Shown in pieces: positions 1 to 48,670 of a stretch of DNA of 48,670 bases; position 1 is the first letter of the stretch; every line of letters begins with the position of its first letter. The notes under the pieces were generated by a model, which did not search any database, had not been told where the DNA came from, and saw only the letters and a program-made list of their open reading frames with translations. Both the position numbers and the translations under genes were made by a program. Location of the stretch: contig PAUN01000039.1 of assembly GCA_002712885.1 (NCBI GenBank), forward strand, positions 1 to 48,670, written 5' to 3'. Source of the DNA: Acidobacteriota bacterium. GTDB lineage: Bacteria > Acidobacteriota > Vicinamibacteria > Vicinamibacterales > UBA8438.

Positions 1-2
1 CA

Positions 3-368
3 CAGAATCGAACTGTCTGGGATGGCGTGTACACCGCCGAGCAGGCGCAGCGTGGAGCCCCCCTCTACGAGCAATCGTGCGCCGAGTGCCACGGGTCGGA
101 TTTGACTGGCGGCGAGATGGCGCCGGGTCTGGCCGGGAGCGAGTTTGCCTGGAACTGGAATGGGTTGTCGGTCGGCGACCTGTTCGAGCGCGTCCGCATC
201 TCCATGCCGCAGGCTGAGCCCTCCACCGTGAGCCGCCAAGACAAAGTGGACATCCTCGCGTTTATGTTCGAGCGAAGCGGGTTCCCCGCCGGCGAGACGG
301 AGCTGGCCAGTCGGACCGCGATGTTGGCCGGTATCAATTTCGTGGCCGAAGCACCGGCCCCACGATAG
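3..368 (+). CDS. c-type cytochrome, 5' end truncated by window edge
   Basis: Reading frame is open from base 3 (QNRTVWDGVYTAEQAQRGAPLYEQSCAECHG...). CxxCH heme motif CAECH. Listed ORF starts at an internal GTG (27), but the upstream in-frame residues look coding. Confidence 0.85.
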   Translation, partial: QNRTVWDGVYTAEQAQRGAPLYEQSCAECHGSDLTGGEMAPGLAGSEFAWNWNGLSVGDLFERVRISMPQAEPSTVSRQDKVDILAFMFERSGFPAGETELASRTAMLAGINFVAEAPAPR

Positions 369-408
369 CCCTCCGCTGACGCGATCGGAGGATGCCCCGC
401 AAGAAAAC

Positions 409-1764
409 CTAGGCGCCGGCTGATGCCGGGGGGTGGTCCGGGCTCTGCATCGCCTTGAATCCGGCCCACACCATGGCGGCAAGGAGCATCGCCAGCAGCA
501 ACCAGCCCATCGCGCCTGTGAACATCGCCCGGCTGAAAGCCGCCCAGGTGATGGGGTACTGGCTCAGCACTGCCCACCGCTCCGCCATCCAGTGCCAGGC
601 CGTGTGGGTGACCAGCGCGGACACCAGAATCGTGCCCATCCGCTCCGCCACCACATACCGGAACAGAAAGTTCAGCGCCGGTACCAGCAGCAGCAGCACG
701 AGCAGTTGTCCCAGTTCCACGCCGACGTTGAACGCCAGGAGGGAGGTCAGCAGGTGGGTCCCCGCGAACTGCAGCGTTTCCCGCAACGCGAACGAGAATC
801 CGAACCCGTGCACCAGTCCGAAGATGAAGGTGATGGCCCACCGTCGCCGCGCGGCCGCGCCGACAATGTTCTCGAGCGCCATGTACACGATCGACATCGC
901 GATCAGGGTTTCCACCAGCGGTGGAAACCAGAGCGCGTCCGGGGCCAGGTCGTAGGCGGATGCGAGCAGGGTGAACGAATGCGCGAGGGTGAAAGCGGTG
1001 ACGATGACCGCGAGCGCCCTGAGCCGGCGGAATGGAATCACCAGACACGCCAGGAACAGGAGGTGGTCGGTGCCGTCCAGGATGTGCTCGAAGCCCATGA
1101 CCACGAACCGGAATGCGGCTTGGTGCCACCGTGGATCCAGTGTAACCACGCCCGGGTCGCCGCGCAGTTCGAATGCGCGCTCGGCGCCCCCGGGGGGCAT
1201 GAATCGCAACACAGTGATGACCCGGAGCCCCATCCGTTCGAGGCTGGGGCGTATGGAGAACTCAGATTGATCTGACTGGATAGGGTAGTCGAACAGGACG
1301 TCGAGGACCGCTTGTTGCCAGACGAGCTGGGTGCCGACCGGGAGGAGCTCGCCCTGTACATGTTCGAGCGCTCCTTCGTAGGTCTCGAAGGCGCGGTTCG
1401 ATGGGAGGGACACCTTGATGGCGGTGATCGTTGGTGTCTCCAAGCGGGTGCCGTTTTCGAAGATCTGGACCTCTTGGCCCATCCAGACCATGGCCGCGTT
1501 GTCGAACTCTGACCGGCTCCGGGCTCGCTCGAAGTCGAGATAGCCGGGCCCGAGGGTTGGGAAAGCCATGTCCGACAGCGCCTCGAGTGGCACCCGTACC
1601 AGGAGACGCAACTGCTGACCCTCCGGTTTGACGAATGCCTGTACCGTCACGTCGCCGGGGATGTCGTGGGCTGCCTGACGAGCGGGGAACGCCAGCATGA
1701 GACCGGCGACCACAGCGACTAGCGCGACGAGGCTGCCTGGCCGAACGAATTTGGGGGCTGTCAT
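409..1764 (-). CDS. HupE/UreJ-family membrane protein
   Basis: Signal-like N-terminus, then GFEHILDGTDHLLFL followed by several TM segments, typical of HupE/UreJ_2 proteins. Confidence 0.8.
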   Translation of the reverse strand: MTAPKFVRPGSLVALVAVVAGLMLAFPARQAAHDIPGDVTVQAFVKPEGQQLRLLVRVPLEALSDMAFPTLGPGYLDFERARSRSEFDNAAMVWMGQEVQIFENGTRLETPTITAIKVSLPSNRAFETYEGALEHVQGELLPVGTQLVWQQAVLDVLFDYPIQSDQSEFSIRPSLERMGLRVITVLRFMPPGGAERAFELRGDPGVVTLDPRWHQAAFRFVVMGFEHILDGTDHLLFLACLVIPFRRLRALAVIVTAFTLAHSFTLLASAYDLAPDALWFPPLVETLIAMSIVYMALENIVGAAARRRWAITFIFGLVHGFGFSFALRETLQFAGTHLLTSLLAFNVGVELGQLLVLLLLVPALNFLFRYVVAERMGTILVSALVTHTAWHWMAERWAVLSQYPITWAAFSRAMFTGAMGWLLLAMLLAAMVWAGFKAMQSPDHPPASAGA

Positions 1765-1978
1765 GGATTCAACTACTTTGGGCGATTTCGGCGAATTCCG
1801 TCGTTCAGACCGTTGGAGACGGCCGTCGCTGGGTTCCCCGGCACGCGTGTGAGGAGGGCGGTTTCGACGGTTTCGAAAATATAGCGCAATTCATGGGGAT
1901 TGCAAGTATACTGTCCGCTTCAGACAGGACATCGCAGCCTCGCGTGGGCGGGCTCTTTCGTTCGACTGTCATGGAGGA

Positions 1979-3286
1979 ATGCCGATGAATCGGAAGCAAC
2001 ATCTTCTTCTAGGCTCCGCGCTGGCGACGGCGGCTTTGGTGGTCGCATGTGCCGGCGGTGCCCAGGAATCTGGCGGCGGCGGTGGCGGCGACGAGATGGC
2101 GTCATCCATGTTGTCCCAGAATCCGGACGACGGGGTTCCGACCTTTGAGGTCAATCCCCTGTTTCCCAAGAACCTGCCGAACCACTGGCTGATGGGGCCG
2201 ACCATCGGCGTCGATGTTGACTCGCGTGATCACATCTGGGTCGTGCATCGCAATACGCCCGACAACTTTGTGCTCAACACCGAAATCGGCATGACGGCCG
2301 ACCCGCCGGTGGCGCAGTGCTGCCAGCCGGGGCCGCCGGTGCTGGAGTTCGACCCAGAAGGCAACCTCGTGCAGGGGTGGGGCGGTCCTGGGACCGAGAC
2401 GGGCGACTACGTCTGGCCGGCCTCGAACCACGGGATCACTATCGACGCCATGGACAACGTCTGGATCGGCGGCAACGGCGGGCCGGACGCGCACGTGCTG
2501 AAGATGGACCGTCAGGGCAACTTCCTGATGCAGGTCGGCACCTCCGGCGCGCGGATGACCGGTCCGGTCAGCGAGCGCACCGGCCAGCCCTCGCCGCAGC
2601 GCGACAGCCTCTCCATGGACAGCTTCGGGCGCGTGGCGAAGATTGCGGTCGACAACGAAGCCAACGAGGCGTATTTCTCGGATGGCTACTTCAATCGCCG
2701 CATGGCGGTGGTCGACATGACCACCGGCGAGATGAAGCGGTTCTGGGGCGCCTACGGCAACGAGCCGGATGACGACGTCGACCTCGGTCGGTATGTCCGA
2801 GGCGACGAGTCGACGATCTCGCAGTTCCGCGGTCCCGTGCACTGCGGCGAGATCTCGAATGACGGTCTGGTCTACGTCTGCGACCGCGGCGGCGACCGCG
2901 TCCAGGTGTTTCAGAAGGACGGCACCTACGTGTCTGAGCATTTCTATGCGCCCGACACGCTCTCGCAGGGTTCCACCTGGGACATCGACTTCTCCCACGA
3001 CCCAGAACAGAAGTGGATCTATCTGGCCGACGGCCAGAACATGAAGGTCTACATCATCGAGCGCGAGACGATGGAAGTCGTGACGGCGTTCGGCGACGGT
3101 GGTCGTCAGCCTGGCATGTTCTTCGCGGTTCACAGCATCGCGGTCGACTCGAACGGCAACATCTTCACGACCGAGACCTATGAGGGCTCGCGGCTCCAGA
3201 AGTTCACGTTCAAGGGCTACGCGCCGGTGCCGGCTGGGGCCGAGGGTGAGAACAGCCAGGGCGTGCTCTGGCCCACCACGAACTAG
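1979..3286 (+). CDS. NHL-repeat / six-bladed beta-propeller lipoprotein (peptidyl-alpha-hydroxyglycine amidating lyase-like fold)
   Basis: GGAGGA RBS overlapping the start; lipobox LVVAC; repeated propeller signatures (GVDVDSRDHIWVVHR, GITIDAMDNVWIGG, IAVDSNGNIFTTE). Confidence 0.8.
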   Translation: MPMNRKQHLLLGSALATAALVVACAGGAQESGGGGGGDEMASSMLSQNPDDGVPTFEVNPLFPKNLPNHWLMGPTIGVDVDSRDHIWVVHRNTPDNFVLNTEIGMTADPPVAQCCQPGPPVLEFDPEGNLVQGWGGPGTETGDYVWPASNHGITIDAMDNVWIGGNGGPDAHVLKMDRQGNFLMQVGTSGARMTGPVSERTGQPSPQRDSLSMDSFGRVAKIAVDNEANEAYFSDGYFNRRMAVVDMTTGEMKRFWGAYGNEPDDDVDLGRYVRGDESTISQFRGPVHCGEISNDGLVYVCDRGGDRVQVFQKDGTYVSEHFYAPDTLSQGSTWDIDFSHDPEQKWIYLADGQNMKVYIIERETMEVVTAFGDGGRQPGMFFAVHSIAVDSNGNIFTTETYEGSRLQKFTFKGYAPVPAGAEGENSQGVLWPTTN

Positions 3287-3320
3287 TCTCGCAAGGAGGC
3301 CCGTTCGTCGGTTCTATTGC

Positions 3321-3357
3321 GGCCGGCCTCCCAAGTGGGGGCCGGCCGTTCGTTTTG
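3321..3357 (+). terminator. Rho-independent-like terminator after the NHL gene
   Basis: GGCCGGCCTCCCAAGTGGGGGCCGGCC hairpin followed by GTTCGTTTTG. Confidence 0.6.
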
Positions 3358-3451
3358 TACGGCGGTGCCCGCGCGGACCCTGCCTGGCTGCGTGGTATCA
3401 TCCGCGCGGTTTGTCAGTACCGTCCGGGTCCGTAACTTGCTGGGAGGTGTC

Positions 3452-3895
3452 ATGCGTCGCTCTGGAATGATGTACGTGCAGCAAGTAGCTGTCGCTGTTG
3501 GGCTCCTGCTCTTTGCAGGAACCGGTAGCGCGCTGGCGCAGGACCTGACCGAAGAAACCTATGGGCCGCTGATGGGCGAGGTCCGGCTACTGGTGGGCGA
3601 CGTGTCGCAATATATCGACAACCGCTACTGGCCTGAACTGGGCGAAGCGCTCGACAAATTGTTCCCTGAATTCCGGCGGATGGAGGCCTTCTGGACGGCC
3701 CGCGGCAACGACGGAGCGGTGGGGATGGTGGGCGACGGAATCGCGGCCCTGCGGGAATTGGGGCAGGCGGGCATTGCCATGGAGGTAGGTCCGGCTCAAG
3801 CGGGCCTGACCAACCTGCGAGCCGTGTGCGGGTCCTGCCATGAAGCCCACCGTGAGGCAGACGGCGATGGCTTCAAAATAAAGGCCGGCTCCTGA
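3452..3895 (+). CDS. cytochrome c' / c556-like protein
   Basis: ATG at 3452 with GGGAGG upstream; signal peptide; C-terminal heme motif AVCGSCHEAHRE; four-helix-like composition. Confidence 0.75.
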   Translation: MRRSGMMYVQQVAVAVGLLLFAGTGSALAQDLTEETYGPLMGEVRLLVGDVSQYIDNRYWPELGEALDKLFPEFRRMEAFWTARGNDGAVGMVGDGIAALRELGQAGIAMEVGPAQAGLTNLRAVCGSCHEAHREADGDGFKIKAGS

Positions 3896-3939
3896 GGTGG
3901 ACTCCACGCCCTGAGGCGACCCGGAGAACATTGGGGGAC

Positions 3940-3976
3940 GACAGCCGCACGGCGGCTGTCATCCCTCTTTTGTTGT
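3940..3976 (+). terminator. Rho-independent terminator
   Basis: Perfect 9-bp stem GACAGCCGC-ACG-GCGGCTGTC followed by ATCCCTCTTTTGTT. Confidence 0.7.
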
Positions 3977-4049
3977 ACCGGGTCAAAAAATGTACGATTC
4001 GCCGTATACGGAATCGGGCGAAATGCCCCCCAGACACAAGGAGCGCGCC

Positions 4050-4664
4050 ATGCGGTATGCCCTTCGTCGTAGCTATCTACTGTTGTTGACTGCAACCACG
4101 TTGCTGAGCCTGGCCGCGAGCGCCGGCGCCCAGGGGAGAACTCGCGGTGAGGTGATCGATGAGTGGGGCAACGGACTCGAAGGGGCGACCGTCCTGGCGG
4201 AGCCGGACGGCGCGGCGGGCGGGTCGCAAGAGACGACCGCCGATGACGACGGGGAGTTCATGTTCGTCGGGCTGTCGAACGGCCGCTGGTCGTTCACGGC
4301 GACCCTGAACGGGTATCAGGGCCTCCGCCAGATTATGAACGTCAGCCGGCTCGGCACCAACAGCGTCGAGTTTGAGATGCCGGTCCTGCCCTCCGGCGGG
4401 CGTTTCCGTGAGCGGACCGAGTTCGAGGCCGAGGGCGGCACGCCTAAGTTCCGCTTCGAAGACGACGGGACCTTCGAGTTCGAAGATGCCGACGGTGAGG
4501 GTGAAGGTACCTACGGCATGGTGGAAGAGACCGCTGTCCTGGTGATTCGTGACTACGACGGCCCGGACGACAAATTCAGCATCGCGACGCCCTTGGTGCT
4601 GGAATTCGGTGACGCGATGTTCACCAGTCTAACTCACGACGGGGTCCAGCTGCCCAAGAAGTAA
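4050..4664 (+). CDS. secreted carboxypeptidase-regulatory-like domain protein
   Basis: Signal peptide (MRYALRRSYLLLLTATTLLSLAASAGAQ), then GEVIDEWGNGLEGATVLAEPDG...FMFVGLSNGRWSFTATLNGYQ, a CarboxypepD_reg-like beta-sandwich. Confidence 0.7.
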   Translation: MRYALRRSYLLLLTATTLLSLAASAGAQGRTRGEVIDEWGNGLEGATVLAEPDGAAGGSQETTADDDGEFMFVGLSNGRWSFTATLNGYQGLRQIMNVSRLGTNSVEFEMPVLPSGGRFRERTEFEAEGGTPKFRFEDDGTFEFEDADGEGEGTYGMVEETAVLVIRDYDGPDDKFSIATPLVLEFGDAMFTSLTHDGVQLPKK

Positions 4665-4668
4665 GACG

Positions 4669-6681
4669 ATGACAAGACGCGCGGCGGGGGGGGGTCGGCG
4701 ACACGCATCGGTGTGGCTACTGGCGGTCGTGCTCACGGCGACGCCGGTCGCGGCTGAGGTCATCCGGATTGACATCACCTCGCGCGCACCGTTTGGTGAG
4801 GACGTCGATTCGAAGATCGGCCCGTACGAGCGGATCCGCGGTGTCGTCGTGTACGCACTCGACCCGTCGGATGAGGCGAACGCCCAGATCGTGGATCTGG
4901 AGTTGGCCGCGACGGACGGGCAGGGGCGCGTCCAGTTCTATGGGGATATTGAGATCATCGCACCGCTCGACCGTGCTCAGGCGCAATCGACCGTCCTGTA
5001 TGTCGTCAACAATCGCGGGCGCCGGACCTGGGGGGCGGAGTCATTCTTCCTGAGTCGGGGATACGTCACCGTGTCGAGCGGCTGGATCGCGCAAGTGCCG
5101 GTATCCGATGACCGACTGCGACTCGAGGCGCCGGTGGCCCTCGAACCGGGCGATGGTATCCCCGTGGTCGGCGTGGTCCGAGCCGAGTTGTCGACCGATG
5201 TGGCCACGGACCGACTCCCGGTGTCGAATCAACAAGCCTTTGAACCCCTCCGGGGTAATCTGGATGAGGCGACGTTGACCCAGCGGCTGCGGGAAGCGGA
5301 CGCGCCGGAACCGATCGCACGCGAGCAGTGGCGGCTGGGTGTGCGGTACGACCGGCAGGACGCCGGCAGCGGCCTGGTCGAGCTCGAAATGACGCTGAGC
5401 GGTGGTTTCCAGCTCGGGATGATCTACGAGTTGATCTACGAGGCCCGCGGTTCGGTCGTGCAGGGCACCGGCTTCGCCGCGATGCGCGACCTGGTCTCGT
5501 TCCTGAAACACGACACCTCCGAGAGGAATCCGCTCCGCGATGGGGAGGGCATTCCGCTGGCGGCTCGCGTTGTCGGTCAAGGGCTCTCACAGAGTGGTCG
5601 CGCGTTGCGGATGTTCGTATACCAGGGGTTCAACTCGGACGAGCAGGGACGACAGGTGTTCGACGGCGTCATGCCGACCATCGCCGGCGCCGGGCAAGGG
5701 TTCTTCAATCACCGATTCGCCTCGCCGACTCGGGCCGCAACGCAGCACGGTGGTCACCTCTATCCGGCGGATTTGTTCCCGTTCACGTATGGCGACGAGA
5801 CCGACCCCTTTACCGGCCGTACCGATAGTCTGCTGACCCGCGCTCGAGCTTCTGGGACCGTGCCGAAGGTGATGCACCTCGATACCTCGTCGGAATATTG
5901 GCATCGAGCCGGGTCGCTCGTTGTGACCGATCCGCTGGGTGAACGCGATACCGTGTTGCCTCCCGGAGTACGGGTGTACGTGTTCGGGGGCGCGCAGCAC
6001 AGTCCCGCGACCGGGCCCTCCGATCGTGGCCAGCAGCCGACGAATCCGAACGACTACCGCCCGCTGCAAGAGGCATTGTTCGCCGCCATGGACGAGTGGG
6101 TGACTGACGGCACCGAGCCGCCGCCGAGCGTACACCCCCGGGTGTCGGACGGGACCTTGCTGCCATGGGTGGCGGATGCGGTCGGCTGGACCGCGTTGCC
6201 AGGGGTTACCTATCCAACCGTCATCCAGCAGCCGGAGTTCCTGAACTACGGGGAGGCGTTCGACCGGTACCGCCGGATCGATCAGCACCCCCCGGTCCGG
6301 ACCGGAAAACGGTATGGCGTCCGCGTGCCGGCGCTTGACCCCGACAACAACGAACGTGGGGTGTTACGGCTGCCGAGGGTTGGGGTCCCCGTCGCGACCT
6401 ACACCGGATGGAATCTGCGAAACCCGCGTATCGGGGCACCGACTGAGCTGCTGGATCTGAGTGGAAGTCGAATTCCGTTTCCAGCGACCGTCGAAGAACG
6501 GACGCGAACCCAAGATCCGCGGCCGGCGGTCACCGAACGCTATGACGGATTTGCCGACTACAAGGCTCGGTATCTGACCGCCGGCGCGCAGCTGGTCGCC
6601 GACCGCTACCTGTTGTTGGAACATCTGCCGGGTCTCGAAGCGATTGCCGACGACCAGCGTTCGCTGTTCGGCGACCAGTAG
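4669..6681 (+). CDS. alpha/beta hydrolase domain-containing secreted protein
   Basis: 670-aa ORF with signal peptide; GQGLSQSGRALRMFVYQGFN nucleophile-elbow-like region; matches the large 'alpha/beta hydrolase domain' proteins by pattern. Confidence 0.65.
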   Translation: MTRRAAGGGRRHASVWLLAVVLTATPVAAEVIRIDITSRAPFGEDVDSKIGPYERIRGVVVYALDPSDEANAQIVDLELAATDGQGRVQFYGDIEIIAPLDRAQAQSTVLYVVNNRGRRTWGAESFFLSRGYVTVSSGWIAQVPVSDDRLRLEAPVALEPGDGIPVVGVVRAELSTDVATDRLPVSNQQAFEPLRGNLDEATLTQRLREADAPEPIAREQWRLGVRYDRQDAGSGLVELEMTLSGGFQLGMIYELIYEARGSVVQGTGFAAMRDLVSFLKHDTSERNPLRDGEGIPLAARVVGQGLSQSGRALRMFVYQGFNSDEQGRQVFDGVMPTIAGAGQGFFNHRFASPTRAATQHGGHLYPADLFPFTYGDETDPFTGRTDSLLTRARASGTVPKVMHLDTSSEYWHRAGSLVVTDPLGERDTVLPPGVRVYVFGGAQHSPATGPSDRGQQPTNPNDYRPLQEALFAAMDEWVTDGTEPPPSVHPRVSDGTLLPWVADAVGWTALPGVTYPTVIQQPEFLNYGEAFDRYRRIDQHPPVRTGKRYGVRVPALDPDNNERGVLRLPRVGVPVATYTGWNLRNPRIGAPTELLDLSGSRIPFPATVEERTRTQDPRPAVTERYDGFADYKARYLTAGAQLVADRYLLLEHLPGLEAIADDQRSLFGDQ

Positions 6682-6694
6682 TGTCACATCCATC

Positions 6695-7990
6695 ATGAAT
6701 GTCAGATCGTTCGTCGTGACCGTGCTGCTGGTTGTGGTAAGCCACGGGCTCGCCGCGCAGGAACTCCCGACCGCGCCGGCGGTGCAGCTCGGGCTCTCGC
6801 CGGTCCGTCTCGAGCAGATCAGTCTGCTGGTGGAGGACGCGGTGGATCGACAGGAAGTGTCTGGCGCCGTCACCCTCGTGGCCAGGCTCGGGCGGGTCGC
6901 GCACCTCGAGGCGGTGGGGTGGCGCGATGTCGAGCGGCAGGCATCGATGGAGACGGACACGTTGTTCCGGATCGCCTCTATGACCAAGGCGGTCACCAGC
7001 GTGGCCGCCATGCAGCTCTACGAGTCGGGTGAGCTGATGCTCAACGATCCGGTGTCGCGCTATCTGCCTGCCTTCGGGGAGATGCAGGTGTTGACCCGAG
7101 CCTCCGACGGCGGAGAGGCCACACTCGAGTCATTACGTCGCCCGATCACGATTCGGCATCTGCTGACGCACACCTCCGGTCTCAGCTACCGGTTTCTCGC
7201 CCCGCCACTGTTAGCCGCACGGTATATCGACGCCAATATCACCGATGGTCTGAGTCAGGCTGACGGCACCATCGGTGACATGGTCGACCGTTTGGCGGCA
7301 CTGCCGCTGCTGCATCAGCCGGGTGAGCGCTTTACCTACAGCCTCGGCGTGGACGTGCTGGGACGCGTGATCGAGGTCGTGACCGGCCAGACGCTCGCCG
7401 AGTACATGGCGGCGGAGATTTTCGAGCCCCTCGGGATGGTCGATACCGCGTTCTACAAGAGTTCGTCGGAGGCCGACCGCTTCGCGGCGATTTATTCGCC
7501 GCTGGGTGACGGCATCGTGAAAGTGACAGAGGACCCGGTCGTCAGTTCCGACCAGCGAACCATCTATTCGGCCGGGTATCCGTATGGCGAGGCCCAAGGA
7601 TACTTTTCGGGTGGGGCGGGGCTGACGTCGACGATTTCAGACTACGCGCGTTTTCTTCTGGCCATGCTGAACGGCGGGGAGTTGGAGGGGGCCCGCATTC
7701 TGGGTCGCCGCACGGTGCAGCTCATGACGCGGGACCACCTGGTCGGGCTCGGGGTCCCTCCGGGCGGGCAACAGTTCGGGCTGGGGTTTTCGATTTCCGG
7801 AGAGCGTGGCGTGACCGGGGGACCGCGGTCCGAGGGCGCGTTCGGCTGGCTCGGGTTCTTCAACACCGTCTATTGGGTCGACCCGGAAGAGCAGCTGGTG
7901 GCGATCATCATGACCCAGCTCTACCCGAACAATCAGTCACAACTGACCGACAAATTCGAGGTTGCCGTCTACAGCGCCATCCTCAATTGA
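6695..7990 (+). CDS. serine hydrolase, class C beta-lactamase family
   Basis: SxxK motif in FRIASMTKAVTSVAAMQLYE; YSLG (YxN-like); start at 6695 after the upstream stop at 6681. Confidence 0.85.
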   Translation: MNVRSFVVTVLLVVVSHGLAAQELPTAPAVQLGLSPVRLEQISLLVEDAVDRQEVSGAVTLVARLGRVAHLEAVGWRDVERQASMETDTLFRIASMTKAVTSVAAMQLYESGELMLNDPVSRYLPAFGEMQVLTRASDGGEATLESLRRPITIRHLLTHTSGLSYRFLAPPLLAARYIDANITDGLSQADGTIGDMVDRLAALPLLHQPGERFTYSLGVDVLGRVIEVVTGQTLAEYMAAEIFEPLGMVDTAFYKSSSEADRFAAIYSPLGDGIVKVTEDPVVSSDQRTIYSAGYPYGEAQGYFSGGAGLTSTISDYARFLLAMLNGGELEGARILGRRTVQLMTRDHLVGLGVPPGGQQFGLGFSISGERGVTGGPRSEGAFGWLGFFNTVYWVDPEEQLVAIIMTQLYPNNQSQLTDKFEVAVYSAILN

Positions 7991-8073
7991 GTTTTCTCGA
8001 CGAGGCGCTCGCCTGGACTGCGTTGTTTCCTCGGTCACAGCCCGCCTGGCTGGGCCTGCCTCAGGCGGGGCTG
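7990..8073 (+). repeat. stop-abutting palindromic repeat, family 1 (copy D, degenerate)
   Basis: TGA|GTTTTCTCGACGAGGCGCTCGCCTGG...CTCGGTCACAGCCCGCCTGGC; internal CCCGCCTG...CAGGCGGG stem. Confidence 0.6.
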
Positions 8074-8589
8074 CTAACCGCACGCGGTGGCTTCGCGGGG
8101 GCCCCAAGTGCCCCATTCCGCCCGCCCGTGCCTACCAGCCCGTCGCACTGGGGCTGGTGGTGGGAGTGGGCATCTCGGTCTGGGAACCGTCGGAAACGAG
8201 CCGGGGTGCCGGTGGTGCCGCCGGCGAGGACCGTGCACGGGCGCGGAGTCTTAGCGCCGGGTCTGGGACCAGCTCCGCGCTCACTTTTCCCTCGGTGGCG
8301 GGACCAGGTATCCGTCAGTTCGTGCCAAGCGCTCTAGAGGCCAAGGTGAGGAGGGTCGGCTCGTCGACCAGTTTGCGGACCGAGGTGTCCGCTCCCGCCG
8401 CGCGCCCGGCCCGATGCTCCTGACCGGCCCGTCGCATCAGCGCTCCGTTTGCCGGGCGTCGACCTTGGTAGAAATAGCCCCGCGATGAGACTCTTCATCA
8501 GGAGACAGACGGCTCGTCGGGAAAGCCACCATCGATACTTTCGTTAGTACGCGGCCGAGGGTCGCGTTACAACGAAGTAGGCCCCTGGG

Positions 8590-9051
8590 CTATCCGATGG
8601 ATCTCAGCTCGACATCGAAGACCAGCATCGAGTTTCCCGGGATGCCGGGACGTCCACCGCTGCCGTAGCCGAGGTTGGCTGGAATCCAGAACCGGCGTTT
8701 TTCACCCGGCACCATCAACTGCAGTCCCTCGGTCCAGCCTGAAATTACGCCATTCAGTGGAAATCTGGCTGGCTGCCCCCGGGTGACGGAACTGTCGAAC
8801 ATGGTTCCGTCCGTCAGCCACCCGGAATAGTGGACAACAACATAGTCGCTGGCGCTTGGGTGCTGGGTCCCGGTGCCCGCTTCGAGCAGCTTGTGTGCCA
8901 GCCCGGACGCGGTGGTTTCGGCGTCCGCTGGGGGTGCCGCCACATCGTCCGGTGCCGGCAAGCTTTGCGCCGCCGCCGCCGCGCCGAATACGATAACCAC
9001 CAGGGAGGCGGCCAGTAGTTCAGGAGAGATCTCACGAATCAATGGCATCAT
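8590..9051 (-). CDS. FKBP-type peptidyl-prolyl cis-trans isomerase
   Basis: VVVHYSGWLTDGTMFDSSVTRGQPARFPLNGVISGWTEGLQLMVPGEKRRFWIPANLGYG...LVFDVEL, classical FKBP. Confidence 0.92.
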   Translation of the reverse strand: MMPLIREISPELLAASLVVIVFGAAAAAQSLPAPDDVAAPPADAETTASGLAHKLLEAGTGTQHPSASDYVVVHYSGWLTDGTMFDSSVTRGQPARFPLNGVISGWTEGLQLMVPGEKRRFWIPANLGYGSGGRPGIPGNSMLVFDVELRSIG

Positions 9052-9095
9052 GAACGAGATCCTATACTACGGCGTGGAAGGCTGCCGGGGGTGAT

Positions 9096-10457
9096 ATGAA
9101 ACGAGTCGTGGGCTTACGATGCCGTCGGAGTGCCATATTGGTGTTGTTCCTGTCGGCGTGTGCCGTGCTCCCAGTGGCGGCCCAGACCCCGCCGGACACC
9201 GAACGGTTCTGGCCACAGTGGCGCGGACCACACGGCACCGGCGCGGCGCTCCACGCCGATCCGCCGACGACGTGGAGCGAGTCATCCAATGTGCGGTGGA
9301 AGGTGGAGATCCCGGGCCTGGGGTCGGCGACCCCGGTCATCTGGGGTGACCGAGTGTTCGTGCTGACGGCGGTATCGATGGGCGACGAGGTGTCCTCCTC
9401 TGACGGGGTGTTTTCGCGCCTTCGGCGACGGTTCATGGGTGGCACCGGGGCGTCGCGTGCCCAGCAATTTGTCGTGATGGCGCTCGATCGACGCGACGGA
9501 CACGTCGTCTGGGAGCGGGTGACGCACGAAGAGCTCCCACACGAGGGTCGGCATCAGACCGGTACCTGGGCTTCCCCGTCGGCGGTGACCGATGGGGAGG
9601 TGCTGTGCGCGTTCTTCGGTTCACGCGGACTCTCCTGCTACGACCTTGACGGCACTCCGCTCTGGGAGACTGACCTGGGTGACATGCGCATCCGCATGGG
9701 CTTTGGAGAGGGCGCCTCGCCCGTGCTGTATGAGGATCGTCTCATCGTGCTGTGGGACCACGAGGGTGACTCGTTCATAGTCTCGTTCGACAAGCGCACC
9801 GGGCGCGAGCAGTGGCGAACGCCGCGCGACGAGATGACCTCCTGGACCACGCCGCTTGTCGTCGAGGTGCAGGGCGGAGCGCAGGTCGTGACCAGCGCGA
9901 CCGGCGCGGTCCGGGCCTATGATGTTGCGACCGGCCGCCTCGTCTGGGAGGACGAGGGGGTGACCCTCAACGCCATTCCGTCTCCGGTGTCGGCCGATGG
10001 GGTGGTGTTCGTGACCAGCGGTTTTCGTGGGAACCGCCTCGCCGCGATCGACCTGGCGCAAGCACGCGGGGACATTGCCGGCACTGACGCGGTGCGGTGG
10101 TCGGTGGATCGTGACACGCCCTATGTGCCGTCGCCGGTGGTGCACGACGGTCTGCTGTATCTGTTGAAAAGTAACAGCGGCATCTTGTCCAGCTTCGACA
10201 CCGACACTGGCGCACGCCACTACGGGCCCGAGCGGCTCCCGGGCATCCGCAGCGTGTATGCGTCGCCGGTGGTCGCTGACGACCGCCTCTACGTGACCAG
10301 CCGAGAGGGGACCACGGTGGTGTTGCGCACCGGGCCGGTGCTGGAGATTCTGGCCACCAACACGCTCGACGACCAGTTCGACGCGTCGCCGGCCGTGGTC
10401 GGCGGTGAGCTGTATCTCCGCGGCGCGCGGGCGCTGTATTGCATCGCCGCGGACTGA
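9096..10457 (+). CDS. PQQ-binding-like beta-propeller repeat protein (BamB-like)
   Basis: Signal peptide; WPQWRGPHGTGAA...; repeated blades ending YDLDGTPLWETDLG, FDKRTGREQWRTP, YDVATGRLVWEDEG. Confidence 0.85.
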   Translation: MKRVVGLRCRRSAILVLFLSACAVLPVAAQTPPDTERFWPQWRGPHGTGAALHADPPTTWSESSNVRWKVEIPGLGSATPVIWGDRVFVLTAVSMGDEVSSSDGVFSRLRRRFMGGTGASRAQQFVVMALDRRDGHVVWERVTHEELPHEGRHQTGTWASPSAVTDGEVLCAFFGSRGLSCYDLDGTPLWETDLGDMRIRMGFGEGASPVLYEDRLIVLWDHEGDSFIVSFDKRTGREQWRTPRDEMTSWTTPLVVEVQGGAQVVTSATGAVRAYDVATGRLVWEDEGVTLNAIPSPVSADGVVFVTSGFRGNRLAAIDLAQARGDIAGTDAVRWSVDRDTPYVPSPVVHDGLLYLLKSNSGILSSFDTDTGARHYGPERLPGIRSVYASPVVADDRLYVTSREGTTVVLRTGPVLEILATNTLDDQFDASPAVVGGELYLRGARALYCIAAD

Positions 10458-10503
10458 CCCGCACGTTGCGGCTATAATCAGCGGCTGCGGAGCGCAGTCA
10501 GAC

Positions 10504-11808
10504 GTGAGAATCACCTACATTACAGCCGGCGCGGGGGGGATGTACTGCGGCAGCTGTCTCCGCGACAACGCGCTGGCGACGGCATTGAGCGGTCGCGGTC
10601 ACGACGTGACCTTGCTGCCGCTCTACACCCCGACCCGGACCGACGAGACCAACGTCAGCCAGCCTCGGGTGTTTTTCGGCGGCATCAGCGTGTATCTCGA
10701 GCAGCATGTCTCACTGTTTCGCAAGACCCCGTGGCTGATTGACCGATTGTGGGAGTCGTCCTGGCTCCTCCGGATCGTGGCCGGTCGTGCCGTCGGGACC
10801 AGTCCGACCCAACTGGGGTCCCTGACCGTGTCGGTGCTCGAGGGCGCCCACGGCCATCAGCGGAAAGAACTCGACAAGCTGGTGCACTGGCTGAAAGACC
10901 AGCCGCGCCCCGACGTGCTCGACATTTCTAACTCCATGCTGATCGCCATCGCCGGCCCTCTGAAACAGGCGTTGGGATGCCCGATCAATTGCACGTTGCA
11001 GGGTGAGGATATCTTCATGGAGGGGCTCCTCGAGCCGTATCGCTCAAGAGCGAAGCAGTTGATTCAGTCGCACCTCTCTGAGGTGGACTCGTTTGTCGCG
11101 GTGAGCGATTACTACGCGGGTCGCATGACGCGGTATCTGGGCATTCCGGGGGCGAAAATGCACGTCGTCCCGCTCGGCGTGAACCCCGACACGTTCGTGC
11201 CCGCGGCGACTGAGTCGTCGTTGCCGTTCACATTGGGCTACCTGGGCCGGATCGCCCCCGAGAAAGGGTTGCATCTGTTGGTCGATGCCTACCGCAACCT
11301 GCGCGAGCGGGGCGCATTGGCGGGCTGTCGTATCGAGCTGGCCGGCTACCTGGGCGGCGAGCATCTCTCGTACTGGCAATCGATCGAGCGCGAGGTGAAG
11401 GGATGGGGGCTCGGGAGCGAAATCCACTATCGAGGTGAGCTCGATCTGGATGCCAAAGTCCGCTTCCTGCAGTCGCTCGACCTGTTCGTCGTGCCGGCGA
11501 TCTACGACGATCCCAAGGGGATGTCTCTCATCGAGGCGATGTCGTGTGGCGTCCCCGTCGTGGCGCCTCGTCGCGGCTCCTACACCGAGCTGTTGGAGCG
11601 GACGGGTGGAGGGGTGCTGGTCGCCCCGGAGGATCTTGCCGAACTTGAGGAGACTCTGCGTCAACTCGCCGAGGATCGCGGACGCGTCTCCGACCTGGGC
11701 CAAAAGGCCGCCGCCGCCGTCCGTGAGCGCTACACGACCGGCGAGATGACCACGGCCGCGCTCGCCGTCTATGAGCGCCTTGCCGCCGCTCCGGGCCGCC
11801 AGGCGTAG
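10504..11808 (+). CDS. glycosyltransferase family 4 (GT-B)
   Basis: GTG start (VRITYITAGAGGMYCGSCLRDN); LGYLGRIAPEKGLHLLVDAYR and PKGMSLIEAMSCGVPVVAPRRGSYTELLE. Confidence 0.85.
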   Translation: MRITYITAGAGGMYCGSCLRDNALATALSGRGHDVTLLPLYTPTRTDETNVSQPRVFFGGISVYLEQHVSLFRKTPWLIDRLWESSWLLRIVAGRAVGTSPTQLGSLTVSVLEGAHGHQRKELDKLVHWLKDQPRPDVLDISNSMLIAIAGPLKQALGCPINCTLQGEDIFMEGLLEPYRSRAKQLIQSHLSEVDSFVAVSDYYAGRMTRYLGIPGAKMHVVPLGVNPDTFVPAATESSLPFTLGYLGRIAPEKGLHLLVDAYRNLRERGALAGCRIELAGYLGGEHLSYWQSIEREVKGWGLGSEIHYRGELDLDAKVRFLQSLDLFVVPAIYDDPKGMSLIEAMSCGVPVVAPRRGSYTELLERTGGGVLVAPEDLAELEETLRQLAEDRGRVSDLGQKAAAAVRERYTTGEMTTAALAVYERLAAAPGRQA

Positions 11809-12251
11809 ACCAGGACCCCCGCCAGCGCGATGCCCAGCCAGCGTTGCGGTTCGTCCACGAAGACGGCGGCGCCGTTGACGATCATGAATAGGAAGAAGGC
11901 GCGTGCCGCCAGCTCGACCCAGCCTGGGCGGTTCAGGTAACTCGTCTCGGCTCGGGTCCACCACCAGACCTCTGCCAGCCAGGCCAGTCCGAACAGGTAG
12001 TTCACGTACAGGCCGCTTCCGGTGCGCACACCCGTCAGCGCCTCGGTCTGTGCGGCCGTCTCTCGGAGGGCTGTCGCGTGGCTCCAGCCGTAGTGCACCT
12101 GGAACGCCAATACGACGTGGGTGGCGAACAGCACGCAGCCGACGGCCGACAACCTCCGGCCGGTGCGCGACGGTCGGACCACTTGCGAGGACACGTAGAG
12201 GCCCAACGCCAGCCAGATGGTGAGGCGGGTGAGCAGGTCGCCAGTTGCCAC
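11769..12251 (-). CDS. hypothetical integral membrane protein
   Basis: 160 aa, about four hydrophobic segments; 3' end overlaps the convergent glycosyltransferase gene by 40 bp. Confidence 0.55.
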   Translation of the reverse strand: MATGDLLTRLTIWLALGLYVSSQVVRPSRTGRRLSAVGCVLFATHVVLAFQVHYGWSHATALRETAAQTEALTGVRTGSGLYVNYLFGLAWLAEVWWWTRAETSYLNRPGWVELAARAFFLFMIVNGAAVFVDEPQRWLGIALAGVLVYAWRPGAAARRS

Positions 12252-12374
12252 GGTCTCTCCACGCTATAATCTCGCGTCTCGTATAACAAGGCGCCGGACG
12301 CCGGGGGCAATCGGCGCTCCGGGGTCCGTTTGCCGTTAGGACTGTCGTCGTCCCGTGTCCAGAGTCGCGATCCG

Positions 12375-12689
12375 ATGAGCGATCCGCCTCGTTACCGCAT
12401 CCTTCAGAGCCTCGGCCGAGGCGGGATGGGCGAGGTGTTTCTGGCCGAGGACACGCAGCTTGGACGCAAGGTCGCCATCAAGTTTCTGACCCAGGAACTC
12501 GAGGCTGACGCGACGGCTCGCGAGCGGCTGTTGCGCGAAGCCCGGTCGGCGGCGTCGCTCGACCGCGTCCAACCCGGCGCCCGCGACAAAGCTCGCGCTC
12601 TGCTTGGTGAGGCAATCGAGCAGTTCGAACGCATCGGGAGGCCCCGATACCTCGAATCGGCCCGGGCGATGCTCGGGGCGCTCACCTAG
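12375..12689 (+). pseudogene. Ser/Thr protein kinase remnant with large internal in-frame deletion
   Basis: N-terminal lobe [32 protein letters not shown]...[10 protein letters not shown] joins directly to a C-terminal helical tail [32 protein letters not shown]; no HRD or DFG motifs. Confidence 0.75.
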
Positions 12690-12703
12690 AGTCAGGAGTG
12701 ACC

Positions 12704-13588
12704 ATGCCTATCGTGTTCCACCGTGTCCTCGTCGCGTGTGTCGTGTCTCTCTCCCTTGCTTGTGCGGGTGGCGACGAGTCGGTCCCCGCGGGTGGCGCCC
12801 AGGCGGAAGGCGACGTGGTGAGCGCGCCGGCATCGGTGCGGCTCTACGTTTTTGACTGCGGCACGCTTGTGGTGGCCGATGCCGGCCGGTTCTCGCTGAT
12901 GCCGGACGAGGTGTCCACGCTCGAGTTGTCGGTGCCCTGCTATCTCGTCGAGCATCCGGCGGGCCGGCTGCTCTGGGACGCGGGGCTCTCCGACGAGCTG
13001 GCCGAGGGGTCGCCACACACCCAGGAGAACGGCACGGTGACCACCGTCACCAGGACGCTGGCCGCGCAACTGGAAGAACTCGGTCTGACGCCGTCCGACG
13101 TCACCTATCTGGCCCTGTCGCACATGCACTATGACCATGCGGGCAACGCCAACCTGTTTGCCGGCTCCACCTGGCTGGTGCAGCGGCCGGAGCACGAGGC
13201 GGCGTTCGGCGACGCGCAGGGGTTCTTCGACCGGAGCCTCTACGCCGACCTGGAGTCAGCGGAGACAGTGATCCTCGACGGCGACCACGATGTGTTCGGC
13301 GACGGGAGCGTCGTGATCAAATCGGCGCCGGGCCACACACCCGGGCACCAGGTGCTGTTCGTCGATCTCTCCGACCCGGGACCGATCGTTCTGAGCGGCG
13401 ACCTCTATCACTTTCCGGAGAACCGGCTCCTCAAGCGGGTGCCGACATTCAACTTCGACGAGGCGCAGACCCTCGAGTCGATGGACCTCGTCGAAGACTT
13501 CCTGTCGGAGACGGGCGCCAGGCTGTGGATCGAGCACGACAGCGCGGACTACGCGCGGCTGGAGAAGTCGCCCCAGTACTACGAATAG
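12704..13588 (+). CDS. MBL-fold metallo-hydrolase, N-acyl homoserine lactonase-like lipoprotein
   Basis: Lipobox SLACAGG; zinc motif LSHMHYDHAGN; later PGHTPGHQVLF and SGDLYH. Confidence 0.8.
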   Translation: MPIVFHRVLVACVVSLSLACAGGDESVPAGGAQAEGDVVSAPASVRLYVFDCGTLVVADAGRFSLMPDEVSTLELSVPCYLVEHPAGRLLWDAGLSDELAEGSPHTQENGTVTTVTRTLAAQLEELGLTPSDVTYLALSHMHYDHAGNANLFAGSTWLVQRPEHEAAFGDAQGFFDRSLYADLESAETVILDGDHDVFGDGSVVIKSAPGHTPGHQVLFVDLSDPGPIVLSGDLYHFPENRLLKRVPTFNFDEAQTLESMDLVEDFLSETGARLWIEHDSADYARLEKSPQYYE

Positions 13589-13599
13589 GGTGAGGTTGG

Positions 13600-14166
13600 T
13601 TATCGGGAGTGTCCGAAGGTCGCGGTTTGCGCCGCACGATGCTCGGCGAAGGTCGGCATCGTCTGATCCCGGGCCGACACGATCGGTTCGTTGATCGGCC
13701 ACTCGATGTCCAGCGCCGGATCGTTCCAGAGGATACCCGCCTCGCCCTTCTGATTGTAGGCCGCGTCCACTTTGTAGAGCATGTCGGCCGGCGTGTCTCC
13801 CAGCACGCAGAAGCCGTGCGCGAAGCCGGGAGGCACCCACAGCAGCTTGCCGTTCATGTCGGTCAACTCGGTGCCGTAGCTCTGGCCGAAGGTCGTCGAG
13901 TTCGGCCGAATGTCGACGACGACATCCCAGACTCGTCCCCTTGTGACTCCCACCAATTTGCCTTGGGCTGGTGTGTGCTGGAAGTGTAGCCCGCGAATCA
14001 CGCCCGGTCTGGACCGTGAGTGATTGTCCTGCACGAACTCGCAGGGGAGCCCGTTGGCCCGGAAGCGGTCCACATTGAACCGTTCGATGAAGAAACCGCG
14101 CTCGTCGCCATGCAGATCGAGCTCGATGAGGAGGACGCCGTCGAGTGGTAGCGGTGTGGTCTTCAT
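13600..14166 (-). CDS. rfbC: dTDP-4-dehydrorhamnose 3,5-epimerase
   Basis: DERGFFIERFN...FVQDNHSRSRPGVIRGLHFQ...QGKLVGVTRGRVWDVVVDIR...WVPPGFAHGFCVL. Confidence 0.93.
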   Translation of the reverse strand: MKTTPLPLDGVLLIELDLHGDERGFFIERFNVDRFRANGLPCEFVQDNHSRSRPGVIRGLHFQHTPAQGKLVGVTRGRVWDVVVDIRPNSTTFGQSYGTELTDMNGKLLWVPPGFAHGFCVLGDTPADMLYKVDAAYNQKGEAGILWNDPALDIEWPINEPIVSARDQTMPTFAEHRAAQTATFGHSR

Positions 14167-14316
14167 AGATCGGCGCGAACGCGGGCAGAATCCCGAGTCG
14201 AGGCGGTCGATCATAACGCACGCCGTCTCGGGACGAGAAGTTGACAGCGATGGCGGATACAGGTCTGATCGGAGCCGTCATCACGGGACACGACACACAT
14301 CGAGAAGGAGCCCTAC

Positions 14317-14817
14317 ATGGCCATTGCCGACGCGCTGATCGCAGAACTCGAACAGGAAGCCGCCACGACTCGTCGCGTGTTGGAGCGGGTGCCGGCGGAC
14401 AAGCTGGCGTGGAAACCGCATGACAAATCTATGTCGCTCGGCCGGCTGGCCCTGCACGTCGCCCAGACCCCCGGGAACGTCGCCGGGATGGCCGTGCCGA
14501 ACCCGTCTCCGGCGCCAGAGTCGTTCGACCAGCCGGATCCCACATCCTCGGACGAGGTGCTGACGGCGCTTGACGAGAGCATCGGCAAGGCCAAGGAGAT
14601 CGTCAGCGGGTTCGACGACGTGGCCATGATGGAGACCTGGTCCATTGCGGCTGGGGAGAAGACGCTGATGTCGATGCCACGGATTGGCTGGTTGCGCGCC
14701 ATCATGCTCAATCACTGGTATCACCATCGCGGACAGCTCTCGGTCTATCTGCGATTGCTCGATGTGCCGGTCCCCTCAATCTACGGGCCCAGTGCTGACG
14801 AGAATCCGTTCGCCTAG
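14317..14817 (+). CDS. DinB family protein
   Basis: MAIADALIAELEQEAATTRRVLERVPADKLAWKPHDKSMSLGRLALHVAQ...NHWYHHRGQLSVYLR. Confidence 0.85.
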   Translation: MAIADALIAELEQEAATTRRVLERVPADKLAWKPHDKSMSLGRLALHVAQTPGNVAGMAVPNPSPAPESFDQPDPTSSDEVLTALDESIGKAKEIVSGFDDVAMMETWSIAAGEKTLMSMPRIGWLRAIMLNHWYHHRGQLSVYLRLLDVPVPSIYGPSADENPFA

Positions 14818-14841
14818 GGTGATTCTGACCATGACCAGGAT

Positions 14842-16518
14842 ATGACCATGACAACGTTCCGACGCCTGTCGGCGGTGGTCTGCCTCGCCTCGGTACTTGT
14901 CTGTTCCGGTCGGTCGGCCCGAGCTCAGGCGCCAGTGGATCTGCTGCTGCACAACGGAAAGATCTTCACCGCCGACGTACGACTGTCGACGTTCTCCTCG
15001 GTGGCGGTGCGCGACGGCCGGATCGTGGCGCTTGGATGGGACGCCCTTCGCCAGCAGTACCGGGCCGAGCGGACCATCGATCTCCGTGGCAATCTGGTCG
15101 TGCCCGGGTTCATCGACACCCACATTCACATCAGTGGCGACCCGGAACGCTGGGTCGATCTGTCCGGTCTGGGGACGATGTCGGAGTTGAAGGCGCGGGT
15201 CACCCGGAAGGCGGAGCAGCTCGGGTCCGGCGAGTGGATCACCGGCTATGGCTGGTCGGAGGACGAGCTTGCGGAACAGCGTCGGCCGTTGCGCTGGGAC
15301 CTGGACGACGCGGCTCCGGTGAACCCGGTGGTGCTGACCCGGGCCGGCGGCCATAGCTCGGTGGCCAGTTCGCTGGCGCTGGAGGCGGCCGGCTTGACCC
15401 CGGAGAGCGACACACCGCCTGGCGGCATCATCGAAGTCGATGACCAGGGGCGGATGAACGGCATCTTGCGGGAAGGCGCGCAAGGGATGGTCCGGCGGCT
15501 GGTGCCGGACGCCACCCCCGAAGAACTGCGTGTCAGTTTTGTTGAGAATCTTCGCGGGTTACTCCGGCTGGGTATTACCGGGATTATCCAGGCCGGGGTC
15601 GGTCAGCGCGGATACGGCGATTGGGAGTCGGTCTATCAGGAGTTCGCAGGGGAGTTGCCCCGGGCCGCGGTGCAGTTGCGGGTGCCGCCGAACCCCGAGC
15701 GGGCCATTGCCATGCTGGATCGTTTCGGGCGGACGACCGGCGACGGTAACGAGTGGCTCCGGGTCGGGCCGATGAAGTTCTTTGTGGACGGCGGCTACAC
15801 CGGGGCCGCGGCCTGGACGCTCGAGTCCTACAAAGGACAGCCCGGGTACTTCGGCACCGGAGCGCTGATTGACGAGGCGGGGCTCTACGAGATCTCGAAG
15901 GCGGCCCACGACCGGGGCTGGCAGATGGGCTTCCACACTATCGGAGACGCCGCGATCAAGATGACGGTCGACGTCTGGTCACGCATCATCGAGGAGTCGC
16001 CTCGCACCGACCATCGTCACTATCTGAATCACTTCACGGTGCGGCCGCCGGCCGAGACCATGCAGCAGATGGCGACCCACAACATCCACATTGCCCAGCA
16101 GCCGAACTTCACCTACACGCTCGAAGGCCGCTACGCCGAGCATCTCGACGGCGAGCGGTATCAGACCAACAACCCGCTCCGGTCACCGATGAGCCATGGC
16201 GTGTTTGTTGCGCTGGGCAGCGACATCCTGCCGATCGGACCGATGGTTGGCTTGTATGCCGCCGTCACCCGGAAGGGGATGAGCGGCGCCGTAGTGGGCC
16301 CCGGCGAAGCGCTGACCATGCCGGAGGCGATCGTGGGCTACACCCGGCTGGCCGCGCATCTCACCTTCGAAGAGGACGACAAGGGCAGCCTCGAGACCGG
16401 CAAGTTGGCCGATATGGTGGTGTTGTCACAGGACCTGTTGACCATCGATCCGGGGCGGACCCTGGACACCGAGATCGAGATGACGATTCTCGGTGGCGCC
16501 GTCGTCTACGAGCGGTAA
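14842..16518 (+). CDS. amidohydrolase family protein (YtcJ-like)
   Basis: LLLHNGKIFTAD...VVPGFIDTHIHISGDPERWVDLS...GFHTIGDAAI...GSDILPIGP; signal peptide. Confidence 0.9.
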   Translation: MTMTTFRRLSAVVCLASVLVCSGRSARAQAPVDLLLHNGKIFTADVRLSTFSSVAVRDGRIVALGWDALRQQYRAERTIDLRGNLVVPGFIDTHIHISGDPERWVDLSGLGTMSELKARVTRKAEQLGSGEWITGYGWSEDELAEQRRPLRWDLDDAAPVNPVVLTRAGGHSSVASSLALEAAGLTPESDTPPGGIIEVDDQGRMNGILREGAQGMVRRLVPDATPEELRVSFVENLRGLLRLGITGIIQAGVGQRGYGDWESVYQEFAGELPRAAVQLRVPPNPERAIAMLDRFGRTTGDGNEWLRVGPMKFFVDGGYTGAAAWTLESYKGQPGYFGTGALIDEAGLYEISKAAHDRGWQMGFHTIGDAAIKMTVDVWSRIIEESPRTDHRHYLNHFTVRPPAETMQQMATHNIHIAQQPNFTYTLEGRYAEHLDGERYQTNNPLRSPMSHGVFVALGSDILPIGPMVGLYAAVTRKGMSGAVVGPGEALTMPEAIVGYTRLAAHLTFEEDDKGSLETGKLADMVVLSQDLLTIDPGRTLDTEIEMTILGGAVVYER

Positions 16519-16540
16519 CGGGGTGCAGCAGGTCCGCCGG

Positions 16541-17962
16541 ATGTCAGACTCAGCGGTTCAGTTCCGCAAGATTCTCGGTCGTCGCGACGTCCTGGCGATT
16601 GCCTTCGGGGCCATGGTCGGGTGGAGTTGGGTGGTACTGGCCGGCGAGATGATCGTCCGGGCGGGCACACTCGGCTCGATTCTGGCCTTCGCGGCGGGCG
16701 CCGTCATGGTGTGGCTTGTGGGGCTGACCTATGCGGAGTTGACGGCCGCGTTGTCGCGGGCCGGCGGAGAGATTAGTTTCGCCTTTGTCGGCCTCGGGCC
16801 CCTCGGCGCGTTTGTCTGCGGCTGGACGCTGGTCCTGGCCTATGTCGCCGTGTGCGCCTTCGAGGCGGTGGCGCTGCCCACGGTGGTCAGCTACCTCGTC
16901 CCCGGGTTCGAGGTCGGGTATCTCTACACAGTGGCCGGCTGGGACGTCCACCTGTCATGGGTCCTGGTCGGCGTCGGCGGGGCACTGGCGATCGGTCTCG
17001 TTAACTATTTCGGCATCCGGTTTGCGGCGTTTGCCCAGACCGTGGCCGCGGGCGGTCTGCTGCTGGTGGGGGTCGCGTTCTTTGTGCCGGGTGTCGTCAG
17101 CGGCGATACGGCCAACCTGGTTCCCTACGTGACCAGTTGGGATGGCGTGCTGCGGGTGGTCATCATGACGCCGTTCCTGTTCGTGGGGTTCGACGTCATC
17201 CCCCAGATCGCCGAAGACATCGACATTCCGCTGAAAGCCGTGGGCCGCATCATCATCCTGTCCATCGTGATGGCGCTGGGCTGGTATGGACTCGTGCAGT
17301 GGACGGTCGGCGTGTCATTGCCGGCTGAGGGGCTTGCGGCTCGCGCGTTGCCGACGGCCGACGCGATGACCGCGGTCTATGGCAGCCCTTGGGCGGGTCG
17401 CGTGCTTGTGCTGGGTGGATTGCTGGGCATCGTCACGTGTTGGAACGCGTTCTTCATCGGCGCGTCGCGTCTGCTGTTCGCCATGGCCCGAGGTGGCATG
17501 CTGCCTCCGGTGTTCGCTCGCCTGCATCCGCGTCATGGATCTCCGGTGGCGGTGGTGGCGGCACTGACGCTGGTGACGGCGGCGGCACCATGGGTGGGGC
17601 GGCCGGCGCTTGTCTGGCTGGTGGATGCCGGGTCGCTGGCCACGGTGGTGGCCTATCTGCTGGTCGCGGTGTCGTTTCTGGTCATCCGGCGGCGGCATCC
17701 GGGGCTGCCACGACCCTATCGAACGCCGGCGCCGGCAGTGGTAGGATGGCTCGCGGTCTTGACCACGGGGTTCTTCATCCTCCTGTACCTGCCGGGCAGT
17801 CCGTCCGCGCTGGCATGGCCGGAGGAGTGGGTGATCGTGCTGCTGTGGATGGGTTTGGGCCTTGGGGTAGCCCGTGGCATGCGTCGGCGCGTCGGCGCGA
17901 TGACCCAGGGACGCCAGGCTCGGCTCATTCTGGGTGACTACGCCAAAGCGGTCAGGCTCTAG
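16541..17962 (+). CDS. APC family amino acid permease
   Basis: About 12 TM segments; FGAMVGWSWVVLAGEMIVRAG...YAELTAALSRAGGEISFAF; start taken at 16541. Confidence 0.88.
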   Translation: MSDSAVQFRKILGRRDVLAIAFGAMVGWSWVVLAGEMIVRAGTLGSILAFAAGAVMVWLVGLTYAELTAALSRAGGEISFAFVGLGPLGAFVCGWTLVLAYVAVCAFEAVALPTVVSYLVPGFEVGYLYTVAGWDVHLSWVLVGVGGALAIGLVNYFGIRFAAFAQTVAAGGLLLVGVAFFVPGVVSGDTANLVPYVTSWDGVLRVVIMTPFLFVGFDVIPQIAEDIDIPLKAVGRIIILSIVMALGWYGLVQWTVGVSLPAEGLAARALPTADAMTAVYGSPWAGRVLVLGGLLGIVTCWNAFFIGASRLLFAMARGGMLPPVFARLHPRHGSPVAVVAALTLVTAAAPWVGRPALVWLVDAGSLATVVAYLLVAVSFLVIRRRHPGLPRPYRTPAPAVVGWLAVLTTGFFILLYLPGSPSALAWPEEWVIVLLWMGLGLGVARGMRRRVGAMTQGRQARLILGDYAKAVRL

Positions 17963-17997
17963 GGTCTAGGCCACGAGTCTGTGGAACGGTTAATCAC

Positions 17998-19047
17998 ATG
18001 CGACCTCTGAGGCTTTGCCATCGCACGCTCATCGTCGCGCTGCCCGTCCTCGTCGTCGGGGGGCTGGCGTCGATGCGATGGGACCCGGTCGTGGCCGCCC
18101 GTGCGACCGTCGAGACCGCGGCCGCCCTCGAGCCGGCGGTCGAGCGGGTCGCGCAGCTCCCCCGGATGCGGTCGCTGCTGGTGTCGGTGGATGGTCGTCT
18201 CCAGACCGAGCAGTACTTCAACGGTGCCGCGGCCCATCGCGCCGCCAACATGAAGTCGGCATCCAAGAGCATCATCTCGCTGCTGGTCGGGATCGCGCTC
18301 GACCAGGGCCACATCGACAGCGTCGACACCCAGATTAGCCAGTTCTTTCCCGAGTATCTGGACGACCCGGCGAAAGAGCAGATCACGGTCGAGGATCTCC
18401 TCACGATGCGGGCCGGACTCGAGACGACCAGTAACCGCAACTATGGGCGGTGGGTCCAGAGTAGGAACTGGGTGAGACACGTGTTGACCCGTCCGCTCGT
18501 GGCCGTCCCAGGCACCCAGATGATCTACAGCACCGGTAGCACCCATCTGCTGTCGGCCATCATTACCAGGGCGTCGGGGATGGACACCCATCGCTTCGCG
18601 CGGCGCTATCTCGGCGAACCGATGGGCATTTCGGTGCCTCGATGGACGGCGGATCCACAGGGCATTCTGTTCGGTGGCAACGAGATGTCTATGACCCCGC
18701 GCGACATGCTCGCCATTGGTGAGATGTATCTCAATTGTGGTCGTGTCGGTACCCGGCAGATCGTGTCCGAAGACTGGGTCCATACGTCGGTGCGGACGCA
18801 CGCGACCCGGGACTGGAGGCCCGAGCGGTCCTACGGCTACGGCTGGTGGGTACGTGAGGTGGACGGGCATGACGCGTTCTACGCGTGGGGGTACGGCGGT
18901 CAGTTCATCTACGTCGTGCCGGATCTGCGACTGGTGACGGTGATGACTTCGTCACCGAACCCTGGCTCCGAGCTACGGGCGCATCGGGGAGCGCTCTACG
19001 ACCTGATGGAAGAGGAAATCGTGCCGGCCGTCGCGGCCGGCGTGTAG
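17998..19047 (+). CDS. serine hydrolase, class C beta-lactamase family
   Basis: NMKSASKSIISLLVGIALDQGHID (SxxK), YSTGSTHLLSAI, YGYGWWVRE. Confidence 0.85.
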   Translation: MRPLRLCHRTLIVALPVLVVGGLASMRWDPVVAARATVETAAALEPAVERVAQLPRMRSLLVSVDGRLQTEQYFNGAAAHRAANMKSASKSIISLLVGIALDQGHIDSVDTQISQFFPEYLDDPAKEQITVEDLLTMRAGLETTSNRNYGRWVQSRNWVRHVLTRPLVAVPGTQMIYSTGSTHLLSAIITRASGMDTHRFARRYLGEPMGISVPRWTADPQGILFGGNEMSMTPRDMLAIGEMYLNCGRVGTRQIVSEDWVHTSVRTHATRDWRPERSYGYGWWVREVDGHDAFYAWGYGGQFIYVVPDLRLVTVMTSSPNPGSELRAHRGALYDLMEEEIVPAVAAGV

Positions 19048-19100
19048 TGTGGCGACTCTGAGCGAGGCACCAGCCTCGCCGCTGGCGGAGGGATTGAACT

Positions 19101-20144
19101 GTGAAGCGATGGTATCTCGGTGTCGTGATGGCGGCCGTCGGCGTGGTCGCGTGCGGGCCCCCGGCTCCGGTGGAAGAGGCGATACCGGAGTCCGAACCGA
19201 TGGCGGCCGAGCCCGCGGACAGCGCGGGGACGGTCGTGCGCGTCGACCCCGCGTTCGATGCCTTGGTGCCGGCTGATGCGGTCATCGAGAAACTGGCCGA
19301 TGGCTATGGGTTCACGGAGGGGCCGGTCTGGGTGCGGCGCGGCGAGCCAGACCCCTACCTGCTGTTCAGCGACATTCCCAACAACGCGATTCGAAAGTGG
19401 TCCCCGACCGAGGGGGCCAGCGACTTCCTCAGTCCGGTCTTCGAGGGCGATCCGGATGGTCGCTCCGTTGGTTCGAACGGGCTGCTGATCGACGGCGAGG
19501 GCCGGCTGATTCTGTGCGAGCACGGGAACCGGCGGATATCACGCATCGAGGCTGACGGCAGCGTCACGGTGCTCGCCGACCGGTTTGAGGGGAAGCGCTT
19601 GAACAGTCCGAATGATGCGGTGTATCACTCGAGCGGCGCGTTGTACTTCACGGACCCCCCGTACGGGCTTCGGGAAGGGAACGACGACCCGGACAAGGAG
19701 CTCGACTTCAACGGCATCTTTCGGCTGAGCCCTGATGGGACGCTTACCCGGCTGGCGGACCAGACCGCGCCGAACGGGATCGCGCTGTCACCGGATGAGG
19801 GGACGCTCTATGTGGCCAACTCAGACGGGGCTAACAAGGTGTGGTACGCCTACGACGTCCTGGCTGACGGCACGCTGGGACCGGGGCGGGTGTTTTACGA
19901 CGTCAACGAGGTGGAAGCTCCCGGCGCGGCCGACGGGATGACGATTGACCGTGACGGCAACCTGTTCGCGACGGGCCCGGGCGGCATCTGGGTGATCAGT
20001 CCGGACGGAACGCACCTGGGCTCGATTCAGCCCGACGAAGTGCCGGCCAATGCCGGTTGGGGCGACGACGGCAACACCTTGTATATGACCGGTCGCACTG
20101 GGTTGTACCGGATCAGGTTGAACACTGGCGGGCCGATACCGTAG
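19101..20144 (+). CDS. SMP-30/gluconolactonase/LRE family lipoprotein
   Basis: Lipobox VVACGPP; GFTEGPVWV, SNGLLIDGEGRLILCEHGNRRI, NSPNDAVYHSSGALYFTDPPYGL, APNGIALSPDEGTLYVANS. Confidence 0.92.
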   Translation: MKRWYLGVVMAAVGVVACGPPAPVEEAIPESEPMAAEPADSAGTVVRVDPAFDALVPADAVIEKLADGYGFTEGPVWVRRGEPDPYLLFSDIPNNAIRKWSPTEGASDFLSPVFEGDPDGRSVGSNGLLIDGEGRLILCEHGNRRISRIEADGSVTVLADRFEGKRLNSPNDAVYHSSGALYFTDPPYGLREGNDDPDKELDFNGIFRLSPDGTLTRLADQTAPNGIALSPDEGTLYVANSDGANKVWYAYDVLADGTLGPGRVFYDVNEVEAPGAADGMTIDRDGNLFATGPGGIWVISPDGTHLGSIQPDEVPANAGWGDDGNTLYMTGRTGLYRIRLNTGGPIP

Positions 20145-20171
20145 CCCGCCTTCGCCAAGGCTACGGCGGGC
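20141..20171 (+). repeat. REP-like hairpin abutting stop codon
   Basis: GTAGCCCGCCTTCGCCAAGGCTACGGCGGGC: nested alternatives GTAGCC/GGCTAC and GCCCGCC/GGCGGGC, starting inside TAG of the SMP-30 gene. Confidence 0.55.
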
Positions 20172-20239
20172 AGGCCGGCCGACCACGGTGTGTGTCGCAG
20201 TTGTCCGGTGGACGGTTCGTCTACGCTGGAGGTTGAGAG

Positions 20240-22216
20240 ATGACCCTACGAAGTTGTCGGTTCACGCGAGCGCTTGGTGTCTGCCTGGTGTTCGGGAGCG
20301 TCACCTCGACGGCCGTGGCCCAGCCCGGTGCGCGGGACGGTGAGTGGCGGCACTATGGCGGTGACGAGGCCAACACGCGCTACTCGCCACTCGATCAGAT
20401 CACCGCCGACAACTTCAGCGAACTGGAGCTTGTCTGGCGGATGAAGACCGACAACTTCGGTCCCGTGCCCGAGTACAACTTTCAGTCGACGCCGTTGATG
20501 GTTGGTGGCGTGGTCTACTCGACCGTTGGGACCCGGCGGTCCGTGGTCGCGGTGGACGCAGGTACTGGCGAGTATCTGTGGATGCATCGCCTGGACGAAG
20601 GCGAGCGGGCGGAGGAAGCGCCACGTCGGCTCTCCGGTCGCGGTCTGGCGTATCGCGACAACGGTGGGAGCGGGCAGATCATCTACGTTACGCCCGGCTA
20701 CCGAATGATCGCGCTCGATGCCGTCACCGGGCAGCGAATCCCGAGCTTCGGCACCGACGGCATCGTCGACCTGATGCAGAACATGGATCAGGACATCGAC
20801 CCGATTGCCGGCGAGATCGGTCTCCATGCCACACCCCTCGTTGCCGGTGACACCATCATCGTCGGGGCCGCGCATGTGCCGGGGAGCGCGCCCGAGTCGA
20901 TGCGGAACACGAAGGGCTACGTGCGCGGGTTCGATGCCGACACCGGCGCACGCAAGTGGATCTTCCACACGATTCCCGGTGGTGACGAATTTGGCAACGA
21001 CACCTGGCTCAATGAATCGTGGCGGTATACCGGGAACAACGGTGTCTGGGGCCAGATCAGTGTCGACCTCGAGCTCGGCATCGTCTATCTGCCGACCGAG
21101 ATGCCCACGAACGACTACTACGGAGGCCATCGCCACGGCGACAATCTATTCTCGGACAGCATCGTGGCGGTGGATCTCGAGACCGGCGAGCGGGTGTGGC
21201 ACTTCCAGGCGATTCATCACGATGTCTGGGACTGGGACTTTCCCTGCGCGCCGGTGCTGGTCGACGTGGAAATCGAGGGCCGGCCGGGCATTACGAAAGT
21301 CATCGCGCAGCCGAGCAAGCAGAGCTGGCTGTATGTGCTCGACCGGGAGACCGGTGAACCGATCTGGCCCATCGAGGAGCGACCGATGCCGGCGTCCGAC
21401 GTGCCGGGCGAACTGCTGGCTCTGACCCAGCCGTTTCCCACTAGGCCACCCGCCTACGACCGACAGGGTGTGAGCGAAGACGACCTGATCGATTTCACCC
21501 CCGAGCTACGGGCCGAGGCGCTGGAGCGGGTCTCGAACTTCGGGATGGGACCAATTTTCACCCCGCCCGTCGTCGCCGACCCCGATGGGTCGTACGGCAC
21601 GCTGATGCTGCCCTCGACCGGCGGCGGTACGAACTGGCCCGGCGGGTCGGTTGACCCGGAGACCGGTATCTTCTACCAGTACTCCTTCACGACGATGGTG
21701 TCTCTCGGGCTGGTCAACGATCCCGAGCGGTCGGATATGGACTTCATCCGCGGCAACCCGGCCGGCGTGGCGCCCCGCGATCGCGCTTTGACCATCCGGG
21801 GCTTGCCCCTCGTGAAGCCACCATGGGGACGAATCAGCGCGATCGATCTCAAGACGGGCGACATCCTGTGGCAAATCGCTCACGGTGAGACCCCGGACAA
21901 CGTGCGGGAGCATCCCGACCTGCAGGGCCTCGACATTCCTCGGACCGGCCGGATCGGTCGCGTCGGCACCCTGATCACCAAGACCCTGGTCATCGCCGGT
22001 GAGCCCGGAACGTTCACGACCCCGTCCGGCGAGCGTGGCGCCATGCTGCGCGCCTACGACAAGGTCACCGGCGCGGAGGTCGGCGTGGTGTTCATGCCGG
22101 TCGGGGTGTCCGGTTCGCCAATGACCTACATGCACGAGGGCGCGCAATACATCGTCGTCGCCACGAGTGGCGGCGGCCAGGCGGGGGAACTGCTCGCGTT
22201 TCGGTTGGGGGAGTAG
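20240..22216 (+). CDS. PQQ-dependent dehydrogenase (quinoprotein, no fused heme domain seen)
   Basis: GEWRHYGGDEANTRYSPLDQITADNFSELELVWRM...; HHDVWDWDFPCAPVLVDV; GVSGSPMTYMHEGAQYIVVATSGGG. Confidence 0.92.
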   Translation: MTLRSCRFTRALGVCLVFGSVTSTAVAQPGARDGEWRHYGGDEANTRYSPLDQITADNFSELELVWRMKTDNFGPVPEYNFQSTPLMVGGVVYSTVGTRRSVVAVDAGTGEYLWMHRLDEGERAEEAPRRLSGRGLAYRDNGGSGQIIYVTPGYRMIALDAVTGQRIPSFGTDGIVDLMQNMDQDIDPIAGEIGLHATPLVAGDTIIVGAAHVPGSAPESMRNTKGYVRGFDADTGARKWIFHTIPGGDEFGNDTWLNESWRYTGNNGVWGQISVDLELGIVYLPTEMPTNDYYGGHRHGDNLFSDSIVAVDLETGERVWHFQAIHHDVWDWDFPCAPVLVDVEIEGRPGITKVIAQPSKQSWLYVLDRETGEPIWPIEERPMPASDVPGELLALTQPFPTRPPAYDRQGVSEDDLIDFTPELRAEALERVSNFGMGPIFTPPVVADPDGSYGTLMLPSTGGGTNWPGGSVDPETGIFYQYSFTTMVSLGLVNDPERSDMDFIRGNPAGVAPRDRALTIRGLPLVKPPWGRISAIDLKTGDILWQIAHGETPDNVREHPDLQGLDIPRTGRIGRVGTLITKTLVIAGEPGTFTTPSGERGAMLRAYDKVTGAEVGVVFMPVGVSGSPMTYMHEGAQYIVVATSGGGQAGELLAFRLGE

Positions 22217-22227
22217 GGGAGTAGACC

Positions 22228-23817
22228 TCAGACGGAGCCGGGTCGTGCACCCTCGCGCGCCGCGCGTTCCCGGTCCCGAAGCTCTCGTCGTAGGATTTTT
22301 CCGGACGCGACCTTGGGAATCGCGTCGATGAATTCGACGGCGCGGACCTTCTTGTGTGGCGCCACGCGGTCGGCGACGTAGTCCATGATCGCCTCGGCGG
22401 TCACCGCGACGTTCGGTATCTGCACGACATACGCTTTGGGAATCTCACCCGCTTCGACGTCGGGCACCGGGATGACGGCCACGTCGGCGACCGCGGGGTG
22501 CGCCTGAATCACACCTTCGAGTTCCGCCGGGGCCACCTGGAGTCCTTTGTACTTGATGAGTTCCTTGACGCGGTCGACCACGAACAGGTACCCGTCGGCG
22601 TCGGCCCGCCCGATATCGCCGGTGTGCAGCCAGCCGTCGGCGTCAAGCATCTCGGTGGTGGCCTCGGGGTCGTTCAGATACCCCTTCATCACCTGCGGCC
22701 CGCGAATCCACACCTCGCCCACGGCGTCGCTGTCCGCATCCGTTCCGGTGGTGAGATCAACGATACGGTATTCAGTGTTGGGCAACGCGACCCCCACCGA
22801 GTCGTGTTTGATCTCTCGGTCTTTCCCGTTCGCGTGCGTTACCGGGCTGGTCTCGGTCAGGCCGTACCCCTGGCGCAGCATCAGCCCGTGGCGATCGATA
22901 CAGGCTTTGGCCACGGGCTCCGGGAGCGGCGCCGCCCCGGACAGGATGTTCTTCAGCGCGGTGATGTCGTAATTGTCGACCAGCGGGTGCTTGGCCAGGG
23001 CGAGCACGATGGGGGGAACAAGATACGCCATCGTTACCGCATGGGTCTGCAGCAGTTCCAGAAATTGCTCCAGATCGAACCGCGGCATCGTGACGATGGT
23101 GGCTCCGGCCCGCAATGCCCCGCTCATGATCACCACCATCCCGTAGATGTGGTAGAACGGCAGAATCCCGATCAAGACCTCATCCTCTGAGAGTTGTTCG
23201 ACCGAATGGGTCTGGCAGAGGTTCGAGACCAGGTTGTGGTGGGTCAACATCACGCCCTTGGGGAGGCCGGTGGTCCCGCTGGAATACGGCAGCGCTACCA
23301 GGTCATCTCGTGGATTGATTTCGATCGTCGGTAGCGGCCCATCCCCGTCGGCGAGTGCCGCGAACGGCGTGGCGCCGTCAGCGTCTCCGAACACGAAGAT
23401 CTCCCGTACCGAGGTGCCGGCGATCGCCTGGGTCGCCTTGTCGAGGAACTGAGGCACCGTGACCAGCAACGTGGCGCCGCTGCCGAGGAGTTGACGGTTC
23501 AGTTCGTCGGCCCTGTACAACGGATTGACGGTGGTATTGACCCCGCCCGCGGTCGCGACCGCGAAGAACGCAATGGCGTATTCGGGTACGTTGGGACTGT
23601 AGATGGCGAGGACATCACCCTTGCCGAATCCGCGACCGGCCAGCCCCGCCGCCGTCCGCCGCACCGCGGCCACCAGCTCTCCATAGGTCAGGGTCCGTCC
23701 GGTGGGTCCGTCGATCAAGGCCGCCTTGTCTGAGTAATTGGCCGCGTGCTGGAACAGAAAGTCCTGGAGCGGGATGTCCGGGATGTCCACATCAGGGTAA
23801 GGGCTTCGATAGATCAT
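22228..23817 (-). CDS. AMP-dependent acyl/aryl-CoA ligase (4-coumarate-CoA ligase-like)
   Basis: LPYSSGTTGLPKGVMLTHHNL; GYGLTETSPVTH; GWLHTGDIGRADADGYLFVVDRVKELIKYKGLQVAPAELE. Confidence 0.93.
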   Translation of the reverse strand: MIYRSPYPDVDIPDIPLQDFLFQHAANYSDKAALIDGPTGRTLTYGELVAAVRRTAAGLAGRGFGKGDVLAIYSPNVPEYAIAFFAVATAGGVNTTVNPLYRADELNRQLLGSGATLLVTVPQFLDKATQAIAGTSVREIFVFGDADGATPFAALADGDGPLPTIEINPRDDLVALPYSSGTTGLPKGVMLTHHNLVSNLCQTHSVEQLSEDEVLIGILPFYHIYGMVVIMSGALRAGATIVTMPRFDLEQFLELLQTHAVTMAYLVPPIVLALAKHPLVDNYDITALKNILSGAAPLPEPVAKACIDRHGLMLRQGYGLTETSPVTHANGKDREIKHDSVGVALPNTEYRIVDLTTGTDADSDAVGEVWIRGPQVMKGYLNDPEATTEMLDADGWLHTGDIGRADADGYLFVVDRVKELIKYKGLQVAPAELEGVIQAHPAVADVAVIPVPDVEAGEIPKAYVVQIPNVAVTAEAIMDYVADRVAPHKKVRAVEFIDAIPKVASGKILRRELRDRERAAREGARPGSV

Positions 23818-24018
23818 CGTCTCTCCGTGCTTCTGCCGTCGTCCGACCGACACTAGCGTATGCCAGCGTCGCCACCGCGACAACGGTGCCGGCGCGCGGG
23901 TTGTGGCCCGGGCGCTATGATAGCCAAGACGAGTTCGGTCCTCCAGAGGCCGACGAGGGCGCGGCTAGCCGCCGGGATACGGCGAGCCGGCAATTGGCGA
24001 TTTCCACGGAGAAGACTC

Positions 24019-24318
24019 TTGACACTCGAAAAGATCACGGAGGGCATTCGGGGCCGCGTTGGCACGCGATCGCCGATTCCCGCTATCGTGAAATTTGATT
24101 TTGGGGACGACGGTGTTGTCCGGGTCGACGGCAAATCCACGCCAACCGTCGTTGACAATGAGGACCGCGAAGCCGACTGTACGGTGAAAGTGATCATGGA
24201 TGATTTTGTCCAGATCGCGCAGGGGACGATCAATCCGCAGATGGCATTCATGACCGGCAAGCTGCGGGTCGAAGGCGACGTCAGTCTGGCCATGCAGTTG
24301 GGTGCCATTCTCAAGTAG
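24019..24318 (+). CDS. SCP2 sterol-binding domain protein
   Basis: FDFGDDGVVRVDGKSTPTVVDNEDREADCTVKVIMDDFVQIAQGTINPQMAFMTGKLRVEGDVSLAMQLGAIL; start uncertain (TTG 24019 proposed). Confidence 0.82.
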   Translation: MTLEKITEGIRGRVGTRSPIPAIVKFDFGDDGVVRVDGKSTPTVVDNEDREADCTVKVIMDDFVQIAQGTINPQMAFMTGKLRVEGDVSLAMQLGAILK

Positions 24319-24320
24319 CA

Positions 24321-24352
24321 CGCCAGGCCAGCGGGCGCCTCGTCAGAAAACC
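24321..24352 (-). repeat. stop-abutting repeat, family 1 (copy F, minus orientation, truncated)
   Basis: Reverse complement after the SDR stop: TGA|GGTTTTCTGACGAGGCGCCCGCTGGCCTGGCG; fills nearly the whole gap between two convergent stops. Confidence 0.6.
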
Positions 24353-25156
24353 TCAGGTCACCGATGTGCCGCCGTCTACGGGGATGATGGCGCCGTTGGT
24401 ATAGGCGCCGGCCCGTGAGGCGAGGTAGATCGCGATTCCCGCCATCTCTTCCGGACGTCCGATCCGCCCCAGCGGGCAGTTCCGTTCGATGTCGTCGCGG
24501 AAACGATCGAGGGACCCCTCCGTCATCTTGCTTTCGAAGAACCCCGGAGCAATCGCGTTGACCGTGATATGGCGTGGGCCCAATTCTAGGGCCAGCGTCT
24601 TGCTCATATGGTGCACTGCCGCCTTGCTGGCCGAATACGAGAACGTGCCCGTCTGCAGGACCGTCGGCACTTTGAGACCGTCCATCGAGCCGATGTTGAT
24701 CACCCGTGCGGGGTCGTCCGGCGCGGCACCGGCCGTCAGCAACGGCGTGAGATCGCGGGTAAGAAAGAACAGGGCCGTCACGTTGAGTCCGAGCACCTTA
24801 CGAAACCCATCTTCGGGGAACGTCTCGTAGGGCGCACCCCAAGCGGCGCCTGCGTTGTTGACCAGAATGTGCAGCCGATCGATGCGTTGCCCTAGCGTTT
24901 CGATGAGCCGCGCCCGGTCCGCGTCATCGGTGATATCCGCCGGCAGCGAGTGGCAGGGTCCGAGGGCCGATAAGGTAGCGGCGACCTCGTTACAGACGGC
25001 CGCCTTGCGGGACGAGATGTAGACGGTCGCGCCCGCCCGCACATAGCCCTCCGCGATCATCTTGCCGATCCCGCGGGAGCCCCCGGTGACCAACGCGGTT
25101 TTTCCGCTCAGGTCGAACAGGGTGGAGACGTCGATGGTGTTGTCGTGGGGGGGCAC
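24353..25156 (-). CDS. SDR family oxidoreductase
   Basis: GKTALVTGGSRGIGKMIAEGY; NNAGAAWG; YSASKAAVHHMSKTLA. Confidence 0.93.
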   Translation of the reverse strand: MPPHDNTIDVSTLFDLSGKTALVTGGSRGIGKMIAEGYVRAGATVYISSRKAAVCNEVAATLSALGPCHSLPADITDDADRARLIETLGQRIDRLHILVNNAGAAWGAPYETFPEDGFRKVLGLNVTALFFLTRDLTPLLTAGAAPDDPARVINIGSMDGLKVPTVLQTGTFSYSASKAAVHHMSKTLALELGPRHITVNAIAPGFFESKMTEGSLDRFRDDIERNCPLGRIGRPEEMAGIAIYLASRAGAYTNGAIIPVDGGTSVT

Positions 25157-25451
25157 GTGCTATGACCTCGTGGCCCCATCATGCCATTCTTCGACCGCTG
25201 CGTCATACGCACGCCGGCCATGGCCCCCCCGCGTGCCGGATGCTCGAACCGCTCGACATCCCGACCCCCGGTGCGACGCTCCCGCTCTTCGGCCTTTATC
25301 GTTTGCTGGCTCGTTGAGTGCCTTGTGAAGCCTGACCACAGTCAACGGGTCGGCTGCTTGAGGTGGCGTTCCTGCCCCCGCCCCTACCACCGCGACAGTC
25401 GTCCTCCCAACCGTGTCCGCGGCTCGAAGCCCAGAACGCCCTCCCCGCGTC

Positions 25452-25928
25452 CTATTGCTCGGCGAGCGGAATGAACAATGAAATTCGATCCTCGGTTCCG
25501 ATAGCTCGTGAGATGTGCCCCTGGCCGGTCGTGTCCTCAGCCAGCAGGATGTGCCCCGGGTACAACCTGACCTTCGTGCCGTCGCCGAATTCCACCTCGC
25601 TCTCGCCACTTAGCGTGATGACATACTGGCGTCGCGGCGCCGTGTGGAACGGCAGGTCGTAGTCCAGCGATGTGCGGCGGAACTGCAGGCTGGTGACGTC
25701 AACCGTTTCCGAGAGTTCCGTGGCGCCCCGGAGCTCCCCGAGCGGCACGTCGTATTCCTCGGCATGGGTCTGGTTGTCCGGGCCGGTGAACATGCGGGTG
25801 ACCTTGATCGGCGTCCGTGCCTGAGCCGCGGCATGGGTGTCGCCAACCCAGTGCGCGCCGATGAAGGCGAGTGTGGGTATCCAGCCAAGCGCGACCAGGC
25901 CGGTCGCGAGTCGTCGTTTTGTCGTCAT
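25452..25928 (-). CDS. secreted cupin-like protein
   Basis: Signal peptide from MTTKRRLATGLVALGW; cupin-like PFHTAPRRQYVITLSGESEVEFGDGTKVRLYPGHILLAEDTTGQGH. Confidence 0.65.
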   Translation of the reverse strand: MTTKRRLATGLVALGWIPTLAFIGAHWVGDTHAAAQARTPIKVTRMFTGPDNQTHAEEYDVPLGELRGATELSETVDVTSLQFRRTSLDYDLPFHTAPRRQYVITLSGESEVEFGDGTKVRLYPGHILLAEDTTGQGHISRAIGTEDRISLFIPLAEQ

Positions 25929-26029
25929 GGTGTCCCCCGAGAATCTGGTTGCGCGCGGTGGTCGTGCCAAGTATAGAGCGGAGCGGTGACCCGGGCGTCC
26001 TGCGTGCGACCCGTGTCGTTAGGGATCGT

Positions 26030-26172
26030 CACGAAATAACAGCGACATTTCTGGGTGTCGATGCATCCCGCGCGACCGTGTTGCTCGTCGCTTGCATACT
26101 CCCCGTATGCGCACTCCTCGCGCCTGGTCGGGCGCGTGCCTCGACACCCAGAAATGCCGCTGTTATTTCGTG
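26030..26172. repeat. 143-bp palindromic element with 36-bp terminal inverted repeats
   Basis: 26030-26065 CACGAAATAACAGCGACATTTCTGGGTGTCGATGCA versus 26137-26172, which reads CACGAAATAACAGCGGCATTTCTGGGTGTCGAGGCA on the other strand: 34/36 identical. Central GCATAC-tccc-GTATGC stem. Confidence 0.85.
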
Positions 26173-26753
26173 GTGGGCCCTTGCTCGAGGTGACGGGCGC
26201 AGGCGGACAGTCGAACCGTCCAGGGAGGAGTCGGGTCGATGATGGTGACTGACGTGTTGCGGAACCGCACGGGCTGCGTCGCATCGTCGCCGTAGGTGAG
26301 GTGCAACTCGGTGAGCGCTCTGATCACGAGGCCATGCGTGACGACGGCGACCCGCTCGGTGCCCCCGTGGGCGACCGAGCCGACGTGCGCCCACGCCCGG
26401 GCGACCCGCGCGAGGAAGACGGGCCAGGCCTCCCCCCCGGGTGGGTCATGATCTGGTCCGAACAGCTGGTGCTCCACACCCGCATATGGATGTCCGTCCA
26501 GCGTGCCCAGGTCCCGTTCGCGTAGCAGTGGGGTCAGCTCCGTTGGGATCGTGCCGGTGACATCCAGCGCGGCTGCCGTGCGGCGAGCGCGAGGGTAGTC
26601 GCTGCTGAGAATTTTGGTTAGACCAACCTCGGCCATCCGAGCCCCGAGCCGCTTGGCCTGTTGGGCGCCGATGGCGTCGAGCGGCGTGTCCGGGCGCTGC
26701 ACGACCCGCGCGGCATTGAGCGCGGTTTGACCGTGCCGAATCAGATAGATCAT
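26163..26753 (-). CDS. histidine phosphatase family protein
   Basis: MIYLIRHGQTALNAARVVQRPDTPLDAIGAQQAKRLG; LLRERDLGTLDG; VVTHGLVIRAL. Confidence 0.92.
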   Translation of the reverse strand: MIYLIRHGQTALNAARVVQRPDTPLDAIGAQQAKRLGARMAEVGLTKILSSDYPRARRTAAALDVTGTIPTELTPLLRERDLGTLDGHPYAGVEHQLFGPDHDPPGGEAWPVFLARVARAWAHVGSVAHGGTERVAVVTHGLVIRALTELHLTYGDDATQPVRFRNTSVTIIDPTPPWTVRLSACARHLEQGPTTK

Positions 26754-26931
26754 GCAGATGGGGGCACGGCAGAAGCGGTGTCGACTGATCGTGTCGGCGC
26801 GCATTGTACACGGCTCGGTGGTCCGCGCTGTGCCTGCAGGTCGGGTGGACGCAGGTCCCCCGGGACGCTATTGTCCTCACCATGATTCATGACAGACGTC
26901 CCATGGGTGTGCGCGTTCCGCTTGGACGAGG

Positions 26932-28155
26932 GTGACGGTCCTGAACAAGAAGCACGTGGGCGCCTGGGCGCTCTTTGATTTCGCCAACTCCGTCTATCCA
27001 GCGGTGATGACGACCGCGGTCTTTCCCGTCTTCTTCATCACGTTCGTCGTTGGCGACGAGGGGGGCGTGGGGGAACTCTGGTGGGGACGAGCCGTGTCGC
27101 TCTCGGCGCTGATCGTGGCGGTGTCGTCGCCGTTGCTGGGCGCGGTCGCCGACCGCGGCGGCGCCCGTAAGAAGTTCATGCTCGCCTACACGTCGGTCTG
27201 TCTCGTCGCCGTGGCGATGATGTCGACGCTGGACCAGGGTATGGTCTTGCGGGGCTTCTTGCTGTTTGTCGTCGCCAACGTGGGGTTCGAGAGCGCGTTG
27301 GTCTTCTACAACGCGTATCTGCCTGACATCGCCCCGCCCGAGCGTCAGGGATGGGTCTCTGGTCTCGGTTTCGGGGTTGGTTATCTTGGCTCGGCCCTGG
27401 GGCTTGTGATGGTGATTCCGTTTGCGGGCGATCGTATCGAGCTGGTGTGGTTTCTGGTAGCCGGCTTCTTCTTGGTGTTCTCTCTGCCGGCGTTCCTTGT
27501 GCTGCCGAAAGATCAGCCGACCGACATGAGCATTGCACAGGCGGCCAGGTGGGGTGTCACGAGCTTTCGGGCCATCGTCAAAGAGGTGTGGGATCTCAAG
27601 GAGTTGCGCAATTTTCTCTTCGCGTTCTTCTTCTATATCGACGGTGTGCTGACGATCATCGTGATGGCTGGCGTGGTGGCGACCGAGACCTTTGGTTTCG
27701 ACCAGCAAGGAACGATCGTGCTCTTTCTCATCGTTCAAATGTCGGCGCTGGTCGGCGCGTTCGCCTTGGCGACGCCCACCGACCGGTATGGCCCCAAGCG
27801 GGTGCTGAACGGCGTACTCGGTCTCTGGATTTTCGTGGGGGTCGCCGCCTACGTCATCGAGAACCCGACGCTGTTCTATGGGATGGCCGTACTGGCCGGT
27901 CTGGGGTTGGGCTCGACCCAGGCGGCGAGCCGGGCGTTCCTGTCATCGCTGGTTCCCGCGGGGAAGGAGGCCGGAATGTTCGGTTTCTACGCGTTGTGCG
28001 GCAAGTCGTCGTCGGTCATCGGCCCGCTGCTGTTCGGTTATGTGACTGTCTGGGCCGACGGCAACCAACGACCCGCATTTCTGACCCTTACGGGGTTGTT
28101 CATGCTGGGTCTGGTTCTGCTGCAGCGGGTGCGGGATCCTCGAGCCGCCGCCTGA
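26932..28155 (+). CDS. MFS transporter, UMF1/Atg22-like
   Basis: WALFDFANSVYPAVMTTAVFPVFF...; FYNAYLPDIAPPERQGWVSGLGFGVGYLGSALGL; FFFYIDGVLTIIVMAGVVATETFGF; GTG start. Confidence 0.9.
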   Translation: MTVLNKKHVGAWALFDFANSVYPAVMTTAVFPVFFITFVVGDEGGVGELWWGRAVSLSALIVAVSSPLLGAVADRGGARKKFMLAYTSVCLVAVAMMSTLDQGMVLRGFLLFVVANVGFESALVFYNAYLPDIAPPERQGWVSGLGFGVGYLGSALGLVMVIPFAGDRIELVWFLVAGFFLVFSLPAFLVLPKDQPTDMSIAQAARWGVTSFRAIVKEVWDLKELRNFLFAFFFYIDGVLTIIVMAGVVATETFGFDQQGTIVLFLIVQMSALVGAFALATPTDRYGPKRVLNGVLGLWIFVGVAAYVIENPTLFYGMAVLAGLGLGSTQAASRAFLSSLVPAGKEAGMFGFYALCGKSSSVIGPLLFGYVTVWADGNQRPAFLTLTGLFMLGLVLLQRVRDPRAAA

Positions 28156-28162
28156 TCCCGCC

Positions 28163-28576
28163 TCAGACGTCTTCGGTCGCGTCACCCACCGAGTCAGGCG
28201 TCACGCCCTCTGCGTCAAGGACTTCCCTGGCCAGACGAAATGCTTCGACCCCGGCTGGGATGCCGCAGTAAATGGCGACCTGCATCAGGGTGTCCCGAAT
28301 CTCCTCGACGGTACAGCCGTTCCGTATGGCGCCGCGCACATGGGTCTTGAACTCGTGGCTCCGATTCAGGGCGGAGATCATCGCGAGGTTGATCAGGCTG
28401 CGTTGCCGGTCGCTGAGCGTCGGCCGGGTCCAGACCTGACCCCAGCAGTAATCGGTCACCAGTTGCTGAAACTCGGCGTTGAAGCTGTCCAGCCCGGTCA
28501 GCGCCCGGTCGACATACTCGTCGCCCAGGACCCGTCGTCGCGCCTGTAATCCTTCATCGTGTTTCACGTTCGACAT
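28163..28576 (-). CDS. carboxymuconolactone decarboxylase family protein (PcaC-like)
   Basis: GLQARRRVLGDEYVDRALTGLDSFNAEFQQLVTDYCWGQVWTRPTLSDRQRSLINLAMISALNRSHEFKTHVRGAIRNGCTVEEIRD. Confidence 0.9.
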   Translation of the reverse strand: MSNVKHDEGLQARRRVLGDEYVDRALTGLDSFNAEFQQLVTDYCWGQVWTRPTLSDRQRSLINLAMISALNRSHEFKTHVRGAIRNGCTVEEIRDTLMQVAIYCGIPAGVEAFRLAREVLDAEGVTPDSVGDATEDV

Positions 28577-28714
28577 CGTGTTCTCCTGGATCAACTCGCG
28601 CGGGAATTCCCTCGTCCGCTCCGGTCCGCGTGGTCAGAAGGTCCGCGAGTGTACCATTCACCGCGTCGGCGGCTGGCGGAGGGCTGTCAGCGGGAGCCGG
28701 CGCAGGAGAACGTT

Positions 28715-29875
28715 ATGGATTTCCGGCTCACGGAAGAGCAGCAGGCGCTGCAGGCGGCGGCGCGCGACTTCGCGCGGGGCGAAATGACCGCCGTGGCGGA
28801 ACAGATCGAGACGGATGCGACGCCGCTTTCGCGAGAGTGGCTGCGACGGTATGCCGAGATGGGGTTCCTCGGGGTGAATGTTCCGGCGGCCCTTGGTGGC
28901 CTTGGATTGGGAAACGTCGACGCGTTTCTGGTGCTCGAGGAATTCGCCAAGGTGTCGTCCGCCGTGGCGTTTCCGATCTTCGAGTCGGTGGCGGGACCGG
29001 TGCACGCCCTAACGCACTTCGCCGGCGAGGGTTTGAAGCAACGGGTGATTCCGGCCGTGTGCCGCGGAGAGATGATCGTGGCGGTGGCGATGTCGGAGCC
29101 GGATGCCGGGACCGCGCTGACCGATCTGCGGACTCGCGCGGAGGTGCGCGACGACCGGGTCGTCATCAACGGGACCAAACGCTGGTGCTCCGGAGGCGGG
29201 CACTCGGACGCCTACCTCGTGTACTGCCGGTTGTCCGATGCGTCAGGCGCCAAGGGGATTGGCGCCGTGTTCGTCGACAAAGGTACGGCGGGACTCACGT
29301 TCGGAGAGCAGGAACGGCTGATGGGGTTCCGGGGCATTCCTGACTCAGATCTCTACTTCGACGAGGTGTCGGTGCCGGCTGACCAGGTCGTGGTGCCGGC
29401 CGGGGGCTTCCCGAAGCTGATGCAGGCGTTCGACCTGGAACGGTGTGGCAACGCCACCATGGCGTTGGGTCAGGCCTCTGGTGCGCTCGAAGAGGCGTTG
29501 GTCTGGGTGCAGGACCGCCGGCAGTTCGGGAAGCCGATCATTGAGTTTCAGGCGGTGCAGCTGAAACTGGCCGAGATGGCGATGCGGGTCGAGGCGTCGA
29601 GATTGCTCATCTACCGTGCCGCCCAGGGGGCGGAAGGTGGGTTGCCGTCGATTCTCGATTCGAGCATCGCCAAGTGCGTGGCGAACGAGGCGGCGCGGGA
29701 GGTGACGAGTGCCGGGGTTCAGCTGATGGGGGGCTACGGCTATTCGCGTGATTATCCGATGGAGCGGCGGATGCGGGATGCCTGGGGATGGGGGATTGCC
29801 GGCGGCACCATCGACATCCAAAAGGTGAATATCGCGTCGGCCCTCGCCGGCCGGCGCTTCGACCAGCGCAAATAG
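28715..29875 (+). CDS. acyl-CoA dehydrogenase family protein
   Basis: MDFRLTEEQQALQAAARDFARGE...AVAMSEPDAGTALTDL...VINGTKRWCSGG...DRRQFGKPIIEFQAVQLKLAEMA...GGYGYSRDYPMERRMRDA. Confidence 0.93.
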   Translation: MDFRLTEEQQALQAAARDFARGEMTAVAEQIETDATPLSREWLRRYAEMGFLGVNVPAALGGLGLGNVDAFLVLEEFAKVSSAVAFPIFESVAGPVHALTHFAGEGLKQRVIPAVCRGEMIVAVAMSEPDAGTALTDLRTRAEVRDDRVVINGTKRWCSGGGHSDAYLVYCRLSDASGAKGIGAVFVDKGTAGLTFGEQERLMGFRGIPDSDLYFDEVSVPADQVVVPAGGFPKLMQAFDLERCGNATMALGQASGALEEALVWVQDRRQFGKPIIEFQAVQLKLAEMAMRVEASRLLIYRAAQGAEGGLPSILDSSIAKCVANEAAREVTSAGVQLMGGYGYSRDYPMERRMRDAWGWGIAGGTIDIQKVNIASALAGRRFDQRK

Positions 29876-29910
29876 GTTTCCTGGCGAGGCGTCCGCCTGG
29901 CGGCGGTGCT
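29875..29910 (+). repeat. stop-abutting repeat, family 1 (copy C, truncated)
   Basis: TAG|GTTTCCTGGCGAGGCGTCCGCCTGGCGGCGGTGCTT directly after the acyl-CoA dehydrogenase stop. Confidence 0.65.
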
Positions 29911-29923
29911 TCCCGGTGGTAGC

Positions 29924-30526
29924 TCAGACCGGGAACCGTTCGAGGGTGGGAGTCACATCGTCACGGATGGGGGTCCGGGCCGTGTTCATCACCATCGCGA
30001 GCAGCGAGTAGTACCCCAAGAGACCGACGAGGTCGATGACGCCCTGGTCTCCAGCCAGCGCCAGGGCGCGGCCGTAGGTCGCGTCGCTCACACTCTTGTT
30101 GTGTAGGAGTTCCAGGCAGAAGTCGTACACCGCCGCTTCGTCTTCCTCCAGGGGCGAGGGCCGGCGCCCTTCGGAGATTGCGGTGATGATGAGGTCGGCG
30201 AGACCGGCCGTAGTCGCGTCGGCTGTGTGGACGTTCCACTCGAACTGTTGCGACCAGTGCCGCGCGGCGATCAAGATCGCCATCTCGCTGAGCCGGCGCG
30301 GTAGCGCATTGCGGTATCGCAGATACTCGCCCACGCGCTGCACCCGGTCGAGCAGCTCAGGGCTGCGGAGCAACGGTACGAAGGGACCCTCGAAGACAGA
30401 CGTGTTGCGCGTGGCCGCGTAACCAGCCACCGCCTGTCGCTGCTCGGTGGTCATGTCCGCGTCAGATATCGGTGGCATACGATCGGTCGGATTCACGCCG
30501 GGGTCCTCCTGATTCCCCACGGACAT
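29924..30526 (-). CDS. carboxymuconolactone decarboxylase family protein
   Basis: PFVPLLRSPELLDRVQRVGEYLRYRNALPRRLSEMAILIAARHWSQQFEWNVHTADA; start could instead be 30478. Confidence 0.82.
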   Translation of the reverse strand: MSVGNQEDPGVNPTDRMPPISDADMTTEQRQAVAGYAATRNTSVFEGPFVPLLRSPELLDRVQRVGEYLRYRNALPRRLSEMAILIAARHWSQQFEWNVHTADATTAGLADLIITAISEGRRPSPLEEDEAAVYDFCLELLHNKSVSDATYGRALALAGDQGVIDLVGLLGYYSLLAMVMNTARTPIRDDVTPTLERFPV

Positions 30527-30633
30527 CCGAGGGGCGCTTCAATCGTATAATGGCCGTCTCAAATGGCCGGCGGTCGCCCTCGTTTGACGTCGGACCGTCT
30601 CGCGTTCCAATCAATATCTGCGCTGAGCTATAT

Positions 30634-31419
30634 ATGGCACATCTGGATCTGCTCAACCTACGTGGGAAAGTGGCCGTGGTCACCGGGTCGTCCAAGGGGA
30701 TCGGCCGGGTCATCGCCGAGACATTGGCCGAGGCCGGAGCTCGCGTCGTGGTCTCCAGTCGTCGAATCGATAGTTGTCAGCCCGTGGCTGACGCGATCAA
30801 CGCGTCTGGCGGTGAGGCAGTGGCCATTCCGTGTCACATGTCTCATCTCGACCAGGGCCGAGCCCTCGTCGACGGCACCCTCGAGCGTTGGGGGCGTGTC
30901 GATGTTCTGGTGTGCAACGCCGCGGTTAATCCGGCCTACGGCCCGATGGCCGACGTCACCGAGGCGGCCTACGACAAGGTCATGGCCACGAACGTGAAGC
31001 ACAACTTGTGGCTGTGCAACCATGTGCTGCCGCAGATGGCGAAGCGCAAGGACGGGGCGGTCATCATCGTGTCGAGCATCGCGGGTCTCAAGGGGAACGA
31101 CGCACTTGGGATCTACGGCATCTCGAAGGCAGCCGATTTTCAGCTGGCGCGCAACCTGGCGGTGGAGTGGGGTCGCAGCAACATCCGCGTGAACTGTATT
31201 GCGCCGGGGCTGGTGCGCACCGATTTCGCGCGGGCGTTGTGGGAGGATCCGGAGCAGCTTGCTGAAGTGATTTCCACGTATCCGCTCGGTCGGATCGGGG
31301 AGCCGGACGACCTGGCGGGTGCGGCGTTGCTGCTGGCGTCACCGGCCGGGCGGTTTATCACCGGTCAGATACTGGTCGTCGATGGCGGCGCCACAATCGG
31401 GTCAGGTCGATACAGTTGA
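30634..31419 (+). CDS. SDR family oxidoreductase
   Basis: GKVAVVTGSSKGIGRVIAETLAEAG; NAAVNPAYGP; YGISKAADFQLARNLAVEWG; start at 30634 preferred over upstream ATGs. Confidence 0.92.
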   Translation: MAHLDLLNLRGKVAVVTGSSKGIGRVIAETLAEAGARVVVSSRRIDSCQPVADAINASGGEAVAIPCHMSHLDQGRALVDGTLERWGRVDVLVCNAAVNPAYGPMADVTEAAYDKVMATNVKHNLWLCNHVLPQMAKRKDGAVIIVSSIAGLKGNDALGIYGISKAADFQLARNLAVEWGRSNIRVNCIAPGLVRTDFARALWEDPEQLAEVISTYPLGRIGEPDDLAGAALLLASPAGRFITGQILVVDGGATIGSGRYS

Positions 31420-31493
31420 CGGCGGAGAAGTAGTAGCATCAGGTCACAGGGACGAACGTGCTGCCGCCCCCAGTGGCGGACGAGGAGGACACC

Positions 31494-32252
31494 ATGCACC
31501 TGTCACGAGCGACGCTCTTGTTGTCGGTCATGCTCTGGTGCATCGGCGCCTCGGTGACCGAGACACGGGCCCAGGAAGGTGAGATCTGGTATCGCGTCCA
31601 GATCGTCCAAATCCGGCCGGAGAAGCTCACAGACTTCATGGAGCTGTATCGAGACGAGATCAACCCGGCGCTTCGCGCCGGCGGGGTGCCGTGGCGCTCC
31701 GCCTGGCGGGCGGGACAGTTTGGCGATACCTATGAGCGGCAGTTCATCACCCCGCTCAGCGGATTCGGCGAGCTCGATGGCGGGGGTGCGCTCGCGCGAG
31801 CGCTCGGACAACGCGACTACGACCGAGTGCTCGACAAGCTGCGTGAGACGACGGAGGGGCGCCAGGCCTACGCCGTCCGCTACCGGCGGGATTTGAGCGT
31901 GGAATCAGACGATGTCAGCGGCTTGTCGATTGCCCGGGTCACAAACGTCCAGGTGGCGGTCGGCAGAGGGGCTGATTTCGAGGCATTTCTTCGGGACAAT
32001 GTCGCTACGTTTCTGGACGCCGGCGTCGTGTTCGGGATCTATCAGCGGCAATTCGGCCCAGGCCCCGTGCTGTGGCAGATCGTCGAGAACCTGCGGAGCT
32101 ACCGAGAGCTGGCTCGTGGTGGTATTCTCCGGGCTTTCGGCGACCAATCGCGGGCGGCGGAGCAGCTGGCCGGTGTGGTCACCGGAACCGAGCGGTACGT
32201 GCTGGAGTATGATCCAGACCTCAGCTTCACCGGGGTGATCGCACCCATCTAG
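31494..32252 (+). CDS. hypothetical secreted protein
   Basis: GGAGG upstream; signal peptide MHLSRATLLLSVMLWCIGASVTETRAQ; possible NIPSNAP-like/dimeric alpha-beta pattern (YRVQIVQIRPEKLTDFMELYRDEINP). Confidence 0.55.
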   Translation: MHLSRATLLLSVMLWCIGASVTETRAQEGEIWYRVQIVQIRPEKLTDFMELYRDEINPALRAGGVPWRSAWRAGQFGDTYERQFITPLSGFGELDGGGALARALGQRDYDRVLDKLRETTEGRQAYAVRYRRDLSVESDDVSGLSIARVTNVQVAVGRGADFEAFLRDNVATFLDAGVVFGIYQRQFGPGPVLWQIVENLRSYRELARGGILRAFGDQSRAAEQLAGVVTGTERYVLEYDPDLSFTGVIAPI

Positions 32253-32281
32253 CAACCTTAGTCAAGCGCGACGGCCTTCGT

Positions 32282-32623
32282 ATGAATACCCAAATCTTTC
32301 TGTTGCTCCATTTGACCTCGGTGATTCTTCTGGCCGGGGTTACGTTCGCGGCGCTCGCCGGCCCCCACTCCGACAAGCGCCGGCAGTTCCTGATGATGTC
32401 CGGGACGCTCAGTCTGCTGGCCGTTATGAGCGGGTTCGGCCTCGCGGGAATGATGGGGATCGGGTTTCCGGGGTGGATCATGGTGAAGGTCGTCTGCTGG
32501 CTCGCTTTGTCCGTTTTGACCGGGATGGCGTTCCGGATGAGCGGTCAGGGCCGGATGCTGGCGACCGTCGCCGCCGGGGTCATCCTGCTCGCGGTGATCA
32601 TGGTCACCTACAAACCTTTCTAG
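32282..32623 (+). CDS. hypothetical small membrane protein
   Basis: 113 aa with four hydrophobic helices. Confidence 0.6.
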   Translation: MNTQIFLLLHLTSVILLAGVTFAALAGPHSDKRRQFLMMSGTLSLLAVMSGFGLAGMMGIGFPGWIMVKVVCWLALSVLTGMAFRMSGQGRMLATVAAGVILLAVIMVTYKPF

Positions 32624-32729
32624 GTTTTCCTGACGCGGCGTCCGCCTGGCGGCATTGCCTCGTCGGTCACAGCCTGCCTGGCTGCTCCCTCCTTGCGCCT
32701 TGCCAGGCGAACGCCTCGCCAGGAAAACC
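32623..32729 (+). repeat. stop-abutting palindromic repeat, family 1 (copy A, full length)
   Basis: Left arm 32623-32650 GGTTTTCCTGACGCGGCGTCCGCCTGGC; right arm 32702-32729 GCCAGGCGAACGCCTCGCCAGGAAAACC; 25/28 complementary. Left arm overlaps TAG of the preceding gene. Confidence 0.85.
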
Positions 32730-32936
32730 GGGGCGCGGCGAGGGGTGTGTGGCGGCGTTGGGGTCCCAGCCCGCCTCGCGGACGCAGAGTGGAGCACGCG
32801 TCCTCGGAGACGAACCGGGTGCCAACCCTCCACCGGAGGGGCGTCGACCCTTTGGGCAGAGCGTCGTCGCGACTTTCGATGACGGGTGGGCGCAGGTTGG
32901 GCGATGAGACGTTTCTCCTGAAGAGGTCGCGCGCCC

Positions 32937-33998
32937 CTAGCTGCTCATCAGTTGAACGCCTTTGTGAGCCAGGTCTCGGACGCGCTCGTCGTAGCCGGCG
33001 AACCGCTCGTCTTGCGTCTGTCCGCGCACATAGCGGATATAGATCTGCTGGACGATGACCACCAGCTTGAACACGCCGAAGACGTGATACCACGCGATCG
33101 CGTCCAGGTCTAATCCGGTGCGTCTGGCGTAGCGCTCGACCACCTCCGCTCGGCTCGGGAATCCCTCGTGATTGGTCGGCATCTTGGATACGTGATGCCA
33201 GCGAGGATCATCGGTCGCCTCGTTCCAGAAATTGAGGAGGTAGCCGACGTCCATCAACGGATCGCCCCGCGTGGTCATGTCCCAGTCGAGCACGGCGACC
33301 GGCGTCGCCGGGTCCGCGACGTCCACCATCAGATTGTCCAGCTTGTAGTCGTTGTGCAGGAGCGTCGTGATCTGGGGTGTCGGAATCGACGCGTCCAACC
33401 AACTCAGCATCTCGTCGACGTCGGCCACCGCCTCGTGCTTTGCCGCCAGCCAGCGACGACCCCACCCGTCGACCTGTCGCCGCGCGAAGCCGTCGGGTCG
33501 GCCCAGGTCGCCCAGACCGACATCAGCCGGGTCTACCCGATGTAGGTCGGCGAGCACGTCGACAAGCATCTCCCCGATACGCCGGTTGACCTCTGGCTTG
33601 CCGACGAGGTGCGGCGGAAGCTCGCTGCGGATCACGCTCCCGTGCCGTCGTTCCATCACGTGGAAGTCGACACCAAGCACCGCCGGGTCCGTGCAGAGCG
33701 CGTAGCTGGTCGGTGCGAGCGGAAACGCCTCGCCCAGGCGGCGCAGCACACGGTGTTCTCGCTGCATGTCGTGCGCGCTCGGGGCGATGGGACCCAGCGG
33801 CGGTCGCCGCAGCACGTACTCGTCGTTGCCGAAGTGCAGCAGGTAGGTCAGGTTGGCGTGTCCACCACCGAACTGTTGCAGCGTGAACGGCCCATCCGCG
33901 TGAGGCAGATGCGCCCGCAGCCACGGCTCGAGTCGGTCCGGCTTGAGCCGCTCGTCGGCCCGAACCGCGATGACCTCGGGATCGTCCGGCGAAGTCAC
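32937..33998 (-). CDS. phosphotransferase family protein (APH/ACAD10-11 N-domain-like)
   Basis: FTLQQFGGGHANLTYLLHFGNDEYVLRRPPLG; LLHNDYKLDNLMVD; VAVLDWDMTTRGDPLMDVGYLL; GTG start 33998 proposed, just after the thiolase stop. Confidence 0.9.
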   Translation of the reverse strand: MTSPDDPEVIAVRADERLKPDRLEPWLRAHLPHADGPFTLQQFGGGHANLTYLLHFGNDEYVLRRPPLGPIAPSAHDMQREHRVLRRLGEAFPLAPTSYALCTDPAVLGVDFHVMERRHGSVIRSELPPHLVGKPEVNRRIGEMLVDVLADLHRVDPADVGLGDLGRPDGFARRQVDGWGRRWLAAKHEAVADVDEMLSWLDASIPTPQITTLLHNDYKLDNLMVDVADPATPVAVLDWDMTTRGDPLMDVGYLLNFWNEATDDPRWHHVSKMPTNHEGFPSRAEVVERYARRTGLDLDAIAWYHVFGVFKLVVIVQQIYIRYVRGQTQDERFAGYDERVRDLAHKGVQLMSS

Positions 33999-34005
33999 GA
34001 TCCGG

Positions 34006-35187
34006 TCACGCAATCTCGAACAGGCCGGCCGCGCCCATCCCGCCACCGATGCACATGGTGGTCACCACGTAGCGGGCCCCGCGGCGTTTGCCCTCGATCA
34101 GGGCATGACCGACCATACGGGCCCCACTCATACCGTAGGGATGGCCGATTGAAATGGAACCACCGTCGACATTGAACCGTTCCATCGGGAGGCCGAGCCG
34201 GTTCCGACAGTAGATGACCTGTACTGCGAACGCCTCGTTGAGCTCCCAGAGGTCGATGTCGTCGGTCGTGAGCCCATTCCGCTCCAGGAGCTTGGGCACC
34301 GCGAACACCGGGCCGATCCCCATCTCGTCCGGCTCGCACCCGGAGACGACCAGACCGCGGTAGACCGCGAGCGGAGCGACCCCCCGTTGGGCGGCAAGTG
34401 CCCCGTCCATCACGACGCAGGCCGACGCGCCATCAGACAGCTGGCTGGCGTTTCCGGCGGTCACGCACTTACCTTCGCCCCGGACCGGAGTCAGCCCGGC
34501 CAGACCCTCGAGCGTCGTGCTTGGACGATTGCCTTCATCTTGCGTGAGAGTAACTTCTTCATCAGACGTCTCGCCGGTCTGTTTGTTCATCACCAGCTTG
34601 GTAGTGGTCAGTGGCACGATCTCTTCATCGAACCGGCCGGCCTCCTGCGCCGCCGCGGTGCGCTGCTGGCTCACTAGGGCGTATGCGTCCTGGTCGTCAC
34701 GGCTGATCGAGTAGCGCTGCGCGACCACCTCGGCCGTGTCGATCATGCTCATCCACAGTTCCGGCTTGTGCTGTATCAACCACGTTTCGGTGAAGTGCTC
34801 CTGATTCAAGCTGTTCTGCACCAGGCTGATCGACTCGACACCGCCCGCCACCATGACCGGCACCCGGTCCGTGAGGACCCGCTGAGCGGCCACGCTGATG
34901 GCCTGGAGCCCCGAACTGCAGAATCGGTTGATCGTCGTGCCTGCTGTGGTCACCGGCAGCCCGGCCCTGATCGCGGCCAGCCGGGCGACGTTGTGTCCCG
35001 TCGCCCCTTCCGGCAGACCACAACCCATGATGACGTCCTCCACCTCGGCCGGGTCGACCCCGGCCCGCTCGATCGCATGGGCAATGGCATGGCCAGCCAG
35101 CACGGCGCCATGCGTCTTGTTGAACGCCCCGCGGAAGGCCTTTCCGATCGGTGTTCTGGCGGTGGATACGATGACGGCGTCTGACAT
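34006..35187 (-). CDS. acetyl-CoA acetyltransferase (thiolase)
   Basis: [20 protein letters not shown]; catalytic [53 protein letters not shown]. Confidence 0.95.
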
Positions 35188-35256
35188 GCGAAGCTCCTCG
35201 TCGTGCCGCGGCAGCGCGGCTTGCGGCGCCTATACTAGCAGGCGGCGGGAGGGTTT

Positions 35257-35280
35257 GGACGCAGCCCCGTCTCAATGAAG
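35257..35280 (+). repeat. short repeat family 2, copy R1
   Basis: GGACGCAGCCCCGTCTCAATGAAG; inverted copy at 35951-35973. Confidence 0.6.
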
Positions 35281-35368
35281 GCGGCATCGTCTCCCAGGCG
35301 CGCGACAATGCGCGCCCCGCGGCGGCGGAGTGGGGCTCCCAGGGGTCCCCGCGCGGCCGCGTAGGGTT

Positions 35369-35395
35369 CGGGGCGTAGCCCCGACTGGATGAGGT
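35369..35395 (+). repeat. short repeat family 2, copy R2 (diverged)
   Basis: CGGGGCGTAGCCCCGACTGGATGAGGT, with TCGGGGC-gta-GCCCCGA hairpin, just upstream of the MaoC start. Confidence 0.4.
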
Positions 35396-35399
35396 TTCT

Positions 35400-35858
35400 A
35401 TGCGTGTGATCAACGGCTTGGACGAACTCGACGCGCTCGCCGGCACCGAGTTGGGGGCCAGCGACTGGCTCACCATCACCCAGGACATGATCGACCGGTT
35501 CGCCGACGTCACGTTGGATCCGCAGTGGATTCACGTGGACGCAGACCGCGCAGCGCGCGAGTCGCCTTACGGGACGACGATTGCGCACGGCTTTCTGACC
35601 CTGTCGCTGATCCCACACTTTCGGCAGCAGATCGCCGAAGTGCGCGGTGTTGCCAGGGCGATCAACTACGGGGTGAACAAGGTGCGGTTCCCCAGTGCCG
35701 TACGGCGGGACGCGCGGGTCCGTGGAGTGCAGACCCTGCTGACAACCACCCGCGTGGCGGCCGGGACCATTCGCCTCACCAGCCAGTTTGTGGTCGAGGT
35801 CGAAGGCGAGACGAAGCCGGCCTGTGTGGCCGAGACCGTCACCATGGTCTTCGCCTAG
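35400..35858 (+). CDS. MaoC family dehydratase
   Basis: GASDWLTITQDMIDRFADVTLDPQWIHVDADRAARESPYGTTIAHGFLTLSLIP; hot-dog-fold hydratase signature. Confidence 0.93.
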   Translation: MRVINGLDELDALAGTELGASDWLTITQDMIDRFADVTLDPQWIHVDADRAARESPYGTTIAHGFLTLSLIPHFRQQIAEVRGVARAINYGVNKVRFPSAVRRDARVRGVQTLLTTTRVAAGTIRLTSQFVVEVEGETKPACVAETVTMVFA

Positions 35859-35948
35859 GTTTCCTGGCGAGGCGTTCGTCTGGCGGCATTGCTTCGTCGG
35901 TCACAGCCCACCTGGCCGCTCCCTCCTTGCGCTTGGCCAGACGAACGC
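35858..35948 (+). repeat. stop-abutting palindromic repeat, family 1 (copy B)
   Basis: TAG|GTTTCCTGGCGAGGCGTTCGTCTGGC...; perfect 13-bp stem GCGTTCGTCTGGC (35872-35884) / GCCAGACGAACGC (35936-35948). Confidence 0.8.
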
Positions 35949-35950
35949 GA

Positions 35951-35973
35951 CTTCATTCAGACGGGGCTGCGCC
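35951..35973 (-). repeat. short repeat family 2, copy R3 (inverted relative to R1)
   Basis: Minus strand GGCGCAGCCCCGTCTGAATGAAG, beginning in the TAG stop of the minus-strand acyl-CoA dehydrogenase; 20/21 core identity to R1. Confidence 0.6.
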
Positions 35974-37187
35974 TAACTGGGAGCGGTCCCCTTCTTGAGT
36001 TCAATCCGGGCGACTGCGCGCCGGTGCACCTCGTCGGGCCCGTCGGCCAGCCGCAGATACCGCGCGTGAACCCAGGCCGCCGCGAGTCCGAAGTCGTCAC
36101 AGACGCCGGCACCTCCATGCAGCTGGATCGCGCGGTCGATCACATTGAGCGCCATGTTTGGCGCGACAACCTTGATCATCGCGATTTCAGCTCGCGCGAA
36201 CTTGTTGCCGACCGTATCCATCATGTGGGCGGCATTGAGCGTCAGCAGGCGCGCCTGGTCGATCTCGATCCGGGAGTTGGCGATGGCCTCCATCACCACA
36301 CCCTGCTGAGCCAGCGGACCACCAAACGCCACCCGCGACTTGGCCCGGGCGCACATGGCCTCGAGTGCTCGCTCGGCGAGGCCGATCAAACGCATACAAT
36401 GGTGAATGCGCCCCGGTCCCAGGCGGCCCTGCGCGATTTCGAATCCGCGGCCTTCGCCCAGCAGCACGTCCGTCGCCGGGATCCGCACATTCTCGAACGT
36501 GACCTCGAAGTGCCCGTGGGGGGCATGATCGTACCCGAACACCGTCAGGGGGCGAACCAGTGTCACTCCCGGCGCGTCGGCCGGCACCACCACCATCGAC
36601 TGTTGCTTGTGCTTGGCCGCGGTGGGGTCGGTCTTCCCCATCAGGATGAAGACTCTGCAGCGTGTGTCGCCGGCGCCTGACGCCCACCACTTGTGCGCAT
36701 TGACCACATAGTGGTCTCCGTCGCGCTCTATGCGGGCCTCGATGTTCGTGGCGTCCGACGAGGCCACGGCCGGTTCGGTCATCGCGTAGGCGGACCGGAT
36801 GCGGCCTTCCAGCAGAGGACTCAGCCACCGCTCCCGGTGTTCGTCCGTGCCGTACCGGACGAACACCTCCATGTTGCCGGTATCCGGCGCGGCGCAGTTA
36901 CAGGCCTCCGGGGCAATGTCAGAGCGCCCGAGAATCTCGCACAGCGGCGCGTACTCGACGTTGCTCAGCCCCGCGCCCAGCTCGCTGTCCGGTAAGAACA
37001 GGTTCCACAACCCGGCGGCACGAGCCTGCGACTTGAGCGTCTCCATGATCGGCGGCGACTCCCACCGGTTTGCGGTGGCGGAGACCTGCTTGGTGTAGAC
37101 CGCCTCGTTCGGGTAGATCGCGTCGTCCATGAATGTGAGCAGGCGCTGACGCAACGCATCGGTGTGAGGAGAGGTGGAGAAGTCCAT
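35973..37187 (-). CDS. acyl-CoA dehydrogenase family protein
   Basis: [41 protein letters not shown]...[49 protein letters not shown]. Confidence 0.93.
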
Positions 37188-37361
37188 GGCGTGTCTCGAG
37201 TGTCGGGGGCGTGGGCGGAAGCCGGCGCGGGCCGGCACCGTCTGGTCAACTTATGTCCGAGCGGGTCCATAGTCAAATCTGCTGGACTTTCCGCTCTGAT
37301 GGGCGATACTTAGACGAGCAGATTCTGCACAGGCGCGAGCGAATCACGGGGGGAGTGTGTA

Positions 37362-38618
37362 ATGCGAGTACCGACGACATTGATGGGGGTTGGCGTGATG
37401 GCCCTCATGTTGGGCAGCGCGGCCGGCACGAGCGCCGCCGAGGCTGAAGGCACGCCGACGTTTGCCAAAGACATCGCACCCATCTTTTACGACAACTGTG
37501 TGGCTTGCCACCGTCCGAACCATTTGGCCCCGATGTCGTTGATTTCCTACGAGGACGCACGTCCCTGGGCCCGCGCCGTGAAGAGTAAGGTGTTGGCACG
37601 GGAGATGCCACCATTTTTCGCCGATACCAGTGTGCGAGGATACAAGAACGACACCAGCCTGACGCAACATGAGGTCGACACGATTTCGGCCTGGGTCGAC
37701 GGCGGGGCCCCGCGGGGGAACGATGCCGACCTGCCCGAGGTGCCGCAGTTCGCAGAGGGGTGGTCGATTGGTGAGCCCGACCTTATCTTCACCATGCTCG
37801 AGCCGTTCGAGGTGCCCGCGGACGGGACCGTACCCTACTCGTATGTCACGGTTCCCACGAACCTGAAGCAGGACGTCTGGATTTCGGCCTACGAATTTGT
37901 CCCGGGTGATCGGCGCGTCTTGCACCATGTGATTGCCCAGGTGATGGAAGACGACGGCAAGCCCGCCACGGGTGAGGCACTTCTGACTCGGGACGGCGAC
38001 CGGACACGGGCCGAAGGCGCCACCGTTGGCGGTTATGTGCCCAACCGGCTGGGGACCGTGTATCCGGTTGGGGTCGCGAGTCGACTGCCGGCGGGTGCGG
38101 ACATCGAAGCCCAGATGCACTACACCACGATTGGCGAGCCGGCGACGGACCGGAGCAGCTGGGGCGTCGTGCTCGCGGCAGAGCCAGATAGTATGCGGCG
38201 GGCCGGCGGTGGACAGGTCATTAATCCGATGTTCCGGATTGAGCCGGGCAACCCGAGCTTTGAGGTCACGGCCAGCCGAAAGATCCGCGAAGACACATAT
38301 CTCTCGTCGATGATGCCGCACATGCATGTGCGTGGGAAGTCCGCCAAGTTCATCATCAAGTTCCCCGACGGCCGCGAAGAGGTCGCGCTGTCAGTCCCGA
38401 ACTACGACTTCAACTGGCAGCTGAACTACCAGCTCGAGGAGCCGATCTTCATGCCGGCCGGGTCGGAGCTGCAGACGGTGTTCACCTACGACAACTCCAC
38501 CAACAACCGGCACAATCCGGATCCGACCGCCGAAGTGCGTTGGGGCGATCAGACCTGGGAAGAGATGATGCTGGGCTACTACGGCACGGTCGACGGGCTT
38601 GAGGCGAACGACAACTAG
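37362..38618 (+). CDS. heme c-containing, PHM-like type II copper monooxygenase domain protein
   Basis: Signal peptide; N-terminal DNCVACHRPNH heme motif; LHHV, QMHYT, PHMHVRG and EEMMLGY arranged like PHM copper ligands. Confidence 0.75.
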   Translation: MRVPTTLMGVGVMALMLGSAAGTSAAEAEGTPTFAKDIAPIFYDNCVACHRPNHLAPMSLISYEDARPWARAVKSKVLAREMPPFFADTSVRGYKNDTSLTQHEVDTISAWVDGGAPRGNDADLPEVPQFAEGWSIGEPDLIFTMLEPFEVPADGTVPYSYVTVPTNLKQDVWISAYEFVPGDRRVLHHVIAQVMEDDGKPATGEALLTRDGDRTRAEGATVGGYVPNRLGTVYPVGVASRLPAGADIEAQMHYTTIGEPATDRSSWGVVLAAEPDSMRRAGGGQVINPMFRIEPGNPSFEVTASRKIREDTYLSSMMPHMHVRGKSAKFIIKFPDGREEVALSVPNYDFNWQLNYQLEEPIFMPAGSELQTVFTYDNSTNNRHNPDPTAEVRWGDQTWEEMMLGYYGTVDGLEANDN

Positions 38619-38645
38619 GCTTTTGACCCGTTTGGCGGATTATAC

Positions 38646-38680
38646 GGCCGGGCGCGCTCGTTGCGCCCGGCCTTTTTTTG
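38646..38680 (+). terminator. Rho-independent terminator
   Basis: GGCCGGGCGC-gctcgtt-GCGCCCGGCC followed by TTTTTTT. Confidence 0.9.
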
Positions 38681-38714
38681 TCCCGTGGGCGTCTGCGGAC
38701 CGGTGTCTTTATTT

Positions 38715-40319
38715 CTACGGTGGCGTGCCCTCGTCCTCGATGGTGTCTGTGTCCGGCTCAGCCGGTCGCCGAGCCTCAATCCGCCCGAGCAAGGCGCCGG
38801 CGCGCTCCGCGAAGTCCGGGTGGGTGCTGGCCTGCTGAGCTTGCGCCTCAGCGTCATTGAGCGCGTCGGCGTTGGCGTAGCCAAGCGCGGCGTTGAAGGC
38901 GGATGACGCCGCCTGGCGTTGCGCGGCTGCGACGCGGGCGGCGTACAGGGCGACCACCCGGCCCCGACGGTCCTCGGGGACGGCCGGGTCCTGGCGGATG
39001 CGTTCGAGCTCGCCCACCAGTTCCTCGGTGGCCGTGCGGTAGCAGCGTGCCGCGCGCCCGAAGGTTACGGCCGTTTCCGGCCATCGTGTCTCGGCCACAT
39101 GCACGCGGCCCAGGTGGAACGCCGCGTCACACGCGAGGTCCGTGGACCGGAGCGCTTTTCCGAGGTCGGCCCGCGCGTCACCCAGGCGGTCCTGCTCGAT
39201 GGCGATTTGTCCCGAAAGGGTCAACACTTCCGCGTCTTCACGGTACTGCTTCGCGCGCTCGATATCCGCCCACGCCGGCTCGACCGAGTCGAGTCTGAAT
39301 CGGTTCCAGGCCCGCCAGTAGTAGGTGTCGCCGAGATACCACTGGCCCAGCGCCGCCAGCCGGTCGAGCAGCGGCAGTGCCTCGTTCGGGCGGTTGAGGT
39401 AGCTCAGGGCCTTCGCCTTCCCGAGCAGCGCATCGCGCTGGTCCGGTACCAGCTCGAGCAGCCGGTCGTACAAGCCAAGGCTTGGCTGATAGTCCTCGGC
39501 CGCCAGCGTCACGTCGGCCAGCCCGAGCACGGGCGCCGGCCAGTCCGGCCACGCGGGTTGAGTCTCCCTTAGTTGCAACTCGGCCAAGGCCATCGCCCCG
39601 GCGCGCAACGCTGCCTGCGCCAGGAAGAACTTCATTTCGGTGAATCGTGGCTCCAATGTTTCGATGAGCGACTGCTCGACAAGCCTGCCGGTGCACATGG
39701 CGCGTCGATACCGGAGATACAGGGCGTCGTCGTGGACGGCCAGGTCGTCGGTCAGGGCCGCCGGTTGATCGGCGAGCCACCCGTCGGCGCAGTTCAGGCT
39801 GAGATACAGGTATCCGGCCAGCGGGCTGGTGCGGACGAGCGGCCGGAGCAGCCCGTTCCACGACTCGCGCTCCCGGTCGACGCGCCTACGGTGCGCGGTG
39901 TTCTCATCGAGAAGCGCTTTGGGGACGCCGACGCGCTGCCACCGCGTCGTCTCCGCCATGGCGACGAACTGCGGCCATTCCGTCGGTGTATCGGTCGTCG
40001 CCGCGAGGCGAGCGGCGTGCTCGAAAGTGCCCAGGCCCACCAGACCCAGCTCGCGCTCTCGCATGCCGATTAGCAGTGACGTCTCGAAGAGTCCGGTCCT
40101 CACCGCTGTTGGGTCAGCCTCGGTGTCTGTCAGGTCTTCGTACGACACCCGAGCCTCGAGTAGACACCGGTAGCACCCTGCTCGCAACAACGTGTCCGCC
40201 TGCGCGAGCACGTCGGCGTAGGCGTAGGCCGGGGCCGGCAGCGTCGGCGGCGGCGTGACGGCGCACGACCACGACAGGAGAGCGACGAGAGACGAAGCGG
40301 CTCGCCAGGGTCGTGTCAT
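38715..40319 (-). CDS. tetratricopeptide-repeat-like secreted/lipoprotein
   Basis: SWSCAVTPPP lipobox-like N-terminus; LGLYDRLLELVPDQRDALLGKAKALSYLNRPNEALPLLDRLAALGQWYLGDTYYWRAWNRFRL TPR pattern. Confidence 0.7.
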   Translation of the reverse strand: MTRPWRAASSLVALLSWSCAVTPPPTLPAPAYAYADVLAQADTLLRAGCYRCLLEARVSYEDLTDTEADPTAVRTGLFETSLLIGMRERELGLVGLGTFEHAARLAATTDTPTEWPQFVAMAETTRWQRVGVPKALLDENTAHRRRVDRERESWNGLLRPLVRTSPLAGYLYLSLNCADGWLADQPAALTDDLAVHDDALYLRYRRAMCTGRLVEQSLIETLEPRFTEMKFFLAQAALRAGAMALAELQLRETQPAWPDWPAPVLGLADVTLAAEDYQPSLGLYDRLLELVPDQRDALLGKAKALSYLNRPNEALPLLDRLAALGQWYLGDTYYWRAWNRFRLDSVEPAWADIERAKQYREDAEVLTLSGQIAIEQDRLGDARADLGKALRSTDLACDAAFHLGRVHVAETRWPETAVTFGRAARCYRTATEELVGELERIRQDPAVPEDRRGRVVALYAARVAAAQRQAASSAFNAALGYANADALNDAEAQAQQASTHPDFAERAGALLGRIEARRPAEPDTDTIEDEGTPP

Positions 40320-40525
40320 GGGGCAGCTTCCGGCACGTGGCTATTAGACTCCATTGCGTCCCGAGTGGACACTAGCCGCGAACACTGCCGGTCGGACGCC
40401 CTGTCCAGCCACACGATAACTTTGGCCACGACATCCAATCCGACACGAAACGCCACAACCATGACACCTGCACCCGCCTGGGGTCGCTGGCTGACCGGTT
40501 TCTCGGTCAGGTGCGATGTCGGTAG

Positions 40526-41090
40526 ACGGACGCGGTGGCGATCGTCTTGCGCGTGGCGGACGCTCTGGACGAATTGCACCAGCGGAACCAGGTGCATGGA
40601 GGCGTGACTCCGGAACGAATCTGACTGGAGGGTCCGCGCGTGAAATTGGTTCCGGCCGTCTCGGTCGGGCCTGATGGAGGACCGACGATCGTACCAGAAG
40701 GGCTGGACGACATTGCGCCGGACGCGCGGTCCGGTCACTTCGCGCTCGGGTGCGGGTTCTACGAGATGGTCGCCGGGCGGCCCCCGTTCGCCGGTGCCAC
40801 CGCGAATGCCGTGGTCGACGCCGTTCGCGTCGGGAACGTCATCCGCTGTCCAGACACCAACTGCTCGTTCTGCCGTCGCTGGTTCGGCTTGTGGACACCT
40901 GTCTCCAGCCTGCCCCGCAGCGTCGTTGGCAGTCCGCCAGAGATCTGGGGAGGGAGTGGGGACGCTAAACGAGGTCGCGTCCGACCGGTTGGAAGACGAC
41001 ACCCGCGCGTCGACCCCTCGACTTTTTGGCCTGCTCGGGCTCGCAGCTGGCTTCGTGTTGTCCGGCGTGGTCAGGGCCTGCGGCTCATGA
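40526..41090 (+). pseudogene. decayed Ser/Thr protein kinase
   Basis: AVAIVLRVADALDELHQRNQVHGGVTPERI*LEGPRVKLV (in-frame TGA 40622-40624), then ARSGHFALGCGFYEMVAGRPPFAGATANAVVDAV; VRLVDTCLQPAPQRRWQSARDLGREW in another frame; TM-like LFGLLGLAAGFVLSGVV in the third frame. Confidence 0.75.
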
Positions 41091-41163
41091 CCCGGGTTAG
41101 AGGGGGTGCCCGATGACGCTGGTATAGTATTGACCCGGTTGAACTTCTGCGGCCACTCGCCCC

Positions 41164-42702
41164 ATGGCGGCGACTCCCCACACTCACACCGTGACGACTT
41201 CTAGGACCGATTGGCCGATTTTTACGACGTCGGTCGTCGTCCTCCTGGCCATTACGGGCCCACTCATGGTGTGGCCTGACGTCGGCGATCGGTTCGTCGA
41301 TCGGTCCTACGAGCTCCTGACATCCCAACTGGGCGTCGTCTACATCTGGGCCGGCACCGCCGTGATTGGCTTTGTCCTCTGGTTGGCGCTTGGCCGCTAC
41401 GGCACGGTGGTCCTGGGTCAGCCAGGGGCGCCGCCTCGTTTTTCGACCGCCAGTTGGGTGTCGATGGTCTTTTGCGCCGGCGTGGCGACCGGTATCCTGT
41501 ATTGGGGCACGGTAGAGTGGGCGCACTACTACACGGGTCCGCCGTTTGGGGTCGAGCCGCGTTCCGCGGAGGCGATCGAGTGGGCGGCCACCTACGGGAT
41601 GTTTCACTGGGGGCCGACCGGCTGGGCGTTCTACTGCCTGCCGACGCTTGCCATCGCCCATGCCTACTACGTGCGGGGACAGCCGAATTTGCGGGTGAGC
41701 AGTGCTTGCCACATGGTGCTGGGGACGCAGACCACCGGGGTCATCGGCCGTATTACCGATACGCTGTTCATCGTCGGCGTGCTGGGCGCGGCCGGGACGT
41801 CGCTCGGTTTCGGCACCCCGATGATCGCCGCCGGTCTGGGCCGTCTGTTCGGTGTCGAGAGTTCGTTCGGATTGCAGGCGGGCGTGGTCGCGCTGTGCGC
41901 CATGCTGTTCTCGGCCAGCGTCTATGTCGGACTCGAGCGCGGGATCAAGCGACTCAGCAACATCAACGTCGTCTTGACCAAGACGTTGCTGCTGTTCGTC
42001 TTGGTGGCGGGCCCGACGCTGTTCATCCTCAAGATGAGCACCAATAGCGTTGGGCTCATGTTCTACGAGTTCCTCCGGATGAACACCTGGACCGACCCCT
42101 TGACTGATTCCCGGTTCATCGAGGACTGGACCGTCTTCTACTGGGCCTGGTGGGTGGCGATCGGCCCGTTCATGGGTATTTTCGTGGCTCGCATTTCGGA
42201 AGGACGCACGGTTAGACAGGTTGTGTTCGGCATGATGGGGTGGGGCAGTCTGGGGTGCGCCGTGTACTACGGTGTACTCGGCAACTACGCCTTGCATCTG
42301 GAGCTAAACGGGCTGCTCGATGTGACGGGGCTAGTGTTCAACCAGGGCGAGCCGGCCGCCATTGCCGCCGTGATCGCGTCGTTGCCGGCGGGCAACATCA
42401 TTCTGGGGGTGTTCTGTCTGTCGAGCCTCGTGTTTCTGGCTACCACCTACGACTCGGCCGCCTACGCCCTGGCGGCGAGTGCCTCAACCGGGTTGGCGCA
42501 CGACGAGGAGCCGGAACGCTGGCACCGCATGTTCTGGGCCTTCGCATTGGCGCTCCTTCCGCTGGCGCTGATGCGGATCGGTGGGCTCGACCCCATGCGC
42601 ACGGCCTCGTTGCTGGCGTCCGTGCCGCTGCTGGGCGTGTTTGTCCTCATGGCGGTGTCGCTGGTGCGGGCACTGCGGGCGGACCGGAACGCGGTGCAGT
42701 AG
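41164..42702 (+). CDS. BCCT family transporter
   Basis: 12-TM pattern; FSTASWVSMVFCAGVATGILYWGTVEWAHYY; MFHWGPTGWAFYCLPTLAIAHAYY; TTYDSAAYALAASAS. Confidence 0.93.
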   Translation: MAATPHTHTVTTSRTDWPIFTTSVVVLLAITGPLMVWPDVGDRFVDRSYELLTSQLGVVYIWAGTAVIGFVLWLALGRYGTVVLGQPGAPPRFSTASWVSMVFCAGVATGILYWGTVEWAHYYTGPPFGVEPRSAEAIEWAATYGMFHWGPTGWAFYCLPTLAIAHAYYVRGQPNLRVSSACHMVLGTQTTGVIGRITDTLFIVGVLGAAGTSLGFGTPMIAAGLGRLFGVESSFGLQAGVVALCAMLFSASVYVGLERGIKRLSNINVVLTKTLLLFVLVAGPTLFILKMSTNSVGLMFYEFLRMNTWTDPLTDSRFIEDWTVFYWAWWVAIGPFMGIFVARISEGRTVRQVVFGMMGWGSLGCAVYYGVLGNYALHLELNGLLDVTGLVFNQGEPAAIAAVIASLPAGNIILGVFCLSSLVFLATTYDSAAYALAASASTGLAHDEEPERWHRMFWAFALALLPLALMRIGGLDPMRTASLLASVPLLGVFVLMAVSLVRALRADRNAVQ

Positions 42703-42719
42703 GCCCGCAATCGGTGTCG

Positions 42720-44180
42720 TTACCGCCGATCGTCGATCTGACGCGGGTCTCGACCGAATCGTAGGGCGTGCGCCTCACCGGCTGACAGCGCGAAGCCGTT
42801 TACAGCTCCGTAGCCGTCCCGGGTGAACGCCAGGTCGGCGCGCCTGGGGCCAGTCCACGCCGGCACGTCGATGGCGACGAACGTATCGTCGCCAGTCGGC
42901 ACCAGCACCAGCGGCGGCCATCGCTCGATCTGTAGACGCAGCGTGTCGTCCTCAACCCGAACGTGGTAGGTCGCGTCGAGTTCCGTGCTGTAGAAGGTGC
43001 CAGCGAAGTCGGCGAGGTCGCCGACGACTAGGGTTGGAGTCGCCCGCGCCCCGTCTCGTGCTCGCCGTGGTCTCGGTTCCGGCCGCGGACCCAGTTGGTT
43101 AGCGAGATACAGGTCGGCGACACCGTCGACCAGCGCGCGCGGGTTCACATCTTCGCGGTTACAGAGGACAGCGATGGCGACGCCGTCGTCTGGAAACCGG
43201 ACCACCTGCGCCCGGAACCCCCAGGTGCTGCCCCCGTGTCCGACGGTGCCGAGTCCGCGATACTCGCCGATCGCCAGACCCGCCGCGTAGTCCAGCGGTT
43301 CGCCATTCCCAAGGACGCCTCTCTCGACCATCAAGTGTGTGAACTCCGGCCCGGCCACCGCGTCGGTCGCCAGCGCCTGGCTCCATCGCAGGAGGTCACC
43401 GACGGTGGTGTACAGCTGGCCGTCGCCAGCGGTGGCGAAGCTGTAGTTGTGCACCATGCGGAACTGATCGGCATCACCCGGTGCGTACCCGGTCGCCCGG
43501 TCGGACACGACCTGCTCGGCGTTCTCGTACAAAAAGCTTCGGGTCATACCAAGCGGTTCGAATATCCGTTCACGCGCGAAGGCACCGAACGTCTGTTCGG
43601 ACACTCGCTCCACGATGGTCGCGAGCAACATGTACCCCGTGTTGCTGTAGCGGTAGCGCATGCCCGGCACCGCGTTCAACGCGCGCTGGCGCGCCATCAA
43701 CTCCACGATGGCCTGATGGCTGATTGGCGCATAGAACTCGCGGCCGCCCAGGGCCATCAGGTTCAAGTAGTCACGGATGCCGCTCGTGTGATGCAGCAGA
43801 TGTCGAATCGTGATGACCGTGCCATAGTCGGGGAGTTCCGGCAGATAGGTCCGGATATCGTCGTCCGCCGAGAGGGCGCCGTCGAGCGCAAGCAGCATGA
43901 TGCTCGACGCGGTGAACTGCTTGGTCACCGAGCCGACATCGAACACGGTGTCCGGCGTGATCGGCACCCGGTGGTCCAGAGTCGCGACCCCGTAGCCGTG
44001 GCTAAAGAGGATATTGTCGCCCCGAGCGATGCCCACAGCACACCCCGGCTGACCGGTCTGAATCTGTTCGGCGAAGAGGGTGTCGACACGCTGTTGCTCG
44101 ACGCTTGGCGGGGTCGAATCGACGCAGGCCGCCGCCCACGTGGCGAGGGTGAGGGCAAGCCAGGCGGTGCGAATTCTCAT
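42720..44180 (-). CDS. serine hydrolase, class C beta-lactamase family
   Basis: FDVGSVTKQFTASSIMLLALDG (SxxK), YRYSNTGYMLLATIVE (YxN), VGHGGSTWGFRAQVVRFPDDGVAIAVLCN; lipobox AAACVDS. Confidence 0.9.
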   Translation of the reverse strand: MRIRTAWLALTLATWAAACVDSTPPSVEQQRVDTLFAEQIQTGQPGCAVGIARGDNILFSHGYGVATLDHRVPITPDTVFDVGSVTKQFTASSIMLLALDGALSADDDIRTYLPELPDYGTVITIRHLLHHTSGIRDYLNLMALGGREFYAPISHQAIVELMARQRALNAVPGMRYRYSNTGYMLLATIVERVSEQTFGAFARERIFEPLGMTRSFLYENAEQVVSDRATGYAPGDADQFRMVHNYSFATAGDGQLYTTVGDLLRWSQALATDAVAGPEFTHLMVERGVLGNGEPLDYAAGLAIGEYRGLGTVGHGGSTWGFRAQVVRFPDDGVAIAVLCNREDVNPRALVDGVADLYLANQLGPRPEPRPRRARDGARATPTLVVGDLADFAGTFYSTELDATYHVRVEDDTLRLQIERWPPLVLVPTGDDTFVAIDVPAWTGPRRADLAFTRDGYGAVNGFALSAGEAHALRFGRDPRQIDDRR

Positions 44181-45451
44181 GCCTGCTTCGTGAGATAGGG
44201 GATGGTCTGCGGGCCCTCCGGCAACACGCACACACGCGCGTCTGGGCCGGAGCGCGCCAGCGCATCCCGGGTCGCCGCGGCCACGTCGTGGACCGGCGTG
44301 AGATGAGCCGCGCGGACCTGATCATCGGTCAGGCCATCGGTCTTCAGCAGCACCTCGGCCCGCTGTTGAATCTGCGCCTGCATCTGCACTTCCCACTGGT
44401 CGTGCCGGTTGTGGCCCGGTTCGTGGATCATCTCCAGGAGCGCATCCGCACTATGGCGCTGCGTCAAGATGTCCAGAAATTCGCCATGGTCCGGGTAGCC
44501 ATCGGCACACTCGGACGCGCACACGATGACCCCATTCGGTTTGACCACCTGGGCCGCGGCCGACATCCCCTTGATCGACTGATACAGATTCTGGTCCAGC
44601 GGATAGCCGCTGTTGGTCGTCACCACGACATCGAACGGTCGTGTGAACGCCTGCATCGCCGTGCGCTTGACGATGGAGCAGACCGCCCGATGGACCGCAA
44701 ACAGTTCGCCAGCCGCGACGTGCGTGATGTCTCGGTTGCGGTTGATGGCCACGTCGATGCTGAAGTCGACACCGGACCGGGCGGCGATGCGCCGCACCGC
44801 GTCGTGAATCGGATTGCCTTCCACCACCCCCCAGCGGGCCTGTGGGTGACCGATCATTTCGGCATCGTGCAGACGCATGATCGTCTCGAACCCGGCCAAC
44901 CCCGGTGCGACCAACTTGGGCCCGCCACTGAATCCGGCAAAGAAGTGCGGCTCCACAAACCCGGTCGTGATCCGGACGTCAGCCTCGACCCAGGTGCGGT
45001 TCAGCCAGACGGGGATGCCGCCGTCCACCTCCCCAAGGGAGACCAGCTGCGACTCGTCGAAGGCGTCATGGATGACGATGCGGTTGCGGTCTACGATATT
45101 CGCGCCGAACATCTCGATCAGCTCGTCCCTGGTGGTGGCACGGTGGGTGCCGCTGGCGACCATGATCGCGATCTGCGCAGTGGGGACGTGCGCCAGCGCC
45201 TCGAGTACGACTGGGAGCAGGGTCGCGCTCGGCATCGGGCGCGTGATGTCACACACCGAGATGGCGACCGTCTGGTCGGCGCGTACCAGGTCGCGCAACG
45301 GGTCAGTGCCGCTCGGGTGTTCCAGCGCCTTTCGGATGGCCCCTTGCTGGTCCGGCAGGCCGTCGACGTAGGTCGGCTGTATGACGGTTGTGCGATCGTC
45401 CGGGAAGTCGATCGGAAGACCGGTGCGGCCGTAGGCGAGATTCACGAGCAT
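44177..45451 (-). CDS. lactate racemase domain (LarA/DUF2088) protein
   Basis: ISVCDITRPMPSATLLPVVLEAL; MVASGTHRATTRDELIEMFG; FAGFSGGPKLVAPGLAGFETIMRLHD; GNPIHDAV; 4-bp ATGA overlap with the next gene. Confidence 0.85.
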   Translation of the reverse strand: MLVNLAYGRTGLPIDFPDDRTTVIQPTYVDGLPDQQGAIRKALEHPSGTDPLRDLVRADQTVAISVCDITRPMPSATLLPVVLEALAHVPTAQIAIMVASGTHRATTRDELIEMFGANIVDRNRIVIHDAFDESQLVSLGEVDGGIPVWLNRTWVEADVRITTGFVEPHFFAGFSGGPKLVAPGLAGFETIMRLHDAEMIGHPQARWGVVEGNPIHDAVRRIAARSGVDFSIDVAINRNRDITHVAAGELFAVHRAVCSIVKRTAMQAFTRPFDVVVTTNSGYPLDQNLYQSIKGMSAAAQVVKPNGVIVCASECADGYPDHGEFLDILTQRHSADALLEMIHEPGHNRHDQWEVQMQAQIQQRAEVLLKTDGLTDDQVRAAHLTPVHDVAAATRDALARSGPDARVCVLPEGPQTIPYLTKQA

Positions 45452-45629
45452 CGGTCAAATCTTACTCCGGGGCGCCGAGTCTCCTTCCAGGTTGGCCACG
45501 ACGACTGGCTTGCCGACGTCTAGGACGGTTGTTACCACGGGCTGCTATCCCATCTGGTCGTTCGTGAAGCCCCTCGGTCTGGCACGACCGGGAGCCGGAC
45601 CTGGTCGAGAGGGCACGCGGACTTCTGGG

Positions 45630-46181
45630 TCAGCGTGCGACCAGGACGGTCCGGATTTGCGGGAGCGCTTCTTCGGCGCGGGCCTGAATGTCCACGTCTG
45701 ACAACGTGCTCAGCGGGTGGGTGATCAGCACCGGTTCCAGCGCCACTGCACCCAGCGCCGCGCGCTGGACCTCCGCCTCACGGAGGAAGGCCGCGGTGAT
45801 GATGGCCGCGGTCGGCACCCCTCGTTGTTCCAGCCCGACTGCGTCGTGCAAACTGCACGACGTACAGGAACCTCAATCGCCGATGGCGGTCACGACCGCG
45901 TCGTTCTCTGCCGCGATCCGATCCAACAACTCGGCCGGGGCCATCCGAGAGAAGCTGTCCTTCGTGTAGCGGGTGATAGCCGACGGTCCGTCGTCGGCCT
46001 CCAGCAGCGTCGTCACACGTCGTAGCAAGGTCGACGCGTTCCACTTCGAGTTGTCAAGAATGCCGACGCGAACGCCGCGCAGGGTGTCGAGTCTGGGGGC
46101 TAGGTCGACCGACGCCGCGGTCAATGTGCCGCGCGGGTCAAAGACGATTTGGCCGGAGGGTAGGGTCGAGTGCGTGGGCAT
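45630..46181 (-). CDS. UGSC family selenoprotein (TGA at 45873-45875 read as selenocysteine)
   Basis: Two ORFs in the same frame joined by TGA: VRVGILDNSKWNASTLLRRVTTLLE...DAVVTAIGD-U-GSCTSCSLHDAVGLEQRGVPTAAIITAAF...; 183 aa when read through. Confidence 0.88.
45842..45875 (-). promoter_or_regulatory. candidate bacterial SECIS element
   Basis: Minus strand TGA-GGTTCCTGTA-CGTCGTGCA-GTT-TGCACGACG: perfect 9-bp stem, loop starts with G, loop begins 19 nt after the TGA. Confidence 0.8.
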
Positions 46182-46229
46182 GATGAATGCTCTCTTTGAG
46201 TTCAGGCTTCAGGGTGCCGGGTTCGGGTT

Positions 46230-47363
46230 TCACACCTCGCAGGTTCCATCACTGCACCGCACCTCTCGCGCGGGCGCCTGACCGTCGATGGCGCGGAGCA
46301 CCGGCGACGTCATATGCCCCCAGCCGGGGAGGAACGCCGAGAAGCGGCCGGCTTCACCGCCGGCGACGAAGAGATGGATGTCGTCCGGCGACGGCACGAT
46401 GGGAATGCGCGCGCCCGATTCGCGTCGATACCATCGCGGCAGGTTTCGGTTGTAGATCTTGCCGTAGCGGCCCTGGAAGCTGATGTCGTCGAACGTGTTC
46501 GTGGTGTGCGACCACAGATACCGCCGGACGTCGCTGCGTGTCCAGCCTGCGCCGGCGATGGTGGCGGCATGCTCCGGTCCGATGACGACGGCACAGGAGC
46601 CGCTACTGACGGCATTGTTGTGCGCGATGGTGCTCATGGCCGAGACGAGGCTGTCGAGCACGCCTTGCGGGTCATTCGCCACGTGGTTGGTCACGCTGTG
46701 CGGACCCTCCGTGGCGATGCAGAACACGGTGCTGTCGTCAGGCCGATAGCCCTGTTCGACGTGGTACGGCGCCCACGGGCTGGCTTCTTCGTTCTCGGCG
46801 ATACAGAAGGTGTACTTACCGGGATGACCCAGCGTGCTCTTGTCGAGGTCGCCGGGCCATCCGCCACCGACATTGAGCATGATGAGTCGGAGCGCTCGGC
46901 CGATGGTGGCGTTGGCCCGGTTACCAGAGCCGAATACATTGGCGCTGGCGTTCATGCTGATCTCGCGGCGAATCGGACCGTTCACGACCAGTAGCGGCGC
47001 CGCCATGTGCGTGGTGGCCTGAATGCCGTTGAGGTTGAAGTGCGAGCCGCACAGCGCGAGTATCGCGGCTCGTACCACCAGTGCGTAGGCCGGCTTGCAC
47101 CCAGCCAGCACCAGATTGACCGCGAGCACCTCGCGGGTCAGGTTGCCCCACCGCGGCGGCACTCGGGCTTCCAGGTGATTAGGGTCCCCGCCCAACGCGG
47201 TCACCATCGCCGCGACCGTCTCCGGCGTCGGCGGCACGACCGGTAGTCCGTCGGTCCACCCCTGCTCGAAGTACCACTCGACCAGATCGATCTGGTCGAC
47301 GGCACCGATCGTCGGTGAAGCCGTTGGTTGGGACGTGCGCGGCAGATCTTGGAGTGTGCCCAT
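46230..47363 (-). CDS. conserved hypothetical protein encoded directly upstream of the UGSC selenoprotein gene
   Basis: 377-aa ORF with consistent protein-like composition ([25 protein letters not shown]...; C-terminal CSDGTCEV); same strand, 48 bp before the UGSC start. Confidence 0.75.
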
Positions 47364-47452
47364 GCTCAGAAGTCACTATAGTGCAGACTTGGGCCCGGCG
47401 ACATGGCCGGACGCGGGACGAGTGCGTTCCGACTGAGACAGGGAGACCGCTG

Positions 47453-48670
47453 ATGAGGAACAGGACATCGAGACGTGCGGCGGCGGCGATAGCGTGGCTG
47501 CTTGGCACCGCCCTGTCTGTCGTGCCCGCCGCGGCCCAGCACGGCGCGGCCGACGGCCAGTGGGCGAGCTACGGTGGCGACGATGGCAGCACCAAGTATG
47601 CGCCGCTTGACCAGATAGACGCCGACAACGTCGACCAGCTCGAGCTGGCCTGGCAGTGGGTGTCGGCCGACAACCCCATCCTCGCCCAGAACCGTGAAAT
47701 TCGTTCACAGGGGTTCAAGGGCACCCCCCTGATGGTCGACGGCGTCCTGTATGTGCGGACGTCGCTCAGTATCGTGGCCGCGATCGACGCTGCGACGGGA
47801 GAGCAACTCTGGGTACGCGACGTCGGGAGTTATGACGCGGGACGTCCGACCAACCTTGGGTTCAATACACGGGGCGTGGCGCACTGGTCAGACGGGGTCG
47901 AGTCCAGAATCTTTCTGGCGACCGGCGATTCGCATCTCTGGTCATTCGACGCCGCCACGGGACAGCCGATCGGTCGTTTCGGCGCCGACGGCAAGATCGA
48001 CCTGACGCAGGGGCTTCGGCGAGAGGCGACGCGTGGCGCCTACCAGGTGATGTCACCGCCGATGGTGGTTGGCGACGTGGTCGTCGTGGGGTCCTCGATC
48101 TCCGACGGCCCGATGAATATGACCGCTCCTCCGGGAGACATCCGCGGGTTCGACGCGCGCACCGGCGAACTTCTATGGACGTTTCACACCATCCCGCAGC
48201 CGGGCGAGTTCGGCCACGATACGTGGGAGGACAACTCCTGGAGCTACACTGGGAACACGAACGTGTGGACTGTCATGAGCGCCGACCAGGACCTGGGGTA
48301 TGTGTATCTGCCGATCGGCACCCCGACCAACGACTGGTATGGCGGGCACCGTTTGGGGGACAACCTGTTCGCGGAGAGTCTGGTCTGTCTGGACGCCGCT
48401 ACCGGCGAGCGAGTGTGGCACTTCCAGATGGTGCACCACGGACTGTGGGACTACGACCTACCGGCGGCGCCGACACTGGTCGACATCTCCGTCGAGGGCC
48501 GCGACATCAAGGCGGTCGCGCAGGTGAGCAAGCAGGGGTTCACCTATGTGTTTGACCGGGTGACCGGCGAGCCGGTCTGGCCGATCGAGGAACGACCGGT
48601 GGCGCAGTCGTCGGTGCCGGGGGAACGGACCTCGCCGACCCAGCCGTTTCCCACGAAGCCTCCCGCGTTC
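47453..48670 (+). CDS. PQQ-dependent dehydrogenase, 3' end truncated by window edge
   Basis: Frame open from ATG 47453 to the end (absent from the ORF track because it has no stop): signal peptide, [35 protein letters not shown]..., [18 protein letters not shown]; similar to 20240..22216. Confidence 0.92.

Follow-up and report, generated by a model that had tools for sequence, protein, structure and literature searches.

A hairpin repeat lying on stop codons in a marine Acidobacteria genome: probable insertion of a mobile palindrome at CTAG

In this marine Acidobacteria genome a hairpin repeat of about 100 bases, here called family 1, occurs in roughly 200 copies, many of them beginning on or directly behind a stop codon. 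We propose, with a probability of about three in four, that family 1 belongs to the non-autonomous mobile palindromes (MITE- or REP-like) and inserts at CTAG. The placement pattern is non-random and is best read as the outcome of target choice together with selection on a mobile palindrome.

The window, that is the whole 48,670-nucleotide stretch of DNA analysed, is contig C46 of G000, a marine genome bin of Vicinamibacterales type (3.83 Mb, 82 contigs, ~65% GC). A 16-nt left-arm probe, allowing up to 3 mismatches, matched it six times against 0.42 expected. The relevant features of the window are:

7990-8052, plus strand: family-1 left-half fragment (profile 39 bits, model 2-63)
24319-24352, strand ambiguous: one-arm family-1 remnant (24337-24352 on the minus strand matches the 16-nt left-arm probe exactly)
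25999-26203, no strand assigned: long palindrome of a related family, an inverted repeat with 67-nt arms
29874-29913, plus strand: family-1 left-arm fragment (profile 21.8 bits, model 2-41)
31417-31419, plus strand: TGA stop of an SDR gene, element-free here; the G003 orthologue (L134/L270) has TAG and a family-1 element
32624-32728, plus strand: complete family-1 hairpin (profile 98.5 bits, model 3-107)
35857-35950, plus strand: near-complete family-1 element (profile 86 bits, model 2-95)

The preliminary description had reported repeats that begin at stop codons, and all five junctions that it named are found in the sequence: TGA followed by GTTTTCT at 7988, CTGA followed by GGTTTTCT at 24355 on the minus strand, TAG followed by GTTTCC at 29873 and again at 35856, and TAG followed by GTTTTCC at 32621. 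It had counted them as five clear copies; the five sites stand, but only one copy is complete and one nearly complete, the other three being fragments or remnants. The complete hairpin starts right behind the TAG stop (32621-32623) of gene 32282-32623 and is predicted to fold with -62 kcal/mol (z -5.4). At the corresponding site of the sister genome G003 there is a TGA stop and the family-1 copy is absent. The near-complete element overlaps the TAG stop (35856-35858) of a MaoC-like gene (35400-35858), where G003 has TAG and then a different repeat. The left-half fragment shares the final base of the TGA stop (7988-7990) of a Beta-lactamase-domain gene (6695-7990). The left-arm fragment sits on the TAG stop (29873-29875) of an acyl-CoA dehydrogenase gene (Pfam), whose orthologues retain the C-terminus LAGRRFDQRK/R and carry behind their stops a family-1 copy, a remnant, another palindrome or nothing. 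The remnant at 24319-24352 does lie, as described, between two convergent stops, namely TAG 24316-24318 (plus) of an SCP2-domain gene and TGA 24353-24355 (minus) of a short-chain dehydrogenase gene. Its orientation, given there as minus, is ambiguous, however: each arm is an inverted copy of the other, and the profile gives a weak 8.7 bits on the plus strand, opposite to the probe match, so that no strand can be assigned. The element-free TGA at 31417-31419 corresponds in the outgroups G022 and G006 to TAG without an element. Within the long palindrome, the centre (26068-26154) resembles the family-1 core (22.5 bits, model 21-105).

Two further repeats were observed in the window. A separate repeat at 35940-35976 (TTAGACGGGGCTGCGCCCCGAACCCCACG...) also lies behind several stops elsewhere, often adjoining family 1. 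A 151-nt direct repeat (21303-21453 and 48516-48666, 76% identical) lies within two paralogous coding regions, and the gene family that holds it has several more copies in the genome.

Aligned copies define the family-1 unit as an imperfect hairpin of 105-107 nt, or 105-135 nt when the tail is counted. Its inverted arms, ~27 nt long, start with GTTTYC and end with GRAAAC; they are variable, while the core, consisting of TCGGTCACA, a 5-bp hairpin and TGCTCCCTC, is near-invariant. Length differs between copies by indels, with no conserved frame and no coding capacity. Family 1 is thus short, non-coding and bounded by terminal inverted repeats, as MITEs are, and it is high-copy, extragenic and near gene 3' ends, as REPs are. 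Many copies carry a tail of ~25 nt that makes the right end of this form non-inverted; it ends ...TTCAGCAACCTG beside CTAG, or reads ...CGGACGTTTTTCAGCAACCTG and then CTAG, with the terminus also written ...CAGCAACCTG. Units are also arranged head to tail with YTAG in between, and two short derivatives (L369, L361) retain the hairpin foot and tail only. The ends do not fit GTTRRRY, the end consensus of integron attC sites, and an attC identity was rejected. We also rejected a known RNA family, as Rfam gave nothing at the gathering threshold in the window and nothing at E <= 1 in 32500-36100.

The consensus with tail is predicted to fold with -70.5 kcal/mol. Among 26 copies, stem-pair covariation lies above shuffled and slid controls: 35 cells are altered on both sides, against 11.5 in shuffled and at most 14 in slid alignments, part of this excess being expected as the structure was taken from one of the tested sequences. 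In the same copies the inner hairpin is 98% paired despite sequence change (CAGCC/GGCTG, CATGC/GCATG).

The preliminary description had considered chance placement unlikely and proposed a genome-wide check of distances to stops. We carried this out by profile search of 1.17 Mb of G000 (the window and 12 further contigs, whole or nearly so), with genes called by our own codon-usage script. Of 75 matches, 53 retain the left end, and in 34 of these the left end lies -3 to +5 nt from a same-strand stop, where a random intergenic placement model predicts 1.8 (P about 6e-37); chance was accordingly rejected. The remaining left-end copies, which may include cases of missed genes, are found at greater distances from a stop or downstream of a gene start. 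Twenty-four of the 34 stop-sited copies lie between convergent genes, a setting that makes up 32% of gene ends across the genome (P 6e-6). Enrichment at stops is repeated in other Vicinamibacterales/Acidobacteria MAGs, many contigs of which match the degenerate core pattern. One Treponema-labelled contig also matched this pattern, with no left-end copy on it among the matches listed. In the isolate PW8.metabat2.112 (JAPYUM) the loci are identical to those of the same-genus G003, with ~92% DNA identity to G000.

Orientation had been described as always sense to the upstream gene. Among 53 tailed full-length units from several genomes, 23 have a same-strand stop at the left end alone and 4 an opposite-strand stop at the right end alone; in 7 both ends are so placed and in 19 neither, the last class possibly including small genes that were missed. 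The sense bias of 23:4 is therefore real (P = 3e-4) but is not a rule.

The stops concerned are of a particular kind. TAG is used at 26 of the 34 sites, against a background of 41% (P 3e-5), and the base before it is C in 20 of the 26, compared with 37% for TAG stops overall (P 4e-5); a further 4 sites read GTAG. This base occupies the wobble position, where termination or translation does not predict a C, whereas a CTAG target does. A preference for the base before TAG is predicted by a target sequence and by no other reading considered here. The preliminary suggestion that insertion favours stop-proximal sequence, one of two alternatives given, is thus supported as regards targeting, but the target appears to be CTAG, sometimes GTAG or TTAG, rather than the stop codon as such. 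In the 1.17 Mb, CTAG occurs at about half its trinucleotide expectation; outside elements it is found 253 times within genes, 127 times on stops and 156 times at other intergenic positions. Unrelated palindrome families, beginning TAG-CAGCCCGTGG and TAG-TGTCCYGT, also lie behind cTAG, and repeats begin behind 13.6% of TAG stops versus 3.7% of TGA stops (P 2e-7). As separate observations, TAG makes up 41% of stop codons although the genome is 65% GC, and other long palindromes occur at NTAG (CTAG-CAGCCCG..., GTAG-CACTGCCGGTCAC..., TAG-TGTCCYGT...), some with the family-1 core; their loci are 25999-26203 of the window, C11:41179-41336 and C37:78335-78507 of G000, and L189.

Flanks on the right are less uniform. 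The pairs are GTAG/GTAG at L119/L260, GTAG/TTAG at C37:11953 and CTAG/CTAG in several tailed units, and ends perfectly flanked by TA/YTAG are seen at C63:55600 and L012; many right flanks differ from the left. Among tailed units, YTAG stands on the right about equally often with or without TAG on the left, so the right-hand CTAG may be part of the element itself.

We then compared sites in G000 with those of the sister genome G003 and the congener G001. At one intergenic site G003 has CTAG where G000 reads GTAG-[insert]-TTAG, and TAG is already present in element-free orthologues at C39, C13, C2, C17:15869 and C28:188123. One gene, ending ...SVH and TAG in both species, carries the element in sense in G000 and in antisense in G003, which we read as separate insertions, independent in the two species, at a single stop codon. 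Sites are common to the species at C11:51300, C28:188123 and L018, while most differ between the sister species; such turnover is easier to reconcile with mobility than with an indispensable terminator. Several observations count against insertion at CTAG as a full account: roughly half of the empty orthologues compared end in TGA or TAA (TAA at C35, L018 and C17:119540), some copies differ by 0-3 nt in the spacing from TAG to the hairpin foot, and no clean target duplication emerged from the flanks. The TGA and TAA ends may be due to stop drift or, for TAA, to TA joining the element's first G to give TAG.

A comparison of C-termini among orthologues, which the preliminary description had also called for, showed them unaltered in the great majority of cases, with lengths unchanged; truncation by the element was therefore rejected as a rule, with one exception. 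At L144 in G003 a gene runs in frame into the element and stops at a later TAG, so that the C-terminus seen at C37:123026 in G000 is replaced. Sequences that resemble excision or deletion footprints (CTAG-GTA-CTAG and TAG-GTTTCCT remnants at stops) were noticed at L198 in G016, which is the thiolase/acyl-CoA dehydrogenase locus, and at L402 in G003. A SECIS-like recoding element behind the stop was rejected on inference from the indel-variable lengths and the site turnover.

Insertion at CTAG, occasionally at GTAG or TTAG, is thus strongly supported, and it suggests how the distribution could arise. CTAG is scarce, and many of its copies lie in coding sequence, where an insertion would break the gene. 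About 45% of the non-coding CTAGs consist of C and a TAG stop, and an insertion there would leave the protein intact. From the target counts and purifying selection, survivors would be expected to pile up on TAG stops, above all between convergent genes. The enzyme responsible would act in trans. The 23:4 sense bias is more than a symmetric CTAG target alone would account for; mild selection for a hairpin in the 3' UTR or a strand preference of the enzyme could lie behind it. More broadly, and as a speculation that we consider rather doubtful, several palindrome families of the clade might have a conserved, covarying core and a CTAG target in common and be served by one unrecognised trans-acting machinery for which C+TAG stops are safe harbours, adding to the high TAG usage of these genomes.

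It might instead be that the repeats are kept as RNA devices at 3' ends (as terminators, as barriers to exonucleases, or as REP-like hairpins slowing ribosomes at stop codons), selection maintaining their stop-adjacent sense position. The very stable hairpin, the covarying stem pairs, the sense bias and the convergent-pair excess would all suit such a role, and REPs lying less than 16 nt from a stop are reported to reduce translation in E. coli (PMC12306157). The covariation is equally explicable as a requirement of the mobility enzyme, however, and a device acting in RNA explains neither why C precedes TAG nor why TAG is preferred to TGA; moreover, most sites are not common to sister species. 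Nor does family 1 have the U-tract right behind the stem that marks an intrinsic (Rho-independent) terminator: tailed copies have a T-run ~10 nt past the stem and untailed copies none. We consider this explanation very unlikely as the cause of the placement. As a secondary role, a terminator or stability hairpin is possible in view of the strong fold, the sense bias and the convergent-pair excess, and a side effect on expression is plausible by analogy with the E. coli REPs.

Two further proposals concern only the enzyme that moves an element inserting at CTAG. A REP/RAYT-type (HUH, Y1) enzyme, which would insert the unit as single-stranded DNA beside a TAG-containing tetranucleotide, is compatible with a CTAG target and would suit the NTAG at the hairpin foot, the asymmetric tail, the head-to-tail arrays and the sense bias. 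RAYT-like genes are indeed present in G003, G009, G022, G001 and G002, but their neighbours are other REPs (GTGGCGCACGGCTT..., GTAGCAAGGCCCTT...) and not family 1, and Y1_Tnp is absent from G000 (94% complete), G010, G011, G016 and G017, all of which have family-1 matches. We regard such an enzyme as unlikely, and the RAYTs found were rejected as movers since they carry other REPs. These RAYT-like loci (L299, L320 and L391 in G003, G009 and G022; L319 and L314 in G001 and G002) have their own REPs, of the GTGGCGCACGGCTTYAGCCGTGCG and GTAGCAAGGCCCTTCAGGGCC types, unrelated to family 1. A DDE element that targets TA or YTAG (IS630- or IS5/IS701-like) is a better candidate, although we would put it at somewhat less than even odds. 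Here the element's first G and the duplicated TA would form the TAG stop, so that TAA and TAG would both be safe targets, as the TAA of the three empty orthologues would suggest. The GTAG on both sides at L119/L260, the NTAG on both sides at C37:11953 and the perfectly flanked ends at C63:55600 and L012 agree with this, and IS630 is described in PMC2170065, where Tenzen and Ohtsubo (1991) is cited, as favouring TA within CTAG. Against it, the right YTAG is about as common without as with a left TAG, and G000 and G003, whose copies are the youngest, lack IS630-type DDE_3, for which reason IS630 was rejected as a resident mover. Searches for Y1_Tnp, for IS630-type DDE_3 and at tail-end loci found no transposase or autonomous partner with family-1 ends, the tail ends leading to units, short derivatives and unassigned sequence only. 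We infer that a DDE-type mover is the likelier enzyme class.

Taken as filled and empty sites, family 1 illustrates that target preference combined with purifying selection can put a mobile repeat on stop codons with proteins unaltered, a placement that otherwise mimics a dedicated 3'-UTR function. Uncultured marine Acidobacteria thereby gain an abundant repeat family with young copies. A literature search found no paper on family 1. Among known systems the GTAG REPs come closest: Di Nocera et al. 2013 (PMC3733652) report them chiefly from gaps between convergent or same-direction genes, where they often supply the TAG stop, and family 1 likewise is abundant, intergenic and downstream of genes, with a TAG tetranucleotide at its foot that is often the stop of the neighbouring ORF. 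REPs, however, are 20-40 bp long with GTAG (or GGAG) and RAYT-linked (PMC3733652, PMC2817692, PMC8266576); family 1 measures 105-135 nt, has a conserved core, prefers CTAG and shows no link to a RAYT gene, and for these reasons we do not file it as a REP. With IS630/Tc1-mariner elements and their MITEs it shares the TA-in-CTAG preference and inverted-repeat ends beside TA; it differs from them in that G000 and G003 have no IS630-type transposase, that the searches of DDE_3 and tail-end loci gave no autonomous partner as a MITE would have, and that many right flanks differ from the left. The mycobacterial MIRUs are small, sense-oriented repeats on stop codons, found in overlapping stop-start codons within operons. 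Family 1 resembles them in being small, on stop codons and in sense, and differs in lying on TAG, mostly between convergent genes, and in forming long hairpins.
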